Below, piece by piece: positions 1-64,000 of a DNA stretch of 64,000 nucleotides. The stretch is from positions 2,480,001-2,544,000 of the forward strand of contig NZ_CP031148.1 in NCBI RefSeq assembly GCF_003342675.1. The letters run 5' to 3'. A program made the translations under genes and the position numbers. The stretch's first letter is position 1, and each line of letters opens with the position of its first letter. The notes under the pieces are model-generated. The model was not told the DNA's origin and ran no database searches. It saw only the letters and a list, made by a program, of their open reading frames with translations. The stretch is from Haloplanus rubicundus (lineage in GTDB: Archaea > Halobacteriota > Halobacteria > Halobacteriales > Haloferacaceae).

Positions 1-89
1 TCGAGGCGGCGACCGACCAACTCTGCCAGCTCTGTGACTGGTTGGACGACCAGCCGTTCGTGGATCTGCTGCCGAAAGAGCACGTGTAA
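1..89 (+). CDS. C-terminal end of an unidentified protein (partial)
   Basis: An open frame enters from the left edge (first full codon at base 3) and stops at TAA 87-89. The last 28 residues hold two closely spaced cysteines (LCQLC) followed by Trp and acidic residues, which fits haloarchaeal composition. Too little is present to name a family. The next gene starts 38 bp later on the same strand. Confidence 0.55.
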   Translation, partial: EAATDQLCQLCDWLDDQPFVDLLPKEHV

Positions 90-127
90 GACGACGTACC
101 TTTGACATCGGCGCCCGTACGGAACCC

Positions 128-643
128 GTGTCCCTTCGCCAGCGAACCCACCGCTTGCCCCACGAGCGCCCCCGTCTCTCGCTCGTCCTCGCCGTTCTCG
201 CCGTCGAACTCGTCGGTGCCGCGGGCGCCGTCTTCACCGCACAGGGCCTCGCGTCGTGGTACGGCACCCTCCAGCGCCCGGCACTCGCGCCGCCGAACTG
301 GGTGTTCGGTCCGGTGTGGACGACGCTGTTCGCGCTCATGGGCGTCGCCGTCTGGCTGGTGTGGCGGCGACTCGATTCGCCGCGAACAGAGCGCCGTGCC
401 CGCGTCGCCCTCGCCGTCTTCGCCGTCCATTTCCTCGCCAATCTCGGGTGGTCGGCGGCCTTCTTCGGGCTACGGTCCGTCGACTTCGGCCTGGCGGTCA
501 TTCTCGTCCTCCTCGCACTAATCGCGCTCACGATTCGGACGTTCGACTGGGTGGACCGGCGCGCGGCGCTCCTGCTGGTGCCGTACCTGCTGTGGACGGC
601 GTTCGCCGCGTATCTCAACTACCGCTTCTGGGTGTTGAACTAG
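128..643 (+). CDS. tspO: TspO/MBR family membrane protein
   Basis: A 171-residue protein with about five hydrophobic segments. It shows the TspO signature: Trp-Tyr then a Pro-rich stretch ([11 protein letters not shown], residues 57-67), a central [10 protein letters not shown], and a C-terminal [13 protein letters not shown]. The family binds tetrapyrroles such as porphyrins and haem in membranes and has been linked to oxidative stress and light-dependent regulation; the ligand here is unknown. GTG at 128 is the earliest start that gives the normal family length with a short charged N-terminus. The NAC gene follows after 56 bp. Confidence 0.9.
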
Positions 644-699
644 CCGGCCAACCGCTTCCCTTCGCCATCCTTTTGCCCACGCACACCCACCGACGAGCT

Positions 700-1098
700 A
701 TGTTTGGTGGCGGCGGCATGAATCCGCGAAAGATGAAACAGATGATGAAACAGATGGGCATCGACGTGACCGAACTCGATGCCGAAGAGGTCGTCATTCG
801 GACGGCCGACGAGGAACTCGTCTTCTCCGACGTGCAGGTGACGCGCATGGACGCACAGGGACAGGAGACCTACCAGGTCGTCGGCGAGCCCGAGGTTCAC
901 GAGGCCGGCGGGTCGGCCGGCGTCGTCGAGGCGGGCGACGAGGACGAGACGGACGCCGAAACCGGCGGCGACGCGGCCATCCCCGAGGACGACGTGGAAC
1001 TCGTCGCGACCCGCGCCGGCGTGAGCAAGGGCGACGCGCGCGATGCGCTCGAAGCCGAGGACGGCGACCTGGCGGCGGCCATCGCCCGACTGGAGTGA
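700..1098 (+). CDS. nac: Nascent polypeptide-associated complex protein (NAC alpha)
   Basis: A 132-residue protein starting [20 protein letters not shown], typical of archaeal NAC. The NAC beta-barrel domain (about residues 20-60: [19 protein letters not shown]) is followed by a very acidic linker and a C-terminal UBA domain (about 90-132: [17 protein letters not shown]). Archaeal NAC is a homodimeric ribosome-bound chaperone that contacts nascent chains. The stop overlaps the GTG start of trmI by 4 bp, so the two are probably co-transcribed, pairing protein and RNA quality functions. Confidence 0.93.
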
Positions 1099-1817
1099 CG
1101 TTCTTACTGGTCCACGGCGACCGGGAGTATCTCCGGGCACCCGGCGAGGAACTCCAGACGGACCTCGGCGTGTTGACGGTCCCCGAGGACGCCGAACCCG
1201 GCGACCGACTGGAGACCCATCTCGGCGACGAGTTCGTCGTCCGCGAGCCGCGCGGCCCGGACCTGTTCGACCACTTCGAGCGCACGGGCGCGCCGATGAT
1301 GCCCCGCGACGTGGGATTGGTCGTCGGCTTCACCGGCGCCGCGGCGGGGGACCGCGTCCTCGACGCCGGCACCGGGACGGGCGTCCTCGCGGCCTACCTC
1401 GGTCGCATCGGTGCCGACGTAGTGACCTACGAACGCGACGCCGAGTTCGCCGAGGTGGCCCGCGAGAACATGCGCCTCGCGGGCGTCGAGGGGACCGTAG
1501 ACGTGCGGACCGGCGACGTGACCGACGACCTCGATTCCCTCGCCGGATTCGACCTCCTCACCCTCGACACCGAGGACGCCCCGGACGTCGTCCGCCGGGC
1601 GCCCGACGTCCTCGTCAGCGGCGGGTTCGTCGTCGTCTACTCGCCCTTCGTCGAGGGGTCGCGGGCGGCCGTCGAGGCCGCCGAGGACGCGGGGCTGACC
1701 GACGTGACGACCCACGAGACGATCCAGCGGTCGATGCAGTTCGACGACCGGGGGTCGCGGCCCGACACCCGCGGCGTCGGCCACACGGGCTATCTCACCG
1801 TCGCGCGGTGGGAGTGA
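1095..1817 (+). CDS. trmI: tRNA (adenine-N1)-methyltransferase TrmI
   Basis: A 240-residue class I SAM-dependent methyltransferase. An N-terminal beta-barrel region (about 1-60) precedes the SAM-binding motif [14 protein letters not shown] (about 91-104) and an acidic ribose-binding strand (VTYERD). Archaeal TrmI makes m1A at tRNA positions 57/58. The GTG start at 1095 overlaps the NAC stop (GTGA), giving the family's usual N-terminus. The stop codon TGA (1815-1817) is also the first three bases of a palindromic repeat, so the element sits exactly at the gene's end. Confidence 0.9.
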
Positions 1818-1897
1818 TACGAATTACTGTAACTGACCGGTGAGTCGCCGGACTGCCTCGGCGACCCACCGGTACTGACGTACGAGAAACCGTATGA
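1815..1897. repeat. 85-bp-class two-level palindrome, copy a
   Basis: Outer ends TGATACGAATTACTGTAA / TACGAGAAACCGTATGA enclose an inner inverted repeat, ACCGGTGAGTCGCCG / CGGCGACCCACCGGT, around a short loop. Six other copies occur in the window. The TGA of the left end is the trmI stop codon. It may act as a transcription terminator and looks like a MITE or REP-type element. No gene is inside. Confidence 0.85.
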
Positions 1898-1961
1898 GCC
1901 GACTCCCACGCGCTGGAATCCCGACCGACGGTATAAGTGCGTGGCCGCCGAATCCACGGCC

Positions 1962-2180
1962 ATGAGTCGGGAGCGCGGCGCGGACATCGACGACGTGCGA
2001 ACGTGGCCCGAACTGGCCGTCGGCCTCTACGAACGGCTCACCGGCCGCGGGGCCGAGATCACCTACGAGTTCGACGACCTGGAGGTACGCGTACCGGACC
2101 GGATGGGCCCGGACGCCGACCACGCCCGCTGGCGCCTCGACGGCACGGTTCGCATCCGGACCCGCGACCACGAGGAGTGA
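1962..2180 (+). CDS. Small conserved haloarchaeal protein, unknown function
   Basis: A 72-residue acidic protein (MSRERGADIDDVRTWPELAV...). The start at 1962 is chosen because a TATA-like GTATAAG lies at 1931-1937, about 27 nt upstream, as for leaderless haloarchaeal genes; an earlier in-frame ATG would lie inside that promoter. The sequence looks like one compact alpha/beta domain with an ELxVGLYERLTGRGAEI helix. Its stop overlaps the GTG of the next gene by 4 bp, so the pair form a bicistron. No function is assignable. Confidence 0.75.
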   Translation: MSRERGADIDDVRTWPELAVGLYERLTGRGAEITYEFDDLEVRVPDRMGPDADHARWRLDGTVRIRTRDHEE

Positions 2181-2524
2181 CCGACCTCGACCGGGCGCTC
2201 GACGTCGACGCCGATCTGACCCTCACCGTCGACGGTGCGGCGGTGTCGATCCGGGGGTACGGCGACCTCGTCGTCGTGTCGGCTCCCTCGCTTGCCGTTC
2301 TCCGAACGCTCGCCCGCACGGGCGCTCCGCCCCTCGACGCACACCTTCTCGATCACCTGCAGGACGCCGGCGTGATCCTCGACGTGCGGGTGCGCGGTCG
2401 GAGCGTCGCCCGGATGGGACCTGACGTCGACCCCGGTCCCCTCTCCCGGGCGCTCGGCGCCGACCCGGCCCGCATCAGCCTCGGTGGCCTCCTCCTCGCC
2501 GCGCTCGGCGAGTGGCGGCGCTGA
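2177..2524 (+). CDS. Conserved hypothetical protein, second gene of a bicistron
   Basis: A 115-residue protein translated from GTG 2177, overlapping the previous stop (GTGA). It has beta-rich segments (ADLTLTVDGAAVSIRGYGDLVVV) followed by helices and a Gly/Leu-rich C-terminus (RISLGGLLLAALGEWRR). The N-terminal part resembles a short sterol-carrier or lipid-binding type sandwich, but this is weak. No catalytic motif is visible. The spacing suggests that it works with the 72-residue partner. Convergent with the flavin oxidase gene 40 bp downstream. Confidence 0.7.
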   Translation: MTDLDRALDVDADLTLTVDGAAVSIRGYGDLVVVSAPSLAVLRTLARTGAPPLDAHLLDHLQDAGVILDVRVRGRSVARMGPDVDPGPLSRALGADPARISLGGLLLAALGEWRR

Positions 2525-2563
2525 GAGACGGGCGCGCGTCCACGGGCCCGTCGACGGGCGCGG

Positions 2564-3700
2564 TCAGTCGAACCGGCCGATTCGGAACGGGTCGATGGGG
2601 TGAGTCGTGGCGCCGTCGAGCGCCAGGTCGGCGAGGGCCGCCCCGACGACGCTGGCGAACTTGAACCCGTGTCCCGAGAACCCCGCCCCGACGACGACGT
2701 TCGGGTGGTCGGGGTGCACGTCGAGCAGGAAGTCCCCGTCGGGCGTGTTCGTGAACATGCAGGTCGACAGCCGCATCGTCGGACCCGCGGCCTCCGGGAA
2801 GTACCGCGCCGTGAACTCGCGGAGCAGCCGTTCGTCCGTGCGGTCCGGTTCGCGGTCGAGTTCGTCCGGCGGCCCCGTCTCCCCGCGGTGGTTGAACTTC
2901 CCGACCTTGAACCCGGGCACCTCGTAGGTGGGGAAGCCGTAGAAGTGGCCCTCGGGCACGTCGGCGACGAACACCGGGAAGTTCTCCGTGGAGAAGCGCT
3001 CGGGCGCCGTAGGCTGGAACCAGCCGAGCACCTGCCGTTCGGGCTGGAGCAGCCCCGAGAGGGACGGCAGGAGCGACCCGGTCCACGCGCCGGCGGTGAC
3101 GACCAGCCGGTCGGCGGCGTACGTGTCCCGGTCGGTGTGGACGGTGACGCCGGTTTCGTCCGCGTCCCACCCCTCGACGGCCTCGCGAGCGCGAATCGTC
3201 GCGCCGTGTTCGTGGGCCGCCTCGACGTGGGCGACGGTACACCCCTCGCAGTGGAGGAAGCCGCCCTCGGACTGGTGGACCGCGCGGTAGTCGGCGGGGA
3301 AGTCGTAGCCGGAGAACCGCTCGCCGAGTTCCGCGCCCGTCAGGTCGTCGTGGTCGATGTCGTGGGCCGCACAGGCGCGTTTCGAACCGGCGTAGACGCC
3401 CTCGCCGTCGGGGCGGGCGACGTCGACGCTGCCGACGCGGTGGAGCAGTCGGCGCGGGTGGCGGGCGTCGAGTTCGTCCCACAGCTCGTACGCCTGCCGA
3501 ACCAGGGGGACGTACGCCGGGTCCTCGTACTGCGGGAGACGGATGATCCGCGTGAGTCCGTGCGAGGACCCACGGGCGTGGGGGACGTCGAAGCGTTCGA
3601 GGCCGACGACGTCGACGCCGCGGCGAGCGAGGTGGAAGGCCGCTGCGCTTCCCATCCCGCCGACGCCGACGACGACGACGTCACACTCCGTCGGGGGCAT
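2564..3700 (-). CDS. Monomeric sarcosine oxidase / N-methyl amino acid oxidase-like flavoenzyme
   Basis: A 378-residue FAD enzyme with an N-terminal dinucleotide-binding motif VVVGVGGMGSAAAFHLARRG and the DAO fold throughout. Near the C-terminus STCMFTNTPDGDFLLD places a Cys where MSOX/SolA proteins attach FAD covalently, followed by GAGFSGHGFKF. The family oxidises sarcosine, N-methyltryptophan or similar secondary amines and releases H2O2 and an aldehyde; the true substrate is unknown. Length matches the family. It stands alone; its start lies beside palindrome copy b. Confidence 0.88.
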   Translation of the reverse strand: MPPTECDVVVVGVGGMGSAAAFHLARRGVDVVGLERFDVPHARGSSHGLTRIIRLPQYEDPAYVPLVRQAYELWDELDARHPRRLLHRVGSVDVARPDGEGVYAGSKRACAAHDIDHDDLTGAELGERFSGYDFPADYRAVHQSEGGFLHCEGCTVAHVEAAHEHGATIRAREAVEGWDADETGVTVHTDRDTYAADRLVVTAGAWTGSLLPSLSGLLQPERQVLGWFQPTAPERFSTENFPVFVADVPEGHFYGFPTYEVPGFKVGKFNHRGETGPPDELDREPDRTDERLLREFTARYFPEAAGPTMRLSTCMFTNTPDGDFLLDVHPDHPNVVVGAGFSGHGFKFASVVGAALADLALDGATTHPIDPFRIGRFD

Positions 3701-3757
3701 CGGTCCGTACTGCGCCGTAGCGTATCTTAAACCCCCACGTGCCGGGCGACCGTCGTC

Positions 3758-3843
3758 TCATACGGATTATTGTAGGTCATTCCCGGTGGGTCGCCGGGAC
3801 AGTCCGGCGACCCACCGGTCACCAGTTACAATAAACAGTATCA
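3758..3843. repeat. 85-bp-class two-level palindrome, copy b
   Basis: Outer ends TCATACGGATTATTGTAG / TTACAATAAACAGTATCA, inner stem CCGGTGGGTCGCCGG / CCGGCGACCCACCGG. This is one of the best preserved copies. The right-hand TCA (3841-3843) is the stop codon of the minus-strand gene 3841-4419. The element fills most of the gap between two minus-strand genes. Confidence 0.88.
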
Positions 3844-4419
3844 CCCGACGCCGCGGATCAACTCGAACAGCTCCGCCCGGAACGCCGAGGGGTCGAGGCA
3901 GTCCGCGAGCGCGTCGGCCGTCTCCCCGTCGCCGTCGACGACGGCGATGGGGTAGGCGCCGCCGGCGAGCCGGAAGGTCCGGTCCGGCGCCCAGACCGCC
4001 AGCCAGCCGTCGACCGAGAGAGTGACGCCGTCGACCCGACAGCGGGCGTCGTAGCCGAACAGGCGGGCGTCGTCGTCACCGACGCGGAGGGAGCGACGGT
4101 CGGAGCGTTCGACCGCCTCGAACCCCCGGTCTTCGAGTCGGTCGGCGAAGCCGCGGCTCGCCCGCGAGGCGACCAGCCCCCGGAGCGCACCGGTCACCGG
4201 CGGCGAGGGTGCGAGTTCGAGCCGCGTCGCGAGGAAGAACCGCCAGCTTCGGTCGACGCCCGTCCGCTCCCGAACCGCCGCGCGGAGTCGGTCGTCCTCG
4301 TAGAGCAGGATGCGCGCCGTGACGGTGAGTCCGGGAGCGGCGAAGGGCGTGTCGGTCAGGTCGTCCGCCCGCCGCCAGTCGGCGAGTCGGTCCTCGGGGA
4401 CGGACGGCTGTTCGACCAT
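3841..4419 (-). CDS. Conserved haloarchaeal protein, unknown function
   Basis: A 192-residue soluble protein without signal peptide or membrane segment. It contains alternating beta strands and helices (LTVTARILLYEDDRLRAAV; GYDARCRVDGVTLSVDGWLAVW) and a late acidic segment. It resembles haloarchaeal families of unknown function with a duplicated alpha/beta unit. The stop codon lies in the end of palindrome copy b. It is 48 bp downstream of tfs on the same strand and may be read through from it. Confidence 0.75.
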   Translation of the reverse strand: MVEQPSVPEDRLADWRRADDLTDTPFAAPGLTVTARILLYEDDRLRAAVRERTGVDRSWRFFLATRLELAPSPPVTGALRGLVASRASRGFADRLEDRGFEAVERSDRRSLRVGDDDARLFGYDARCRVDGVTLSVDGWLAVWAPDRTFRLAGGAYPIAVVDGDGETADALADCLDPSAFRAELFELIRGVG

Positions 4420-4467
4420 TTCGTCTACAGCACGGCAGCGGCGGGCATATAAGTTCGTCCCGCGCCG

Positions 4468-4785
4468 TCAGTGGTCGTCCTCGCGCCACTTGTGTTCGCA
4501 CTCGGTACAGACGAAAAAGCGCGTCTCGGACTCGTCGGCCGCGCGGATCTGTTGCATGTACCAGTAGGCTTCGTCGTTGTCGCAGTTGGGACAATCGGCG
4601 CTCGTCGTCGGCAGGCCGCTGGAGCCGCCGCCGGACTCGATGATCTCCGACTCCTCCTGGGCCTGCGTGGTGACCATCTCGGCCTCCGCGGCCTCGTCGC
4701 GCAACGTCTCGTGGCCACACTGGGTACAGACCCACTTGTCTCCCTCCGTCTGCATCATCGACCCGCATTCGTCGCAGAACTTCAT
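4468..4785 (-). CDS. tfs: Transcription factor S (TFIIS-like RNA cleavage factor)
   Basis: A 105-residue protein with two zinc ribbons: Cys4/7/20/23 at the N-terminus and Cys65/68/93/96 at the C-terminus. The C-terminal ribbon has the acidic tip RAADESETRFF with Asp84-Glu85, the pair that stimulates transcript cleavage by stalled RNA polymerase. Length and architecture are those of archaeal TFS. The single start at 4785 places the first Cys at residue 4, as expected. It may be co-transcribed with the downstream unknown gene. Confidence 0.95.
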   Translation of the reverse strand: MKFCDECGSMMQTEGDKWVCTQCGHETLRDEAAEAEMVTTQAQEESEIIESGGGSSGLPTTSADCPNCDNDEAYWYMQQIRAADESETRFFVCTECEHKWREDDH

Positions 4786-4825
4786 GGTGGCTCGGAGTCT
4801 GACGCCCGACGGTCTTTAACCCACG

Positions 4826-4914
4826 GATACTGCGGTTTACTGTACGTCGTTACCGGTGGGTCGCCGGACTGTCTCGGTGAATCACCGGTACACAGGGACG
4901 ATACTCCGTAACGA
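4826..4914. repeat. 85-bp-class two-level palindrome, copy c (diverged)
   Basis: The inner stem TTACCGGTGGGTCGCCG pairs imperfectly with CGGTGAATCACCGGTA; the outer ends (GATACTGCGGTTTACTGTA / CGATACTCCGTAAC) are decayed. It lies between two minus-strand genes, downstream of 4918-5175 and upstream of tfs, so it may carry terminator and promoter functions together. Confidence 0.75.
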
Positions 4915-4917
4915 CGG

Positions 4918-5175
4918 CTACGCGTCGCCCTCGGACTGCCCGGGTTCACCGACCGCCTCGATCGGAAGCACGTTCTGGAGTTCGGCGAACAGTTCGTCCG
5001 GCCCGTGGAAGGCGTCGCTCCCGACTTCCGAGACGAGTTCGCCGAGGTTCCCCTCGCCGTCCGCGAAGGTGACCGTCACGTCGGCGAACTCGGCGGCCGC
5101 GTCGTCGCGGGTGACCGGGTAGTCGAGTTCCTCGAACAGCGTCTGGACCCGGCTCAGCTTCACGCGTTCACTCAT
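4918..5175 (-). CDS. Small acidic haloarchaeal protein (DUF5789-like)
   Basis: An 85-residue protein with KLSRVQTLFEELDYPVTRDDAAAEF at the N-terminus, a pattern of the haloarchaeal DUF5789 family (helix, then a YPVxRxEA turn). It is strongly acidic and has no catalytic motif. It may bind DNA or a partner, but this is unproven. It lies head to head with the MFS gene at 5268 across a 92-bp shared promoter region. Confidence 0.75.
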   Translation of the reverse strand: MSERVKLSRVQTLFEELDYPVTRDDAAAEFADVTVTFADGEGNLGELVSEVGSDAFHGPDELFAELQNVLPIEAVGEPGQSEGDA

Positions 5176-5267
5176 GCCACCGTGTACGACCCCTCGACAC
5201 TTAGAGGTGGGCCTGCGAGCGGGCGCGAACGCAATCGTGATGGCCGTCGAGTCGAAGCGTCTACCGG

Positions 5268-6542
5268 ATGGGCGTGTTGGACCTCGACCGCCGCGTGTTC
5301 GCGCTGGGGCTGGCGCGGATGGCCGACGCCATCGGCAACTCCTTTCTCATCGTCGTCCTCCCGCTCTACATCGCGAGCGGACAGGTCCCCATCGAGGCGC
5401 TCGTCGGCACTCGACTCGCCGCGTTCGGCCTCTCGGTGACCGTCACGGAGTACCTGCTCGTCGGTCTCGTCCTTTCGCTCTTTGGCTTTCTCAACAGCTT
5501 CTCCCAGCCGTTCACCGGCCGGCTCTCGGACCGGACGGGGCGCCGACGGGCCTTCATCCTCCTCGGTCTCCTCCTGCTCGGCGGCGCGAGCGGCGCGTAC
5601 GCCCTCGTCTCGTCGTACTGGCTTGTGGTCGTCCTCCGCGTCGTGCAGGGTATCGGCGCCGCCTTCACCATCCCCTGTACCGTCGCCCTGGTGAACGAAC
5701 TCGCGACGGGACGGGACCGCGGGAGCAACTTCGGCGTCTTCAACACCTTCCGCCTGATAGGCTTCGGGTTCGGCCCCATCGTCGCCGGCCTCGTCGTCGA
5801 GGCACGCGGGTTCGACGCCGCCTTCGCTGTCGCCGTCGCGGGCGCGGCGGTCAGCTTCCTCACCGTCTGGGCGTTCGTCTCCGACCCCGACCGCCCCGCC
5901 GCCGACGCGAGCGACGACCTCTCCGTGACCGTTCGCGGCGACGACCGGCTCCTCGACCCGGTGTTCGCGCTCGGCCTCGGCACCGTCGCCATGGGCATCT
6001 GCATCGCCATGTTCGCCACGCTGGAGGGCCGGATCAACGACCGACTGGGACAGGACACGCTCTGGTTCGGCCTGCAGTTCGGCGCCGTCACCCTCGCCAA
6101 CGTCGCCTTCCAGATTCCGGTCGGGCGCGGCGCCGACCGCTACGGCCGCCGACCCTTCCTGCTCGCCGGCTTCTGCCTCCTCGTCCCCACCACCGTCGCA
6201 CAGGGCTACGTCCTCACGCCCGAACTGATGACGCTCACCCGCTTTCTCCTCGGCGTCGCCGTCGCCCTCGTGTTTGCCCCCTCGCTCGCCGTCGCCGGTG
6301 ACCTGGCGCGCGAGGGTGAGTCCGGCACCACCCTCTCCACCCTGACGATGGCGTTCGGCCTCGGCGTCGCCATCGGCCCGCTCGCCTCCGGCTATCTGGA
6401 ACGCTTCGGCTTCGCCGTCCCCTTCCTCGTCGCGGGCGCGCTGGCGACGCTCGCGCTCTGTGTGGTGTGGACGCAGGTGGCGGAGACGGGCGACCCCGAG
6501 CCGGGAGCGTGGCCGTGGTCGGAGTCGACGCGGGGGGACTGA
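5268..6542 (+). CDS. MFS transporter
   Basis: A 424-residue integral membrane protein with about 12 hydrophobic segments in two halves. The MFS signature loop is present between TM2 and TM3 (GRLSDRTGRRRAF, about residues 84-96) and a related GRGADRYGRRPF occurs in the second half. The substrate cannot be inferred; the family exports drugs or metabolites using the proton gradient. A short hydrophilic tail ends the protein. It is transcribed away from 4918-5175 and convergent with the enoyl-CoA hydratase gene. Confidence 0.88.
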   Translation: MGVLDLDRRVFALGLARMADAIGNSFLIVVLPLYIASGQVPIEALVGTRLAAFGLSVTVTEYLLVGLVLSLFGFLNSFSQPFTGRLSDRTGRRRAFILLGLLLLGGASGAYALVSSYWLVVVLRVVQGIGAAFTIPCTVALVNELATGRDRGSNFGVFNTFRLIGFGFGPIVAGLVVEARGFDAAFAVAVAGAAVSFLTVWAFVSDPDRPAADASDDLSVTVRGDDRLLDPVFALGLGTVAMGICIAMFATLEGRINDRLGQDTLWFGLQFGAVTLANVAFQIPVGRGADRYGRRPFLLAGFCLLVPTTVAQGYVLTPELMTLTRFLLGVAVALVFAPSLAVAGDLAREGESGTTLSTLTMAFGLGVAIGPLASGYLERFGFAVPFLVAGALATLALCVVWTQVAETGDPEPGAWPWSESTRGD

Positions 6543-6582
6543 GCGCCCGAAGGTGTTTCCTCCGGCGCGGTCGGCCAGACCG

Positions 6583-7356
6583 TTACTCGAACTCCGGATC
6601 GCGCTTCTCGACGAACGCCGCCATCCCCTCGCGCTGGTCCGGCGTGCCGAACAGGCCGCTCCAGGCCCGCCGCTCAACGTTCAGTCCCGACTCGATACCG
6701 CCCTCGTGGAAGGCGTTGAGCGACTCCTTGGCGGCGTAGAGGGCGTGCCGAGGTTTCGCGGCCAGCTCCGCGGCCATCTCGTCGACGTGGTCGTAGAGCT
6801 CGTCGTGGGCGACCACCTCGCCGATCAGCCCCCGTTCGTGGGCGTCGCTCGCGTCGAGGCGCTCGCCGAAGAGGATCAGCCGGCGCGCCGTCTCGTCGGG
6901 GACGAGTCGCTGGAGGAGCTGCGTCCCGCCCCAGCCGGGGATGATGCCGAGGTCGATTTCGGTCTGTCCGATGACGGCCCGCTCGCTCGCCACCCGGAGG
7001 TCACAGGCGAGCGCGAACTCACAGCCGCCGCCGAAGGCGTAGCCGTTGATGGCCGCGATGGTGACGCCGGGATAGGAGAGCAGGTCGCGAACGACGTCCT
7101 GCCCGCGTTCGGCGTAGGCCAGCGCCTCCGGCGTCGAGAACTCCTTCATGTAGTCGATGTCGGCGCCGGCGATGAACGCGTCGTCGCCCGCACCCGTGAG
7201 GACGAGGACGCGCGCCTCCTCGCGTTCGGCCTCGGCGATGGCGTCGCCGATTTCGTCGAGCGTCTCGCTGTTCATGGCGTTCAGCGCGTCGGGCCGGTCG
7301 ACCGTGAGCCGGGCGACGCCGTCGGCAACGTCGAGCGTAACGGTGTTCCAAGACAC
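6583..7356 (-). CDS. Enoyl-CoA hydratase/isomerase family protein
   Basis: A crotonase-fold protein of 257 residues. It shows the CoA/oxyanion-hole segments AGADIDYMKEF and GYAFGGGCEFALACD and the catalytic-region EIDLGIIPGWGGTQ, with Glu at both usual positions, so hydration of trans-2-enoyl-CoA (fatty acid or amino acid breakdown) is plausible. I chose GTG 7356 (MSWNTVTLD) rather than ATG 7377 because a TTTACG box lies about 27 nt upstream of 7356 but too close to 7377. It is a lone gene; the partner beta-oxidation enzymes are not in the window. Confidence 0.88.
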   Translation of the reverse strand: MSWNTVTLDVADGVARLTVDRPDALNAMNSETLDEIGDAIAEAEREEARVLVLTGAGDDAFIAGADIDYMKEFSTPEALAYAERGQDVVRDLLSYPGVTIAAINGYAFGGGCEFALACDLRVASERAVIGQTEIDLGIIPGWGGTQLLQRLVPDETARRLILFGERLDASDAHERGLIGEVVAHDELYDHVDEMAAELAAKPRHALYAAKESLNAFHEGGIESGLNVERRAWSGLFGTPDQREGMAAFVEKRDPEFE

Positions 7357-7512
7357 GCCCGCTCCGATGATGGCCACGGGCGTAAACGTTCGGGGTGACC
7401 GGAGCGTGCCGGCGCAGTTTTAAGGCTCGGGACGGACTGTGCGACACCCACGGCGTCCCCGCGTCCGACACCCCGCTCCCCGTGTCACGGGCACGAATCC
7501 CACCAGACACCG

Positions 7513-9999
7513 ATGAACTACCAGTGGCTGATCGATCGGGTCGATTCGTACATCGTCGACCACTCCCGTACCGTCATCCTCCTGTTTCTGGTCGCGACGA
7601 TGGCCTTCGCCGGCGGCCTCGGCAGCATCGAAACCGAGAGCGGCCAGCAGCAGTTCGTCGAGGAGCTCCCCTCATATCAGGCGCTGGAGCAGGTCCAGCA
7701 GGACTTCGACCGGAGTTTCTCACAGGTGAACACGACGACGACGCTGGTCCAGAGCGACCAGAACGTCCTCTCGAAGCCCGCACTGCTCGACATGCTCCGC
7801 AGCCAGGAGCGAATCTCCGAGAGCGACCCGCTCCGGGTCGAGGACACCGAGAGCCCGGCACGGCGGGTGGCCCGCACCCTCGACCCGAACGCGACGACCC
7901 TCGACGCGCAGATTCGGGCGGTCGAACGGTCGACGCCGGGCGAAATCGACGCGGCCGTCCGCCGGGCCGCGGCCGACGGTGACCGCGGGACCTTCCGGTC
8001 CCGGCTGAGCACGGACTTCAACCGACGGTCGGCGTCCGCGTCGGCCATGGAAGCGACGGTCACCCACCGGGCCGGGCCGGGCGCCGGGAGCGAGGGCGGC
8101 CCCGGCGGCGCCTCGGAGTTCCCCCCGAACAAGGAGCAGCGGACGAAACGGCTGGTCGCCGCGGCGGCGACCACCTCGACCATCCGCGTCCAAGGGACGC
8201 CCCCCGACACGACGACGACGACGCTGACCGTGGTGTTGCCCATCGCACTCGTCCTGATCGTGCTCATGCTGGCCGTCGCGTACCGTGACCTCGTCGACCT
8301 CCTGATCGGTCTCGCGGGCATCGTCATGACTCTGATCTGGACGTTCGGGTTCATCGGTCTGGTCGGCATCCCGTTCGCCGTCCTCCTGATCGCCGTCCCC
8401 CCCATCTTGATCGCCGTCGGCATCGACTTCGGCATCCACGCGATCAACCGCTACCGCGAGGAGCGCGTCGAAGGCCGGGGCGTCGCGGAATCGATGCGGC
8501 TGACGACCGATCAGGTGAGCGTCGCCTTCTTCATCGTGATGGGCACCTCCGCCATCGGCTTTCTCTCGAACGTCGTCAGCGCCTTCCCGCCGACGCGCGA
8601 TTTCGGGGTAACCGCCGCGGCCGGCATCGTCTTTACCTTCCTCATCTTCGGCGTCTTCGTCCCCGCGACGAAGGTGTCCGTCGACCGCCTCCGGGAGCGG
8701 TATCCGATCCCAACGATAACGCAGACGCCGTTCGGATCGGAGTCGTCGCCGCTGGGGCGACTCCTCGCCGGTGGCGTCACCGTCGCGGAGCGGGCGCCGG
8801 CGCTGTTCGTGATCCTCGTCCTCCTCACGACGGCGGGTGCCGGCGTCTACGCGACGGGCGTCGACACCGGCTTCAGCCCGGACGACTTCCAGCCGGCGGC
8901 GGAGACGCCGGGCTATCTCCAGACCCTCCCCGAACCCATTCGCCCGCCCGCCGAGTTCGAGTACGTGAAAATCGACGACTTCCGGGAGGCGAACTTCGAG
9001 CAGGAGGATCGGCTCCTGCTGTACGTCGAGGGACCGATGCGCGAGGACACCGCGCTCGAACGCCTCCATCGAGCGGGCCGGGACCCGCCACCGACGTTCG
9101 TTCGCGACGGGACGTACGCCGACTCCCAGAGCATCGCGACGCTGATCCGGGCGCGGACGCGCACCGATCCGGAGGTTCGGCGGGTCGTCGAGCGCAACGA
9201 CCGCGACGACGACGGCATCCCCGACGACGACCTGTCGCAGGTGTACGCCGCGATGGAGGAGTCGACCGGTGAGGACGACCTCTCGGGCTTCCTGAGCGAG
9301 GATCGACGGAGCGCGCTCGTCGTCTACACCGTCGACGGCGACGAACCGAACGACGCCATCACCGACGACGCGTACCGCGTGGCGTCGGATATGGAGTACG
9401 AAGCCCAGCCGACCGGCAACGCCGTCATCTTCGACGAGGCGCTGGCGCTGGTGCTCGAAACCGTGATCCAGAGTCTCGCCCTGACGCTTCTGGGGGCGGC
9501 GCTGTTCCTGATCGTCGTCTACTGGGTCGTGGAGGGTCGCCCGTCGCTCGGCGTCGCCAACGTCGTCCCGATTCTGGTCACCGTCGTCGCGCTCGTCGCG
9601 TCGATGCGCGCGTTCGGCATCAGCTTCAACGCCATCAACGGAACCATCCTCGCCATCGCCGTCGGTCTCGGCATCGACTACTCCGTCCACGTCGTCCACC
9701 GGTTCGTCGACGAGTACACCGAGCGTGACCTCTACCCGGCGCTCCGGCGGACCGTGGTCGGCACCGGCGGCGCGCTCACCGGCAGCATGCTGACGACGGT
9801 GTTCGGCGTCGGCGTCCTCGCGCTCGCGCTCAACCCCGCCGTCGGCGTGTTCGGGGTGTTGATCGCTCTCAGCGTCCTCTACGCCTACCTCACGTCCATC
9901 GTCGTCCTCCCCTCGGTCCTCGTCCTCTGGGCGCGGCACGTCGACGGGGCCGGAGAGCGGAACACGGATATGGGGGACGCCCGAATCGGCGGCCGATGA
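7513..9999 (+). CDS. RND/MMPL-family exporter
   Basis: An 828-residue membrane protein with about 12 hydrophobic segments arranged as two repeats, each with a large extracellular loop after the first helix. The conserved GIDFGIHAINRYREE and GLGIDYSVHVVHRF segments are the MMPL/HpnN-type transmembrane motif (GxDY...R) in each half. The second loop carries an EF-hand-like DRDDDGIPDDD, a likely Ca2+ site. The family moves lipids or hydrophobic compounds outward. The last codons overlap the ATG of the DUF5797-like gene (ATGA), so the two are probably co-expressed. Confidence 0.9.
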   Translation: MNYQWLIDRVDSYIVDHSRTVILLFLVATMAFAGGLGSIETESGQQQFVEELPSYQALEQVQQDFDRSFSQVNTTTTLVQSDQNVLSKPALLDMLRSQERISESDPLRVEDTESPARRVARTLDPNATTLDAQIRAVERSTPGEIDAAVRRAAADGDRGTFRSRLSTDFNRRSASASAMEATVTHRAGPGAGSEGGPGGASEFPPNKEQRTKRLVAAAATTSTIRVQGTPPDTTTTTLTVVLPIALVLIVLMLAVAYRDLVDLLIGLAGIVMTLIWTFGFIGLVGIPFAVLLIAVPPILIAVGIDFGIHAINRYREERVEGRGVAESMRLTTDQVSVAFFIVMGTSAIGFLSNVVSAFPPTRDFGVTAAAGIVFTFLIFGVFVPATKVSVDRLRERYPIPTITQTPFGSESSPLGRLLAGGVTVAERAPALFVILVLLTTAGAGVYATGVDTGFSPDDFQPAAETPGYLQTLPEPIRPPAEFEYVKIDDFREANFEQEDRLLLYVEGPMREDTALERLHRAGRDPPPTFVRDGTYADSQSIATLIRARTRTDPEVRRVVERNDRDDDGIPDDDLSQVYAAMEESTGEDDLSGFLSEDRRSALVVYTVDGDEPNDAITDDAYRVASDMEYEAQPTGNAVIFDEALALVLETVIQSLALTLLGAALFLIVVYWVVEGRPSLGVANVVPILVTVVALVASMRAFGISFNAINGTILAIAVGLGIDYSVHVVHRFVDEYTERDLYPALRRTVVGTGGALTGSMLTTVFGVGVLALALNPAVGVFGVLIALSVLYAYLTSIVVLPSVLVLWARHVDGAGERNTDMGDARIGGR

Positions 10000-10487
10000 C
10001 ACTGTCGGCAGCGGAACGCGAGCGGCTGGCGGACGTCGTCCGCCTCCAGCCGACGAAGAACAAGGAACTGCAGGAGCAGTGGGGGATGGAGAGCGGGAGC
10101 GAGGTCCACGGCTACCTGGAAGGACACCTGAGCGACTACTACTACCGCAACGAGGACAGCTACATCTGCGCGACGCCGGAGGCGGCCGAACTCACGGGCG
10201 TCGAACCGGGCGTCGAGGGCGACGAGGACGGCGTCGACGTCATCCGCGTCCCCGAACTCGAAGCGCAGGTGTTCGAGGTGGTCGCCGGCCCCGACGAGCG
10301 CTCCGAGAGCGTCGTGAGCGTCCTCCACAAGGTGCGCGAGGCGTTCGACGCCGACCCCGAGGTGGACGCGGTCCGGGAGGCACTCCAGAGCCTCCGGCGA
10401 AAGGGCGTCGTCGAAGTCGTCTACCGCACCGTCCCGACGTTCAAACTGACCGTCGAGCGCGACGACGTCGACGTCGAAGTCGTCTAG
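9996..10487 (+). CDS. HTH-containing haloarchaeal protein (DUF5797-like)
   Basis: A 163-residue protein. The first 60 residues (ERERLADVVRLQPTKNKELQ, then a YYYRNEDSYI wing) look like a winged helix-turn-helix, and the C-terminus has a second helical wHTH-like unit (VREALQSLRRKGVVEVVYRT). It matches the haloarchaeal DUF5797 pattern. The 4-bp overlap with the RND exporter suggests a regulatory or accessory role in the same operon. It is convergent with 10484-11458 and overlaps it tail to tail by 4 bp. Confidence 0.78.
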   Translation: MTLSAAERERLADVVRLQPTKNKELQEQWGMESGSEVHGYLEGHLSDYYYRNEDSYICATPEAAELTGVEPGVEGDEDGVDVIRVPELEAQVFEVVAGPDERSESVVSVLHKVREAFDADPEVDAVREALQSLRRKGVVEVVYRTVPTFKLTVERDDVDVEVV

Positions 10488-11458
10488 CGCCGCCGTCGCC
10501 GCCGGTCCGCCAACAGTCGTTCGATCCCCTTGCCCGGTCCCCCCTCGATGGGCCACCCGCGGGTGCGCCACGCCGGCGGCTCGGGCTGGAACTCGGGACA
10601 GGAGCCCGAACACGCCGCGGCCGTCTGGTGACACGACTTCGCCACACACCAGGGGACGAAGGCGTCGGCGCGGTCACGGAGTTCGAACCACCGGCAGTCC
10701 GAGCGCATCGTCTCGACGTAGGATCGCCACCCCGAGCCGTACGCCCGCTCGGCGATTTCGAGGCGCTTGTCCGCCTTCTCGTCGGCCGGCATCGACGTGT
10801 CGCTCGTCGGGTCGAGCGTCGCGGGGTGCCACGCCACCGTCGCCTCGGGGCCGGCGAAATCGAGCGCCAACACGCCCGCCTCGACCGGCAGGTCCTCGAG
10901 CAGGGCGGGTTCGACCGTCGCGCCCGTGGCGGCGGTGGCGACCCACACCTCGTCGGCGAGCGCAGTGTGCACGTCGTGGTCGAGTTGGTCGGCGAGCGCC
11001 CGCGCCGCGCTGGCGTCAAGATCCGGTTTGTTCTCGACGGCCACGATCCGGCGCACCCAGTCGGGGTAGGGGGCGATCCGCCGAATCTCGATGCGATTCC
11101 CCCGTCGCCGCGTCTCGACTATTCCCCGTGCGTCGGCGCGGTGGACCGCGGCGCGGACGTAGCGCCACGGGTAGCCCGGGTCGGGGAGGGCGTCGCGGTA
11201 CCACGCCCACTCCGCGGGGGCGTTCCGGACGATATGCAGGAGGTCCGAATCGAGCGCTCGTTCGCCGAACTGGGCGCGGGCGTCGAGGGCGTCGGGATCG
11301 GCCTCGACGACGACGGTGTCCCAGCGCCGCCGCTGCGTGCCGAGTTGGCGGGCGACGACGGGGACGGCGTCCGTCTCGCGGTCCGGCGGCCACGCGCGCT
11401 CGGCCCAGCGGCAGGTGACGAGTTCGAAGCCGAACTCGGCGTCGCCGGGGTAGGTCAT
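10484..11458 (-). CDS. Haloarchaeal DUF5787-like protein
   Basis: A 324-residue soluble protein starting EFGFELVTCRWAERAW, typical of the haloarchaeal DUF5787 family. A central segment (YPDWVRRIVAVENKPDLDA) contains E-N-K preceded by hydrophobic strand residues, resembling the (D/E)xK part of a PD-(D/E)XK nuclease core. The tail is Cys-rich (CVAKSCHQTAAACSGSCPEF), suggesting a metal or Fe-S site, then basic. A nuclease-like role is an inference only. The start ATG overlaps the end of palindrome copy d. Confidence 0.75.
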   Translation of the reverse strand: MTYPGDAEFGFELVTCRWAERAWPPDRETDAVPVVARQLGTQRRRWDTVVVEADPDALDARAQFGERALDSDLLHIVRNAPAEWAWYRDALPDPGYPWRYVRAAVHRADARGIVETRRRGNRIEIRRIAPYPDWVRRIVAVENKPDLDASAARALADQLDHDVHTALADEVWVATAATGATVEPALLEDLPVEAGVLALDFAGPEATVAWHPATLDPTSDTSMPADEKADKRLEIAERAYGSGWRSYVETMRSDCRWFELRDRADAFVPWCVAKSCHQTAAACSGSCPEFQPEPPAWRTRGWPIEGGPGKGIERLLADRRRRRR

Positions 11459-11540
11459 ACGGGTAGTCGGACGTCAGTACCGCGGATTCGCCACGGTGGT
11501 TCGGCGAGCCAGCAGTACACAGGTACGACTCCCCGTATCA
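11456..11540. repeat. 85-bp-class two-level palindrome, copy d (degenerate)
   Basis: The outer ends TCATACGGG and CCCCGTATCA are preserved, but the inner stem is eroded (CGCCACGGTGGTTCGGCG). The left-hand CAT is the start codon of the minus-strand gene 10484-11458. It lies between that gene and the Nudix gene, whose stop follows 5 bp later. Confidence 0.65.
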
Positions 11541-11544
11541 CGGG

Positions 11545-12009
11545 CTAGCCGAGATACGTCCGTCCACCCTCTGCGGCCTCCGCCTCGTCGACGAGTTCGT
11601 CGAGATACTCGTGGGCCTGTTCGAGGATTTCGCGGGGGCCGTCCTGCGTGATGGTGTTGATCGCCTGCTCGTAGTCGCGCCACTGCAGGTCGCGGTGTTC
11701 GTTCGAGAGTTCGGCGCTCGCCTCGAACGAGCGGGCGATGAACAGGTGGACCGTCTTGTGGATGGTGTTGCCACCGGCCTCGAAGACGTAGTCGTACTCC
11801 TCGCGGAAACCGTCGATGAGGCGAAAGTCCTCGATGCCGGCTTCCTCGCTAACCTCCCTGATCGCAGTCTGCTGAAGCTCCTCGTCGCCTTCGACCCCGC
11901 CTTTGGGGAACTCCCAGTCCCCCGGACGGCTCTTCAGGAGGAGATACTCCCGGTGGCCGCGGGTGTCGCGGAAGAGGATGGCTCCAGCACTGGTCGCTTC
12001 GACCGTCAT
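11545..12009 (-). CDS. Nudix hydrolase, Ap4A-hydrolase-like
   Basis: A 154-residue Nudix protein. The complete Nudix box runs from GGVEGDEELQQTAIREV to SEEAGI (about residues 37-59), with the catalytic REVSEEAG core. The leading SAGAILFRDTRGHREYLLLK and WEFPKGG resemble diadenosine tetraphosphate pyrophosphatases, so cleavage of Ap4A or a similar nucleotide is likely. The C-terminus is acidic. It has a TATA-like ATACGTTG region upstream and is transcribed away from the uS10-like gene. Confidence 0.9.
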   Translation of the reverse strand: MTVEATSAGAILFRDTRGHREYLLLKSRPGDWEFPKGGVEGDEELQQTAIREVSEEAGIEDFRLIDGFREEYDYVFEAGGNTIHKTVHLFIARSFEASAELSNEHRDLQWRDYEQAINTITQDGPREILEQAHEYLDELVDEAEAAEGGRTYLG

Positions 12010-12113
12010 TACCGGCAGTAAACGGTCACAACGTATAAAGATTTCAAGCCCGGAAGCGCGCCGGGCGGACGGGTGCGCTTTTGGGCATCGAGCGCGCAGG
12101 GTGGAGTATACCG

Positions 12114-12446
12114 ATGGCCTTCGTCACCAAACTCAGCTTCCAGAGCGGCGACCGGGACGCCCTCGAGGGGCTCGTCACCGACATCAAGGAGCTGGTCGAG
12201 CGCAAGGGCGCCGAGTGCAAGGGACCCCACTCCGCGCCGCCGGAGCGACTCACCGTCCCGCAGTATCGAACGCTCGGCCCCGGCGACCGATTCCCTGCGT
12301 GGACCTACACCACCTACACCCGCCGGCTGGAGATTCACGGCAACGACGAGGTGGCCGGTCGGGTCGGCCACATGGACTTCCCGGAGCACGTCCACGTCGA
12401 AATCGAAGTCGACCGCAAGAAACCGCTCGGCCAAGGACGGGACTGA
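12114..12446 (+). CDS. uS10-like ribosomal protein paralogue
   Basis: A 110-residue protein with the uS10/mL48 fold: FVTKLSFQSGDRDALEGLV, then GPHSAPPERLTVPQYRT (the loop region), TYTTYTRRLEIHG and HVHVEIEVD. It is clearly related to 30S protein S10 but diverged, and it is not in a ribosomal operon, so it is probably an extra paralogue and not rpsJ itself. The start at 12114 is chosen from the fold and from a GGAGTATA box just upstream. The function of the paralogue is unknown. Confidence 0.82.
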   Translation: MAFVTKLSFQSGDRDALEGLVTDIKELVERKGAECKGPHSAPPERLTVPQYRTLGPGDRFPAWTYTTYTRRLEIHGNDEVAGRVGHMDFPEHVHVEIEVDRKKPLGQGRD

Positions 12447-12452
12447 CCGGTT

Positions 12453-12710
12453 CTACGCGTCGTCGACGACGCCCAGCAGTTCGCCGCTGCCCGTCGCGTC
12501 GTCGGCGTCGAACTCGGTGACGCGCAGGCGGACGAGTCGGTCGTCGAGTCCCCGGTCGGCGTCGGCGAGCGTGATGATCGTATCGCCGATCCGAACCTGT
12601 GCAACGCCGTCCTCGTAGCCCGTGACGAAGGCAGTGAGTTCGTCGCCGACGGCGTACGTCGGTCGGTTCGTCCGGAACGTCCAGCCCGCGAACAGCTTGC
12701 CGAGGTTCAT
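12453..12710 (-). CDS. Small TRAM/OB-like haloarchaeal protein (DUF7513-like)
   Basis: An 85-residue protein with beta strands patterned like a small barrel (YAVGDELTAFVTGYEDGVAQVRIGDTIITL... RLVRLRVTEFD), comparable to TRAM/OB domains that bind RNA. The start ATG (12708-12710) overlaps the NhaC stop (ATGA), so it is translationally coupled to the antiporter gene. An RNA-binding role is inferred from the pattern only. Confidence 0.72.
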   Translation of the reverse strand: MNLGKLFAGWTFRTNRPTYAVGDELTAFVTGYEDGVAQVRIGDTIITLADADRGLDDRLVRLRVTEFDADDATGSGELLGVVDDA

Positions 12711-14245
12711 ACGCGCGCCACCTCCTCGCTCTGCCGGTCGGGAACGTACTCCAGCCCGTAGCCGGTCCACGCCGCGACGAGGAAGACGGCGACGAGGAAC
12801 CAGCCGTGGAAGACGTAGGGCCACACCGCGGCGGGGTTGGCGAGCATCGCCTCGGTGAACCAGTCGAACTGCTGGGGCAGTTGGATCATCGCCGCGTAGC
12901 CGGCGAGGACGCCCCCGCCCCACGGGAAGATGTAGCCGAGCGCGGACGTGTTGGCGTCCAAGATGTTGGCGCGGCGGTAGCCGTTGATGTTGAACCGCTG
13001 ACCGAGCGTGCGGATGAAGGGCGCGATGGCGATTTCGGCCGCCGTGTTGATCGTGATGGTCGCGTTGACGATGGCGGTGCCGATGACCATGGTCGTCTCC
13101 GCTCGGCGGACGGTGGTCGCGACGTTCTCCAGCAGCCACTCCTCGATGGCGGCGAAGCCGCCGCCGGCGCGCATCACCTGCGCCGCGCCGACGATGAGGA
13201 GGACGAGGACGATGAGCGGGAAGAACCCGAGCGCGCCGGTGTAGAGGCTGCCGCCGACGGCGCTCGTGGCGTCGGGCGACACCTCGATCAGGGCGCCGAG
13301 GACGGGGAGACCGTTCAGGGTCGCCGCGACCCCCGACTCGGACGTGGAGCGGAAGACGAGCATCGCCGACGCGGGCGCGAGACCGAGCGCGAGATTGAGG
13401 ACGACCGAGGTGATCAGCCCCCACGAGATGGCTTCGATGATGTGGCGCCCCTGCACCGCGGTCCCGATGACGATGGCGATGGAGGCGAGGTGGACGAGGC
13501 CGAGGGGGCCGGCGCCCGCCGCGGCGCTGGCGCCCACGTCGAGCGGTTCGCCCGCCATCGCCCCCCCGGCGACGATGTAGCTCGCCAGCGCGAGGACCGC
13601 GGCGACGAGGGCGTACTTGAACCGCGAGGCGACGACACCGCCGATGTCGGCGTCCTGCGTCACCGCGCTCACGATGGTGGTGTCGGAGACGGGCGCGAGG
13701 TTGTCGCCGAAGACGGCCCCCGAGAGGATGGCGCCGAACATCAGGACGGGGTCGGCGCCCAGCAAGACGCCCGCGGGGAAGACGAGGCTCGTGAAGGCGA
13801 CGGCGGTGCCGTAGCCGGTGCCGATGCCCGTCGCCAGCAGCGCGGCGAAGATGAACGTGAGCGCCGGGAAGAGCGCCGCGCCGACGTTCGCGGCCGAGGA
13901 GGCCCAGACGAGGCCGTCGACGAAGCCGCCGGCCTGGATGGTGTCGGCGAACATGCCGGCCCAGAGCCACGCGACCACCGCGGTGGCGGCCACGCGCTGG
14001 GTCATCCCCTCGAAGATGGTGTCCGCGTAGCTCTTCCAGTTCCCCTTCACGAACAGCATGCCGACGATGAGGCCGACGAGCATGCCGATGACGAGGCCGG
14101 ACGTATCGCCGATGCCGAGGAGGCCGCTCTGGACGATGGCCCAGACGATGAAGACGGCGAGCGGGAGGGCGCTCATGCCCCGGCCGCCGTAAAATTGGAT
14201 GCGCGACGCATCTGGCGGGTCGTCGGGTAAGTCGTGTTCGCTCAT
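12707..14245 (-). CDS. nhaC: Na+/H+ antiporter, NhaC family
   Basis: A 512-residue membrane protein with about 12 hydrophobic segments. The NhaC-family core is visible: TGIGTGYGTAVAFTSLVFPAG and SGAVFGDNLAPVSDTTI, the Asp-Asn-x-x-Pro-x-Ser-Asp segment characteristic of the ArsB/NhaD-type exchangers. It probably exports Na+ in exchange for protons, which a halophile needs for pH and ion balance. The cytoplasmic N-terminus is acidic. It forms a bicistron with the downstream 85-residue protein. Confidence 0.9.
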   Translation of the reverse strand: MSEHDLPDDPPDASRIQFYGGRGMSALPLAVFIVWAIVQSGLLGIGDTSGLVIGMLVGLIVGMLFVKGNWKSYADTIFEGMTQRVAATAVVAWLWAGMFADTIQAGGFVDGLVWASSAANVGAALFPALTFIFAALLATGIGTGYGTAVAFTSLVFPAGVLLGADPVLMFGAILSGAVFGDNLAPVSDTTIVSAVTQDADIGGVVASRFKYALVAAVLALASYIVAGGAMAGEPLDVGASAAAGAGPLGLVHLASIAIVIGTAVQGRHIIEAISWGLITSVVLNLALGLAPASAMLVFRSTSESGVAATLNGLPVLGALIEVSPDATSAVGGSLYTGALGFFPLIVLVLLIVGAAQVMRAGGGFAAIEEWLLENVATTVRRAETTMVIGTAIVNATITINTAAEIAIAPFIRTLGQRFNINGYRRANILDANTSALGYIFPWGGGVLAGYAAMIQLPQQFDWFTEAMLANPAAVWPYVFHGWFLVAVFLVAAWTGYGLEYVPDRQSEEVARV

Positions 14246-14302
14246 GCGGGCGCACGTCGCCCGCGGACCGAGTAAAATGGTCCGGAACCGGTCCGGCGGC
14301 GA

Positions 14303-15502
14303 TCACCGATTCGCCGGCTCCGGTGCCCGCCACGCCAGGACGACGCCACAGACGGCGAGGAGGCCGGCGAGCGCGAACGCCGCGTCGAAGCCGGCGGCGT
14401 CGACGACGGCACCGCCCGCGGTCGGGGCGACGAACGCGCCCGCCAGTCCGACGCTCGTCTGGAAGGCCACGGCAGTCGCGGCGACGCGGGATTCGACCAG
14501 TTCCCGAACGTACGTGAACGACAGCCCCAGGGTGAGCTGGATCGCGAACCCGGTGAGCAGCAGGACCACGAGGAGCAGCGGGATCGAGTCGAGGCGGGTG
14601 AATCCCAGCACGAGCGGGGCCGCGAGGCCGAACGACCCGAGGACGACCGGCCGGCGACGACCGCCGAACAGCCGGTCGGAGAGCAGCCCGCTGCTGATGC
14701 GGGAGACGACGCCGATGGCGGGGAACACGGCGACGAGGAGTCCGCTCAGCGCCAGCGAGAGGCCGACCTCCGTGGAGAGATACGACGACCCCCAAGTGTT
14801 CACGAAGAGGTACAGCGCGTAGCCGAGAAACCCGAGCGCCCCGACGGTCCAGACGGTCCGGTCGCGGAGGACGGCGCCGAACTCGCGAACGGACGGAGCG
14901 TCGTCCCGGTTCCGTCCGAGTCCCCGACTCGCCGGCCAGAACACGAGGAGGCCGACGAGCGCGACCCCGGTGAACGCGGGGAAGATGGCGGGCCAGCCGA
15001 ACGCCCCGGCGACGAGCGGCCCCGTCCCCTGCCCGAGCGCGAACCCGACCGGCCCGCTGGCGGTGAAGATGCCCACGGCCGTCGCCCGGTTGTCGCCGTC
15101 GACCGCCCGGCTCACCATGTCGATGCCGGCGTTCCAGACGACGACGTAGGCGACGCCGCCGAGCGCCCGCGAGGCGAGTATCGACCGGTAGTCGCCGTTC
15201 CGTCCCGCGAGCCACCCCCAGCCCCCGGCGACGAACAGCGCCAGCGTCGCGACGGCCATCGCGGTCCGGGAGTCGGCGCGGTCGAGGGCCGCGCCGGCCG
15301 GGAGGCTCGTCACCACCGCCGTGCCGAACATGACGCCGACCAGGAGTCCGGCGGCGGTCGAGTCGATCCGCAGCGACTCGCGGACGAGCGGCGTCACGCT
15401 CGCCGGCACGATCTCGTAGGCGGCCAGTCCCGTGGAGACGAGGCTGGCGCCGGCGACGAGTCCCCACGTCTGCCGGGTCGTCCGGGATGGTCCGGTCGTC
15501 AT
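14303..15502 (-). CDS. MFS transporter
   Basis: A 399-residue protein with about 12 hydrophobic segments and a GAALDRADSRTAM loop after the second helix, as in the MFS. The start at 15502 (MTTGPSRTTRQTW) gives the short charged N-terminus usual for the family; an earlier in-frame start would add a poorly hydrophobic stretch. Substrate unknown. It is divergent from the amidohydrolase gene across 149 bp, so a shared regulatory region is possible and the pair could form an uptake-plus-hydrolysis module. Confidence 0.82.
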   Translation of the reverse strand: MTTGPSRTTRQTWGLVAGASLVSTGLAAYEIVPASVTPLVRESLRIDSTAAGLLVGVMFGTAVVTSLPAGAALDRADSRTAMAVATLALFVAGGWGWLAGRNGDYRSILASRALGGVAYVVVWNAGIDMVSRAVDGDNRATAVGIFTASGPVGFALGQGTGPLVAGAFGWPAIFPAFTGVALVGLLVFWPASRGLGRNRDDAPSVREFGAVLRDRTVWTVGALGFLGYALYLFVNTWGSSYLSTEVGLSLALSGLLVAVFPAIGVVSRISSGLLSDRLFGGRRRPVVLGSFGLAAPLVLGFTRLDSIPLLLVVLLLTGFAIQLTLGLSFTYVRELVESRVAATAVAFQTSVGLAGAFVAPTAGGAVVDAAGFDAAFALAGLLAVCGVVLAWRAPEPANR

Positions 15503-15651
15503 CGATGAGAAGCGGTGCCCCCTACTCGAAACGCCGACATGGGCGTTCCGATACCGCGCGGTGGCGGCGAAGTCGCCGAACAGGTGAACGAAGCCGGGCA
15601 CCACCCTCGACGGGGGGACAACTTATGCCCCCCGCCACGCCTTGGCAGGGT

Positions 15652-16923
15652 ATGAGCGTCACCGACGACCTGCTCGACTTGCGCCGCGACCTGCACCGCC
15701 ATCCCGAACCCGCGTGGCGGGAGTTCTACACCACCGCCCGCCTCGTCGACGAACTCGAGAAACGCCCGCTCGACGAACTCTACGTCGGCCCCGAAGTTCT
15801 CGCCGAGGACCGCCGGGGCGTCCCCGACGACGACGAACTCGACGAGTGGACGCGCCGAGCGGTCGAGGCCGGCGCCAGAGAGGACATCGTGGAGCGACTC
15901 GCCGGCGGCTACACCGGTCTCGTCGCGGTCCTGGAGCGAGGCGAGGGACCGACGGTCGGCCTCCGGGTCGACATCGACGCCCTGCCGATCACCGAGGCGG
16001 AGGCCGACGACCACGACCCCGCGAGCATGGGCTTTCGCTCCGAGAACGAGGGCTTCATGCACGCCTGCGGCCACGACGCCCACGCTACCGTCGGCGTCGG
16101 CGTTATCGACGCCATCGCCGAGAGCGACTTCTCGGGCACGCTCAAGGTGTTTTTCCAGCCGAGCGAGGAGATCGTCTCCGGCGGCGAGCCGATGGCCGAG
16201 GGGGGCCACTTAGACGACGTGGAGTACCTCCTCGCGCTCCACGTCGGCCTCGATCACCCGACCGGTGAGGTGGTGGCGGGCGTCGACGGTTTCCTCGCCC
16301 AACAGCACTTCCGCGCGGAGTTCTCGGGCCAATCGTCCCACGCCGGCGGCCACCCGGAACGCGGCCGCAACGCGGTGCAGGCGATGGCGACGGCGATCCA
16401 GAACCTCTATTCCATTCCCCGCCACGACGCGGGCGCCACCCGCGTGAACGCCGGCCTCGTCGGCGGCGGCACCGCCTCGAACATCGTCCCCGAGGAGGCG
16501 TTCATCGAGGGCGAGGTTCGCGGCGAGACGGCCGAGTTACGGGACTACATGGACGACCACGCCCAGCGGATTCTGCGCTCCGCCGCCGAGATGTACGACT
16601 GCGAGGTGGAAGTGGAGTACGGCGGCCGGGCGCCGGGCGGCGAGAGCGACGACGCACTCGCCGGTATCGTCGCGGACGTGGCCGGCGGGGTCGAGGGCGT
16701 CGACTCCATCCTCGACAGCGACGACCTCGGGGGGAGCGAGGACGCAACTTACCTCATGCAACACGTACAGGACCGGGGCGGCCTCGCCTCCTTCGTCTGC
16801 GTCGGCACCGACCACCCCGGCGGCCACCACTCCCCCACCTTCGACGTGGACGAGGAGACCATCCGCATCGCAGTCGACGTGTTCAGCGGGACGATAGAGC
16901 GGTTGGGGCGGGAGGCGGTGTGA
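15652..16923 (+). CDS. M20-family amidohydrolase (aminoacylase / AbgB-like)
   Basis: A 423-residue zinc peptidase-fold enzyme. Metal-binding and catalytic motifs: GLRVDIDALPI, HACGHDAHATVGVG, the Glu-Glu pair in QPSEEIVSGGEPM, and HSPTFDVDEET near the C-terminus. A dimerisation lid domain occupies the middle. Members remove acyl or aminobenzoyl groups from N-acyl amino acids (AbgB, HipO, aminoacylase). ATG 15652 is chosen because an ACTTATG box lies about 27 nt upstream and RRDLHRHPEP then begins at the usual distance. Confidence 0.88.
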   Translation: MSVTDDLLDLRRDLHRHPEPAWREFYTTARLVDELEKRPLDELYVGPEVLAEDRRGVPDDDELDEWTRRAVEAGAREDIVERLAGGYTGLVAVLERGEGPTVGLRVDIDALPITEAEADDHDPASMGFRSENEGFMHACGHDAHATVGVGVIDAIAESDFSGTLKVFFQPSEEIVSGGEPMAEGGHLDDVEYLLALHVGLDHPTGEVVAGVDGFLAQQHFRAEFSGQSSHAGGHPERGRNAVQAMATAIQNLYSIPRHDAGATRVNAGLVGGGTASNIVPEEAFIEGEVRGETAELRDYMDDHAQRILRSAAEMYDCEVEVEYGGRAPGGESDDALAGIVADVAGGVEGVDSILDSDDLGGSEDATYLMQHVQDRGGLASFVCVGTDHPGGHHSPTFDVDEETIRIAVDVFSGTIERLGREAV

Positions 16924-16930
16924 CCGACAC

Positions 16931-17617
16931 CTACTCCAGCAGGATCGAGAACCCCCATCGTGCCGACGACTCCGGTTCGGCCGCCTCGGAGACGACGGAG
17001 ATGGTCGTCTCGAAGCGATGCTCGCCGACGGGGAGACAGCCGTCACCGCCGGGCGTCGCGTAGAGGTCGACCGGGCGGCTGCTCGACTCGCCGGGCTCGA
17101 TCTCGAACGTCCGGTACTCCTCGGTCGTGGCGATGCCCTCGTGCAGCCGCCAGCAGTCGGGGGTCGCGGGGTACTCGCCGTCACCCGGCAGGAGCACGAG
17201 CGCCCCGGAGTCGTCCGTGACGTGTTCGAAGTGGACGGCCCGGCCCTCGCCGACGCGCACCGGCTCGTCGGCCGTGCTCGTGAGCCGCGTTCGCAGCCGC
17301 GGCGGATGCTCGGGGGTCGCGGCCTCGCGGACGACCTCGACCGCCGGCCGAACCGGGAGGGCCGGGCAGGCGTCGACCGAGACGAGCGTCACGCCCGGAC
17401 CGCCGGTTCCCGCGGGCCGGGTGCCGCTCGTACCGTCGCCGCAGGTCCCAGTCCCGTTCGTATCCGGAGGCAGTTCGCCGCTCGTCCCCGTCGGGGTCGC
17501 CGAGTCCTCGCCGTCGCCGTCGGCTCCACCGGGGCCGTCGCCAGTACAACCGGCGAGGCCGGTCAGGAGGAGGGGTCCGCCGATACGGCGGAGACAGCGT
17601 CGTCGCGTCGGATGCAT
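16931..17617 (-). CDS. Tat-exported lipoprotein, unknown function
   Basis: A 228-residue protein beginning MHPTRRRCLRRIGG, a twin-arginine signal, followed by a hydrophobic stretch ending in the lipobox LAGC, so it should be anchored outside by a lipid on Cys. A Gly/Thr/Asp-rich linker (about 25-75) leads to a globular domain with several Cys residues (VSVDACPALPV; TPDCWRLHEG; GGDGCLPVGEH) that may form disulphides. The C-terminal beta pattern (HRFETTISVV) suggests an immunoglobulin-like fold. An AT-rich TTATATTTG lies only 10-20 nt before the ATG, so the exact start or promoter is uncertain. Confidence 0.78.
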   Translation of the reverse strand: MHPTRRRCLRRIGGPLLLTGLAGCTGDGPGGADGDGEDSATPTGTSGELPPDTNGTGTCGDGTSGTRPAGTGGPGVTLVSVDACPALPVRPAVEVVREAATPEHPPRLRTRLTSTADEPVRVGEGRAVHFEHVTDDSGALVLLPGDGEYPATPDCWRLHEGIATTEEYRTFEIEPGESSSRPVDLYATPGGDGCLPVGEHRFETTISVVSEAAEPESSARWGFSILLE

Positions 17618-17699
17618 ACTTGACAAATATAACACACGTATGTGACGTTGTCTCCGATCCTCGCCGTGGTCCATCGACCAAGGTGGCCGGGGCCGGCGG

Positions 17700-19061
17700 C
17701 TAGTACTTCGGCTCCGCGCCCGTCGTCTCGTACACCCGCTCCATCAGGTCGTCGCGGTCGTTCTGCCACGCCGCGAGCCCCGACGGGTCGGACGGGTACG
17801 CCTCGTATCGGCCGATCAGTTCCTCGGCTAACTGCTTGGTCCGGTAGAAATCGAGGATCGTCCCCCAGTAGCCGAAGCTCTTGATCGCGCTCTTGATCTT
17901 CAGGCCGAGTCCCATGGAGGTCGATCCCGAATATAGAGCTTCCGCGAGTTTCTCGCCGGGGAGCGACGCGAGCAGGCCCATCAGGTCGTCGACGTCGACG
18001 GCGGTCGAGAGGACGTTGTACACGTCCAGACCGGCGTACCGGCCGCCGAAGTGGTCCATGACGCGCTCGTTGTACTCCCAGAGCGCGGCCTCGGTGGGGT
18101 CGTCGATGGCGTCGGCGATGGCCTCGGCGGCGTAGGTGCCGGCGTAGGCGGCGCCCGCGATGCCGCCGCCGGTGGTCGGGTTGACGTGGCCGGCCGCGTC
18201 GCCGACGGCGACGAAGCCCGGTGCGACGGCCGAGTCGTACGGGCGGCGAGTGGGGAGGGCGGCGCCGAGTTTGTCCTTGACTTCCGCGCCCCGGAACTCG
18301 GGGCGCTTCTGGAGGTCACGGCGCAGGTCCTCGACCAACTTCATCGGCTCCTCGGTCATCTGGAAGCCGAGGCCGGCGTTGATGGTCGTGCTCGTCCGCG
18401 GGAAATACCAGAGGTAGCCCGCGGCGCGCTGGGTCGGCTTGAACACGAGGGCGTCGTCCCACTCGACTTCCTCGGGCACCTCGACGATTTCGCGGTAGGC
18501 GGAACAGAACTGCGAGTAGGAGACGTTGGTGTCGAAGGTGGCACTCTCGAAGTCGGCCTTGTCCTGCAGGATGGAGAGGGCGCCGGCGGCGTCGACGGTC
18601 ACCGCGGCCTCGTAGGTGACGGGGTCGCCCTTCCGAATCCCGCGGACGCCGGTGATGCGGGCGCCGTCCTGTACCACGTCCTGGACGACGGTGTCGTAGT
18701 GGAACTCGGCGCCGGCGGCCTCGGCACTCTCGATGATGCGACGGCCGAACGCGTGGCGGTCGATGACGGCGAGTTCGCCCGGCACCGGGATGTCGAGCAC
18801 CGTGTCGTGCTGGGGGAGTTCGAACCGGCCGTGGTCGACGCCGGTGTTGGTGAACGAATCTTGTATCTTCGATTTCGGGATGGCCTCGGGGAACGCGTCC
18901 GCGCCCTTGAGCGCGTCGCCACACGCGATGTGGCCCGCCTCCGCCTCGTCCTTCCGCTCGACGACGACGACGTCGAGGCCGTCACGAGCGGCGCTGGCCG
19001 CGGCGTAACAGCCGGCGGTCCCCGCCCCGACGACGACGACGTCGTACTCGTGGGTAGTCAT
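17700..19061 (-). CDS. Geranylgeranyl reductase family flavoprotein
   Basis: A 453-residue FAD enzyme. N-terminal VVVGAGTAGCYAAASAARDG binds the dinucleotide; GDAAGHVNPTTGGGIAGA (about residues 280-297) is the second FAD motif of the GGR group. Members hydrogenate the isoprenoid chains of archaeal lipids or menaquinone. This is a longer paralogue type with a C-terminal helical extension, so the substrate may differ from GGPP. The neighbours do not add pathway evidence. Confidence 0.85.
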   Translation of the reverse strand: MTTHEYDVVVVGAGTAGCYAAASAARDGLDVVVVERKDEAEAGHIACGDALKGADAFPEAIPKSKIQDSFTNTGVDHGRFELPQHDTVLDIPVPGELAVIDRHAFGRRIIESAEAAGAEFHYDTVVQDVVQDGARITGVRGIRKGDPVTYEAAVTVDAAGALSILQDKADFESATFDTNVSYSQFCSAYREIVEVPEEVEWDDALVFKPTQRAAGYLWYFPRTSTTINAGLGFQMTEEPMKLVEDLRRDLQKRPEFRGAEVKDKLGAALPTRRPYDSAVAPGFVAVGDAAGHVNPTTGGGIAGAAYAGTYAAEAIADAIDDPTEAALWEYNERVMDHFGGRYAGLDVYNVLSTAVDVDDLMGLLASLPGEKLAEALYSGSTSMGLGLKIKSAIKSFGYWGTILDFYRTKQLAEELIGRYEAYPSDPSGLAAWQNDRDDLMERVYETTGAEPKY

Positions 19062-19154
19062 TGCTAAGTCGTCGCTCCCGCGGTGGGAAAACTCTTTATT
19101 CCCGATTCGTCGGGTGCGTGACGACGGAAGTGTCGAAGCGACCAGTCCGTGGCG

Positions 19155-20531
19155 TCACTCTGCCGTCTCGACTGCGCGCTCGATTTCCGCCCGCGCCGTC
19201 GCCACGAGGTCGTCGACGGCCTCGCTCTCGGCGTACAGACGGACGTACGGCTCCGTGCCGCTGGGACGGACGAGTAGCCACGAGCCGTCGGGTCGTTCGA
19301 GGCGAACGCCGTGATCGGTGTCGACGCTCGCTTCGGGGAACGCCTCGGGGAGCGTCGTCCGCAGTCGGTCCATCGTCGCCGCCTTCGCGTCGTCGGGACA
19401 GGGGACGCTCACCTTCCGGTAGGGACGCTCCGCGACCGGCGCCCGGAGGCCGTCCAGCCCCTCCCTCGCGACGTGGCGGGCGAAGACGGCTGCGCTGGCG
19501 ACGGCGTCGATCCACCCGCCGAAGTCGGGGTGGAGATGTTTCCACGGCTCGGCCGCGAAGACGACGGTGCCACCGTCGGCTCGCACCCGCGCCACCCCCT
19601 CGTGGAGGGCGCCGAGGCGGACGCGTTCGACCCGGCCGCCGGCCTCGCGAACCCGGTCGTCGATCCGCGCGGAGGCGTTGGGAGTCGTCACGACCACGGG
19701 GTTGGTGGCGTCGCTCGCCCGGACGTATCGCTCCGCGAGGATGGCCAAGACCGTGTCCTCGTGGACCACCTCGCCCGAACCGTCGACGATCACGATGCGG
19801 TCGGCGTCGCCGTCGTGGCCGATCCCGAGGGCAGCGTCGCCGTCGGCGACGAACCGGCGGAGCGCGGTCAGGGACTCCGGCGTCGGCTTGCTCTCGCGGC
19901 CGGGGAAGTGGCCGTCGACGTTCGCCTCCAGCGTCTCGACCGACGCGCCGAGTTCGCCGAGGACCGCGGGCGTCGCGAGCGCCCCCATCCCGTTGCCGCA
20001 GTCGACGGCGACGGGGAGGCCGTCGAGGGGCGCGCCGAACCCGCGGGCGTAGTCGCCGACGGCCGCGCGGTAGGCGTCGAGAACCGACACCCCCCGGCTC
20101 CCGCCCCACGCGTCCCACTCGACCGGCGGGGCGTCGGCGTCGACGCGGCGCTCTATCTCCCCCTCCCGCTCCCGGTCGAACTCCACGCCGTCGACGAAAC
20201 ATTTGATGCCGTTGTCGCCGGGCGGGTTGTGCGAGGCGGTGAGCATCACGCCGTGACGCCCCAGCGAGGCGAAAGCGAGGGCGGGGGTGGGGACGACGCC
20301 GAGGCGACGGACCGACGCGCCGCCGGAGCGGACGCCGGCCTCGACGGCGGCGGCGAGCGCCCCGCCGGTGGTTCGGCCGTCGCGACCGATCACCACCTCC
20401 GTGTTCCGAGGCGTCTTCGACGCCTCGCCGGTCGCGTCGCGAGCGACCGCCCGGCCGACCGCCACTGCGAGCTCCGGCGTCACCGCCGTCCGTACGTCCC
20501 CGCGGATGCCCGCGGTCCCGAAGAGGTCCAT
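19155..20531 (-). CDS. glmM: Phosphohexomutase (GlmM/ManB-like) with altered sugar loop
   Basis: A 458-residue alpha-D-phosphohexomutase. The phosphoserine loop TASHNPPG, metal-binding GHDGDADR and phosphate-binding RPSGTEPYVRLY are all intact, so it should be an active mutase. The sugar-specificity loop, normally GExSGH, reads AEPWKHLHPDFGG here, so the substrate (glucosamine-, mannose- or another hexose phosphate) is open. It lies beside the glycosylation gene agl23, which fits a role in nucleotide-sugar supply. Confidence 0.85.
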   Translation of the reverse strand: MDLFGTAGIRGDVRTAVTPELAVAVGRAVARDATGEASKTPRNTEVVIGRDGRTTGGALAAAVEAGVRSGGASVRRLGVVPTPALAFASLGRHGVMLTASHNPPGDNGIKCFVDGVEFDREREGEIERRVDADAPPVEWDAWGGSRGVSVLDAYRAAVGDYARGFGAPLDGLPVAVDCGNGMGALATPAVLGELGASVETLEANVDGHFPGRESKPTPESLTALRRFVADGDAALGIGHDGDADRIVIVDGSGEVVHEDTVLAILAERYVRASDATNPVVVTTPNASARIDDRVREAGGRVERVRLGALHEGVARVRADGGTVVFAAEPWKHLHPDFGGWIDAVASAAVFARHVAREGLDGLRAPVAERPYRKVSVPCPDDAKAATMDRLRTTLPEAFPEASVDTDHGVRLERPDGSWLLVRPSGTEPYVRLYAESEAVDDLVATARAEIERAVETAE

Positions 20532-20613
20532 ATCGACTCTCCGACATCCAGCGGTTTGTATCGGTCGGTGATCGTATCGAAAAGTTCACCCGCGCCCCGG
20601 CGGATGGACCGGT

Positions 20614-22299
20614 ATGTCAGCGGCCGATCCGTCTGACGGTTCGGGGCCACGGTCCGCCCCCGTCGACCGCGTCGTCCTCGCCGTCGTCGCCGTCACCCTC
20701 CTCGCACTCCTCGCTCGCTTCGTCGGCCTCGGGTCCCGGCCCTTCCACTGGGACGAGGCGCGCGTCGGCTACTGGAGCCTCCGATTCCTCGACACCGGCG
20801 CCTTCGAGTACCGCCCCGTCGCGGGCGGCCCCTTCCTCTACGTGGTCGAGCGGTTCGTCCTCGGTGCCGTCGGCGCGACGGACGCGACGGCCCGCGCCGT
20901 CGTCGCCGTCGTCGGCGGGTGCTCGCCGCTTCTCGCTCTGCTCTTCCGGCGGCGGCGGTCGGCGGACGCGTCGGCGACCCCGCGCTACCGGCTGACCGAC
21001 ACCGAAACGGTCGCCATGGCGGGCTTGCTCGCCGTCAGCCCCACCCTCCTCTACTACGGCCGGTTCCTGCGGGGTGACCTCCCCCTCGCCGTCTTCGGCC
21101 TCGTCGTCGTCGGCTGCACGGTTCGCGTCCTCGACGCGGAGGACGCGGCCGCCGCCCGCCCCTACCGCTATCTCGGTGCCGCGGCGCTCGCCGTCGCCGT
21201 CGCGGCATCGGCTTTCGTCGTCGGCTACCTGCTCTGCTGGCTGGCCGCCGCGGCGCTCACCGTCGACCAGCGCCGCCTCGTCGACGCGGGGGAGGGCGCC
21301 CGCGACCACCTCGAACGGGCGGTCGAGCGCCTGCGTGGCACCACCCGTTCCGCGCTCGGCGCCGTCGGCGTCTTCCTCGTCGTCCACCTGTTCTTCTACG
21401 CGCCACGCGTCGACGGCTCGATCCGTCCGTCGCCGGCGGCGGTCGAGGCGGCGTTTCTCGGCGCGGCCCGCGCCTTCTACGGGGTGCGCGTCGTCGGCCG
21501 GCGACAGGGGGGCGAACACCAACTGCTCCCCTACCTGAGCGCGCACGTCGAGACGCTGCTCGCGGCGTCGGCGGTGGTCGTCGGGCTGGCGGCCGTGGGC
21601 TTTCTCGCGGATCGGTACGGCCGGGGGGAGACGCGACCGGTGATCGCCTTCCACGCCTACTGGGCCGGGGCGTCGCTGCTCGTCTTCCCGGTGATCACCG
21701 AGGAGAGCGCGGCGTGGCTGACCGTCCACACCGTCGCCCCGGCCGTCGTCCCCGCGGCCGCGGCGGTGGGGCTGCTCGGCCGCTACGCCTCGCGGTCGCT
21801 CTCCCGCGACGACGCCGTCGGCGTCGCCGTCGCGGCGCTGCTCGCCCTGGCCGTCGCGGGGCAACTCGGCGTCGCGGCCGCGGGGACGGCCTACGGGCCG
21901 ACGACGCCCGAGAATCCCCTCGCTCACCACGCCCAGCCGGCGGACGATCTCGATCCCTTCGTCGCCGACGTGTCGACGGCCATCGAGGGCAACGACGGGG
22001 TCGACGTGCTCTTCTACGGTCCCGAGTTCGTGCCGGTGTACGACGACCGACCGGATCGCCCGCCGGTGAGCGACGCGTGGGGCAACCGGCTCCCGCTCCC
22101 GTGGTATCTGGAGCGGCTGGGCGCGGAGACGGACGGCGTCCGCGAGGAAGCCGGTCTCGACGCGCTGGAGTCCCAGCCGCCGGTGGTCGTCGCCGACGCG
22201 AGTCGGCGGGCGGCGCTCGCGGCGCGGCTGGAGGGCTACGAGTCGAGCACGTATCGCCTGTCGCTGTGGAACCGAGAGGTCGTCGTCTTCGTCCGCTAG
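20614..22299 (+). CDS. agl23: Flippase activity-associated protein Agl23 (glycosyltransferase-39-like)
   Basis: A 561-residue membrane protein with about 10-12 hydrophobic segments. The start of the extracytoplasmic loop has [19 protein letters not shown] and [13 protein letters not shown], a strongly conserved pattern of the TIGR03663/Agl23 group related to dolichyl-phosphate-sugar-using transferases. The C-terminal 130 residues are a soluble extracytoplasmic domain. A role in S-layer N-glycosylation or lipid-linked sugar handling is known by association only. The stop overlaps the TFB stop region by 4 bp. Confidence 0.88.
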
Positions 22300-23249
22300 C
22301 GGAAGCCCATCGCCTCGATCTGTTCCTGATACCGATTACGAATGGTAACCTCGGTCACCTGGGCCACATCGGCCACCTCGCGCTGGGTCTTCTTCTCGTT
22401 ACAGAGCAGGGACGCGGCGTAGATGGCGGCGGCGGCGAAGCCCGTGGGGGACTTGCCAGAGAGCAGGCCCTGCTCCGCGGAGACGTCGATGATCTCCGTC
22501 GCCTTGGCCTGGACCTCCTCGCTCAGGTCGAGCGCCGAGGCGAACCGAGGGACGAACTGCTTGGGATCGACCGGCTTGAGTTCCAGTCCGAGCTCCTGTG
22601 AGATGTAGCGGTAGGTACGACCGATCTCCTTCTGCGGGACGCGGGAGACTTCGGCCACCTCGTCGAGCGAGCGGGGGATGCCCTCCTGTCGGCAGGCGGC
22701 GTAGAGGGCGGCGGTGGCGACGCCCTCGATGGAGCGCCCGCGGATGAGGTCCTCGTTGAGCGCGCGTCGGTAGATCACCGAGGCCACCTCACGCACCGAC
22801 CGGGGCACGCCGAGCGCGGAGGCCATCCGGTCGATCTCCGAGAGCGCGAACTGGAGGTTGCGCTCGCCCGCGTCCTTCGTCCGAATCCGTTCCTGCCACT
22901 TTCGGAGCCGGTGCATCTGCGAGCGCTTCTCGGAGGAGAGCGACCGCCCGTAGGCGTCCTTGTCCTTCCAGTCGATGGTCGTCGTCAGCCCGCGGTCGTG
23001 CATCGTCTCGGTGATGGGCGCGCCGACGCGGGACTTGCTCTGGCGCTCGGAGTGATTGAACGCCCGCCACTCCGGCCCGCGGTCGATCTGCCGTTCGTCG
23101 ATTACCAGTCCGCAGTCGTCACAGACGAGTTCTCCCTGATCCGCGTCCGTGACGATGTTGTCTGACCCGCACTCGGGACAGTCAACGGATTCGTCCGCTT
23201 CCTGTTCCGTCTCCTGGCTCCGCTGGCGTTGGCGGCTCGGACGTTCCAT
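22296..23249 (-). CDS. tfb: Transcription initiation factor IIB (TFB)
   Basis: A 317-residue TFB. An N-terminal zinc ribbon ([10 protein letters not shown]...CDDCG, about residues 25-48) is followed by the B-finger/linker ([12 protein letters not shown]) and two cyclin repeats (about 110-210 and 215-310). ATG 23249 fits because TTTAAATAAG lies about 27 nt upstream, giving a leaderless mRNA. Haloarchaea carry several TFBs that change promoter choice; which paralogue this is cannot be told from sequence alone. Confidence 0.95.
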
Positions 23250-23363
23250 TATAAGTGTCGTGGCGAACCTCTTATTTAAAACTTTGGCCGGTGTCGTCGC
23301 GCGGGCCACGGAATCGGCGCCGTCGGGCGAACGGCGGGGTGACCGACGGCGTCGTGACCCGTG

Positions 23364-23765
23364 TCAGCCCTCCGCGGGCTGGCCCGCCTCGGCGGCTTCG
23401 TACTTGTCCTCGAACTCGCGGATGAGCTGGCCCATCTTCGCGTACCAGTCGTTGAGCATGCGCTGCATGTCGTCGGCGATTTTCGAGGGATCGGTCGGGG
23501 AGTAGACGTGGTAGTAGCCGCCCTGGTCGTAGTTGACCTGCTCTTTCCCGATGAAGCCCGTCTGGAGCAGCCGCTGGACGGCACGGTAGGCCGTCGACCG
23601 CTCGCGGTCCACCGCGTCCGCGATCTCGTCGACGGTCAGCGGTTCGTCGGCCTCGACGAGCGCCCGGAAACACGCCTTGTCGAGCTGCTTGAGCCCGTGG
23701 AAACACTCGAGGAGTCCTTCACACTCCATGTCCCGCTGGAGTTGTTCGGACATCGAATCCGGCAT
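23364..23765 (-). CDS. Winged-HTH transcription regulator (TrmB/MarR-like)
   Basis: A 133-residue protein. The middle (LTVDEIADAVDRERSTAYRAVQRLL, about residues 40-65) is a winged HTH, followed by QGGYYHVYSPTDP and a C-terminal helix (MLNDWYAKMGQLIREFEDKYE) that looks like a dimerisation coiled coil. It resembles TrmB-like HTH proteins without a ligand domain. ATG 23765 is chosen because CTTTTAACC lies about 27 nt upstream. The next divergent gene is 311 bp away. Confidence 0.8.
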   Translation of the reverse strand: MPDSMSEQLQRDMECEGLLECFHGLKQLDKACFRALVEADEPLTVDEIADAVDRERSTAYRAVQRLLQTGFIGKEQVNYDQGGYYHVYSPTDPSKIADDMQRMLNDWYAKMGQLIREFEDKYEAAEAGQPAEG

Positions 23766-24076
23766 TGTATCGCCGCTGAGTAGGCACCACACGGTTAAAA
23801 GACTTGTGTGGGAAGCGTACAATTTCGCTCGTGAGGTGACGGCGCCGGGGTCGACACACTGGGTCGAGCGCGACGCGCCGGCCGACGTGGGGCATCGTCG
23901 CGTCCCTCGGCGTGGAAAAGCGCCGAATTCGCGGGCAGCGGTGGGAACGTCGGCGAGCCGGCCCGCGCCGTCGGTGTTGAACAGTTATTACAATTCCGAC
24001 CGGTCGGCCGGCGACGGCCCGGAGTCGCCCGTCGGTCCCACAAAAGTATTAGTTCCGACCACGTCTCGCCTGGTGT
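23766..24076. other. Intergenic region between divergent genes
   Basis: No gene was found in these 311 bp. It carries the TATA box for 23364-23765 (about 23791-23801) at one end and AAAAGTATTAGTT for 24077-24466 at 24042-24054 at the other. A further AT-rich box, CAGTTATTACAATT near 23985, lies in the middle without an obvious gene. The GC-rich remainder shows inverted GC runs but no clear RNA fold that I can defend. Confidence 0.5.
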
Positions 24077-24466
24077 ATGGAAGACGCCGCCCAGTCGCTC
24101 GCCGAGCGGTATCGGACCCTGACGCCCGACACGCTCCGGCTGGTGGTCTGGTACGGGGGCGACGAACACGACGTGATCCACGTCCGCGACGACGTCGTCG
24201 AGATGTACTCGCCGGGAGAGTTCGAGGAGAAGGTCAAACAACTCGTGGTCGAGGGAATCAGTGATCCGCCGGTCCAGGAGTCCTTCCGACTGTTCGGCAG
24301 CATGGGCGTCGCCGTCCGACGGTTCGAGAAAGCCGTCGTACTCCACTTTCCGGTCGACGAGTTCTCCGGAATCGCGGTCACCTTGGATAAGGACGGCTCT
24401 CCCTCGCTCGATACCCTCGTCGACGCCGGTATCGACGCGCTCGACGAGGTACGGTCGGATCAGTAG
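24077..24466 (+). CDS. Small haloarchaeal protein (DUF7522-like), unknown function
   Basis: A 129-residue acidic protein with an alternating helix-strand pattern (DTLRLVVWYGGDEHDVIHVRDDVVEMYSPGEF, read as segments). It is typical of a haloarchaea-only family with no known role. TATA-like AAAAGTATTAG lies about 27 nt upstream, so the mRNA is probably leaderless. It is convergent with the RecA-like gene and overlaps it by 7 bp at the 3' ends. Confidence 0.75.
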   Translation: MEDAAQSLAERYRTLTPDTLRLVVWYGGDEHDVIHVRDDVVEMYSPGEFEEKVKQLVVEGISDPPVQESFRLFGSMGVAVRRFEKAVVLHFPVDEFSGIAVTLDKDGSPSLDTLVDAGIDALDEVRSDQ

Positions 24467-25098
24467 GCCTGCCACCCGGCCGCGCGCCCGCCGAGGCCGC
24501 GGAGCCGGAGTTCACACTCCGTCTCCGTCTCCCGCGTCTCGACCACGCCGTCGACCAACTGACTCAGCATGTCGAGTTCGCGAGCGGTCGGCGAGTCGAC
24601 GACGAACACGCCGAAGGCGTCGGCGCTCTCGACCTGTCCGCTCAGCACGTGCACCATCCGGTAGACCCGCTGGAGGTTGTGGTACATCAGAAACGTCGAC
24701 AGCGAGTGCATACCGAACCGCATCGGCGCCCCGTTCCGGTGGTACCGCTGGAAGAGCCCGGAGAGGGCGATGCTGAGTCCGGTCATGTCCCGCGGCGACG
24801 AGAGGTACGACGTCGTCTCGGTTTCGCGGACCTGTCCGAGCCCCCGCTCCTTCGTGACGCAGTCGACGACGTCGAGGCGGTCTGACGGCCGGTCGCCGTC
24901 CCACTCCCGGAACAGCTCCAGCAGTTTGCCCGCGCCCATCTTCGTCGTCACCATGATCGCGCCCTCGTCGTCGTCACCGCCGAGGAGGCGGATCACGAGT
25001 TCGCGCTTGCGCGTGAGCGGCGGCCCGGAGAGTAGAATCGACGTGCCCGGGGCGAATCCGTCGACCGGAACGACGCCGGGAGCCGAATATGCCATCAT
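24460..25098 (-). CDS. RecA/KaiC-like domain protein with degenerate P-loop (DUF7504-like)
   Basis: A 212-residue single-domain protein with the order of a KaiC/RadA core: SILLSGPPLTRKRELVIRLL at the Walker A place, MVTTKMGAGK, then GMHSLSTFLMYH and FGVFVVDSP at the Walker B strand. The P-loop lacks the GK(S/T) triad, so ATP hydrolysis is doubtful. Such proteins in haloarchaea lie near motility and pilus genes. Here it is divergent from pilB across 119 bp, which supports a link with the pilus system by context only. Confidence 0.75.
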   Translation of the reverse strand: MMAYSAPGVVPVDGFAPGTSILLSGPPLTRKRELVIRLLGGDDDEGAIMVTTKMGAGKLLELFREWDGDRPSDRLDVVDCVTKERGLGQVRETETTSYLSSPRDMTGLSIALSGLFQRYHRNGAPMRFGMHSLSTFLMYHNLQRVYRMVHVLSGQVESADAFGVFVVDSPTARELDMLSQLVDGVVETRETETECELRLRGLGGRAAGWQAY

Positions 25099-25217
25099 CC
25101 GGGGCCATCACGGCGAGAACCATTATCGTTGGGGCTTGTGTCCTCGAAACCTAATTATCGCGTGCGATGCCCTCGGGCGCACGTTTAAGTTAGCGCCTCG
25201 CATAGCGCCGACGAACG

Positions 25218-26837
25218 ATGTCCGAGGACGCGGCGTCGGGGTACGACGGGACGTTCGACGGCCTCCGTCGACGGCTCGTCCGGACCTACGAGATGCTCCG
25301 GGGATCGACCCTCGACGTCCGTCCGTTCCGGCCGGGCGAGGACGGGCCACTCGCGGGGTTCGACGTGCCGCCCGGCCACGAGGAACTCGACCGCTACTGG
25401 GTGAACGCCCCCTTCGCGTACGTCGTGATCACGCGCGACGACGAGGAGAGTGAGAACCACTATCACGCGGTCGAACCCGACCTGAACCCCGTCGAGACGA
25501 CGCTTCGTGACCGCGTGCTGGAGGATATCCGCGACCCACTGCTCTACCGGGACGACGACGGCCCGGCCGACGAGTCGGTGCTCGCGACGGAACTGGAGTC
25601 GCTGCTGGAGGAGTACGGCGTCGACGTGGACATGCACACCTTCTACAAACTCCTCTACTACCTCGTTCGGGGCTTTCGCGGCTTCGGCCGCATCGACCCG
25701 TTGATGCACGACCCCCACATCGAGGACGTGTCGTGTGACGGCTACGACCTGCCCATCTTCGTCTACCACGACGAGTACACCGACATCGAGACGAACATCA
25801 TCTTCGAGGATCCCGACGAACTCGACAACTACGTCGTCCAACTGGCCCAGCAGTCCGGCCGCCACATCAGCGTCGGCGACCCCGTCATCGGAACGACCCT
25901 TCCCGACGGCTCCCGGATCGAACTCGCCCTCGGCGAGGAGGTGACCCCACGCGGGTCGGCCTTCACCATCCGCCAGTACGCCGACGAGCCGTTCACGCCC
26001 ATCGACCTCATCGACTACGGCACGTTCAACGTCGAGCAGATGGCCTACCTGTGGCTCGCCATCGAACACAACAAGTCGCTCATCTTCGCCGGCGGGACGG
26101 CCTCGGGGAAGACCACCTCGATGAACGCGGTGTCGATGTTCGTTCCCCCGCGCTCGAAGGTGCTCTCCATCGAGGACACCCGCGAACTCTCCTTGTACCA
26201 CGACAACTGGCTCTCGAGCGTCACGCGCGAACGCCTCCACGAGGGCGCCGACATCGACATGTACGACCTCCTCCGGTCGGCGCTTCGTCACCGTCCCGAG
26301 TACATCATCGTCGGCGAGGTGCGGGGCGACGAGGCGGTGACGCTCTTTCAGGCGATGAACACAGGCCACACCACGTTCTCGACGATGCACGCCGACAGCA
26401 TCGAGACGGTGATCAACCGACTGGAGAACGAGCCGATCAACGTCCCGCGGGCGATGATCCAGTCGCTCGACCTGCTCTCGGTCCAGCGGCTGACCCGCCT
26501 CGACGGCGAACGGGTGCGACGCTCGGCCGCCATCAGCGAAATCGGCGGTATCGACCAGCGAACTGGTGAACTCGACTACTCCAACGCCTTCACCTGGGAC
26601 GCCGACACCGACACCTTCGACCGACAGGACAGCTCGCTGCTCGACGAGATTCGGGACGACCGCGGGTGGACGCGAACCCAGTTGCTGGAGGAGCTCCGGA
26701 ACCGACGGCAGTTCCTGACGACGTTGCAGGATCGGGGCATCACCGACTACCGACGGTTCACCGCCCTGGTCAACGAGTACTACGCCGATCCGGAGCGCGT
26801 CCTCGAACGGATCGCTGCCGACGGAGCGACGCCGTGA
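25218..26837 (+). CDS. pilB: Type IV pilus assembly ATPase PilB (GspE/ArlI superfamily)
   Basis: A 539-residue secretion ATPase. The N-domain (about 1-130) leads to a RecA core with Walker A AGGTASGKTT at residues 291-300, the Asp box (VLSIEDTREL), Walker B (YIIVGEVRGDEA) and the His box (NTGHTTFSTMHADS). It energises assembly of a pilus or pseudopilus at the cytoplasmic face. TTTAAGTT lies about 30 nt before the ATG. The last bases overlap the GTG of pilC (GTGA), so the two form a tight operon. No pilin gene is in the window. Confidence 0.93.
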   Translation: MSEDAASGYDGTFDGLRRRLVRTYEMLRGSTLDVRPFRPGEDGPLAGFDVPPGHEELDRYWVNAPFAYVVITRDDEESENHYHAVEPDLNPVETTLRDRVLEDIRDPLLYRDDDGPADESVLATELESLLEEYGVDVDMHTFYKLLYYLVRGFRGFGRIDPLMHDPHIEDVSCDGYDLPIFVYHDEYTDIETNIIFEDPDELDNYVVQLAQQSGRHISVGDPVIGTTLPDGSRIELALGEEVTPRGSAFTIRQYADEPFTPIDLIDYGTFNVEQMAYLWLAIEHNKSLIFAGGTASGKTTSMNAVSMFVPPRSKVLSIEDTRELSLYHDNWLSSVTRERLHEGADIDMYDLLRSALRHRPEYIIVGEVRGDEAVTLFQAMNTGHTTFSTMHADSIETVINRLENEPINVPRAMIQSLDLLSVQRLTRLDGERVRRSAAISEIGGIDQRTGELDYSNAFTWDADTDTFDRQDSSLLDEIRDDRGWTRTQLLEELRNRRQFLTTLQDRGITDYRRFTALVNEYYADPERVLERIAADGATP

Positions 26838-28939
26838 TCGGGCCGCTCGCCCCGCTCGTGCTGGTCGTCGTCCTCGCGCTCCCGGTGGTGCTCTCGCCGG
26901 TCAGTCGCCGTGCGGACCTGCTCGTCTCGCGACTCGCCGTCCCCATCTTCGGCGACTACGTGGGGCGGAGTTCGCGGCGATCCTGGCAACTGGAGCGCCT
27001 CCGGGCGACCCACGTCGGCACCACCCACCGGGTGTTCGCCTCCCGAACCCTCTTTATCAGCGGCCTCGCGGGCGTCTGTGGCGCCATCCTCGGCGTCTAC
27101 GTCGCCACGTGGCTGGTCGATCTCTTCTCGATCAGCCGCGAGTCGATTCTGGCCGTCGTCCCCCCGGCGCTCTCCTTTCTCGCCGGCCTCACCCGCCTTC
27201 AGGATCTGACCCTCCTCGGCCTGTTCGTCCTCTTTCTGTTCTTCGGGGCGACCCTCGGGACGGCCCTCGCGCTCGGCACCTACTGGGCGCGGTGGGCGTA
27301 TCTCGACCAGTTGGCGAACGCCCGCGCGAGCGAGATCGAGGCGACGCTCCCGCGGACCATCGCGTTCGTCTACGCCCTCTCCCGGAGCGGGATGCCGTTC
27401 CCGAAGGTGCTCGACACGCTCGCCCGCAACGAGGACATCTACGGCGAGGCGGCCCGCGAAGTCGGCGTCGCGGTCAGGGACATGAACACCTTCTCGACGG
27501 ACATCCTGACCGCCGTCGAGCGGACGGCTGAGCGGACGCCGAGCGAGGGGCTGTCGGAGTTCGCCGACAACCTCGCGAGCGTCCTCGGGAGCGGGCGTAA
27601 CCTCTCGTCGTTCCTGCGCGACCAGTACGAGCGCTACCAAGAGGAGGCCGAAGCCCAGCAGGAGCAGTATCTCGAACTCGTCTCGACGCTCGCCGAGGTG
27701 TACGTCACCGTCCTCGTCGCCGGGCCGCTCTTTTTCATCACCGTCCTCGTCGTCATCGGCCTCGTCATCGAGGACACCATCTCCATCGTGCGATTCGTCG
27801 GCTACATCGGCATCCCGCTCGCGAGCGCGGGGTTCGTCGTCTACATCGACAGCCTGACCCAGCACGAGACGGCGCTGACGGACGTGAGTCGCGACGTGGG
27901 CAACGTGTTGGGCGTCCCCGGCGGCGACGGCGCCGCGGCCCGTTCCGACGGTGGCGTCGCCGTCTTCGGCGACGACGGCGGCGACGGCCTGTGGCGCCGA
28001 AACGCCGAACGCCTCGCGGCATACGACCGCCTGCGCGCCCTTCGGTCGTGGGCGAACGCGCCGTTACGGAGCGTCCTCGAACATCCGTGGATCAGCTTCG
28101 TCGTCACCGTGCCACTCGGCGTCGGGTGGGTGCTCTATCGCGCCGTCCCGATTCCGCTCGGCCCCTCGGCGCTCCAGACGCTCGACCTCCCCGTCATCGA
28201 GGCGACCATCTTCGTCATGACCGTCTTCGCCGTCCTCCACGAGGTACACAAACGGCGGGTCCGGGCCATCGAGCGCGCGGTCCCCGACTTCCTCTCCCGC
28301 CTCGCGAGCGTCAACGAGGCCGGCATGAGCGTCGTCGAGAGCCTCCGGCGGGTGGCCGACACCGACCTCGGCGGCCTCGAAGCCGAGGTGGAGCGAACCC
28401 GCCGGGACGTACGCTGGGGGGCCGACGTGAGCACGGCGTTCCGGCGGTTCGCCGCCCGAACCCGCGTCCGGATGGTGGCTCAGGCGGTCACCCTCATCAC
28501 GAACGCCATGAGCGCGAGCGGCGACATCGCGCCCGTGCTCCGCATCGCCGCCGACGAGGCACAGGCGACCCGTCGCCTCCGCCGCGAACGCCAACAGGAG
28601 ATGCTCACCTACATCCTCGTCATCTACATCTCGGTGTTCGTCTTCCTCGGCATCATCGCCGCGCTGACCGTCGCGTTCATCCCCGCCGTCCAGGAAGCCG
28701 GCGGGACGGCCGCCCCCGCGGCGAACGCACCCGGCACCGGCGTCACGGGCGCGTTCACCGGCACCGACGTGAACACCAGCGCCTACGAACTCCTCTTTTT
28801 CCACATCTCGGCCGTGCAGGCCGTCTGCTCCGGCCTCATCGCCGGCCAGCTCGCCGAGGGCGGCGTCGCCGACGGCGTCAAACACGCCGCCGGCCTCCTC
28901 GTGCTCACCTACCTCGTATTCGCGTTCGTACTGCTGTGA
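26834..28939 (+). CDS. pilC: Type IV pilus membrane platform protein PilC (TadC-like)
   Basis: A 701-residue polytopic protein with two GspF/TadC-type cytoplasmic domains (about residues 150-290, ATLPRTIAFVYALSRSGMPF, and about 480-600, DFLSRLASVNEAGMSVVESL), each followed by hydrophobic helices. Haloarchaeal PilC proteins share this two-domain layout and length. It is the inner membrane anchor on which the PilB ATPase acts. The start is GTG 26834, overlapping the pilB stop; a shorter start would drop the first membrane helix. The stop TGA is followed by TAC, as at the palindrome junctions. Confidence 0.88.
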   Translation: MIGPLAPLVLVVVLALPVVLSPVSRRADLLVSRLAVPIFGDYVGRSSRRSWQLERLRATHVGTTHRVFASRTLFISGLAGVCGAILGVYVATWLVDLFSISRESILAVVPPALSFLAGLTRLQDLTLLGLFVLFLFFGATLGTALALGTYWARWAYLDQLANARASEIEATLPRTIAFVYALSRSGMPFPKVLDTLARNEDIYGEAAREVGVAVRDMNTFSTDILTAVERTAERTPSEGLSEFADNLASVLGSGRNLSSFLRDQYERYQEEAEAQQEQYLELVSTLAEVYVTVLVAGPLFFITVLVVIGLVIEDTISIVRFVGYIGIPLASAGFVVYIDSLTQHETALTDVSRDVGNVLGVPGGDGAAARSDGGVAVFGDDGGDGLWRRNAERLAAYDRLRALRSWANAPLRSVLEHPWISFVVTVPLGVGWVLYRAVPIPLGPSALQTLDLPVIEATIFVMTVFAVLHEVHKRRVRAIERAVPDFLSRLASVNEAGMSVVESLRRVADTDLGGLEAEVERTRRDVRWGADVSTAFRRFAARTRVRMVAQAVTLITNAMSASGDIAPVLRIAADEAQATRRLRRERQQEMLTYILVIYISVFVFLGIIAALTVAFIPAVQEAGGTAAPAANAPGTGVTGAFTGTDVNTSAYELLFFHISAVQAVCSGLIAGQLAEGGVADGVKHAAGLLVLTYLVFAFVLL

Positions 28940-28992
28940 TACCGCTACTGCGGTCCGGGCCCCCGGACGCACAGACGTGGTACACTTAACCC
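28937..28992. terminator. GC-rich palindrome after pilC, possible terminator or decayed palindrome copy
   Basis: GTCCGGGC / CCCCGGAC (28953-28968) is a nearly perfect stem right after the pilC stop. The junction reads TGATAC, like several two-level palindromes in this window, but the rest does not match that consensus, so relatedness is unsure. Confidence 0.35.
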
Positions 28993-29015
28993 GGGGGAAC
29001 CGTTATCTCGCATCG

Positions 29016-30059
29016 ATGACCGACAGCGACCAGACCACCTACGACGTCGCCGTCGTCGGCGGCGGGCCGGCCGGCCTGACCGCCGCTCTCTACACCACCC
29101 GTCTCGGCCACGACACCGTGATCGTCAACCGCGGCGGGGGCCGCGCCGCGATGATGCAGGACACGCACAACGTCATCGGCATCACCGAGGACGTCTCGGG
29201 CGTCGAGTTCCTGCAGACCGCTCAACAGCAGGTTCAAGAGTACGGCGCCACCTACCGTCGCGGCTTCGTGAACGGGATCGACCGCCGCGACGACGAGCGG
29301 TTCCACCTCGCCGTCGACGACGGCGACGACGTCGACGTCCGGCGGGTCGTCCTCGCGACTGGCTTCAGCGACGTGAAACCGGACCCGCCGCTCCCGCCGA
29401 CGGGGCGTGGGCTCCACTACTGTCTCCACTGTGACGCCTACATGTTCGTCGACGAGTCGGTGTACGTGATGGGCCACGGCGACAGCGCCGCCTACGTCGC
29501 CATGATCATGTTCAACTTCACCGACGAGGTCGACCTCCTCACCCGCGGCGACGACCCCACCTGGAGCGACGAGACCGAGCGCATGCTGGACGCCCACCCC
29601 ATCGACGTGATCGACGAGCAGATCACGGGCATGAACCGCGGCCCCGACGGCTGGTTGGAGAGCTTCGAGTTCGAGGACGGCAGCGTCCGCGAGTACCGCG
29701 GCGGCTTCCCCATGTACGGCTCGGAGTACAACAACGCCCTCGCGGCCGATCTGGGCTGTGATCTGAACGACGACGGCACCGTCGTCGCCGACGACCACGG
29801 CCGGACGAGCGTCGACGGCGTCCACGCCGTCGGCGACCTCGTGCAGGGTCACAACCAGATTCCCGTGGCGATGGGGCAGGGCGCGAAGGCCGGCATCGCC
29901 ATCCACATGGACCTCCGGGCGTTCCCGCGGAGCGTCGACGAGATCGAGGCGCAGGGACCGGTCGACCCCGACGAAGTGCCCGCCGTCTCGCAGTCGCTCC
30001 GGGAGACGGCGCGGGCGTTTCGGGAAGCCGAGGCGGCCGAGTCCGCGGCCGACGACTGA
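29016..30059 (+). CDS. FAD/NAD(P)-dependent oxidoreductase, thioredoxin-reductase-like
   Basis: A 347-residue flavoprotein. FAD motif AVVGGGPAGLTAALYTTRLG at the N-terminus, ATGFSDVKP, the redox CxxC (HYCLHCDAY, about residues 132-140), the NAD(P) motif region VMGHGDSAAYVA, and GDLVQGHNQIPVAMGQGAKAG at the end. The CxxC is in the thioredoxin-reductase position, but the C-terminus is longer than usual and ends in an Ala/Glu tail, and the partner thioredoxin is not nearby. Reduction of a disulphide or ferredoxin-type partner is likely. ATG 29016 fits the motif spacing. Confidence 0.85.
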   Translation: MTDSDQTTYDVAVVGGGPAGLTAALYTTRLGHDTVIVNRGGGRAAMMQDTHNVIGITEDVSGVEFLQTAQQQVQEYGATYRRGFVNGIDRRDDERFHLAVDDGDDVDVRRVVLATGFSDVKPDPPLPPTGRGLHYCLHCDAYMFVDESVYVMGHGDSAAYVAMIMFNFTDEVDLLTRGDDPTWSDETERMLDAHPIDVIDEQITGMNRGPDGWLESFEFEDGSVREYRGGFPMYGSEYNNALAADLGCDLNDDGTVVADDHGRTSVDGVHAVGDLVQGHNQIPVAMGQGAKAGIAIHMDLRAFPRSVDEIEAQGPVDPDEVPAVSQSLRETARAFREAEAAESAADD

Positions 30060-30091
30060 GACGATCGACTTCCGATGACCCGTACGATCGC

Positions 30092-30475
30092 TCACACGGC
30101 GGCGACGACGTCGAGTTCCACCATGACCGTCTCGTAGAGGTCCGCCACCTCCACGGCACACCGGACCGGATACGGCTCGGAGACGTACCGTTCGTACACC
30201 GCGTTGAACTCCTCGAAGGCGTCCAGGTCCGTGACGTAGACGGTGACCTTGATCACGTCGTCGAACGACGACCCGCCGGCCTCGAGGACTGCGCCGACGT
30301 TTTCGAGGGTTCGTTCGGCCTGTTCGGCCATCGTCTCGCCGACGATGTCGCCCGTCTCCGGGTCGCCGGGCAACATCGCCGTATGCAGCGTCTCGCCGTG
30401 GATCATCCCCTGTCCGATGGGAAGCGAGTAAGCGTCGGTGAACGTCGGCGCGTCGTCGGTGGTGACGGGGTCCAT
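30092..30475 (-). CDS. ridA: RidA family enamine/imine deaminase
   Basis: A 127-residue protein with the YjgF/RidA fold. The conserved Arg105 in YPVRCAVEVADL and the C-terminal VMVELDVVAAV strand are in place, so hydrolysis of reactive 2-aminoacrylate-type enamines is expected. N-terminal residues AYSLPIGQGM are close to the family consensus. Probably a lone gene; it lies between a flavoprotein gene and tRNA-Gly. Confidence 0.9.
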   Translation of the reverse strand: MDPVTTDDAPTFTDAYSLPIGQGMIHGETLHTAMLPGDPETGDIVGETMAEQAERTLENVGAVLEAGGSSFDDVIKVTVYVTDLDAFEEFNAVYERYVSEPYPVRCAVEVADLYETVMVELDVVAAV

Positions 30476-30589
30476 GACGCGTGCCCTCTCGGCGGCCGGG
30501 CGAATAACCGTTTCGTGCGGATGTGGGGCGGTCCGTCGTCGGCCGCGAAGGGAAACGGCCTTATTCCGCCGTCCGAAAGAGTGGCGTGC

Positions 30590-30660
30590 GCGCCGGTGGT
30601 CTAGTGGTAGGACCTGAGCCTTCCAAGCTCATGGCCCGGGTTCAAATCCCGGCCGGCGCA
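30590..30660 (+). tRNA. tRNA-Gly (anticodon UCC)
   Basis: A 71-nt cloverleaf: acceptor GCGCCGG / CCGGCGC, D-arm GTCT...GGAC, anticodon loop CTTCCAA giving UCC, and T-arm with GGTTCAAATC. Discriminator A; CCA is not encoded. Its 3' 42 bp is repeated at 51140-51181, so it is the chromosomal attachment site of the island that follows. Confidence 0.97.
30619..30660 (+). repeat. attL: 3' end of tRNA-Gly (42-bp direct repeat)
   Basis: The segment from CCTTCCAAGCTCATGG to the final GGCGCA is identical to 51140-51181. It covers the anticodon loop to the discriminator, the usual target of archaeal tyrosine integrases, and leaves a functional tRNA at the left boundary. Confidence 0.95.
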
Positions 30661-30794
30661 TGACTCGGCGTTTCACGCCTCGTACGCTCATTTTGCGGCA
30701 CGAAACAGTCAGAAACCAAATATAGAGAAAATCTTCCGGTTCGGCTAACGGAGATTACCCCGCCGCCGTGTGGCGATTAGTGTGGGTAGGCAAG

Positions 30795-30817
30795 GAAGCC
30801 CCGAAACCACGGGCTTC
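30795..30817. other. Hairpin upstream of the integrase gene
   Basis: GAAGCCC / GGGCTTC form a perfect 7-bp stem around a 9-nt loop, 30 bp before the integrase start. Similar hairpins occur at IS200/IS605-type ends in haloarchaea, but no transposase is here. It may instead be part of the recombination site or of translation control of the integrase. Confidence 0.5.
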
Positions 30818-30846
30818 AGCTAATGCCGAGCCGGGGAGTGTGACTC

Positions 30847-31992
30847 ATGCAACTCAAGGAAGACACCACTGAGACGGTCGAATTTCCGGTTCCCCCGGTA
30901 GCAGAGGCAACGGAAGAACGACTTGATGATTTCTCCGCGCTTCTCGGAGACGACTATCGAGACTTCAAGGAAACCTTCCTCGAATGGCTACTCATCGAGG
31001 GGCGGGACACATACAAGCGAGAAGGCTACGCTGATGCTACGGTGCGGACGACCCACTACAAGGTCGAAGAAGCCTACCGCTGGTTGTGGGAACGCGAAGG
31101 AAGCTACACGAAAGAGTTCACACCAGAGGATGCAACCGAACTGATCGAATTTCTCGTCCGACGAACGACGCATCCTGAAACCTACGTCTACACGTTCGAG
31201 AAATCACTGAAGCGACTGTTCAAGTTCTTCCGCGAGAAGCGGAACAAGGATATCCCCGAGTGGAGTCACGAGATCCCGCTGGACACCAACTCGGATTCGT
31301 CCACCAAGGACAAGTTCTACCCCGAGGAGATGCGGGCGCTCTACGAAGCCGCCCTCGCGGTCAGTTCCGTCAAGAGCTACCACAGTGTCAGTCGACCAGA
31401 GCGCGACCAGATCAAGGCGTATCTTTCACAACGATTCGAGATGCCCAAGTCCGAGGTCGCTGCAGAAGAGTTCGAGCGGGCAAACTCGTGGAAAATCCCC
31501 TCCATCGTCTCCGTGTCATCAGACTGTGGGCTTCGACCCATCGAGGTGGGGCGTGCGAAGGTGGAGTGGTTCAACCTAGAGAATAAGAAGATGCTCGTCC
31601 CCAAAGACGAGTCCACGAAGAACGACGCCGAGTGGGAGTGTGCGCTCTCCAGCAAATCAGTTACCGCCGTGAGCAATTGGCTCTCGGAACGCGGGAGCTA
31701 CGACCTCTACGACGGACGGGACGCGGTGTGGCTCACCCGGACAGGGAACACCTACGGGTCAGGGACACTGAATCGCGTGCTGAACAAACTCACCGAGGAA
31801 GCTGATCTCGACCAGCAGGGACGTAACCTGTCCTGGTACTCCTTCCGTCATGGAGCGGCCTCAATGTGGGCCGAACAGGAGGGCATCTATCTGGCGAAGA
31901 ACCAGCTTCGGCACAAGAACGTCGAGACGACGATGCGGTACACCCGTGGGTCGGTCGATGCCGCGACAAAAGCCGCCGATTCAATGTGGTAA
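30847..31992 (+). CDS. int: Tyrosine recombinase/integrase (XerC-like)
   Basis: A 381-residue integrase. An N-terminal SAM-like DNA-binding domain (about 30-135) precedes the catalytic domain. Active-site residues: Arg230 (CGLRPIE), Arg334 (YSFRHG), His356 (LRHKNVETT) and nucleophile Tyr365 (MRYTRGS). The first His of the usual HxxR motif is Tyr331 here. It catalyses strand exchange between the element's att site and tRNA-Gly. GC content is nearer to the chromosome than most island genes, suggesting separate history. A GNAT gene starts 4 bp after its stop. Confidence 0.93.
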   Translation: MQLKEDTTETVEFPVPPVAEATEERLDDFSALLGDDYRDFKETFLEWLLIEGRDTYKREGYADATVRTTHYKVEEAYRWLWEREGSYTKEFTPEDATELIEFLVRRTTHPETYVYTFEKSLKRLFKFFREKRNKDIPEWSHEIPLDTNSDSSTKDKFYPEEMRALYEAALAVSSVKSYHSVSRPERDQIKAYLSQRFEMPKSEVAAEEFERANSWKIPSIVSVSSDCGLRPIEVGRAKVEWFNLENKKMLVPKDESTKNDAEWECALSSKSVTAVSNWLSERGSYDLYDGRDAVWLTRTGNTYGSGTLNRVLNKLTEEADLDQQGRNLSWYSFRHGAASMWAEQEGIYLAKNQLRHKNVETTMRYTRGSVDAATKAADSMW

Positions 31993-31996
31993 AATA

Positions 31997-32320
31997 ATGG
32001 AAGACGATACTACTCAAGTCGATCCGGAGGACGTGACCCTCATTGAAGCGATGTTAGGGTATGATATACTGCTGAACGGTGAACGCGTCGGAGCTATCGA
32101 AGGTGTTCCTGGGAAAATCGAGCATATCGATGTCAAGCTTCACTTACAAGACAAAGGAATCGGACGAGCCGCTTTTAACGAGTTCATAGCCTTGAGTCAA
32201 GCACACGGTGTCTCCGAAGTGACGACGAACAACGTGATGCATCCTGCTATGGAGCATATTCTTGAGTCCGAAGGGTTCGAAGAGCGGTCAGAGGAAATGG
32301 GGTGGACTAAAGAAATCTGA
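31997..32320 (+). CDS. GNAT-family N-acetyltransferase-like protein
   Basis: A 107-residue protein containing the acetyl-CoA-binding signature LQDKGIGRAAFNEFI (about residues 52-66; QxxGxG), then a strand and ESEGFEERSEEMGW, the usual end of a GNAT fold. It is shorter than typical members (about 140-150), so the first strands are missing or replaced. Substrate unknown. The ATG begins 4 bp after the integrase stop, so the genes are probably co-transcribed. Confidence 0.75.
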   Translation: MEDDTTQVDPEDVTLIEAMLGYDILLNGERVGAIEGVPGKIEHIDVKLHLQDKGIGRAAFNEFIALSQAHGVSEVTTNNVMHPAMEHILESEGFEERSEEMGWTKEI

Positions 32321-32433
32321 GCTCGTTGAAATCCTCAATCAGTAATAGATTTTCGCGAGCATGCTGAATACATAGCGCGAGTCTTGCATTTGGAAATCTG
32401 AGAGTAGATTAGTAAGCATATACTAGAAATTTC

Positions 32434-32507
32434 AAACTATATTTAATTGTCAGATTTTTGAAAAATGTCGTTACAAACTTGATGAGGAGGATTGAAAATA
32501 TGCGTTC
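32434..32507 (+). promoter_or_regulatory. Promoter, ribosome-binding site and short leader frame before the nuclease gene
   Basis: TATA-like CTATATTTAATTG (about 32436-32448) is followed by a strong GAGGAGG at 32484-32490. An ATG at 32500, 9 nt after it, opens a 13-codon frame that overlaps the nuclease start (ATG 32508) in another frame. The leader may couple or dampen translation of the nuclease; this is inference. Confidence 0.5.
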
Positions 32508-33932
32508 ATGGACGATTCAGAAAGAGAAACCGTGGAGTTAGACCAATATGATGTGATGCGGTATGAGCAGCTTCTGTCTGAATTCTTAGATAGACACAGC
32601 AATTTTGAAGACCAACTTTCCGAGTGGAGAAAGGGCTTGAATCGACACGGAGAACGCGTGAGTCTTGACGAAGCTCCCGAGAGCGAGATGTCTATTGCCA
32701 ATGCAAGGGAAGCTCATCCCCTGTTCAGCCGGATTGTCACGACTAGGGAGGAGACGAACCGTTATTTCAGGACAGGCAACATCAGGATGCTCTTGCCTGT
32801 TGTAGACGTGATTTACGCTGGTAGAGCCATAGAGGTATTTGACGAATTGGGTGTGATTGAAGCAGATGAGACTGGCCCAGATATCGCCGAAGAGTACGTC
32901 CAACGGTTACTAAATCGGGATGAAACCCTAGACGCCTTGTTCGAATTGGAGACGGCTTCGATTTTCCACCGACGTGGCTTCGATACCAAGTTGGTCAAAG
33001 AGGGTAGTGTAGGAGGCCGCGACATAGTCGTAACAGAAGACTGCACTGACGTTTCTATTGAGTGCAAGCGGAAGACCAGCCAGGTGCCATTCGATGAAAA
33101 GATGGAGATTACCGGTAAGACGATCAGCGACAAAGTTTGGAATCAAATCAATATAGGTAAAGACAGCTTCGCCCTTCGAATCTCCTCGGACACGCCGCCA
33201 AAAGATCAGCATATAGATCAACTTGCTGACTCCATTGCTGAACTTCTTCGAAACAGATGGGAAGAGAATTCTGTAACGGTAGATGGTGATAAGTTCCATA
33301 TCGAGTTGCTCGACTACTACGAAGGCGGGCGGGTGACTGAATACGAAGGTAGAATCCCTAGGACTGCCTCTGAAATGGATGAGCTTCGGGAGAAGATTGA
33401 TCCTCTGGGGCATTTGGACCACGAGATTGATCCGATGGATACGGACGGCCATGGCGACGTTCAAATCTTTGTGAACGAACTGGGCCAAGTAGTGGTTATG
33501 AATGCATATGCGATGGAGTTTGACTTCCCGAAGTACGACGAGATTCAGTTGAATGATTGGGTGATGAACACGATTCGCTCCGCTTCAAGCCAAGTTTCCG
33601 GTTTCCAACCTAGTGTCGTCTTCATTGATTTGCCCTACATCGTAATTGAGCAGATGCAGAGAAGGGAGACGGAAAGTTATCATGGCGGCACAGTCAGCCA
33701 GTGGCAGAGGCTGGCCAACGAACAGATTATCGGCCTACTCAACAAATCTGATAGTCTAAATGCAATCATATTCTCCTCGCACTCTGAGCAACATGGAGAT
33801 AATGTCGTAGAGATGGGACGCCCGATTGCCGTGGACTCACCTATTCACTCTATCTTCAATATAGACCCAGAAGAAGAGTTACCATCAAGAATCAAGGAAT
33901 TTATCGAGGGAAGCCATGTGGATCCAGACTAA
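32508..33932 (+). CDS. PD-(D/E)XK nuclease-like protein, candidate defence/restriction enzyme
   Basis: A 474-residue protein. Residues about 140-190 hold a PD-(D/E)XK-type core: Glu146/148 in a helix (FELETASIFHRRGF), Asp172 in GGRDIVV, and Glu185-Cys-Lys187 in VSIECKRKT. This is the fold of Mrr-like and other restriction endonucleases and Holliday junction enzymes. The N-terminal 130 residues are helical and the C-terminal 280 residues match no family I recognise. Codon use is AT-rich. Cleavage of foreign or modified DNA is plausible from the motif and from island context; no methyltransferase partner is present. Confidence 0.7.
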   Translation: MDDSERETVELDQYDVMRYEQLLSEFLDRHSNFEDQLSEWRKGLNRHGERVSLDEAPESEMSIANAREAHPLFSRIVTTREETNRYFRTGNIRMLLPVVDVIYAGRAIEVFDELGVIEADETGPDIAEEYVQRLLNRDETLDALFELETASIFHRRGFDTKLVKEGSVGGRDIVVTEDCTDVSIECKRKTSQVPFDEKMEITGKTISDKVWNQINIGKDSFALRISSDTPPKDQHIDQLADSIAELLRNRWEENSVTVDGDKFHIELLDYYEGGRVTEYEGRIPRTASEMDELREKIDPLGHLDHEIDPMDTDGHGDVQIFVNELGQVVVMNAYAMEFDFPKYDEIQLNDWVMNTIRSASSQVSGFQPSVVFIDLPYIVIEQMQRRETESYHGGTVSQWQRLANEQIIGLLNKSDSLNAIIFSSHSEQHGDNVVEMGRPIAVDSPIHSIFNIDPEEELPSRIKEFIEGSHVDPD

Positions 33933-34127
33933 ATCCAATCTCGGTTTCTGAGTGGTCTACCGATCGACTTCTGCATCTGAATTAGCGTCAGAAGAAAGAA
34001 GCTGTGCTGCGAGACCCTACTTATATATTCATCAAAGCCACCCTGACCGATAGTGGAGGAAAAATGGTCCTCTATTGGATCAGTAGTAGTGGCCTCTCTG
34101 GAAAACTTCGACACCATTTAACACTGA

Positions 34128-35975
34128 CCTTCCGCGGATTATAGTATTCCTCTACCAACGAACTCGAATCCACCACTAACTCTCTCCAAAGTTCGGGACC
34201 GCCTCGATGCCTCTATTCGCCGCGCTTTCGACCAAGACAATACTACTCTTGTAGAAGCTCTCCCGGCAATGGGCAAGAGCTACGGAGTCATTGAGTGGGC
34301 AGAGACGACGGGAAACCCACTTACTGTCTTCACTTCTCGACGGGAACTCTACGGTCAGTACACGCAGTGGTGTGAGGAGATGGGTCTGAGTTTTCTCTCA
34401 CTACCTGCCTTTCAACATGACTGCGAAACGATGGGAGAGGATCTACCCTTGGAGGAGCAAGTCAACGAAGTCTATGAGTCGGGGATCTCCGGAGCAGAAA
34501 TCCACGAAAACGCTCGCCAATACTTCGGTCGACCACTACCCTGTCAACAACAAGGGAAGTGTCGATACATGGAGCGGCGGGAGTTCGATCCCGAGAACTA
34601 CGACGTGCTGATCGGACACTACCTCCAAGCTCACAATCGAGACTACCTCGAAGACCGCTACGTCGCTATCGACGAGTTTCCTGGTGATGCCTACTTCTTC
34701 GAGCCGACACACAATGATGCGACGAGAGCGATCAGTAACTACCTGGATGCTGAGGATGCTCTTCCATTCGAGAACTGGAAGGATCTGATCCGTCGACGAA
34801 ACAACTCAGAATACGAAGACGAGGTCAGGGAATGGGTGAGCGACCTTGGCTTCTATTCTCACCGGGACACGAGACTCCTTCTACAACGGAAACCCGGATT
34901 CCACGCTCATGCTCCACTCCTCACCCATGCTGGACTTGAGTTTGATCTGCTGGATAACGAGTGGGAAACTGCCACCCTTGGAGCGGGGCGGAGAGCCGTC
35001 CGAAGTCCCGAAGACGAATGGACGGTTCTCATTCCACCACCACTCTATGCGTCAGAGAGTGTCATCGCCCTCGACGGAACTCCCACAGTAACCAAATGGC
35101 GACTGGCCCTCGGTGGTGACTGGATAGAACACGAGAAAGTGCTTGAGTCGGACACAGAGAAACGAGAGTACCTACGGAACGTTCTTGGACTCGAGATCAA
35201 GCAAACGGATGCTGGTTCGAAACCACATCAGAGCGGCAAGCACATCAATACCAAATCAGACGGAGCGCTGTTGGAGGGGATCTACGAGCGGGAGGGAACT
35301 CATCCGGCAGTCATCACCTCGAAGCAAGCGCAGGAACAGTACGACTCTTCCATGGTGCATCAATTCATCGAGGGGGCGGAACACTATGGCAATCTCAAGG
35401 GCAGTAACAAATTCGCGGAAACTCGTGTTGGTGCAGTAATTGGGAGTCCACATCCACCAGAGAACGAGGCCGTCAAACGATGGGGTGCTCTCGACGGGAG
35501 AGCAGTCGAACGGAAAGAGCGAAACGACGGACAACCAACCCGTGGCGAAGGTCTTGAGTTCCAATGGCCCGGCAACAAGCTCTTTCAAGACGTTGTCGAG
35601 AAGGAAGTCCTCCAGGCTGTGATGCGCTTCGGCCGTACTCCCTCGAAGGGTGAGAAGGGTGCAACTGTCTACGTCCACACGTCTCGACTTCCGGAATGGG
35701 TCACTCCCGACGAAGCCTTGGAGGTTGATACCTGGTCGGATGGAATGGAGGAAGTCGTTAACGCGCTACGTCGTTCGGAGTCATGGCCCGATGGCGAGCT
35801 GACGAACAAAGAGATAGCGGCGGACACGTCGGTCGGGACGAAGCAGGTCGGTGAACTGATGAAAGAACTGGACGAGGAAGGATACGTCACTCACCGGCGC
35901 GGCGGACGTGGGAACGCGTATCATTGGTCGGACGTTCGGCTGGCGGAGTTCACGGAGTTCGGGCAGGTGGAGTAG
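34128..35975 (+). CDS. SF2-helicase-like ATPase, copy 1 (5' end unresolved)
   Basis: The first in-frame ATG, at 34269, falls inside the Walker A motif (LPAMGKSYG), yet the frame stays open back to 34128. Codons from 34179 (TLSKVRDRLDAS...) align with residues 16-45 of its paralogue at 48247-50115. So the true protein begins upstream, from a non-standard start or after a frameshift. Motifs: Walker A GKS, Walker B VAIDEFP, IALDGTP, the Cys pair PCQQQGKC, arginine-finger-like QAVMRFGR, and a C-terminal winged helix (NKEIAADTSVGTKQVGELM). It probably unwinds or translocates on DNA. Confidence 0.75.
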   Translation, partial: PSADYSIPLPTNSNPPLTLSKVRDRLDASIRRAFDQDNTTLVEALPAMGKSYGVIEWAETTGNPLTVFTSRRELYGQYTQWCEEMGLSFLSLPAFQHDCETMGEDLPLEEQVNEVYESGISGAEIHENARQYFGRPLPCQQQGKCRYMERREFDPENYDVLIGHYLQAHNRDYLEDRYVAIDEFPGDAYFFEPTHNDATRAISNYLDAEDALPFENWKDLIRRRNNSEYEDEVREWVSDLGFYSHRDTRLLLQRKPGFHAHAPLLTHAGLEFDLLDNEWETATLGAGRRAVRSPEDEWTVLIPPPLYASESVIALDGTPTVTKWRLALGGDWIEHEKVLESDTEKREYLRNVLGLEIKQTDAGSKPHQSGKHINTKSDGALLEGIYEREGTHPAVITSKQAQEQYDSSMVHQFIEGAEHYGNLKGSNKFAETRVGAVIGSPHPPENEAVKRWGALDGRAVERKERNDGQPTRGEGLEFQWPGNKLFQDVVEKEVLQAVMRFGRTPSKGEKGATVYVHTSRLPEWVTPDEALEVDTWSDGMEEVVNALRRSESWPDGELTNKEIAADTSVGTKQVGELMKELDEEGYVTHRRGGRGNAYHWSDVRLAEFTEFGQVE

Positions 35976-36712
35976 GGGGGTTTCTGACCTCTCACGTATA
36001 GACTTAGTACGTCAGACTTCGAGAAAAACAAACGGAGCGCGTCAACGCATCGAGGGGTGATGACCATCTTCTTTTTATCGACAATTGACGTAACGTATAG
36101 TAGCTGTATACGGTAGTGAGTAGTTCGGTTAATGCGGTTGTTATTATACTAATTATGTAGTATATACAGCACAGCATAATAACGAAGAATAACTAAGCCA
36201 CCTCCAAGGCTTGCAATTAGCGTAGTTACAGCTGTTAGTATAGTAATTAGTAATAACTACTCTGCCGCACTAATAGGAAGGATCAACAAGCACCTCGAAG
36301 GCTTACAATTAACTTAGAAATCAGCGTAATAGATGTTCTCGAAAGTAGAGGTACACCGATCTCCACTTCCCACAACTGAGATATACAGCAGAGCATCAGC
36401 AACAGCTTCCAACAGAGGGACGCACACTAACCGCTATTGCGTTTTTTGTGGTGACGAAAGGGGATGTATTCTATTGATAAACAGAGGCTGTTAGAACGTC
36501 GACTGTCGAAACAAATGGGGCAGTTAGAACACTACCCAGATCGAAAATCGGCAGAGTAGGTAAGCCCGTCAGCGAGATTGGTGGGCTGAGACTGGAAATT
36601 GAGGTCTTTCGGAAGTGTAGCTAATGGGTAGTATAGCAGGAGTTCCGAAAAAGATCAAGGTCGTACACCGTCCGGTTAATTTCGGCTTGTCGACAAGGAT
36701 CTGTTCAAGAAG
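35976..36712. other. AT-rich non-coding region with repeat fragments
   Basis: No convincing gene in 737 bp. It has dense TA-rich stretches (for example near 36140-36180), scattered GTAG/TTAG words and two truncated copies of the island repeat core (CACCTCCAAGGCTTGCAATTA near 36198 and CACCTCGAAGGCTTACAATTA near 36292). It could be an origin-like or recombination region, or eroded repeat arrays. Confidence 0.5.
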
Positions 36713-36830
36713 CGAACCTTCGAGGAGAGATGAACGAGCGAATTGAAAGCAGACTCCAATCCACCGCCGTAAACCACCTCGAAGGCTTACAGCTACCGAG
36801 CGAGATCGTAGGGTATCTCACCTACTACCG
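36713..36830. repeat. Island structured repeat, copy A
   Basis: Left arm AACCTTCGAGGAG and right arm CCACCTCGAAGGCTT form an inverted pair about 60 bp apart, followed by GATCGTAGGGTATCTCACC. Related copies lie at 41644, 43205, 43903, 46168 and 48118. This copy is beside the 3' end of the FG-GAP gene. Confidence 0.75.
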
Positions 36831-36866
36831 AAAACGTCAGACAGATTCCTTTCACACCGATATTAT

Positions 36867-39494
36867 TCAGTCAGCGTTGTACGCGCTGATTACCTCCAAA
36901 ACGTCTCTAAAGCTAACTTCAACACCGTTGTATGTTTCGTCAGCATTGTAAGCTTGGATCACACCTAATACGTCTTGGAAGGTTGGTTCGCCGGGCTCGG
37001 TCGGTAGGGGGCTACTGTCGCCCTCCGTAACGGCTCCTTCTTGAGTAGGATCCTCTGGGACAGTTGCTGTAAGTGTCTGTGATTTTCCCTCCTCAATCGA
37101 TGCTGTATAGCTATCGTTAATTGTGCCACCTTCCGCTGTGGTGCCTTTTATTTCAACTGTGTACTCTCCGTTATCCGTTCCCGTGGCGATGATATCGTAG
37201 TCGCCGGCCGATGCGTCAAAGAAATAGTACAGTCCTTCGTACTCTGTCTCTTCTCGGATCTTGTCGTTGGGTATCGGTGACTCTGGGACAAGCTGGCCAT
37301 CAGGTCCCGTCACATTCAGGATTACTGGCGATTTAACACCGACAGATATGAAACTCTCAAGGCCCTGGGAGAGGATGGTTTCGAATCCCTCGTTATTTCC
37401 ACCGACACTGAATAATGATAAATCTGGGTCTGGCTTTTCAGCTAAGAACATCGCTCGGTCATAAGTATCCCCATCGATACCAGTATAAGAGACAGAAAAA
37501 TCCTCATCCTTTGAGGAGCGAGAAAACACCAGTTGTGTCTCTCCGCCTTGCTGATATGTTTCGGCCAGATAGTTCGGGTCATAGATCGGGACTGAAACCA
37601 AGAAGTCAGACTCACGTTGTACCTCGTATGCGAGAACCTGGTGGCCACCCAAGAATCGATCAACGAGCGATGACACAGACGAATCGACTAACGACACAGA
37701 TGCCGGGGTGCCCTTGGTGACTTGGTTTTCGATTGCGTTCAGCACATCCTCGTGATTGATCGAACCGGAACCTACATCAGGAGCGAAGACTTGGGCAAAG
37801 TATCTGAAGCCGAATATGGGATCGAATGCCTGTGAGTGCTGAATTTCGTCTATGTCTACTTCGACAGGATCCAAGCCGTCGGTCGTTTCAGGATTATCGA
37901 TGATATCGGCGGCCGTTTCTACAGATGTAGAATATTCTGGGAGAGAAGGAACACCACTTGAGGAATACTTTCGTGCAGTGTGTACCATTCCTAAGCAGTG
38001 CCCCCCCGTTAGACCACCATCAAGAGCCAAATATAATGCGCTCGCAAGGGCGGGAACAAATCCTGGCGCCGAGGTAGCGATACCCATATCCTCTAATTGG
38101 GGAAGAAATGTCGTCCGAACAGCAGTAAACACCTCGTCGGAATCCGGTGTTGACCCAGTATCGTAGTTGGCAAAGCCAAACCCATGGACAGACGGGTCAA
38201 ATCCTGAGACTGGCGTGTTTTCTGCACTATTGTTCTTGAACACATACGTTGCGCCTGAATGATTGCCGAGTGCTGAATCACCCGGTGCCCCAACAAACGC
38301 GGTCCCATCATCGAGTGCCACTATGCCGGAAAATTCGTCTTCGGAATCGCCATCATCCGGCGTTAGTTTGGCCTGCTGGCTCCACTCTCCATTTGTTTGA
38401 GTGAAGATATATGGTGACAAGGTGTCAGCTGACTCCGTAGGAGCTGGGACCCCAATGATTGCCGTGTCTCCTGATAGCGTAAGTGATGGAACAAAGTCAC
38501 TAGTGCTATCATAGTCATCTGGCGTCAGTTTGGCTTGCTGGCTCCACTCTCCGTCATCCCGGGAGAACACGTATGCTGATGTATCGTTTCTTGCTCCGAT
38601 AAGCGCCGTTTCTTTCGCCAGTGCGGCAGATATTCCGAAAACGTCGCTACTATCGCCATCTTCGGGGGTCAGTTTGGCCTGCTGACGCCACTCTCCGTTA
38701 TCCCGGGAGAATACGTACGCTGTGCCTGCGGAATCTCCATTAGAATTATTATCCCTGGACGCACCAATAAGAGCGATTTCTCCCGCTACTGCGACCGGGT
38801 CCCCAAAGAAGTCTTCGTCAGCACTATCATTTGCCGTGAGTTTCGCTTCTTGTGTCCATTCATCATCATCAGTGCGATTGAATACATACGCAGAGCCTGT
38901 TCGGTTGTCACCGTCGCCATCCCCAGGTGCGCCAATAAGTACTGTTTCCTCTTCTATATCAACGGACGTTCCAAACAAGTCTCCAGACCCGCTGTCAGCG
39001 GGAATTAGCTTGGCTTGTTGCGTCCACTCGCCGTTATTACGCGAAAACACATATGCTGATCCTGCTCCCGCTGTGTTTCCATTAGGAGCCTCATCGTAGT
39101 GAGCGCCGATAAGTGCTGTTTCCCTCGATAGTGCAACTGCATCCCCAAAGCTGTCTTCGCTATCCCCATCGTCGGGAATTAGCTTTGCCTGCTGATCCCA
39201 TTCGCCAGTATTTCGCGAGAACACATATGCCGACCCTGAATGTTCCCCATTTGGATCATCACCGTACGCTCCAATGAGAGCAGTCTGATTCGATAGTGCA
39301 ACTGCGCTACCGAAAAGGTCTTCAGTACTGCCATCATCGGCTGTCAGCTTCGTTTGTTGGAGCCAGTCCGTTTGTTGAGCCGACTGTTCCGCCTGTTTTT
39401 GTCCAGTTGAGGGTAACTGTCCCTTGACTCGCCCAGTCCATCCACCAATAGCCCCCGTGCCGAGTAACCCAAGGAATGACCGCCTTCTGACCAT
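36867..39494 (-). CDS. Tat-exported FG-GAP propeller protein with candidate cysteine-protease domain and dockerin-like tail
   Basis: An 875-residue secreted protein. Twin-arginine signal RRRSFLGLLG at the N-terminus. About seven FG-GAP repeats (residues 46-425; each with DLFGSAV, ALIGA and SAYVFSR...QQAKL) form a beta-propeller. Residues 430-690 contain GGHC500LGM, GGH618QVLAYEV and IYD639PN, the order and spacing of a papain-like Cys/His/Asp triad. A beta-sandwich region follows, and the last 40 residues hold two FQDVL/FRDVL...YN units as in dockerins. TATA-like AAATATAATG about 30 nt upstream supports the start. Confidence 0.8.
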   Translation of the reverse strand: MVRRRSFLGLLGTGAIGGWTGRVKGQLPSTGQKQAEQSAQQTDWLQQTKLTADDGSTEDLFGSAVALSNQTALIGAYGDDPNGEHSGSAYVFSRNTGEWDQQAKLIPDDGDSEDSFGDAVALSRETALIGAHYDEAPNGNTAGAGSAYVFSRNNGEWTQQAKLIPADSGSGDLFGTSVDIEEETVLIGAPGDGDGDNRTGSAYVFNRTDDDEWTQEAKLTANDSADEDFFGDPVAVAGEIALIGASRDNNSNGDSAGTAYVFSRDNGEWRQQAKLTPEDGDSSDVFGISAALAKETALIGARNDTSAYVFSRDDGEWSQQAKLTPDDYDSTSDFVPSLTLSGDTAIIGVPAPTESADTLSPYIFTQTNGEWSQQAKLTPDDGDSEDEFSGIVALDDGTAFVGAPGDSALGNHSGATYVFKNNSAENTPVSGFDPSVHGFGFANYDTGSTPDSDEVFTAVRTTFLPQLEDMGIATSAPGFVPALASALYLALDGGLTGGHCLGMVHTARKYSSSGVPSLPEYSTSVETAADIIDNPETTDGLDPVEVDIDEIQHSQAFDPIFGFRYFAQVFAPDVGSGSINHEDVLNAIENQVTKGTPASVSLVDSSVSSLVDRFLGGHQVLAYEVQRESDFLVSVPIYDPNYLAETYQQGGETQLVFSRSSKDEDFSVSYTGIDGDTYDRAMFLAEKPDPDLSLFSVGGNNEGFETILSQGLESFISVGVKSPVILNVTGPDGQLVPESPIPNDKIREETEYEGLYYFFDASAGDYDIIATGTDNGEYTVEIKGTTAEGGTINDSYTASIEEGKSQTLTATVPEDPTQEGAVTEGDSSPLPTEPGEPTFQDVLGVIQAYNADETYNGVEVSFRDVLEVISAYNAD

Positions 39495-39585
39495 TACGCA
39501 TGTATGTGTAATAGGTATACATTATATTTCGGATAAAGGTAGAAGATACTTCATTGTCGTCGTAATTGGAATCTCTCGATTTTAC

Positions 39586-39693
39586 CACAAGCCAAAAATA
39601 CAAAACGTGAAAGAAATATGTACAGTTTGGCTCTCGAAATTACTGTTCCAGTTTGGAGCATGAAAGTATCCGACAAGGTGAGGAAAGTCAACC
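39586..39693 (+). repeat. Conserved upstream region of propeller cassette 1
   Basis: About 108 bp before the gene at 39694 nearly match 44189-44295 before the second cassette: CAAGCCAAAAATACAA, GTGAAAGAAATATGTACAG, CCAGTTTGGAGCATGAAAG and the GGTGAGG ribosome-binding site 10-15 nt before the ATG. It is a duplicated promoter/leader. Confidence 0.8.
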
Positions 39694-41559
39694 ATGCAAG
39701 AACTTGATCGACGGACGCTACTTCAGACGGGGGTAATGGGTGTTACAGCAGGAATTGGCCTTAGTGGGATCGCTGGTCGTGGGCAGGCAACTGGGACCAG
39801 CCCCGATAAGGCGCCCGCATACACGACAGAGACATCAGCGATTAGCCTGCCAGACCCCGTTACTGAACCACTCTGGACCAAACAGTTTGATGGAGACACC
39901 TATGCGAGATATGCATATGGTGGTGAAGCGGTATACGTTCGGGTATCTCCACAGAATGACATAGATTCGACTCAATTACTTGCGATTAATGCAGAAACTG
40001 GCGAGGTGCGCTGGCAACGCGACTTCTCCAGTGAATTCATTGATATAAGGCCGTTTGAGGACAATGTTCTCGTGCAACAGGGGTCGACAATAACGGCCTA
40101 CGATCCGCCATCCGGCAGTCAGCAGTGGACTATCGAATACCCCAGTGAAGGGGAGCATAGGCGGCTTACAACGAGTCTTGTTCGAGAAAAAACATTTCTC
40201 GTCACCAGTGAAGAGGAAGGGATTACGGATAATCAACTCTTGGGTGTTGATCAATCGACTGGAGAAATAATATGGAACAAGACTATCTCGCTTCCAGGGG
40301 CACATCAGGAGGCAACCCTCCCATTTTCACCAAACGAATATGTGATGTTCGCAACGGCCGATGGTCACCGTATCCTTGATCTTGATGCACGCACTGGCGA
40401 GGTCTTTGGGACGTACACCATCCCTGTAGCCGAACCGATCGCATCATCAGACTCCCTCATTGTCTCTCTGAGGGAATATCCTGAAAATTACACTCTCGTG
40501 AACAGCTCTAGCTACACAGGTTCATCATCAACTGAGGTCGTGAGAGTATTCGAGTCCTTCGACAGTGATCCAGTTCTCACACTTTCTGGACCGAGGATTC
40601 CTCAGATTGACGGCAGACGTGGGGATCTGAAATACGGAATCATCGACGAGGGACAGTTCCGCGCCGTTGCAGTCCCAAGTGGGGAGACACTCTGGACGCA
40701 GTCCATTGATACTGATATCAACCACCAGATTGGGGGATGGGTTAACGGACTCTTTTATCACCTGACGAATACACCTGCATCAGCAGGTTACACGGCCAAA
40801 CTTGCGGCCAGACAGATCTCAACGGGGCAGGTTGAGTGGAGTCGTACAATCTACGAGAATATGCAAACAGAAGATTCCCGACCACCATACATCAATTTGC
40901 GATCATATAGCGATCCGGTGATTGTGGGGCGTGCTAATGGAGATTTCTTAGCTCTCGATGCGGCTACTGGGACAGTAGAGGAGTGGGCAATTTCGCTCAC
41001 CACTGAAGGAGACAATTATGATCTTTATCGAGCGAATCAAGACGGATTCGTTATGACGACAACTGACACATATGCCCCGGAGTCGACGAGTCTTTCGATG
41101 TTCCCTGCGCCGGATTCTGACTCGTCATCTGATTCACCCTCTGACGGGTCTGACTCACCGACCGAGTCGCCATCTGAGGGCAACCTCAGTCTGTCACTTT
41201 CGCCTTCATCGGTTACTTCCGGGACGACAACAGATGTAGGCGTCACAGTTACCGACAGTGCAACCGGCGACGCAGTTGTAGATGCAACAGTCTCACTCTC
41301 TGCTCTTGGTTTGTCGGCGACCACGGATCTGAATGGTGAGGCAACCCTGTCGATAAACACTAACGATCCAGACGAATACACCATCTCAGTCAGTAAGGAC
41401 GGCTACGCAGACACTACAACGACACTAACCGTGGAAGACAGCGAGAGTAGTGATGCGTCCTTCCAAGATGTACTGGGAACAATTGGAGACTACAATTCTG
41501 GCAATGCATCATTCCAAGACGTACTCCAAGCAATAGCTGACTACAACGCGAACAACTGA
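39694..41559 (+). CDS. Tat-exported PQQ-like beta-propeller protein with Ig-like domain and dockerin-like tail, cassette 1
   Basis: A 621-residue protein. Tat signal DRRTLLQTGVMGVTAG; then PQQ-like propeller repeats (residues about 55-470; AINAETGEVRWQR, GVDQSTGEIIWNK, DLDARTGEVFG, ALDAATGTVEEW); a Ser/Asp/Pro linker (about 475-500); an Ig-like or carboxypeptidase-regulatory-type domain (about 500-585); and two dockerin-like FQDVL...YN units at the end. No catalytic site is seen; it probably binds a surface or partner. The SD GGTGAGG precedes the ATG. A 604-residue paralogue lies 2.7 kb downstream. Confidence 0.85.
   Translation: MQELDRRTLLQTGVMGVTAGIGLSGIAGRGQATGTSPDKAPAYTTETSAISLPDPVTEPLWTKQFDGDTYARYAYGGEAVYVRVSPQNDIDSTQLLAINAETGEVRWQRDFSSEFIDIRPFEDNVLVQQGSTITAYDPPSGSQQWTIEYPSEGEHRRLTTSLVREKTFLVTSEEEGITDNQLLGVDQSTGEIIWNKTISLPGAHQEATLPFSPNEYVMFATADGHRILDLDARTGEVFGTYTIPVAEPIASSDSLIVSLREYPENYTLVNSSSYTGSSSTEVVRVFESFDSDPVLTLSGPRIPQIDGRRGDLKYGIIDEGQFRAVAVPSGETLWTQSIDTDINHQIGGWVNGLFYHLTNTPASAGYTAKLAARQISTGQVEWSRTIYENMQTEDSRPPYINLRSYSDPVIVGRANGDFLALDAATGTVEEWAISLTTEGDNYDLYRANQDGFVMTTTDTYAPESTSLSMFPAPDSDSSSDSPSDGSDSPTESPSEGNLSLSLSPSSVTSGTTTDVGVTVTDSATGDAVVDATVSLSALGLSATTDLNGEATLSINTNDPDEYTISVSKDGYADTTTTLTVEDSESSDASFQDVLGTIGDYNSGNASFQDVLQAIADYNANN
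41323..41559 (+). repeat. 3' end of propeller cassette 1, near-identical to cassette 2
   Basis: The last 237 bp of the gene match 45874-46110 almost base for base (a few substitutions around 41451-41472), while the propeller parts between are strongly diverged. This indicates recent gene conversion or module exchange limited to the Ig-like and dockerin-like ends. Confidence 0.85.
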
Positions 41560-42018
41560 CCAAGTACCTGCGTCGTTTGGGACGTAATGTGAACGAGATG
41601 TACGTCTGGGAAACCGTGCTTGTCAACGAGGATTGACTGAGTACCGAGCCTTCGAGGGGGAGGATAGCGAACGAATTTAGAGCGGGCTCTACTCCGCCGC
41701 CGTAACACCCTCGAAGGCTTGGAACCCCCCAGTGAAATCGTAGGGTATCTCACCTACTGTCCTTATGTGGGAAACCCTACGATCTCGACCACGAAGCTGG
41801 AGATTGACGTGGCGATCCTTCAAGATAGGGTGAAGCGTATATCGAAAAGTTTCGAATACCGGGACAGTAGAGTCCCAACTGGTTATCACTCCTTCTCCCG
41901 TATACGCGATTAGGGACCGTTGAAGAAATACAGAATATCATATAAAGAAAGACTCCTTGTGTATTAACTGAGATAGGGGAGATAAGTTTGATATGATATT
42001 GTTCTGATTGGATTTATT
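41560..42018. repeat. Island structured repeat, copy B, in a 459-bp gap
   Basis: The repeat itself runs about 41644-41835: GAGCCTTCGAGGGGGAGGAT on the left, CACCCTCGAAGGCTTGG on the right, then ATCGTAGGGT ... ACCCTACGAT, a second inverted repeat around CTCACCTACTGTCCTTATG. No gene is supported in the gap. The remainder is AT-rich DNA up to a promoter-like region before 42019. Confidence 0.75.
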
Positions 42019-42477
42019 ATGAGTGAAGAGCTTGAGGAGGTTATTGCCAGTTCGGGTAGCACAGTCACGAGAGATAGATTAACGGGTCACGCGACGTACT
42101 ACCCTCCAATAGAAACGCATATTGAAAATGGATTAATTCCATTTCATATCGCACTTTTGACCCATAATTGGGATCTCGACATATTCCATGGTGGACATTC
42201 AGAAGATTATACAAAGTATATGGAAGTAAGTACGAGAGATGTTGCTCTGGTAGCCGGTCATGATGTAGTCGCTGTCATCAATGAATCAACTATAGCCGTA
42301 GCTCTCCCATACGAGATGATTTCTTCAGTTTGGACAGATGAGAGCGGTAACAGCCGGAGGGTAGAAGTGCGGGATACATATCATAGTATGAGCTTCCAAC
42401 ATGCAGAAGCGAAATCTGCCCCATCTAACCAGTTTGATGAGACAATACGATATATACGTAGTCGAATCTCGAATTGA
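42019..42477 (+). CDS. Island protein, possible PH-like domain, unknown function
   Basis: A 152-residue soluble protein. The second half (VALVAGHDVVAVINESTIAV, then SSVWTDESGNSRRVEVRDT) has the strand-turn pattern of small PH-like (GRAM/bPH) domains found in archaeal and phage-type proteins, but I cannot confirm it. An N-terminal helix precedes it. Strongly AT-rich codons mark it as part of the island. It lies alone between two propeller cassettes. Confidence 0.65.
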   Translation: MSEELEEVIASSGSTVTRDRLTGHATYYPPIETHIENGLIPFHIALLTHNWDLDIFHGGHSEDYTKYMEVSTRDVALVAGHDVVAVINESTIAVALPYEMISSVWTDESGNSRRVEVRDTYHSMSFQHAEAKSAPSNQFDETIRYIRSRISN

Positions 42478-42681
42478 TCGTGTGTTCTTTTTTAATATCT
42501 TTTCTTCCCCACTCCGTATCAATATCCGGATAAGGGCGGCTTGAGGTATGGTTCGATGCCTGGAGGAGTTGGTCATCCTCCACAGTTTCTTCGGTGACAA
42601 CCCCACCGTCAGTCTGGAGCGTGGACACTCAACAGCGGGTTGTAGAACGACAGGACCGCCGACCGTAGCGAGCGAAACCTT

Positions 42682-43011
42682 GTGCTGGCAGTCGTACTTC
42701 TCGTTGTACTGTCTGTCGGATATTCATACTTCGCCGGGACAAGGACACCGTCGCGTCCTATTGACCGACCGAGAACGGGAACTCATAGAGGGGGCAACGT
42801 CGATGACGACCTCCGGTATCAAGTTGTGTCTCGTGTACGCCGGAAGATTGACTCGGAGTTGTCGACCGATGTGGAGATCCTACGGGAGAACGATCCCGAT
42901 CTCAACGAAGAGTGGTCTGTGAATCGGAGTGAAACTAATCTTAGAGGCGACAGGAAGCAAGCCCTCCTACTGAGTGTTCTTACGAACAGTTCCAAGGAAT
43001 TGAATCCCTGA
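42682..43011 (+). CDS. Small membrane-anchored protein, unknown (possibly a gene remnant)
   Basis: A 109-residue frame from GTG 42682. Residues 1-18 (MLAVVLLVVLSVGYSYFA) form one hydrophobic helix; the rest is charged and helical (VVSRVRRKIDSELSTDVEILREND). Upstream bases show no clear promoter and the frame sits in degenerate DNA, so it may be the tail of a broken gene. A fragment of the island repeat (TCTAAGGCCCGGAACC) follows the stop. Confidence 0.4.
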   Translation: MLAVVLLVVLSVGYSYFAGTRTPSRPIDRPRTGTHRGGNVDDDLRYQVVSRVRRKIDSELSTDVEILRENDPDLNEEWSVNRSETNLRGDRKQALLLSVLTNSSKELNP

Positions 43012-43204
43012 TCGAAAACCGATTCTAAGGCCCGGAACCTCTGATGAAATCGTTGGGTGTCAACACGATCTCCTCGATGACTCGGAACGACAGAGGAGTA
43101 GCAGTCGACAGTCCGGAAGGTGAACTTGCACGAGGTCGACGGAAGCTGACTGGCGAAGACTGCCTGCGTCGTTTGGGAAGCCGTACTTGTCGACGAGGAT
43201 TGAG

Positions 43205-43340
43205 TGGGTCCCGAGCCTTCGAGGGGAAGAGAACGAGTGAGTTTAGAGCGGACTTTAACACTTGATCGTAAACCACCTCGAAGGCTTACAATTTCTCCGA
43301 GAAATCGTAGGGTATCTCACCTACTGTCCTCATGTGGAAT
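43205..43340. repeat. Island structured repeat, copy C
   Basis: GAGCCTTCGAGGGGAAGAG ... CCACCTCGAAGGCTTACAA pair across about 60 bp; ATCGTAGGGTATCTCACC follows, but the right half of the second inverted repeat is lost. It lies upstream of 43430-43687. Confidence 0.75.
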
Positions 43341-43429
43341 AACCACGCATGGAGCGAAGGGGAACCAAGCCTCCCTTCTTTGTTTCCGCGACCTATATAT
43401 TATGTGAGAGGAGAATCATTTGTCATTCT

Positions 43430-43687
43430 ATGGCACTTGTTCGTTGCGAAGAACATCTACCGGAGAGCGGGAGAGGACGGAACTACGTGGTTGCCGTAGA
43501 ACCAATTGGATTACCAAAGACTGCCGCAGTTTGCGGAAGGGAAGGGACTGGACACATAATTCCAGGTTACGTTCTACTTGATGAGTCAGAGTACGAGCAG
43601 TTCAAACAGGGTCAACGGGTGTTCGAACCTCACTCAAACGCCACCCATATTAAAACGAATGGCACCGTAGCCTTCGAACTTGACTGA
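43430..43687 (+). CDS. Small island protein, unknown function
   Basis: An 85-residue protein from ATG 43430 (MALVRCEEHLPESGRGRNYV). TATA-like CCTATATATTATG at about 43392-43404 is 26-38 nt upstream, which selects this start over an earlier frame that would run through the promoter. Cys6 and Cys42 with a GREGTGHIIPGYVLLDESEY segment recall haloarchaeal small conserved proteins of unknown role. No homologous neighbour helps. Confidence 0.65.
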   Translation: MALVRCEEHLPESGRGRNYVVAVEPIGLPKTAAVCGREGTGHIIPGYVLLDESEYEQFKQGQRVFEPHSNATHIKTNGTVAFELD

Positions 43688-44295
43688 GCGAGCAATTTGC
43701 CAAACTACGAATACGAGAACGTGTGGCCGGCTACCGAGAGCACTGGAATCAGTCGCGTGGCGACTCGGACAAACTGACTGAATGGAGCCTAACCCTCTCT
43801 GAAGTCGCCTGTACTGTTTCACGAGCTATCGCGAGCAGTTCGACAGGAATGATCCCAGCTTCACCAGGAGCTTCGAGAGGTCGTATTTTTACCGGAGAGA
43901 ATCGAGCCTTCGAGGGCGGGGATAGCTCACGAATTTAGAGCGGACTCTAATCCCCTGGCTGAAAACCACCTCGAAGGCTTGGAACCCTACAGTGAAATCG
44001 TAGGGTATCCCACCTACTGTCCTTATGTGGGATACCCAACGATCCCGACTACAAAGCTGAGGACTAACATGGCGATACCTCAAGAGGTGACCAGAAAGTG
44101 TAGTGAATGGCAATTACGCAAGGATAATGCTGTGATTTCGGTACAAAGTACTGCAGAGGCGGTCATAGTCGGATGATTTCGATTATGTCACAAGCCCAAA
44201 ATACAAGACGTGAAAGAAATATGTACAGTTTAGCTCACCAAATTATGGCTCCAGTTTGGAGCATGAAAGATCCGACAAGGTGAGGCAAGTCAACC
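43688..44295. other. 608-bp gap: repeat copy D and second cassette leader
   Basis: No gene supported. The middle (43903-44105) is a well preserved structured repeat (GAGCCTTCGAGGGCGGGGAT ... CCACCTCGAAGGCTTGGAA, then ATCGTAGGGTATCCCACC paired with GTGGGATACCCAACGAT). The last 107 bp (44189-44295) repeat the leader seen before cassette 1. Confidence 0.7.
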
Positions 44296-46110
44296 ATGCA
44301 AGAGCTTGATCGACGGACGCTACTTCAGATGGGGGTAATGGGCGTTACAGCAGGAACAGGGCTCGGTAGGCTCGCTGGTCGTGGGCAGGCTATGAACATC
44401 AGTCATAGTCAACCTACATTCACCTCTAGAGCGTCAGCGATTAGTCCTCCAGACACATTTACCGAACCACTTTGGACTACACAGTTCGATGGATCAATTA
44501 CCCAAACAGTCGGTGAGGGAGAACTCTACATTGTAGATTCATCACCGACTGACGGCGACCGGCTGTTGGCATTGAATATTCAAACAGGCGAGGAACGCTG
44601 GAGTCGTGCCATCTCCACTACCCAAAATCCAGTTACCGTCACTGCTGATAGAGTTCTTGAGATCGACCAATCCACAGTGATTGCCTACGAACGTTCGTCT
44701 GGAGAGCAACAGTGGACAGTTCAGTACCCTGGAGAGGTAGATTTCTCTTCATTGGTACTCCGAGAGGCAGGCGAGGAGACGCTTCTCATCACTAGCCGGG
44801 CAGAAGGTGCTACAGAGAAGCGACTCCTTGGAGTCAATACCACGACTGGTGATGTGCGCTGGGATAAGACAGTCTCACTTCCAGGAGAGTTTGTGGAAGC
44901 AACCCTTCCCTATTCTCCAGCAGACCCGGACATTTACGTAATGTTCGCAACGACGACTGGGCATCAGATTTTGGATCTTAATGCAACAACAGGCGAGGTA
45001 AACGAAACACATACAGTCCCTATAGCCGGACCAATCTCGTCAGGAAATCCCACGAGTTCCTTTTTAATCGAGGAATCTGAAGATTACCTAGTCGTTAGGA
45101 GTTTCGGACTGGTTAATGAGGGGGGGATAGTTGTGGTCCAAATTTTCTCATCATTCAGCGACGAACCGGACCTCGTACTGTCTGGCGTGAATGTTCACCA
45201 GATCGATAGCCGACCCGGTGAGAAAAAATATGTCGTTATAGACGACGAACGACTTCGTGGCGTCGCCTCTCCAAGTGGCGAGACTCTCTGGGAGCAGTCA
45301 ATTAATACTGATGTCACTCAGCGTATTCGTAGCGGTACTACTTCAGATTTATTCTATAATTTACGATTCCCATCAACATCCACAGGCGAGTACGAGACTG
45401 AAATTGCTGCTCGGAGTGTAACGACTGGGGAAATTGAGTGGAGTCGTTCTGTAGCAGAGAATAGTGGTCAACCAAATATAGGATTTTATCCGGGTGATAA
45501 CACGGTACTTGTAAGTCGTAATAACGGAGAATTCGTGTCCCTTGATACAACTACAGGTGAAGTGGGAGACTGGGCGATATCTCTAGCCAGTGAGGGAGAC
45601 ATCTACGATATTTATCAGCATAACGATGTTGTAGTCGCCTCAGCAGAGACTTTTAGTCAAGACCCAGCAAGCGCAACGTTATCCATCTTCCCAGCCCCGG
45701 ATACGGTTCCTTCCGATTCATCACCTGACGGGGTTCTTGATGTGTCGCTTTCGGCATCACAAATTACGGCTGGAACAACGACTGATGTGACCGTGGCAGT
45801 GAGCGACAACACAACCGGCGACTCAGTGGAAGATGCGACAGTCTCAATATCCGATCTCAATCTGTCGGTGACGACGGATCTGAATGGTGAGGCAACCCTG
45901 TCGATAAACACTAACGATCCAGACGAATACACCATCTCAGTCAGTAAGGACGGCTACGCAGACACTACAACGACACTAACCGTGGAAGACAGCGAGAGTA
46001 GTGAGACGTCCTTCCAAGATGTGCTGGGAACAATTGGAGACTACAATTCTGGCAATGCATCATTCCAAGACGTACTCCAAGCAATAGCTGACTACAACGC
46101 GAACAACTGA
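44296..46110 (+). CDS. Tat-exported PQQ-like beta-propeller protein with Ig-like domain and dockerin-like tail, cassette 2
   Basis: A 604-residue paralogue of the gene at 39694. The Tat signal DRRTLLQMGVMGVTAG is nearly identical; propeller repeats (ALNIQTGEERWSR, GVNTTTGDVRWDK, DLNATTGEVNE, SLDTTTGEVGDW) are diverged; then come a shorter Ser/Pro linker, the Ig-like domain and the near-identical dockerin-like end. Probably displayed outside or secreted folded. The conserved leader with GGTGAGG is retained. The pair arose by duplication of the whole cassette, including the repeat units between. Confidence 0.85.
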   Translation: MQELDRRTLLQMGVMGVTAGTGLGRLAGRGQAMNISHSQPTFTSRASAISPPDTFTEPLWTTQFDGSITQTVGEGELYIVDSSPTDGDRLLALNIQTGEERWSRAISTTQNPVTVTADRVLEIDQSTVIAYERSSGEQQWTVQYPGEVDFSSLVLREAGEETLLITSRAEGATEKRLLGVNTTTGDVRWDKTVSLPGEFVEATLPYSPADPDIYVMFATTTGHQILDLNATTGEVNETHTVPIAGPISSGNPTSSFLIEESEDYLVVRSFGLVNEGGIVVVQIFSSFSDEPDLVLSGVNVHQIDSRPGEKKYVVIDDERLRGVASPSGETLWEQSINTDVTQRIRSGTTSDLFYNLRFPSTSTGEYETEIAARSVTTGEIEWSRSVAENSGQPNIGFYPGDNTVLVSRNNGEFVSLDTTTGEVGDWAISLASEGDIYDIYQHNDVVVASAETFSQDPASATLSIFPAPDTVPSDSSPDGVLDVSLSASQITAGTTTDVTVAVSDNTTGDSVEDATVSISDLNLSVTTDLNGEATLSINTNDPDEYTISVSKDGYADTTTTLTVEDSESSETSFQDVLGTIGDYNSGNASFQDVLQAIADYNANN

Positions 46111-46167
46111 TGAAGTGTGATCTCAGCTACACCGAGAGCTTCGAGGGGTAGTATTTGACTCGGAGAG

Positions 46168-46345
46168 AAACGATCCTTCGAGGGGAGGGTAGCGAACGAA
46201 TTTAGAGCGGGCTCTACTCCGCTGCCGTAACACCCTCGAAGGCTTACAGCTCCCCAGAAAAATCGTGGGGTATCTCACCTACTGTATCTATGTCAAACAC
46301 CCAACAATCTCTACAACGACGCTGGTGACTGACGTGTCGATACCT
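46168..46345. repeat. Island structured repeat, copy E
   Basis: GATCCTTCGAGGGGAGGGTAG ... CACCCTCGAAGGCTTACAG pair; AATCGTGGGGTATCTCACC and AACACCCAACAATC follow in the order of copies B and D. It lies directly after cassette 2, as copy B does after cassette 1. Confidence 0.75.
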
Positions 46346-46456
46346 GAAGGGTGCGGTGAAGCGGAGTAACCACGCATAGAGCGGGAGGAGAGATGACTTG
46401 GAGGTATATTAGCGCAGAGAATTTTTACTGTGCGATCTACTCGCTCTCTGACCAAT

Positions 46457-46657
46457 TCACACGTCAAATCCGTTCCGCCTGAGGGCCTCTGCCAGTTCTC
46501 CATCAGGATCAGCCGCAAACTCAACCAACGAGGACTCTGGTCTTGTTGTCGTATAGAGATCAGAGTCAATATTCTCCGGAATTTCGTTTGTGTGTGAATT
46601 GTCTACAACCGCAACTGATATTGTTGGCCTTGTAGCCCCGTCTTCTGACTCGCTCAT
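46457..46657 (-). CDS. Small acidic island protein, unknown
   Basis: A 66-residue acidic protein (MSESEDGATRPTISVAVV... ) with a C-terminal helix (LAEALRRNGFDV). Composition fits a true haloarchaeal protein. An AT-rich TTTATACTC lies about 50 nt upstream, farther than ideal. No family recognised. Confidence 0.5.
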   Translation of the reverse strand: MSESEDGATRPTISVAVVDNSHTNEIPENIDSDLYTTTRPESSLVEFAADPDGELAEALRRNGFDV

Positions 46658-47180
46658 TAATTGATGGTACGAGAGAGCAACATTTGGCCTTTGGTATTTG
46701 AGTATAAACTGCTCTTTATCTCAAGAGTAACGACGCATAGAGGTGAGGCTGGAACAAGCCCTCCCTGATCGTTAACCGACTCTAAGGCTCGGTACCATCG
46801 ATGAAATCACTGAGTGTCAACCATCTCGGCAACCAAGCTGACTACCGGTGCGACGAGCTTCGAGAGGTAGTGTGTGATTGAGCGAAACCACGCATAGAGG
46901 CGCCTGAAAGCAAGCATCTCCATGCGGTGAAATACCGGGTTGGGACATCACCTGGCGTATACGAGCGCATCATGAGTGGCTTGCTCTGCGAGATTGGTCG
47001 TCTGTGGTTCGAAATTGACGAAAGTGTGGAGCGAATCAGCCAGTCACTACACCGGCACATCGGTCACTGTAAACCAGTTTCTTCCAGAATTATGGGAGAG
47101 ATAAAAAGTATCACTTGGTTGTGCTCAGCGCTAAATAATCACCCAAGGGTTATAGACACCCATGACAAAGGATAACAGGT
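46658..47180. other. 523-bp gap with repeat fragments
   Basis: No convincing gene. It contains short pieces shared with other island gaps: ACGCATAGAGG units (near 46730 and 46890), GACTCTAAGGCTCGG and ATGAAATCACTGAGTGTCAACC (near 46777), related to 43020-43065. The end carries a TTATAG box (about 47149) for the gene at 47181. Confidence 0.45.
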
Positions 47181-47537
47181 ATGGCCAAACCCGTCGAAAA
47201 GGTCGTCGGAAACGAACGCGACGAAAAATGGCGGCACGCGGTCAACACTGATACGTTCCAAGCGATTGAGTCATATTTCCATTCGGAGAAGGAGTATGAG
47301 TTCGCTGGGTACGATGTTCTTGAGCTCGGTCCGGAGCGTGAGAACGACTACATGGTGGTATTCCGCTTCGACGATGATAGGGAAGACACAATTCTTGAGG
47401 CGGTGCTCACCTTCCGTGATGACGGGCTCGTTGATACGAAAATCACACGAGATTTCATCTCCGATAATGAAATCGTTCGAACGGAGATCTTCGACGTCCA
47501 GAATGGCGACGTTGTGAAGCACAGAGAAGTGGAATAA
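47181..47537 (+). CDS. Unknown island protein upstream of the halocin-like gene
   Basis: A 118-residue soluble acidic protein with alternating strands (DYMVVFRFDDDREDTILEAV; LVDTKITRDFISDNEIVRTE, read in parts), like a small beta-rich domain. No signal, membrane segment or known motif. It precedes the halocin-like gene by 80 bp on the same strand; by position it could be an immunity or accessory protein, but nothing in its sequence shows this. Confidence 0.65.
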   Translation: MAKPVEKVVGNERDEKWRHAVNTDTFQAIESYFHSEKEYEFAGYDVLELGPERENDYMVVFRFDDDREDTILEAVLTFRDDGLVDTKITRDFISDNEIVRTEIFDVQNGDVVKHREVE

Positions 47538-47617
47538 CTAACGTGCTGTTTTTCATGCGTTTTAGTGCGCCCTTTTCGGACCAACTAATATATACTTGGA
47601 AATGATTTTACCCTCAC

Positions 47618-47887
47618 ATGAGCAAATCGACAAAATGTTCTGCCTGCGAACAACTATATCAAGCTGCGGAGTACATTATTAACAATAAAATTGTTTCCGG
47701 GGTTGCTCAACTTGGAACAGCTATATTGTGTGGTGTTGCAGCGAATGGATTCACAGGGCCGGTCGGGGGTGGAGCTGCGGGATTTTCGTGTTCCAAACTT
47801 GCTGGAAAGGTAATCAGTCATATTCGACAGGACGGTTTTTCACAATCAGCAAATCAGGCTTGTCAATCCATCGGCCTGTGTCCATAA
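47618..47887 (+). CDS. Halocin C8-like peptide (candidate bacteriocin)
   Basis: An 89-residue peptide with six Cys (7, 10, 38, 58, 82, 88). From memory of mature halocin C8: both have CSAC at position 7-10, a hydrophobic Gly-rich centre (here ILCGVAANGFTGPVGG and AGFSC) and end in AC-x3-GLC (here QACQSIGLC). Halocin C8 is cut from a Tat-exported precursor with an immunity region; here there is no leader, so export is unclear, or the gene is a stand-alone relative. TATA-like TAATATATAC at about 47587-47596 gives a leaderless transcript. Confidence 0.7.
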   Translation: MSKSTKCSACEQLYQAAEYIINNKIVSGVAQLGTAILCGVAANGFTGPVGGGAAGFSCSKLAGKVISHIRQDGFSQSANQACQSIGLCP

Positions 47888-48246
47888 TGTTAGCTATTTG
47901 TTTTCTATGCCCCTGTATTAGGCGGTTCGGGGAGATCTAAACAACGGGGAGACAGCCATCCAACATCCTCAATAGACAGCTACTGAGAGCGCCGAAATCA
48001 GTCGCATGGCGTCTCGAAGAAAGTGACTGCATGGGTTCCACTGGTGAGCAACCTCCGGTTGCGACATAGATGCTCCCCCGAATTTTCGAGAAACTGTACT
48101 TGAAGCCGGAGGGTAGGAATCCTTCGAGGGGGAGACCACAGACCAGTTCAGAGCAGACTCTAATCCCGACGCTGTAACACCCTCCAAGGCTTACAATTCT
48201 CTTTCGGAACTCTCCCTATACAACCCATTAGCAACACTTCCGTAAC
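47888..48246. repeat. 359-bp gap with island structured repeat, copy F
   Basis: Copy F (about 48118-48210) has AATCCTTCGAGGGGGAGAC ... CACCCTCCAAGGCTTACAA and CAGACTCTAATCCCGAC between; its right part is truncated at the end of the helicase gene. No gene supported in the gap. Confidence 0.65.
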
Positions 48247-50115
48247 TCACTCCGGAAACTCAACGTGACCGAATGATCCAGCGTCTTCAAGGCAGATGTT
48301 CGTGTAGCACTTTATTTTTCCCTGTTTCCCTTCGAAGTGAATATAGCCTTCCTCGACAAGGTCGTCAAGTCGATACCTGATCGTTCGCCGACAAAATTCA
48401 GGGATAAGAGGATACACGTCTGTCGTCTTCCAGACGCTATCTTGCCAGCTATCAATCTGGGTGATCGCCTCAACGGTTTTTCGCATCCCCTTATCTCCAC
48501 GAATCCATGAATGGATATTCGGGATTCGTTTCTCCACGGGAAACCACGGGGGAATTGCAGAGGTGTGCAGATACACGGTGGCTCCGCGGACTCCGTTTTC
48601 CTTCTCACGTCCGAAACGCATTGCCGCCTGCAACACTTCGTCGTGAACCAATGTGTGCATCACTTCGTTTCCGAAGGGACCAAAGTCTGTACGTGGACCT
48701 CGGAGGGGTTCTCCATTAGGATCATCTTTCCGTTCAGCGGATTCGCCTGCAAGGGCGGCCCACTTCTCAATCAGGTCATCTTCGGGGAAAGGACACCCCA
48801 ATACGAGTCCCAAACGTTCCTTCCCGAAATCGTTCATGCCTTTCAGGTTGCAGTAATGCTCTACTGTCTCCGCCTCTGTGAGCTCGCTCAGACCTTCCGT
48901 TCGGTACTGGCGGATAGCCTTCTGAGAGCTAATGAGAGCGAGTTCTTCTCCCTCAGTCTGGCAGATCCCCTCAATGAGTGCCAAATCCTTCGGTGGCGAT
49001 GCTCCTTTTTTACCCTGTATGGGCTTCCATGCGTCTGTCGTCTGCACGAAGCGATAGCCGAGAACATCCTGTAGATACGTTTCCCGTTCTTCATCATCGA
49101 GAAGGGAAAGGGACTGTATCTGCTCGTTAAGCACGACCTGCCACAGGGTTTCGTTAGGAGTTCCATCGAGTGCAACGACACTCTCAGCACAACTTAGGTC
49201 AGGAGGAAGGTGGAAGGTCCACTTGTTCTTTTTCGGATTACAGACCGCCACACGGCCATATCCAAGATCGGAGTATCCCCAATTGTTATCGAGTCGTTCC
49301 TCCTCTATGAGAGCCAATATTGCCATCGGAGCCAGCGCGTGAGCAGACGGATTCGGACTGCGTCGAACGTGTCCGTAATCATAGGTCCAACTGGGATTCT
49401 CCTTCCATGTCTCAATATGGTCCTGCACGTCCGGACTAGCCATTCGTCCGAGGAAGTCTCGATAGTCACGGAAGGGCAGTTGATCCTCGTAATCGTCGAG
49501 ATAAGCCGAAACGATGGGTTCGATTCCGTCGTCGAACGTCTTCAGGAAGGCATCTTCGGGAAACTCATCGAAGGCAACGTATCTCCCCTTGATCCATTTC
49601 TCCGGGTATGCGTGCCGATACGTGCCGAGAAGAACATCGTACTCGGAGGGATCATCGTCTCGCTTCGAAATGAATGGACAGTCACCATCGGCTTGGCAGG
49701 GTGTATTGGGATGGTGATTGTGAAGGGTAACTCCGTTAAAACCCCGATTGTAGTCTCTCTGGAGTTCTTTCGCCGCGCCATCTATGGGTTCATATTCTTC
49801 GTCACTATTCTTCTCGAAACTCGCACAATCTCGATAGAATGATGGAATCCTCTTGTACGTCAGTCCGAACTCCTCACAATAGTCCTTGTACTCATTCAGA
49901 AGTTCGTGACGCGGAGCAAACACGGTCAGTAGCTGTCCCGTCTGTGCCGCCCACTTGATACTACCATAGCTTTTGCCCGATACAGGAAGTGCCTTAATGA
50001 GAGAAGTGTCGGGAGATTCGAAACCGCGATGAATTAGGTCATTTAGCCGGTTTCGTACTTCTTCGAGTGTGAGTTCATCTGTCGATTCAGTCGCTATAGA
50101 TTGTTCTGCGAGCAT
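48247..50115 (-). CDS. SF2-helicase-like ATPase, copy 2
   Basis: A 622-residue protein, complete paralogue of the gene ending at 35975. Walker A-like ALPVSGKSYG (residues 42-51), conserved Cys pair PCQADGDC (139-146), Walker B VAFDEFP (180-186), VVALDGTP (motif III-like), QAAMRFGRE (arginine-finger/motif VI-like) and a C-terminal winged helix (FCRRTIRYRLDDLVEEGYI). Probably a DNA translocase or helicase of the element, for replication, repair or defence. The start at 50115 gives a helical N-terminus ahead of the P-loop. It faces away from the right end. Confidence 0.78.
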   Translation of the reverse strand: MLAEQSIATESTDELTLEEVRNRLNDLIHRGFESPDTSLIKALPVSGKSYGSIKWAAQTGQLLTVFAPRHELLNEYKDYCEEFGLTYKRIPSFYRDCASFEKNSDEEYEPIDGAAKELQRDYNRGFNGVTLHNHHPNTPCQADGDCPFISKRDDDPSEYDVLLGTYRHAYPEKWIKGRYVAFDEFPEDAFLKTFDDGIEPIVSAYLDDYEDQLPFRDYRDFLGRMASPDVQDHIETWKENPSWTYDYGHVRRSPNPSAHALAPMAILALIEEERLDNNWGYSDLGYGRVAVCNPKKNKWTFHLPPDLSCAESVVALDGTPNETLWQVVLNEQIQSLSLLDDEERETYLQDVLGYRFVQTTDAWKPIQGKKGASPPKDLALIEGICQTEGEELALISSQKAIRQYRTEGLSELTEAETVEHYCNLKGMNDFGKERLGLVLGCPFPEDDLIEKWAALAGESAERKDDPNGEPLRGPRTDFGPFGNEVMHTLVHDEVLQAAMRFGREKENGVRGATVYLHTSAIPPWFPVEKRIPNIHSWIRGDKGMRKTVEAITQIDSWQDSVWKTTDVYPLIPEFCRRTIRYRLDDLVEEGYIHFEGKQGKIKCYTNICLEDAGSFGHVEFPE

Positions 50116-50688
50116 AGTTGAAATGAAGGGACATACTGCGCGGAGTATACACCCACCTCCATGCTTCGGTGTCAGCCAACTGGATCACGTCAGCAACGGC
50201 TGGACAGAGGTTGACGCCCCGAGAATTACCTTCACTGTATAGACAACGTCCAGCATTATAAAGCCGGCGAAAACCGCAAGACAGCGTTGAATTTTTCGAG
50301 ATTACACGGGCGTCTTCGCTGGTCGAACCCTTGGGGTTGGAGGCTCAAGATCCGCCGAAATAGCGGAGAGAAATCCGGCGGCGTATGTCACGGCGTAAGA
50401 AGCAGCCTCTACGTTCGGAGCGACTGGGTCATTTTTCAGTCTGCTCGATACACGGAGAGTTCCACCCACCTCGAAGGCTCAGTACTCGCGCGGGGTACTA
50501 CGTGCTGGTCTTGTGGTAGAGATGACTATGTGCTACCGAACGGACGAAACCACTCTATCGAGTCTTCCCCAGATAGCGCATGAAGAGCGAGAGTGGTGAC
50601 CGACGAATACGTATTCCCGGTGGCCGGCTCTCGGGGAGCGTTGATTTTCCGTTGGGTGGCACATAGTCATCTCAACCCGCCGGTCTAC
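50116..50688. other. 573-bp gap near the right end of the island
   Basis: No gene supported. It holds the helicase promoter region (about 50140-50160) and one repeat-core fragment (CCACCTCGAAGGCTCAG near 50466). The rest is moderately GC-rich without recognisable signals. Confidence 0.45.
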
Positions 50689-50862
50689 TCAGGAAAACAG
50701 TTCCGTTGGGTCAGTTTCCATGTGGGAACTCCTCGAATCCGAAGACTCCGAGAATGGAGTATGCTCTTCTTCGTACTCCGCCAGCACTTCCTCATTCTGT
50801 GCGATGAGGTATTCCAGCTTGATAGCGAGAGCGTCGATCTCGTTGGAAGGGTCAGTACCCAT
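50689..50862 (-). CDS. 57-residue acidic protein, unknown
   Basis: MGTDPSNEIDALAIKLEYLI... is rich in Glu/Asp with a heptad-like helix (residues 8-33) and a Ser-rich tail. AT-rich AGAATAATAAC lies 24-33 nt upstream of the ATG, as for a leaderless haloarchaeal gene. Composition and promoter position support a real gene; it may be a small antitoxin or adaptor, but no motif shows this. Confidence 0.55.
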   Translation of the reverse strand: MGTDPSNEIDALAIKLEYLIAQNEEVLAEYEEEHTPFSESSDSRSSHMETDPTELFS

Positions 50863-51139
50863 CTGGTATATGTTTTGAGCGTAGCGTTATTATTCTAAGG
50901 AATATTCAAGAAATTAACAGATTCTCGATATAAGTCAGATCCTATACGTATAAGTCGAAACACGCCACCACCTGCCGAAATTAGTGCTACGCAGGGATTT
51001 TCTGAGTACCATCGTGTCAGTTAATCCGATAGTTTTATGCCACTCGTGTACGTTTACACAAGTGTCGCAGATTGGGTGTACCCCCGAAATGCCGATTACG
51101 CGGCTTGTAGGGTTCAGCGCGAGCGTTTGACGCGAGCGC

Positions 51140-51181
51140 CCTTCCAAGCTCATGGCCCGGGTTCAAATCCCGGCCGGCGCA
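51140..51181 (+). repeat. attR: 42-bp copy of the tRNA-Gly 3' end
   Basis: Identical to 30619-30660 (CCTTCCAAGCTCATGG to GGCGCA). It lacks the 5' part of the tRNA, so it is not a functional gene. It is flanked by a short inverted pair, GTAGGGTTCA (about 51108) and TGAACCCTAC (about 51218), that may be part of the element's attP arms. Confidence 0.93.
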
Positions 51182-51271
51182 TTTTCCGAACGAAGTGAGG
51201 AAAATCGCCCAGAGGGATTGAACCCTACCAGTCGCGCGCAGCGACCGTAGGGAGCGAGCACGTCTGGTTTT

Positions 51272-51293
51272 GGTTCAAATCCCGGCCGGCGCA
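51272..51293 (+). repeat. Second, shorter att remnant
   Basis: A 22-bp match to the very end of tRNA-Gly (GGTTCAAATCCCGGCCGGCG plus CA) lies 91 bp beyond attR. It suggests an earlier or nested integration at the same tRNA, now deleted to a short scar with a TTTTCC/GGAAAA hairpin (51182-51204). Confidence 0.85.
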
Positions 51294-51701
51294 CTACGAC
51301 CTGTTACTGCGCTCGCTTCGCTCGCTTGTAAAAGCTCGATCAGAAGCCAGCGGGCCTCCCTTCGGTCGGCTCTTGGCCCGTTCGCTCACGGTACCCGAAC
51401 TCGACGGCCACACCGACACGGGCGAGTATCTCGTGTCCGACGGAAGAAGCCGTGACACGACGCTCGGCAGACCGCCGTGGCCCTACGTCCCGGCCGGAAT
51501 CGGATCGCTCACAAAATATCATAATACATATACATCTTCCGAAGCCGGACCGATTGCTCCGACGGCGAATAGGGCGTCAAACACCACATACGAGCGCCGA
51601 GACACTCGTACTCACGGTACGGATGCCGATTTTTAGGCCGTGCGAAAAATTGTCTGACTACTGAAAAGTTTAAGACGGTGGCGCACGAAGTACCGGATGT
51701 A
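51294..51701. other. Gap between the att scar and dpsA
   Basis: Chromosomal-type GC content returns here. No gene supported in about 400 bp. An AT-rich patch AATATCATAATACATATAC (about 51515-51533) could be an orphan promoter. The dpsA TATA box AAAAGTTTAAG lies at about 51664-51674, 28-38 nt before its ATG. Confidence 0.5.
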
Positions 51702-52247
51702 ATGAACACCCAGAAGAACGTTCGTCAGAATGCGGGCACGGTCGGCGAGAACCCGGTGCGGCTGGACGAGGAGAAGACGGAACAGATCGTCGAGGCGCTG
51801 AACACGGACCTCGCGGACGCGTACGTCCTCTATCACCAGCTCCACAAGCACCACTGGAACGTCGAGGGCGCGGAGTTCCTCGACATCCACGTCTTCCTGC
51901 AGGAGGCGTACGAGGCAGTCGAGGAGGCGGCCGACGAAATCGCGGAGCGCCTGCAGGCCATCGGCGGCGTCCCGAACGCGAGCATGGGGGCGCTCACCGA
52001 AGCCTCGACGGTCGAACCCGAGGACGAGGACGTCTACGACATCCGCACGTCGCTCGCGAACGACCTGGAGATGTACGGCGACATCATCGAGAGCTACCGC
52101 GAACACGTCGAACTCGCAGAGGGGCTCGGCGACTACGCGACGGCACAGATGCTCCGCGAGCAGCTGATCGACGTCGAGGAACACGCCCACGTCCTCGACC
52201 ACTACCTCGAAGACGACACGCTCGTCCTCGAATCGGCGACGAACTAA
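51702..52247 (+). CDS. dpsA: DpsA ferritin-like DNA protection protein
   Basis: A 181-residue Dps. The ferroxidase region has HQLHKHHWNVEGAEFLDIH and EAYEAVEEAADEIAERL; the C-terminus has EEHAHVLDHYLED. It oxidises Fe2+ with H2O2 and stores iron in a dodecamer, protecting DNA from Fenton damage. ATG 51702 (MNTQKNVRQ) is chosen over 51678 because it matches the family N-terminus and the TATA distance. It lies beside an iron/metal-type DtxR operon, which fits iron control. Confidence 0.93.
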   Translation: MNTQKNVRQNAGTVGENPVRLDEEKTEQIVEALNTDLADAYVLYHQLHKHHWNVEGAEFLDIHVFLQEAYEAVEEAADEIAERLQAIGGVPNASMGALTEASTVEPEDEDVYDIRTSLANDLEMYGDIIESYREHVELAEGLGDYATAQMLREQLIDVEEHAHVLDHYLEDDTLVLESATN

Positions 52248-52262
52248 TCTCCGACCCCCATC

Positions 52263-52661
52263 CTACTGCCGCGGCGAATCGGGCCGGTCGTCGGCCGACG
52301 CGGCGTCGGCATCGAGCAGCGTCGTCGCGAGTCTGTCGACGACGGTCGGGCTGATCGCCCCGACCAGCGTCATCGCCTCCCGTTCGTGGTCCGGCAGGTC
52401 GAGCACCTCGTCGAAAAAGCGCGAGAGCGTGACGTACGTCCCGTACAGGTCCGCCGCCCGTTCGCGGCCCTCCGCCGTCAACGCCGCCCCGTCGTAGGGT
52501 TCGTGCGCGACCAGTCCCCGTTCGTCGAGACGCTGGAGCATCTCGGTCGTCGCGGCGGGCGAGCGGCCGACGGCGTCGGCGACCGTCCCGGGCGGAACGG
52601 GGACGTTCCCGTGACGCTCGGCGCGGTACAGGACGAGGAGGTACTGGGGGGTGCCGGTCAT
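52263..52661 (-). CDS. DtxR-family metal-dependent repressor
   Basis: A 132-residue protein: HTH (PPGTVADAVGRSPAATTEMLQRLDERGLV, read in parts) with the wing HEPYDGAALTAEGRERA, then a dimerisation domain (HEREAMTLVGAISPTVVDRLA). This is the short DtxR/SirR/Idr type. Most residues that bind the metal in DtxR are not clearly present, so ligand is open. Start at 52661 is from the family length. It is the last gene of a five-gene operon preceded by DtxR-type palindromes, so autoregulation is likely. Confidence 0.85.
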   Translation of the reverse strand: MTGTPQYLLVLYRAERHGNVPVPPGTVADAVGRSPAATTEMLQRLDERGLVAHEPYDGAALTAEGRERAADLYGTYVTLSRFFDEVLDLPDHEREAMTLVGAISPTVVDRLATTLLDADAASADDRPDSPRQ

Positions 52662-52732
52662 CGTCCGCGACGCTCCTGGCGAGTGGGACACGCGTCGACC
52701 AGTCCGCGTCGGTTGGCCGCAGGCGCCACGGC

Positions 52733-52846
52733 TCACTCCTCCGTGTCGTCCGCGTCGTCCGTTTTCTCGTCCTCCGGCACGCCGAAGAAGCCGGCGTAGA
52801 CGCCCGCCCACAGGCGCCCCCGGCGCCGTCGGGTGAGTCCCTGCAC
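52733..52846 (-). CDS. 37-residue conserved small protein
   Basis: From GTG 52846: MQGLTRRRRGRLWAGVYAGF then FFGVPEDEK and an acidic tail. Basic amphipathic start and hydrophobic WAGVYAGFFG suggest membrane or partner binding. GTG lies 2 bp after the stop of the upstream gene, so it is translated as part of the operon. Too short for a confident family. Confidence 0.6.
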   Translation of the reverse strand: MQGLTRRRRGRLWAGVYAGFFGVPEDEKTDDADDTEE

Positions 52847-52848
52847 GG

Positions 52849-53637
52849 TCAGGCCCTCCGCACTAGGTGATCCCGGACGGCGCGTTGACAGTTCAGACAC
52901 ACCGCGTCGAGACGGGCGACCGTCGACAGGACGGGGTGATCGACCGGGAAGTCCGCGTAGAGACACGGCACGAGCGTCCGGTGGTCGATCCCTGCCCCCG
53001 AGTTCGGCGCGGTGGACTCGTCGAGAAACGCCTGTCGTCGGTGGGCGAGGTCCCGACAGCGGTCGCGATGGGTAGCGAGCGTCTCGTGGCGCACCCGGAG
53101 CGCGTCGAATCCGAGGTCGGTCAGCGGCGTCTCGTCCGCGTCGGCGAGCCGTCCGGTGACCGCCTCGACGGTCGACGCCGCGTCGCCGAGTGCCGACCGT
53201 TCGCGGTCGAGGGCGGCCACCAGCGTCTCGGCTTCCACCCGTCGGGCGTGCGTCTCCGCGACGATCGCCTTCTTGAGTTCCGCCGAGAACGGCACGTCCG
53301 TCGTCGGAGCGAGGGCGACGGCGATGCCGTCCGTCAACTCGGCCCGGATGGTCGAGAGGAGAGGCTCGGAGTCGTCCGTGTCGTCGAGGCTGTGGGGACG
53401 GATCGTCTCGGCGAAGGCGGTCCGGACGGTGCGACAGCGGTCGGCCGCGCCCGACTCGCCGTGTCGGCGCGGGCCGGCAGTGGCCGTGACGCCGGCCGCG
53501 GCCGACGGCGTCGGGTCAGTCGACAGGTCGGCGACGCGCTCGGCGAACGTCTCGACCGCCTCGCGCTTTCGCTCGACCGCCTCCCGTTCCGCACGGACGC
53601 GGGACTGCGCCGACTCGATGTGGGTGGTGACGGTCAT
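52849..53637 (-). CDS. Coiled-coil haloarchaeal protein (DUF7260-like)
   Basis: A 262-residue protein. The first 45 residues (MTVTTHIESAQSRVRAEREAV...) and about 130-200 are long helices with heptad spacing; a C-terminal globular end has CLYADFPVDHPVLSTVARLD and CLNCQRAVRDHLVRR, with Cys residues that might bind metal. ATG 53637 begins 2 bp after the upstream stop codon; an earlier ATG at 53664 would overlap it. A role linked to metal response is inferred from the operon only. Confidence 0.78.
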   Translation of the reverse strand: MTVTTHIESAQSRVRAEREAVERKREAVETFAERVADLSTDPTPSAAAGVTATAGPRRHGESGAADRCRTVRTAFAETIRPHSLDDTDDSEPLLSTIRAELTDGIAVALAPTTDVPFSAELKKAIVAETHARRVEAETLVAALDRERSALGDAASTVEAVTGRLADADETPLTDLGFDALRVRHETLATHRDRCRDLAHRRQAFLDESTAPNSGAGIDHRTLVPCLYADFPVDHPVLSTVARLDAVCLNCQRAVRDHLVRRA

Positions 53638-53638
53638 C

Positions 53639-54547
53639 TCAGGCGTCGGAGCGAATCGGGGCACTGATCAGTCCGTTCGGTTCGGCGTCGGCGTCGAGAG
53701 CGAGCGTGAGCCGCCAGCCATCGCCGTCGTCGACGGCCCGGAGCGACGATGGGGGACGATCCGGGTGCCGTCGATAGAGACCGACGACGAGCGGGAGGAC
53801 GGGGAGTCGGCCGCGCCGTGGGAAGAGCGCGTACTCGGACAGGTGGACGTCGACGGATCGGGTGCCTGCGTCGAGGTCGGCCGCCCACGGTGACTGACGA
53901 TAGGCCCCGAGCAGGCCGCGACGCTGGAGGGACCCGAGAGTATCCGAGAGCGGGTCCTCGACCGGATCGACGGGCGCCAGGCGGGTCGCCGCGTCGGTGA
54001 GCACCCTGGCCTGTGCGGTCGGCGTCAGTCGTCGGTCGAGCGTCGTCGCCATCCGTTCGAGCAGGTACAGGCAGAGGCCGTCCGGATCGGCGAGGGCGTC
54101 GGCGACGGCGTCGTAATCGCTCGTGATCGCCCGCTCGGTGGCGTCGTGGCCGGCGTCCGAGAGCGTCTCGAACACGGCGGCCGCGACGCGATGACAGAAC
54201 TCGACCAAGTCCCGGTTCGACGGCTGGGCGGCCGCACCGTCGAGAACGGGCGTGGAGAGCGTCCACGTGTCCGGGTCGGGGTCGGCCGCCGAGTCCTCGG
54301 TCGCCCGGTCGTCCTGACAGACGATCACGTCGAAGTGTGGATATCGTGGGTCGTAGCGCCGGAGGTAGGCGCGGTACTGCTCGACCGTTCGGGCGGCGGT
54401 GCGGGCGGACTCCCGATCCGGGAACCGAGCTCCCGCGGCGGGGACCGGTCGGTCGCCCGTGCGCCCGCAGACGAGGTAGTAGGCGCCGTCGTCGCTCGTG
54501 AGGGCGTCGATGCGAGTCCTGAGTTCGGCGAGCGTGTCGCCGATCAT
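53639..54547 (-). CDS. Conserved haloarchaeal protein of a DtxR-type operon
   Basis: A 302-residue soluble protein. N-terminal segment (GAYYLVCGRTGDRPVPAAG then FPDRESARTAARTVEQYRAYLRR) and a middle HYDVIVCQDD-like strand (FDVIVCQDDRATE) suggest a two-domain alpha/beta protein. The start ATG 54547 overlaps the stop of the upstream 57-residue gene (ATGA). No catalytic motif is recognised. Its neighbours (DtxR repressor, operator palindromes, DpsA) point to metal homeostasis. Confidence 0.75.
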   Translation of the reverse strand: MIGDTLAELRTRIDALTSDDGAYYLVCGRTGDRPVPAAGARFPDRESARTAARTVEQYRAYLRRYDPRYPHFDVIVCQDDRATEDSAADPDPDTWTLSTPVLDGAAAQPSNRDLVEFCHRVAAAVFETLSDAGHDATERAITSDYDAVADALADPDGLCLYLLERMATTLDRRLTPTAQARVLTDAATRLAPVDPVEDPLSDTLGSLQRRGLLGAYRQSPWAADLDAGTRSVDVHLSEYALFPRRGRLPVLPLVVGLYRRHPDRPPSSLRAVDDGDGWRLTLALDADAEPNGLISAPIRSDA

Positions 54548-54717
54548 CGGTCGCTCACCGTGACTCGTCGTCGGTCGAGCGCCGGACCGCCGGCCCCGGC
54601 CCGAGCCGTCGGCACGTCCGCGGTGTCCGTTCCGGAACGGCCCACGACGACTGCGCCGCCGTCCGTGGTCGCAGCCCACCGCGTCGACGGGCCGCCGTCC
54701 GTGTCGTCGTTCGGCAT
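54544..54717 (-). CDS. 57-residue leader gene of the DtxR-type operon
   Basis: MPNDDTDGGPSTRWAATTDG... ends RRRVTVSDR; its TGA overlaps the next ATG (ATGA), a clear sign of translation. Acidic start, basic end, one WAATTDGGAVVVGRSG strand pair. The ATG lies 4 bp after the first DtxR-type palindrome, so the operator covers the start of transcription. Function unknown. Confidence 0.65.
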   Translation of the reverse strand: MPNDDTDGGPSTRWAATTDGGAVVVGRSGTDTADVPTARAGAGGPALDRRRVTVSDR

Positions 54718-54721
54718 AGGA

Positions 54722-54765
54722 TTTAGGGCAACCTAAAAGAATAAAGCGCTTTCGGCTCGCCTAAA
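54722..54765. promoter_or_regulatory. Two DtxR-type operators flanking a TATA box
   Basis: Site 1: TTTAGGGCAACCTAAA (54722-54737), a perfect 6+4+6 palindrome. Site 2: TTTCGGCTCGCCTAAA (54750-54765), one mismatch. Between them, reading the minus strand, GCTTTATTC (54739-54747) is the TATA box of the operon 54717-52263. The TTAGG..CCTAA form is the known DtxR/Idr recognition pattern. Confidence 0.8.
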
Positions 54766-54844
54766 TCACACCAGTCGACGAGCAGGCGCGTCGTAGCGGC
54801 GACGCTATCGGTCACTCGGCGGCGACGAGTTCAGCAGAATCGAG

Positions 54845-54970
54845 TCACTTCAGGACGTACTGGCAGGCGCCGTCCCGTCCGTTGTCACAGAGTCGTTCGA
54901 GCGTGTGGCAGGCGCGTTCGTTACCGTCGCTGCACTCCTCGCGGAGCAACACCATGTCTTTCTGTTTCAT
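54845..54970 (-). CDS. 41-residue Cys4 protein, unknown
   Basis: MKQKDMVLLREECSDGNERA... has Cys at 13, 21, 28 and 36, arranged as C-x7-C-x6-C-x7-C, which could bind zinc or an Fe-S cluster. Conserved charges and a helical pattern support a real gene. TAAATACAT lies about 35-45 nt upstream and a 15-bp palindrome sits between. It adjoins the metal-regulated operon. Confidence 0.65.
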   Translation of the reverse strand: MKQKDMVLLREECSDGNERACHTLERLCDNGRDGACQYVLK

Positions 54971-54986
54971 ACGTTGTCTCGTACCA

Positions 54987-55001
54987 TGCTAACAATTAGC
55001 A
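54987..55001. promoter_or_regulatory. Palindromic operator before the 41-residue gene
   Basis: TGCTAACAATTAGCA is a perfect 6+3+6 inverted repeat, placed between the TATA-like box and the gene start, where a repressor would block transcription. It is distinct from the TTAGG..CCTAA type at 54722. Confidence 0.6.
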
Positions 55002-55483
55002 ATGTATTTACGCTTATCGATCGGGCAACGTTAGCCACTATCTCGGACGGCGACGCGACTCGTGGGTCGAGAACGATATGAATGTGGACGGCGGGATTGC
55101 CCGGCGTTCCGCTCCGGGGAGTCCCGGTCGCCTCCTCCACCCCGCGATCCTTCGAGCGACGGGCGTCCGGCGGTGGGCTGCTCGCTTCCGCGCCTGACCC
55201 GGTGCCACCGACGAACCGCGACGGAGCGTCCCTGCGGATGCGCGCCGCGGACCGCTGTCCCCGAAGGACGAGGCTTCCACGTTGGCTCCCGGGGCCCGAA
55301 CCGGTCTGACCGGACGCCCCCGAGTTCGGTCCCCGCTCAAGACCGTAGTGCGGGTGGGAGAGCAGGGCCTAACTGCCCGACCTAGTCCACTCTATCGTAT
55401 GCCGGTTCCTCTTAAGGGCCTTTCGACTCACCGGCCGTTCCATCCCTATCGTTTGACAAGCCAGCGGATAGAGACGCTACACG
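55002..55483. other. Long non-coding stretch before the MgtC-like gene
   Basis: About 480 bp without a supported gene. GC-rich with several inverted GC runs (for example GGTCTGACCGG near 55290, AGGGCCTAACTGCCCG near 55362). It may hold a structured RNA or a long leader, but no known RNA family was recognised. Confidence 0.4.
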
Positions 55484-56737
55484 ATGGTCGATCCTTCGGT
55501 CGCTCCCCTCAGCGAGATTGTCCTGCGCCTCCTCCTCGCGGCCGGTCTCGGGGCACTCATCGGGCTGGAACGGGAGCAAAGCGAGTCGGGCGGATCGTTC
55601 GCCGGAAGTCGGACGTTTCCGCTGATCGCCCTCTACGGAGCGCTCGTTCAGGCGTTCTTTCCGGCCGTCCTTCCGCTCGTCGTCGGCACACTCGTCGTGC
55701 CACTCACCGTCGCGTACGTCGGGAAGATCCGGTACGAGGGCGATATCGGATTGACGACGCTCGTGGCTGCCCTCGTCACGATCGTCCTCGGCGCAATGAC
55801 GACGCATTCGGATCGGGGTGCGGTCGTCGCGATCATCGCTGGGGGCGCCGTCACGGTCCTACTCTCGGTGAAAGATCCGGTACACGAATTCGTCGATCGG
55901 ATCGAAGAGAGCGAACGCCGGGCGTCGGCGAAGTTTATCCTCGTCGTCCTCGTCGTGCTCCCCGCACTACCGAATCGGTCGCTCGATGCCTTCTACGGGC
56001 TCAATCCACGATTCGTCTGGTTGATGGTCGTCTTCGTCACCGGCCTCGGATTCGTGGCGTACCTGCTCGGACAAACGCTCGGCCCCGAACGGGGTATCGC
56101 CCTCACTGGGATCGTCGGGGGATTCGTCTCCTCGACCGCAACGACGGTTTCGATGGCGGAGAAGACGACCCGGAACGCGGCGCTGCATCACGTCTGCGCA
56201 TTCGCGGTCGTCACCGCCTCTATCGTGATGTTTCCGCGAGCACTCATCGAGATCGCAGTCGTCAACCCCGACTTGCTCCCACACGTCGCACTACCGCTGG
56301 GAGGGATGACTACCGTGGGTGTGATCGCTGCCGTGGCGCTGTACTGGCGGACTGCCACCGACGAGACGGTCGAACCGGACACGCTCACGAACCCGTTTCG
56401 CCTGCGGCCGGCCCTCCTCTTCGGAGCCATCTTCGCGACCGTGTTGCTCGTCGCCGACTACGCCAACGAGTGGTTCGGCGCCTCGGGGGTGTACGTGACC
56501 GCGTTCTTCTCCGGCCTCGCCGACGTCGACGCGATGACGATCACGCTGAGTCGACTCGCGGCGGAGGGGACGGTCTCGACGCAGGTCGCCACGACGGGCA
56601 TCGTCATCGCGGCCATCGCGAACACATTCCTCAAAGCCGTGTTGGCGTGGCTTCTCGGGACCCACCGGTTGGGGTGGCTCGTGTCTCTCGTGCTCGGTGT
56701 CGTCGTTCTGAGCGGCCTGGCCTTTCTCGTCGTGTGA
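55484..56737 (+). CDS. MgtC/SapB family membrane protein with DUF4010
   Basis: A 417-residue membrane protein. The N-terminal MgtC/SapB part has GALIGLEREQSESGGSFAGSRTFPLI (read in parts), the family signature; after about 150 residues a DUF4010 half follows with GIVGGFVSSTATTVSMAEKT and FFSGLADVDAMTI. About 11 hydrophobic helices. The family is linked with Mg2+ limitation and membrane potential, but the transported ion, if any, is unknown. No operon partner. Confidence 0.88.
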   Translation: MVDPSVAPLSEIVLRLLLAAGLGALIGLEREQSESGGSFAGSRTFPLIALYGALVQAFFPAVLPLVVGTLVVPLTVAYVGKIRYEGDIGLTTLVAALVTIVLGAMTTHSDRGAVVAIIAGGAVTVLLSVKDPVHEFVDRIEESERRASAKFILVVLVVLPALPNRSLDAFYGLNPRFVWLMVVFVTGLGFVAYLLGQTLGPERGIALTGIVGGFVSSTATTVSMAEKTTRNAALHHVCAFAVVTASIVMFPRALIEIAVVNPDLLPHVALPLGGMTTVGVIAAVALYWRTATDETVEPDTLTNPFRLRPALLFGAIFATVLLVADYANEWFGASGVYVTAFFSGLADVDAMTITLSRLAAEGTVSTQVATTGIVIAAIANTFLKAVLAWLLGTHRLGWLVSLVLGVVVLSGLAFLVV

Positions 56738-56800
56738 ACGCCCCAACTCCGGGTGCTCGACCGAGCGGCCGGACGGCGTCGGCGCGGCAAGTCCAGCGCC

Positions 56801-57208
56801 TCAGAGCACGGCCCGCGCGTACAGCGCGGCGGCGGCGGGGATCACCGCCGTCACGACGACGACGTACCACCGGTGATCGACGATCCACGACGCGGGAAAG
56901 CCGAAGAGTGGCTGAAGCGACACCGAGGCCGCCCACAGGAGGGCAACGAGGAGGGCGACGACGCCGAGGGCGAGGGCGATGCCTGCGGCCGTCGTCGGGT
57001 CGGTCCGACCGCGCACGCCCGCCAGGAAGACCACGGCGCCGACGAGGGCGAAAAAGAGAACGGCGCCGACGCCGAGGGGGCCGGCGGCGTAGTACCGGCC
57101 GAGCTGTGGTCCCCAGCCGGTGGCGACGAGATAGGGGAGGGCGAGCGTGACGACGACGGCGAGACAGCCGGCGATGCCCAGGGCGGGCGCGGCCTGCTCC
57201 GTTCGCAT
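56801..57208 (-). CDS. Four-helix membrane protein, unknown
   Basis: A 135-residue protein with four hydrophobic segments (GIAGCLAVVVTLALPYLV; GVGAVLFFALVGAVVFLAG; AGIALALGVVALLVALLWA; YVVVVTAVIPAAAALYA). Start ATG 57208 (MRTEQAAPALG) is more likely than an upstream GTG, which adds a basic Pro-rich stretch lying in a promoter region. It is divergent from the NYN gene. No functional motif. Confidence 0.75.
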   Translation of the reverse strand: MRTEQAAPALGIAGCLAVVVTLALPYLVATGWGPQLGRYYAAGPLGVGAVLFFALVGAVVFLAGVRGRTDPTTAAGIALALGVVALLVALLWAASVSLQPLFGFPASWIVDHRWYVVVVTAVIPAAAALYARAVL

Positions 57209-57311
57209 ACCCCATCCTCCCCCCGCCGGCGGGTTAAATCGCTCGTATCGCCGCCGAGGCGGCGGGGCGATGAGCAAGGAATTTAGTCGCGCGCGCTCCA
57301 GTGAGGCCAAC

Positions 57312-57809
57312 GTGACCGACATCCACACGAACCAGCGCGTCGCGATGCTCGCGGACGCGCAGAACCTCTATCACTCGGCTCAGAGTCTCTACTCCCGCAA
57401 CATCGACTACTCGGCGCTCCTCTCGAAAGGCGTCTCCGAGCGCGAACTCGTCCGCGCCATCGCCTACGTCATCCGTGCCGACTCACCCGAGGAGGAGCGC
57501 TTCTTCGAGGCGCTCCAGGACATCGGCTTCGAGACCAAGATCAAGGACATCAAGACCTTCGGCGACGGCACGAAGAAGGCCGACTGGGACGTCGGCATCA
57601 GCCTGGACGCCGTGACCCTCGCGAACCACGTCGACGTCGTGGTGCTGTGTACCGGCGACGGCGACTTCTCCCGGCTCTGCTCGCATCTCCGCCACGAGGG
57701 CGTCCGCGTCGAGGTGATGGCCTTCGGCTCCTCCACCGCCGACGAACTCGTCGACGCCGCGGACTCCTTTCTCGACCTCTCGGAGCGCGAAGAGACGTTC
57801 CTGCTTTAG
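57312..57809 (+). CDS. NYN-domain (LabA/PIN-like) putative ribonuclease
   Basis: A 165-residue protein with a PIN-like NYN core: Asp in MLADAQNLYHSA, DWDVGISLDAV and CTGDGDFSRLCSHLR supply the acidic metal site. Such proteins are RNA nucleases. I chose GTG 57312 because AATTTAG about 27-32 nt upstream forms a TATA box and MTDIHTNQRVAMLAD is a plausible family start; an ATG at 57270 would add 14 residues across it. It ends overlapping the convergent 57806 gene by 4 bp. Confidence 0.82.
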   Translation: MTDIHTNQRVAMLADAQNLYHSAQSLYSRNIDYSALLSKGVSERELVRAIAYVIRADSPEEERFFEALQDIGFETKIKDIKTFGDGTKKADWDVGISLDAVTLANHVDVVVLCTGDGDFSRLCSHLRHEGVRVEVMAFGSSTADELVDAADSFLDLSEREETFLL

Positions 57810-58705
57810 TCCCACTCGTCGTCCAGCACGCGCTCCTCGACCGACCGTCCGTTCAGCCGGTAGAAGGCCGTGGCGTAGGTGTGCCGGAAGGCGAAAAACA
57901 GCGCCGTCGTCGCCGCGGAGACGAGCGAGAGCGCGACCACCTCGGGCGTCGAGAGGCCGAGGCCAACCCCGCCGCCGAACAGTTCGCCCATCCCCGGCGT
58001 TCCACCGGCGCCGGGACCACCCGGACTCATCCCGCCGCCGATGGGTCCGGGCGTCTCGCCCGACCCCGCCCCGCTCGTCAGGAAGCGGTAGGCGGCGAAC
58101 CCGGAGACGGGAAGCGCGGCGAGACCACCCAACACGACCGTGACGACGCTGTAGCCGAGCGTGCTGGCGACGTTACTCCGGACGAAGTCGACGCTTCCGG
58201 TGACGGCGTCGACCGGCCCCGCGTCGTCGACGACGACGACCACGGGGTAGAACTGGACGAGAAAGAGGACGACGAGGTACGCGAGCGCGAGGACGACACC
58301 GAGGGCCGCACCGGCGAGGCCGACGGGACCGACCGAGCCACCGGCGGCGACGACGGTGACGAGGGCGAGCACGAGGAAGGCGATGCCGAACGCCAACTGG
58401 ATGCCGAACTCGACGAGGGTCGCGAGCAGAAGGTCGACGTACCGTCCTTTGCCCGTCGCGGTGAACGCCCCGACCGACGCGTCGCCGTCGAGCGCCTCGC
58501 GGGCCATCCCGACGACGCCGGCGACGACGAAGGGCGTGAGAAAGAAGGTGAGCAACTGGAGCGCCGCCGGGGCGAGCGGCACCGAGGCGAGTTGGAGGGC
58601 GCGCTGTGGGAGGACGACCAGCGCGTAGGCGAGACCACCGAGAAAGAGGACGGGGTTGCGCGAGAGCGCGTCGACCGCCGTCCGGAGGGACTGAACCGCT
58701 GACAT
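57806..58705 (-). CDS. Haloarchaeal polytopic membrane protein (DUF7847-like)
   Basis: A 299-residue protein with about six hydrophobic segments, an Ala/Val-rich core and a Gly/Pro-rich loop (GSGETPGPIGGGMSPGG) before the last helix. The pattern (TFFLTPFVVAGVVGMAREAL) is that of haloarchaeal DUF7847 proteins, unknown in function. Start ATG 58705 (MSAVQSLRTAVDAL) gives the usual short N-terminus. Confidence 0.75.
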   Translation of the reverse strand: MSAVQSLRTAVDALSRNPVLFLGGLAYALVVLPQRALQLASVPLAPAALQLLTFFLTPFVVAGVVGMAREALDGDASVGAFTATGKGRYVDLLLATLVEFGIQLAFGIAFLVLALVTVVAAGGSVGPVGLAGAALGVVLALAYLVVLFLVQFYPVVVVVDDAGPVDAVTGSVDFVRSNVASTLGYSVVTVVLGGLAALPVSGFAAYRFLTSGAGSGETPGPIGGGMSPGGPGAGGTPGMGELFGGGVGLGLSTPEVVALSLVSAATTALFFAFRHTYATAFYRLNGRSVEERVLDDEWD

Positions 58706-58796
58706 ACCCATGGAGGGGTGTACCGAACACATAAAGCTGGTGAGATGCCCGGACGGCGGGGCCAACGTATAACCCGTCGCTCGCCGACGACCACCC

Positions 58797-59243
58797 ATGC
58801 GCGTCAGCGTCATCGGTGGGAGTCGCGTCGACGAGGCCACGGCGGAGCGGGCGCGGGCGGTCGGCCGCCTGCTCGCCGAGCGAGGGTACGTCGTCGTCTG
58901 TGGCGGCCTCGGCGGGGTCATGGAGGCGGTCTGTGCCGGCGCGAGCGAGGCCGGCGGCGAGACGGTGGGCATCCTGCCGACGGCCGACCGCCGCGACGCC
59001 AACGAGTACGTCGACACCGCCGTCGCGACGGGGCTGGGACACGCCAGAAACGCGATGGTCGTGATGAACGGCGACGCGGTCGTCGCTATCGACGGCGGCG
59101 CCGGGACGCTCTCCGAACTCGGGTTCGCCGGCGTCTTCGACCGGCCGGTGGCCGGTCTCGGCACCCACGACGTCGCCGGCGTCGAGGCCGTCGACACACC
59201 CGAACAGGCGGTCGACTACGTGGCGGCCGCGCTGGAGGGCTAA
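58797..59243 (+). CDS. TIGR00725/LOG-family protein
   Basis: A 148-residue Rossmann-like protein: RVSVIGGSRV, YVVVCGGLGGVMEAVCAGA, then AIDGGAGTLSE, which corresponds to the PGGxGTxxE motif of LOG phosphoribohydrolases (P replaced by D). Members act on nucleoside monophosphates or carry molybdenum cofactor; the exact substrate is unknown. ACGTATAACC about 27-33 nt upstream gives a leaderless start. Overlaps trmO by 4 bp tail to tail. Confidence 0.85.
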   Translation: MRVSVIGGSRVDEATAERARAVGRLLAERGYVVVCGGLGGVMEAVCAGASEAGGETVGILPTADRRDANEYVDTAVATGLGHARNAMVVMNGDAVVAIDGGAGTLSELGFAGVFDRPVAGLGTHDVAGVEAVDTPEQAVDYVAAALEG

Positions 59244-59614
59244 TCGAGCGGGACCTTCAGATCGATCACCGGACTGCCGTCGGCCATGTCCACCCCGCGA
59301 AGGTCGAGGCGGCCGGCCGTGGGGTCGACCGTCTCCACGGCACACTCGGTGACACAGACCGGGTTCGGCCGCGCGGGCGAGCGGGAGGTGAAGACGCCGC
59401 GGCCGGGGTCGCGATCCAGCGTCAGCACCGACCGGTCGGCGCGGTCGGCCCACCAGACCACCACGACCCGGTCGCCGTCGAAGCCCGTCAGCCCCTCGCG
59501 GTACGCCGGATCGACATCGAGGATACCCTCGGCGTCGTCGCGGAAGCCCTGCCGGGGCGCCTCGCTCGTCGTCTCGAAGGGGGTGTGGACGGTGCCGATG
59601 GGGTCACACTCCAT
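59240..59614 (-). CDS. trmO: tRNA (t6A37)-methyltransferase TrmO
   Basis: A 124-residue TrmO/UPF0066 protein: CDPIGTVHTPF at the start, APRQGF, and TSRSPARPNPVCVTECAVE, the SAM-binding segment of this beta-barrel methyltransferase. It adds a methyl group to the t6A37 base of threonine tRNAs. The length is near the lower limit of the family, lacking the C-terminal extension of bacterial TsaA. Confidence 0.9.
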   Translation of the reverse strand: MECDPIGTVHTPFETTSEAPRQGFRDDAEGILDVDPAYREGLTGFDGDRVVVVWWADRADRSVLTLDRDPGRGVFTSRSPARPNPVCVTECAVETVDPTAGRLDLRGVDMADGSPVIDLKVPLD

Positions 59615-59656
59615 GGAGAGCGGAAGAACGGGAGGGGAGAAAAGCGTGGGGAGCGA

Positions 59657-60691
59657 TCACCAGGTGCCGTGGAACGTGTCGAACGAGAGGGAGTCGAGGG
59701 GTTCGTCGCCGACGGCGATGCGGTACTCGCCCGGCGTGAGCATCGGTTTGTGGAACTGCGGGCCGTCGTCGGTCGTGATGCGCGGACAGCCGGTGTTGAC
59801 GAAGGCGTCCATGTCGAAGTTGCGGAGGCGGTCCGGCGTCACCTCGTCCATCGTGATGAGGTAGGCGTCGTCGTTGTCGTTGACGATCTCCTCCGCCATC
59901 TCCCAGCGGCCCTGTCCGATCTTCGTACAGAAGATGACGCCCCACTTCTCGGCGTCCATCGCGCGGTGGACGGCGCCGTAGCGCTGCTTCATGAACTTCT
60001 CCGTGTCGGCGACGGTGACGACGTTGTTGACGGGGTCGGCGATGACGACCTTCTTGTCCGGATGCTCCATCGCCAAGCCGAGCGGGTGGAACTTCCCGCC
60101 GCCGACGTAGAGCACCTGATCGGCGTCGATGTCCGCGGAGGCGTAGTTACAGCCGAGCACCTGCCCCTCGTGGGTGAGACGGTCGTCGCCCTTCCGGGTG
60201 TGGACGGTGTAGCCCTCCGATTCGAGCCACGACTTCATCTCCCCGAAGCGGTTCATGTGCTGGGCCGTGGTGACGAGACCCACGTCCTCCTCGGGCAGTT
60301 CCGCCAGCGCATCCTCCATCATCGGGAAGGGGTCGACGTTGGAGAAGAGGGGGACGTAGATGATCTTCTCGGACTCCTTCATCGGCGAGTGGCCGAAGTG
60401 GACGAACACGTCCGTCCGGCGCATGAGGTAGGTGTCGAGGTCGCAGGCGCCGTAACAGGGCTGGCCCGAGAGCATGTAGGTCACGTCGTCGTCGGTGAGC
60501 GCGCGGAGGTCGTCGGCGACGGCGGGACCGCGACGCTTCAGCCCCTCGGGGAACTGGAGGCCGACCTTCGTGGCGTTCCGTTCCTCGACCGCCTCGACGA
60601 TGCGGTCGAGTTCGTAATCCCACTCCCGGTCGTGTTTGAGGGACATGCCGGTGTTCCGGAGGTCCCCCTCGGTAGACGCGTCCTGACTCAT
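59657..60691 (-). CDS. dph2: Diphthamide biosynthesis enzyme Dph2
   Basis: A 344-residue radical-SAM-like enzyme with the three cluster Cys residues of archaeal Dph2: GQPCYGACD (Cys79), LGCNYA and NTGCPR. It transfers the aminocarboxypropyl group of SAM to a histidine of translation factor EF-2, the first step to diphthamide. ATG 60691 (MSQDASTEGD) is chosen; an earlier frame runs into palindrome copy e. Lies beside trmO, another translation-related gene. Confidence 0.93.
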   Translation of the reverse strand: MSQDASTEGDLRNTGMSLKHDREWDYELDRIVEAVEERNATKVGLQFPEGLKRRGPAVADDLRALTDDDVTYMLSGQPCYGACDLDTYLMRRTDVFVHFGHSPMKESEKIIYVPLFSNVDPFPMMEDALAELPEEDVGLVTTAQHMNRFGEMKSWLESEGYTVHTRKGDDRLTHEGQVLGCNYASADIDADQVLYVGGGKFHPLGLAMEHPDKKVVIADPVNNVVTVADTEKFMKQRYGAVHRAMDAEKWGVIFCTKIGQGRWEMAEEIVNDNDDAYLITMDEVTPDRLRNFDMDAFVNTGCPRITTDDGPQFHKPMLTPGEYRIAVGDEPLDSLSFDTFHGTW

Positions 60692-60747
60692 TACCGCTCC
60701 GTTGCCGGCGTGGGCGGTTAAGGTCCGCGCTTCGGGGTGGCGCGTCG

Positions 60748-60823
60748 GACGGGTTCTCGTACGCCAGTACCGGTGGGTCGCCGAGAGGGTCGGGCGAACC
60801 ACCGGTGAACCGTTACAGTATCA
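60748..60823. repeat. 85-bp-class two-level palindrome, copy e
   Basis: Inner stem TACCGGTGGGTCGCCGA / CGGGCGAACCACCGGT is intact; the right end reads GTTACAGTATCA, the left end is eroded (GACGGGTTCTCGTA). TCA at 60821-60823 is the stop codon of the minus-strand gene that follows. Confidence 0.82.
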
Positions 60824-61849
60824 GTTCGGCGTGGTCCGCCCGGTGATCCCCGACACCCGCTCGACCGCCTGCGGCGCCAGGCGCTCGGAGTAGCCCGCCG
60901 CGAACGCCACGAGCAACAGGAGCGCCGGGGTGAGCGTCCCACCGTCGACGACGTCGATCACGCCCGCGGTGAGACCGAAATACAGCGCGACGGCCGAGAG
61001 GCTACCGATGAACACGCGGGCGAGCACCACCCCGAGCGGCGTGAAGTTCTGCGGGACGTTCGTCGACGTGGCGGTCTTCGACGCCGAGCGCACGCCGAAC
61101 AGGGCGGCGCCGAGCGCACCGACCAGCGGGACGTAGAGCACGAACGTCGGGAGCGTCACGTCCGACGCCGCGAAGGGGTTCACCTGCGTCACGCCGAACA
61201 GGAACACCGTCAGCGCGACGATGCCGAGTCCGAGCAGGTAGCGCAACTGGCGCTGGAGGTAGCGGCGCTTGGCGTGGTTGTTCTGGTTCGCCTCGTCGAC
61301 GAGGTATCGCGCCCGGATCACCGCGTGCACCGACGGGTCCCGCCGAACCTGCCCGCTCCGGTCGAGGAGGAGGTCGGAGACGGCCTCGCGCCGCCACCCG
61401 GTCAATCGATCGGTCGCCTGGCGGTGAATCTCCACGGCGCGCTCCCGAACGAGTTCCGACTCCCCGTCGCGCAGTCGGTCGTACGCCTCGTAGCCGTAGA
61501 GGTCGACGCGCCGCGCCGCGTGAAAGCAGACCCACGCCTGATCGATGTGGCCGTGCTGGAGATGTCGCGCGGACTTGTCGAGTAGCGTCTCGACGTGCGT
61601 CACGAAATCCCGGTCGACAGCCGGTTCGTCGCCTCCTCGCGATGCTTCGAGACGGTCCAGTTCGTCCAACAGCGCACCGAACTCCGCACAGTACGCCGAC
61701 AGCCGGCCGTCGAGGCGGTCGTACGCCGCGCCGCTCCCGCGGTCGTGCCACCAGTTCCGCACGCGCGCCGCGGGACCCGGCGTGTCCCGAGGTTCACACC
61801 CCTGCAAGGAGCGATGCTCGTCCGTCTCCGCCGTGGCCTCGTCGCTCAT
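60821..61849 (-). CDS. Membrane protein with helical cytoplasmic domain, unknown
   Basis: A 342-residue protein. Residues 1-200 are charged and helical (DYRxYEAYDRL-type region DLYGYEAYDRLRDGESEL, and NNHAKRRYLQRQLRYLL), then four hydrophobic segments (LGIVALTVFLFGV; LYVPLVGALGAALFGV; RVFIGSLSAVALYFGL; PALLLLVAFAAGY). Start ATG 61849 is chosen as the first with the acidic haloarchaeal N-terminus. It is bracketed by palindrome copies e and f. No function recognised. Confidence 0.72.
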   Translation of the reverse strand: MSDEATAETDEHRSLQGCEPRDTPGPAARVRNWWHDRGSGAAYDRLDGRLSAYCAEFGALLDELDRLEASRGGDEPAVDRDFVTHVETLLDKSARHLQHGHIDQAWVCFHAARRVDLYGYEAYDRLRDGESELVRERAVEIHRQATDRLTGWRREAVSDLLLDRSGQVRRDPSVHAVIRARYLVDEANQNNHAKRRYLQRQLRYLLGLGIVALTVFLFGVTQVNPFAASDVTLPTFVLYVPLVGALGAALFGVRSASKTATSTNVPQNFTPLGVVLARVFIGSLSAVALYFGLTAGVIDVVDGGTLTPALLLLVAFAAGYSERLAPQAVERVSGITGRTTPN

Positions 61850-61888
61850 ACACCAATACAATGACACTTGAAGGGATAGCCCTTCCCC

Positions 61889-61973
61889 TGATACGGAGTA
61901 TTGTACCCGGTTACCGGTGGGTCGCCGAGACGGTCCGGTGACCCACCGGGACTGACTTCCAATACCCGTATCA
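61889..61973. repeat. 85-bp-class two-level palindrome, copy f
   Basis: Outer ends TGATACGGAGTATTGTA / CCAATACCCGTATCA, inner stem TTACCGGTGGGTCGCCG / CGGTGACCCACCGG. Best preserved with copies b and g. TCA at 61971-61973 is the cetZ stop codon. Confidence 0.9.
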
Positions 61974-63137
61974 GAACAGGGGATCGAGGCCGTCCTCGTC
62001 GCCGTCGCCGCTCCACGTCAGGTCGTGCAGGCCCTCGGGCCCCTCGGATTCGATCTCCTGCATCCGGCGCTGGGCCTCGACTGCGACCCCTTTGAGTTCC
62101 TCGATCCGGGGCACGTCGGTGACCCCCGAGAACAGCACGACTGCGGCGACGTAGTCCGAGTCGAGGGGGTAGTCGCCGCCGCGGACCTCCATGCTTCCCG
62201 TCGTTTCTTCGAGCCAGCGCCGGGCGCGTTCGATCCCGCGGCGGTCGAGATACTCCGGGGGGCCGGCGACGACGAGGAGGGCGCGTTCGGCGCCCGCGAG
62301 TTCGCAGGGGAGGGTGAGCCGTCCGAGCGCGGCCCGGCGAACCGTCGACAGGACCCGGTTGGTCGCGTCACCCACGTCCGGTGCCGGCTTCCGTCTGGCA
62401 AACAGGCGCGCTTTCGGGCGCTCGACTGCCGTCGCGGCGTATCCGACCGTCGATATCCCGCCGCTTCCGAGGGTGTTGATGATCTCGCTGGCGTCGACGA
62501 CCGACTCGCCGACCGCCTGTCCCTCCGTGATTTCGCCCGCGGAGAAGAGTACGCCGAGACGGCGGGCGATCTCCACGTTGAGTCGGTCGTAGCCCGTCCG
62601 GAGGCTCTCGCCGCTCTCCCGCCACGCGTCGTTGTCGAACAGGATCAGGTTGTCCACCTGCTCGACGAACGTCAGGAACGAGCGGGCGGCGTTGAGGGCG
62701 TAGATGCTCCCCTCCGTCCGGCCAGGGAGGATACCCAACCCGTAGACGGGTTCGGCGTAGCGCCGCCGGAGTTCGCGGGCGACGACGGGCGCGGCGCCAC
62801 TTCCCGTCCCACCGCCGAGACCGGCGACGACGAGGAACGCGTCGATTTCGTGGACCGCCACCTCGTCGACGGCACCCATCACTTCGTTGATGTCCTCGCT
62901 CGCCACCTCGGCACCGAGTTCGTTGTCTGCACCGGTCCCGTGGCCCTTGAGTCGCGCCCCGCCGATCAGGATCCGGTGGTCGAGGGGAGTGGCGTCGAGA
63001 CCGACGAGGTCCGCCCGGGCCGTGTTGACCGCGATGGCGTCCGCGACGAAGCCGACGCCGGCACGGCGGTCGTACTCCATGAGCGCCTCCATCACTTTCC
63101 CTCCGGCCTGCCCGACGCCGACGAGCGCGAGTTTCAT
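61971..63137 (-). CDS. cetZ: Tubulin/FtsZ-superfamily protein CetZ
   Basis: A 388-residue GTPase of the CetZ group: LALVGVGQAGGKV at the start, tubulin signature GGGTGSG (residues 108-114), and NLILFDNDAW and RLNVEIARRLG regions typical of CetZ and not of FtsZ1/2. CetZ proteins polymerise at the membrane and shape haloarchaeal cells and motility; which CetZ paralogue is unknown. Its stop codon is the terminus of palindrome copy f. It is upstream of the membrane protein gene on the same strand. Confidence 0.93.
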   Translation of the reverse strand: MKLALVGVGQAGGKVMEALMEYDRRAGVGFVADAIAVNTARADLVGLDATPLDHRILIGGARLKGHGTGADNELGAEVASEDINEVMGAVDEVAVHEIDAFLVVAGLGGGTGSGAAPVVARELRRRYAEPVYGLGILPGRTEGSIYALNAARSFLTFVEQVDNLILFDNDAWRESGESLRTGYDRLNVEIARRLGVLFSAGEITEGQAVGESVVDASEIINTLGSGGISTVGYAATAVERPKARLFARRKPAPDVGDATNRVLSTVRRAALGRLTLPCELAGAERALLVVAGPPEYLDRRGIERARRWLEETTGSMEVRGGDYPLDSDYVAAVVLFSGVTDVPRIEELKGVAVEAQRRMQEIESEGPEGLHDLTWSGDGDEDGLDPLF

Positions 63138-63202
63138 GTGCGCGATGTGTACGTGAGGCGAAAGTATGAATCGCGGGGGTGCGCATAGGGATCATCGAAA
63201 GT

Positions 63203-63256
63203 CAGCAGCGATTCTCGCCGAGACGGTCCGGTGAGAATCGCTGGACCGTTACGATA
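63203..63256. repeat. Partial/chimeric palindrome
   Basis: CAGCGATTCTCGCCGAGAC pairs with GTCCGGTGAGAATCGCTG as a strong hairpin, followed by GACCGTTACGATAC. The loop and right side match the two-level palindromes, but the stem sequence is different, so it may be a copy that changed both arms. Confidence 0.65.
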
Positions 63257-63264
63257 CCCCCCTA

Positions 63265-63350
63265 TCATACGGGTTGTTGTACCTGTTTACCGGTGGTTCA
63301 CCGAGACGGGTCGGCGAACCACCGGTACTGACTTACAATACACCGTATCA
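63265..63350. repeat. 85-bp-class two-level palindrome, copy g
   Basis: TCATACGGGTTGTTGTA / TTACAATACACCGTATCA outside and TTTACCGGTGGTTCACCGA / CGGCGAACCACCGGTA inside. Compensating changes (GGTTC opposite GAACC) keep the inner stem paired, indicating selection for structure or repeated copying. Confidence 0.9.
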
Positions 63351-63441
63351 GTCGGTACTCCGCGGCTGGCGTCGCGAGAAGGTTTTTGCGAGGGAAGAGC
63401 GCTCCGAGAGCGGTCTTCCGCATCTTCCGGCGTGAACCGGG

Positions 63442-63564
63442 CGATGCGAGGGAAGGGATTTGAACCACGGTCGGACGTGCGTCCTCCCTGCTTCAAATCC
63501 CCTCGTGCATCTCGCTCGGCCCGTGGTGGGGCCTCGCTACGATGCGAGGGAAGGGATTTGAACC
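63442..63564. repeat. 25-bp direct repeat of the tRNA-Leu 3' end (att scar)
   Basis: CGATGCGAGGGAAGGGATTT then GAACC occurs at 63442-63466 and at 63540-63564; the second unit is the 3' end of tRNA-Leu. The 98-bp spacing suggests a collapsed integrated element at this tRNA. Confidence 0.8.
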
Positions 63565-63626
63565 CTTGGACCTCTACAGGAGCGGATCTTGAGTCCGCCG
63601 CCGTTTCCAGGCTTGGCTACCCTCGC
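63543..63626 (-). tRNA. tRNA-Leu (anticodon CAA)
   Basis: An 84-nt class II tRNA: acceptor GCGAGGG / CCCTCGC, D-arm, anticodon loop CTCAAGA giving CAA, long variable arm, T-arm GGTTCAAATC, discriminator A. CCA is not encoded. It decodes UUG. No intron. Confidence 0.96.
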
Positions 63627-63815
63627 ACGCGGTCCTCGCTTGTGCGCCCCGGTATTTGCGTCCTGTGGTTTCTCGTCCGGCGACTGTCGGGGTCCGACCG
63701 CGCCGACGGCGGCGTTCGGGAGACCGCCCGCCGGACACGTGCTCCGTCCGTCCCCCACGAGAGCCGACCGTCGGCATCCCGACACGTTTTCACCGTCCCT
63801 GCCCTCCGCGGAAGC

Positions 63816-64000
63816 ATGGCCACGACGGTCGACACACCCGACGCGGACGAGGCGTGTGCGTACTGTGAGTCGCGGATCTTCGACCACGACCCCATCTGTG
63901 TCCGCGACTGCGACGACGACTGTGGCTCGCCCACGTACTTCTGTAACTACGCCTGCCTCTCGGCGTACGTGGACGAACACGACCTCACCGCGGGCGACGC
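63816..64000 (+). CDS. Small zinc-finger-like protein (partial, runs off the end)
   Basis: From ATG 63816: an acidic start, then CAYCESRIF, ICVRDCDDDCGS and YFCNYACLSAYV, two CxxC-type pairs typical of haloarchaeal small zinc-finger proteins (DUF7576-like). The 3' end is beyond the window. It may act in protein or nucleic acid binding; no function is assigned. Confidence 0.75.
   Translation, partial: MATTVDTPDADEACAYCESRIFDHDPICVRDCDDDCGSPTYFCNYACLSAYVDEHDLTAGD

Follow-up and report, generated by a model that had tools for sequence, protein, structure and literature searches.

Within the 64,000-nucleotide stretch of Haloplanus rubicundus DNA analysed here (the window), two adjacent genes, p118 and p89, probably form a split, leaderless halocin C8 system, in which a HalI-like immunity gene precedes a toxin gene of mature length, as the HalI and halocin domains do in the halocin C8 precursor. 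Among archaeal bacteriocins, halocin C8 is the standard example of production and immunity directed by one gene, which usually encodes a Tat signal, a HalI-like immunity domain and the halocin domain in an exported precursor that is cleaved into two parts. At sequence level the basis of our reading is borne out: both homologies, the gene order, the absent leaders and the location in an integrated element. Since p118 is HalI-like and p89 begins at the mature N-terminus, the pair would correspond to such a precursor in two parts, minus signal and linker. The two genes are:

47181 to 47537, plus strand: p118, immunity-like, a free-standing HalI-like domain (HalI-like profile rank, 4,821-ORF search and AF2 model)
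47618 to 47887, plus strand: p89, toxin-like, a stand-alone halocin C8-like domain (TIGR04449 positions 1-69/69, shuffle controls and alignment A1)

The p89 reading frame has an ATG start and encodes 89 residues with six cysteines at residues 7, 10, 38, 58, 82 and 88. All motifs named in the original prediction are present as stated: CSAC at residues 7-10, CG at 38-39, GFSC at 55-58 and AC-x3-GLC near the C-terminus, followed by a single proline. Profile search, proposed there as a check, aligns p89 end to end with the NCBIfam halocin C8-like domain TIGR04449 (1-69/69, E 1.2e-4, 23.0 bits). Because this score is 1 bit short of the curated cut-off (24 bits), p89 is, as judged by its sequence, a divergent relative or variant rather than a typical TIGR04449 member. 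An independent halocin C8-domain profile, built from 18 relatives with p89 left out, matches over the whole domain at 24.5 bits (E 1e-5 within the ORF set), while the next-best ORF in the window reaches 5.4 bits. Among shuffles of p89, the top score was 16.3 bits for 5,000 matched in composition and 16.0 bits for 5,000 with the six cysteines held fixed, so that none of the 10,000 reached p89 and the similarity goes beyond cysteines or composition. The likeness of p89 to the halocin C8 domain is thus far above chance, as originally proposed, and p89 carries the sole C8 domain found in this 3.77-Mb genome.

The cysteines of p89 also follow the family. In alignment A1, p89 keeps the core frame C-x2-C ... 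C ... C ... C-x5-C; five cysteine columns are invariant and the sixth is common to most sequences, which agrees with the conserved spacing expected by the original prediction. Across 60 domains aligned to halocin C8 (HalC8 numbering; the sequences are related, so losses are not independent events), cysteines disappear in pairs: C22 and C52 are absent together in 18 domains with one discordant case, C18 and C61 in six, including p89 and the degenerate L102, and C7 and C76 in four, the latter two pairs with no discordant domain. The simplest reading of this family-wide loss is a set of nested disulphides, 7-76, 18-61 and 22-52, to which 10-70 and 30-44 are added by elimination; this yields a putative, testable disulphide map. 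Six of the ten halocin C8 cysteines remain in p89, and the missing four are exactly the pairs C18/C61 and C22/C52; loss of two whole pairs speaks for p89 having kept its fold. No PDB chain matched the halocin C8 family profile.

To place p89 among its relatives, we surveyed 391 genomes of the class. A halocin C8-like domain occurs in 48 of these, nearly always at the C-terminus of frames of about 190-400 codons; 63 candidate frames were listed, the weakest few of them doubtful, and further frames were read. In the typical gene, a twin-arginine signal is followed by a propeptide of about 150 residues, which in halocin C8 is HalI, and then by the C8 domain. Our test for the Tat signal was a simple motif rule that makes some wrong calls, hence we give no exact count of Tat-bearing precursors. 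The other C8 domains that we read belong to longer precursors, most of them with a Tat signal, or are fragments; none is a free-standing peptide of mature length, and a closer survey of family f4 (125 genomes) revealed no further stand-alone copy. A frame in G137 (L032) was rejected as a second stand-alone peptide: it lacks a start codon and has an IS66-type transposase upstream. Short frames in G192, G363, G438, G034:C109 and G322 were likewise set aside, as they lack a start, run into a contig end, or are fragmentary or frameshifted. Most leader-less frames are truncated (L033 has no start codon, L019 lies at a contig edge, L156 and L157 are fragments); L036 and L102 have no recognisable leader and may be degenerate. 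No conserved flanking partner was found beside halocin C8-like precursors.

Three large precursors, L158, L159 and L104, are frames of about 690-720 residues whose C-terminus is a halocin C8-like domain with six or eight cysteines. L158 (694 codons) and L159 combine a Tat-like start, a HalI-like domain in the middle and the C8 domain. The six-Cys set of p89 is identical to that of L032 and L036, and L158, an intact Tat precursor, has a six-Cys domain too; such six- or eight-Cys domains in Tat precursors of about 690 residues (L158, L159) make six cysteines an established sub-type.

The layout of the pair bears on whether it could be a decaying remnant, that is, a former Tat precursor that lost its leader and linker and whose two pieces persist in the element without function. 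We consider this rather unlikely. Truncated or frameshifted C8 domains do exist (L032, L033, L156 and L157), and the split pair was not seen conserved in any homologue: no close homologue of p89 or p118 turned up in GTDB contigs, plasmids, phages or viral contigs, so the search for the same gene pair elsewhere, proposed earlier, came back empty and its conservation cannot be demonstrated. Against decay, both genes have uninterrupted frames with an ATG start, the two lie in different reading frames, and no linker can be read in any frame of the intergenic DNA. A stop codon stands four codons upstream of the p89 ATG, and p89 indeed lacks a Tat leader, as first noted; its ATG lies six residues ahead of the first cysteine, matching the first residue of mature HalC8, and its cysteines were lost only as whole pairs. 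The original prediction had also called p89 minimal and devoid of an immunity part: the p89 polypeptide contains no HalI, but the HalI-like half seems to be present as the separate upstream gene p118. Each gene is, moreover, preceded by a TATA-like hexamer at the spacing of leaderless transcripts, a distance at which such hexamers occur at 1.1% of island positions:

47150 to 47155, plus strand: TATA-like hexamer TTATAG, beginning 31 nt upstream of the p118 ATG
47588 to 47593, plus strand: TATA-like hexamer ATATAT, beginning 30 nt upstream of the p89 ATG

This arrangement fits two leaderless transcripts, with one predicted promoter for each gene.

The pair is carried by a 20.5 kb element integrated at tRNA-Gly. 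The integrated island of the original prediction is confirmed by its 43-bp repeats, its tyrosine integrase and its GC content of about 0.5 against 0.65-0.75 outside. The features that delimit the element and the p118/p89 module are:

30619 to 30661, plus strand: att site, 3' part of tRNA-Gly (tRNA-Gly gene 30590-30660; repeat match)
30847 to 31992, plus strand: tyrosine integrase of the element (Pfam Phage_integrase E 5.7e-15; PHROG integrase E 2.8e-23)
46173 to 46248, plus strand: element-specific direct repeat of about 75 nt, upstream border of the p118/p89 module
48095 to 48200, plus strand: element-specific direct repeat, downstream border of the p118/p89 module
51140 to 51182, plus strand: att site at the far end of the element, where the 3' end of tRNA-Gly is repeated perfectly over 43 bp (repeat match)

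A congener (G281) harbors a related tRNA-Gly element with an identical att repeat and conserved flanks, other genes between them and no halocin pair, so the p118/p89 pair is variable cargo. The G281 element (L123, G281:C1:1824000-1840000) carries the same helicase-like gene, and its cargo includes an 887-aa methyltransferase-like protein and a 306-aa neighbour, which are perhaps a candidate defence system.

Several further properties of the element were recorded. Copies of the roughly 75-nt direct repeat lie at about 36201, 36293, 36777, 41649, 43216, 43907, 46173 and 48095; they share a single orientation and carry inverted ends CCTTCGAGG ... CCTCGAAGG, and the two at 36.2-36.3 kb are partial. 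They part the gene modules of the element in the manner of cassette borders; in this genome they occur only inside the element, and they are present in the related G281 element too. Three element proteins (36867-39494 on the minus strand, 39694-41559 and 44296-46110) combine a Tat-like start with repeats of the propeller type (FG-GAP or PQQ), and have a dockerin-like tail in common (FQDVLGTIGDYNSGNASFQDVLQAIADYN and similar). Just past the far att site, a second, partial att-like copy at 51252-51294 (60% over 43 nt) suggests a trace of an earlier integration. A 310-bp stretch at 46456-46764, which contains a minus-strand ORF of 66 aa, is found again at 79-93% identity in several congeneric genomes and once more in this genome.

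Location and charge could also suit an intracellular toxin-antitoxin module, in which p89 would act in the producer, with p118 as antitoxin, and would be freed by element loss or infection. Neither protein has an export signal (no Tat signal in p118 or p89), the acidic partner (p118, pI 4.4) is encoded ahead of the basic toxin-like one (p89, pI 8.6), and integrative elements are a common home of addiction modules. We nevertheless regard this as unlikely: the halocin C8 family is known for secreted peptides with structural cysteines, the genes have separate predicted promoters rather than one operon, and p118 has no recognised DNA-binding domain.

Our preferred reading, a halocin C8 system split over two genes, depends equally on p118, which the original prediction had linked to p89 by position only; in fact, p118 also matches a profile of HalI-like propeptides. 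The protein has 118 residues; neither it nor the upstream frames that were read contain a twin-arginine signal. Domain libraries, Pfam and PADLOC included, return no match for it, and PADLOC and Pfam return nothing for either gene of the pair. By eye, p118 resembles the propeptides of L022, L023 and L029. Against a profile of halocin C8-like propeptides, iteratively extended to 41-42 sequences with p118 left out, it scored up to 14.2 bits, ranking 2-3 against 5,000 shuffles (rank 2 with 41 propeptides), while the next real ORF in the window reached at most 3.6 bits. The match is colinear over profile positions 2-103 of 132 and covers almost the whole of p118. With the starting profile of 14 propeptides, p118 lay within the shuffle noise (7 of 1,000 shuffles higher), so part of the strength of the match rests on the extension. 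By pairwise standards the match is weak, and the pairwise hits that we inspected were rejected as weak and as unrelated proteins or frames that are not gene-like.

The single-sequence AF2 model of p118 (pLDDT 77, pTM 0.68) opens with a helix-loop-helix (helices 12-21 and 24-37) and has six strands. The HalI part of the HalC8 precursor was modelled as two helices and then strands, the order seen in p118, at a pLDDT of only 39; this model was too poor for a fold comparison. Foldseek found no match to p118 in PDB and BFVD at E <= 0.001. According to the title of Mei 2008, as cited in PMC11509114, the N-terminal helix-loop-helix of HalI is essential for immunity.

That p89 alone belongs to the halocin family and p118 is an unrelated small acidic protein matched by chance is quite improbable: convincing pairwise and library matches are lacking, one of 5,000 shuffles scores above p118 and the 14-propeptide profile did not set it apart, but p118 is the top real ORF of the window, the sole non-precursor among the E < 1 matches listed from 4,821 ORFs (all loci fetched), and directly adjoins the only C8 domain of the genome, with a colinear match and a model of helix-loop-helix plus sheet. 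We therefore best read p118, from these profile data, as a putative free-standing HalI-like protein, and infer for it an immunity role.

With p118 included in the profile, HalI-like matches occur in 54 of the 391 genomes, mostly in halocin C8-like precursors. L139 is a free-standing HalI-like protein with no toxin alongside, and L143, L145 and L154 are Tat-type precursors that combine a HalI-like domain with a different Cys-rich C-terminus, possibly further bacteriocin families that share the immunity fold. Since HalI-like domains occur without a toxin or before other Cys-rich C-termini, a HalI-like fold alone is no proof of immunity.

In a working split system, p118 would bind and neutralise p89 in the carrier cell. 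p89 would fold compactly via three nested disulphides (7-88, 10-82 and 38-58) and could be freed by lysis or through some exporter; no exporter or lysis gene was recognised within the element. Acting as a bacteriocin or toxin, the released peptide would harm related cells without the element, and this harm to non-carriers would favour carriers. More broadly, and tentatively, archaea may possess leaderless two-gene bacteriocin modules on mobile elements, with a halocin domain and its HalI-like inhibitor expressed separately. The toxin would then work without Tat export, either inside the cell, for addiction or suicide, or against neighbours once lysis has freed it. If functional, the pair would stand out among archaeal bacteriocins by its unusual two-gene design. 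It would show that the toxin and immunity halves work apart, would allow the immunity part to be tested with no processing involved, and would raise the question of how a halocin rich in disulphides can exit the cell, or act inside it, without Tat export. We found no paper on a split or leaderless halocin C8 in the literature searched, which covered a minority of subscription journals.

The closest known system is halocin C8 itself (ProC8/HalC8 of Natrinema sp. AS7092, with a Natrinema altunense copy in L075). p89 shares its core cysteine frame, Gly-rich hydrophobic centre and -GLC end, and in both cases a HalI-like domain is encoded ahead of the toxin domain. In halocin C8, however, a single gene encodes a Tat signal, HalI, a linker and an acidic mature peptide with ten cysteines, whereas p118/p89 comprises two genes with no Tat signal and no linker, and a basic peptide with six cysteines. 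Leaderless class II bacteriocins of Gram-positive bacteria are likewise made without a leader, the start codon taking the place of the processing site; they need dedicated exporters and are not disulphide-rich. p89 resembles them in being leader-free, but has no sequence relation to them and no recognised exporter. With TIGR04449 proteins, which are Tat precursors of roughly 190-400 aa or, in some cases, roughly 690 aa, p89 has domain homology and, in L158, the six-Cys sub-type in common; unlike p89, the intact relatives examined take the form of longer precursors, and a Tat signal can be recognised in nearly all of them. Mature HalC8 has 76 residues (PMC11509114). Chronic Sulfolobus spindle-shaped viruses carry toxins that harm non-carriers and are thought to favour carriers, and the one described in detail, SSV9 B310, has a signal peptide (PMC8628083). 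SSV9 B310 is a different kind of protein from p89, whose toxin role is putative, but both are borne by archaeal mobile elements.
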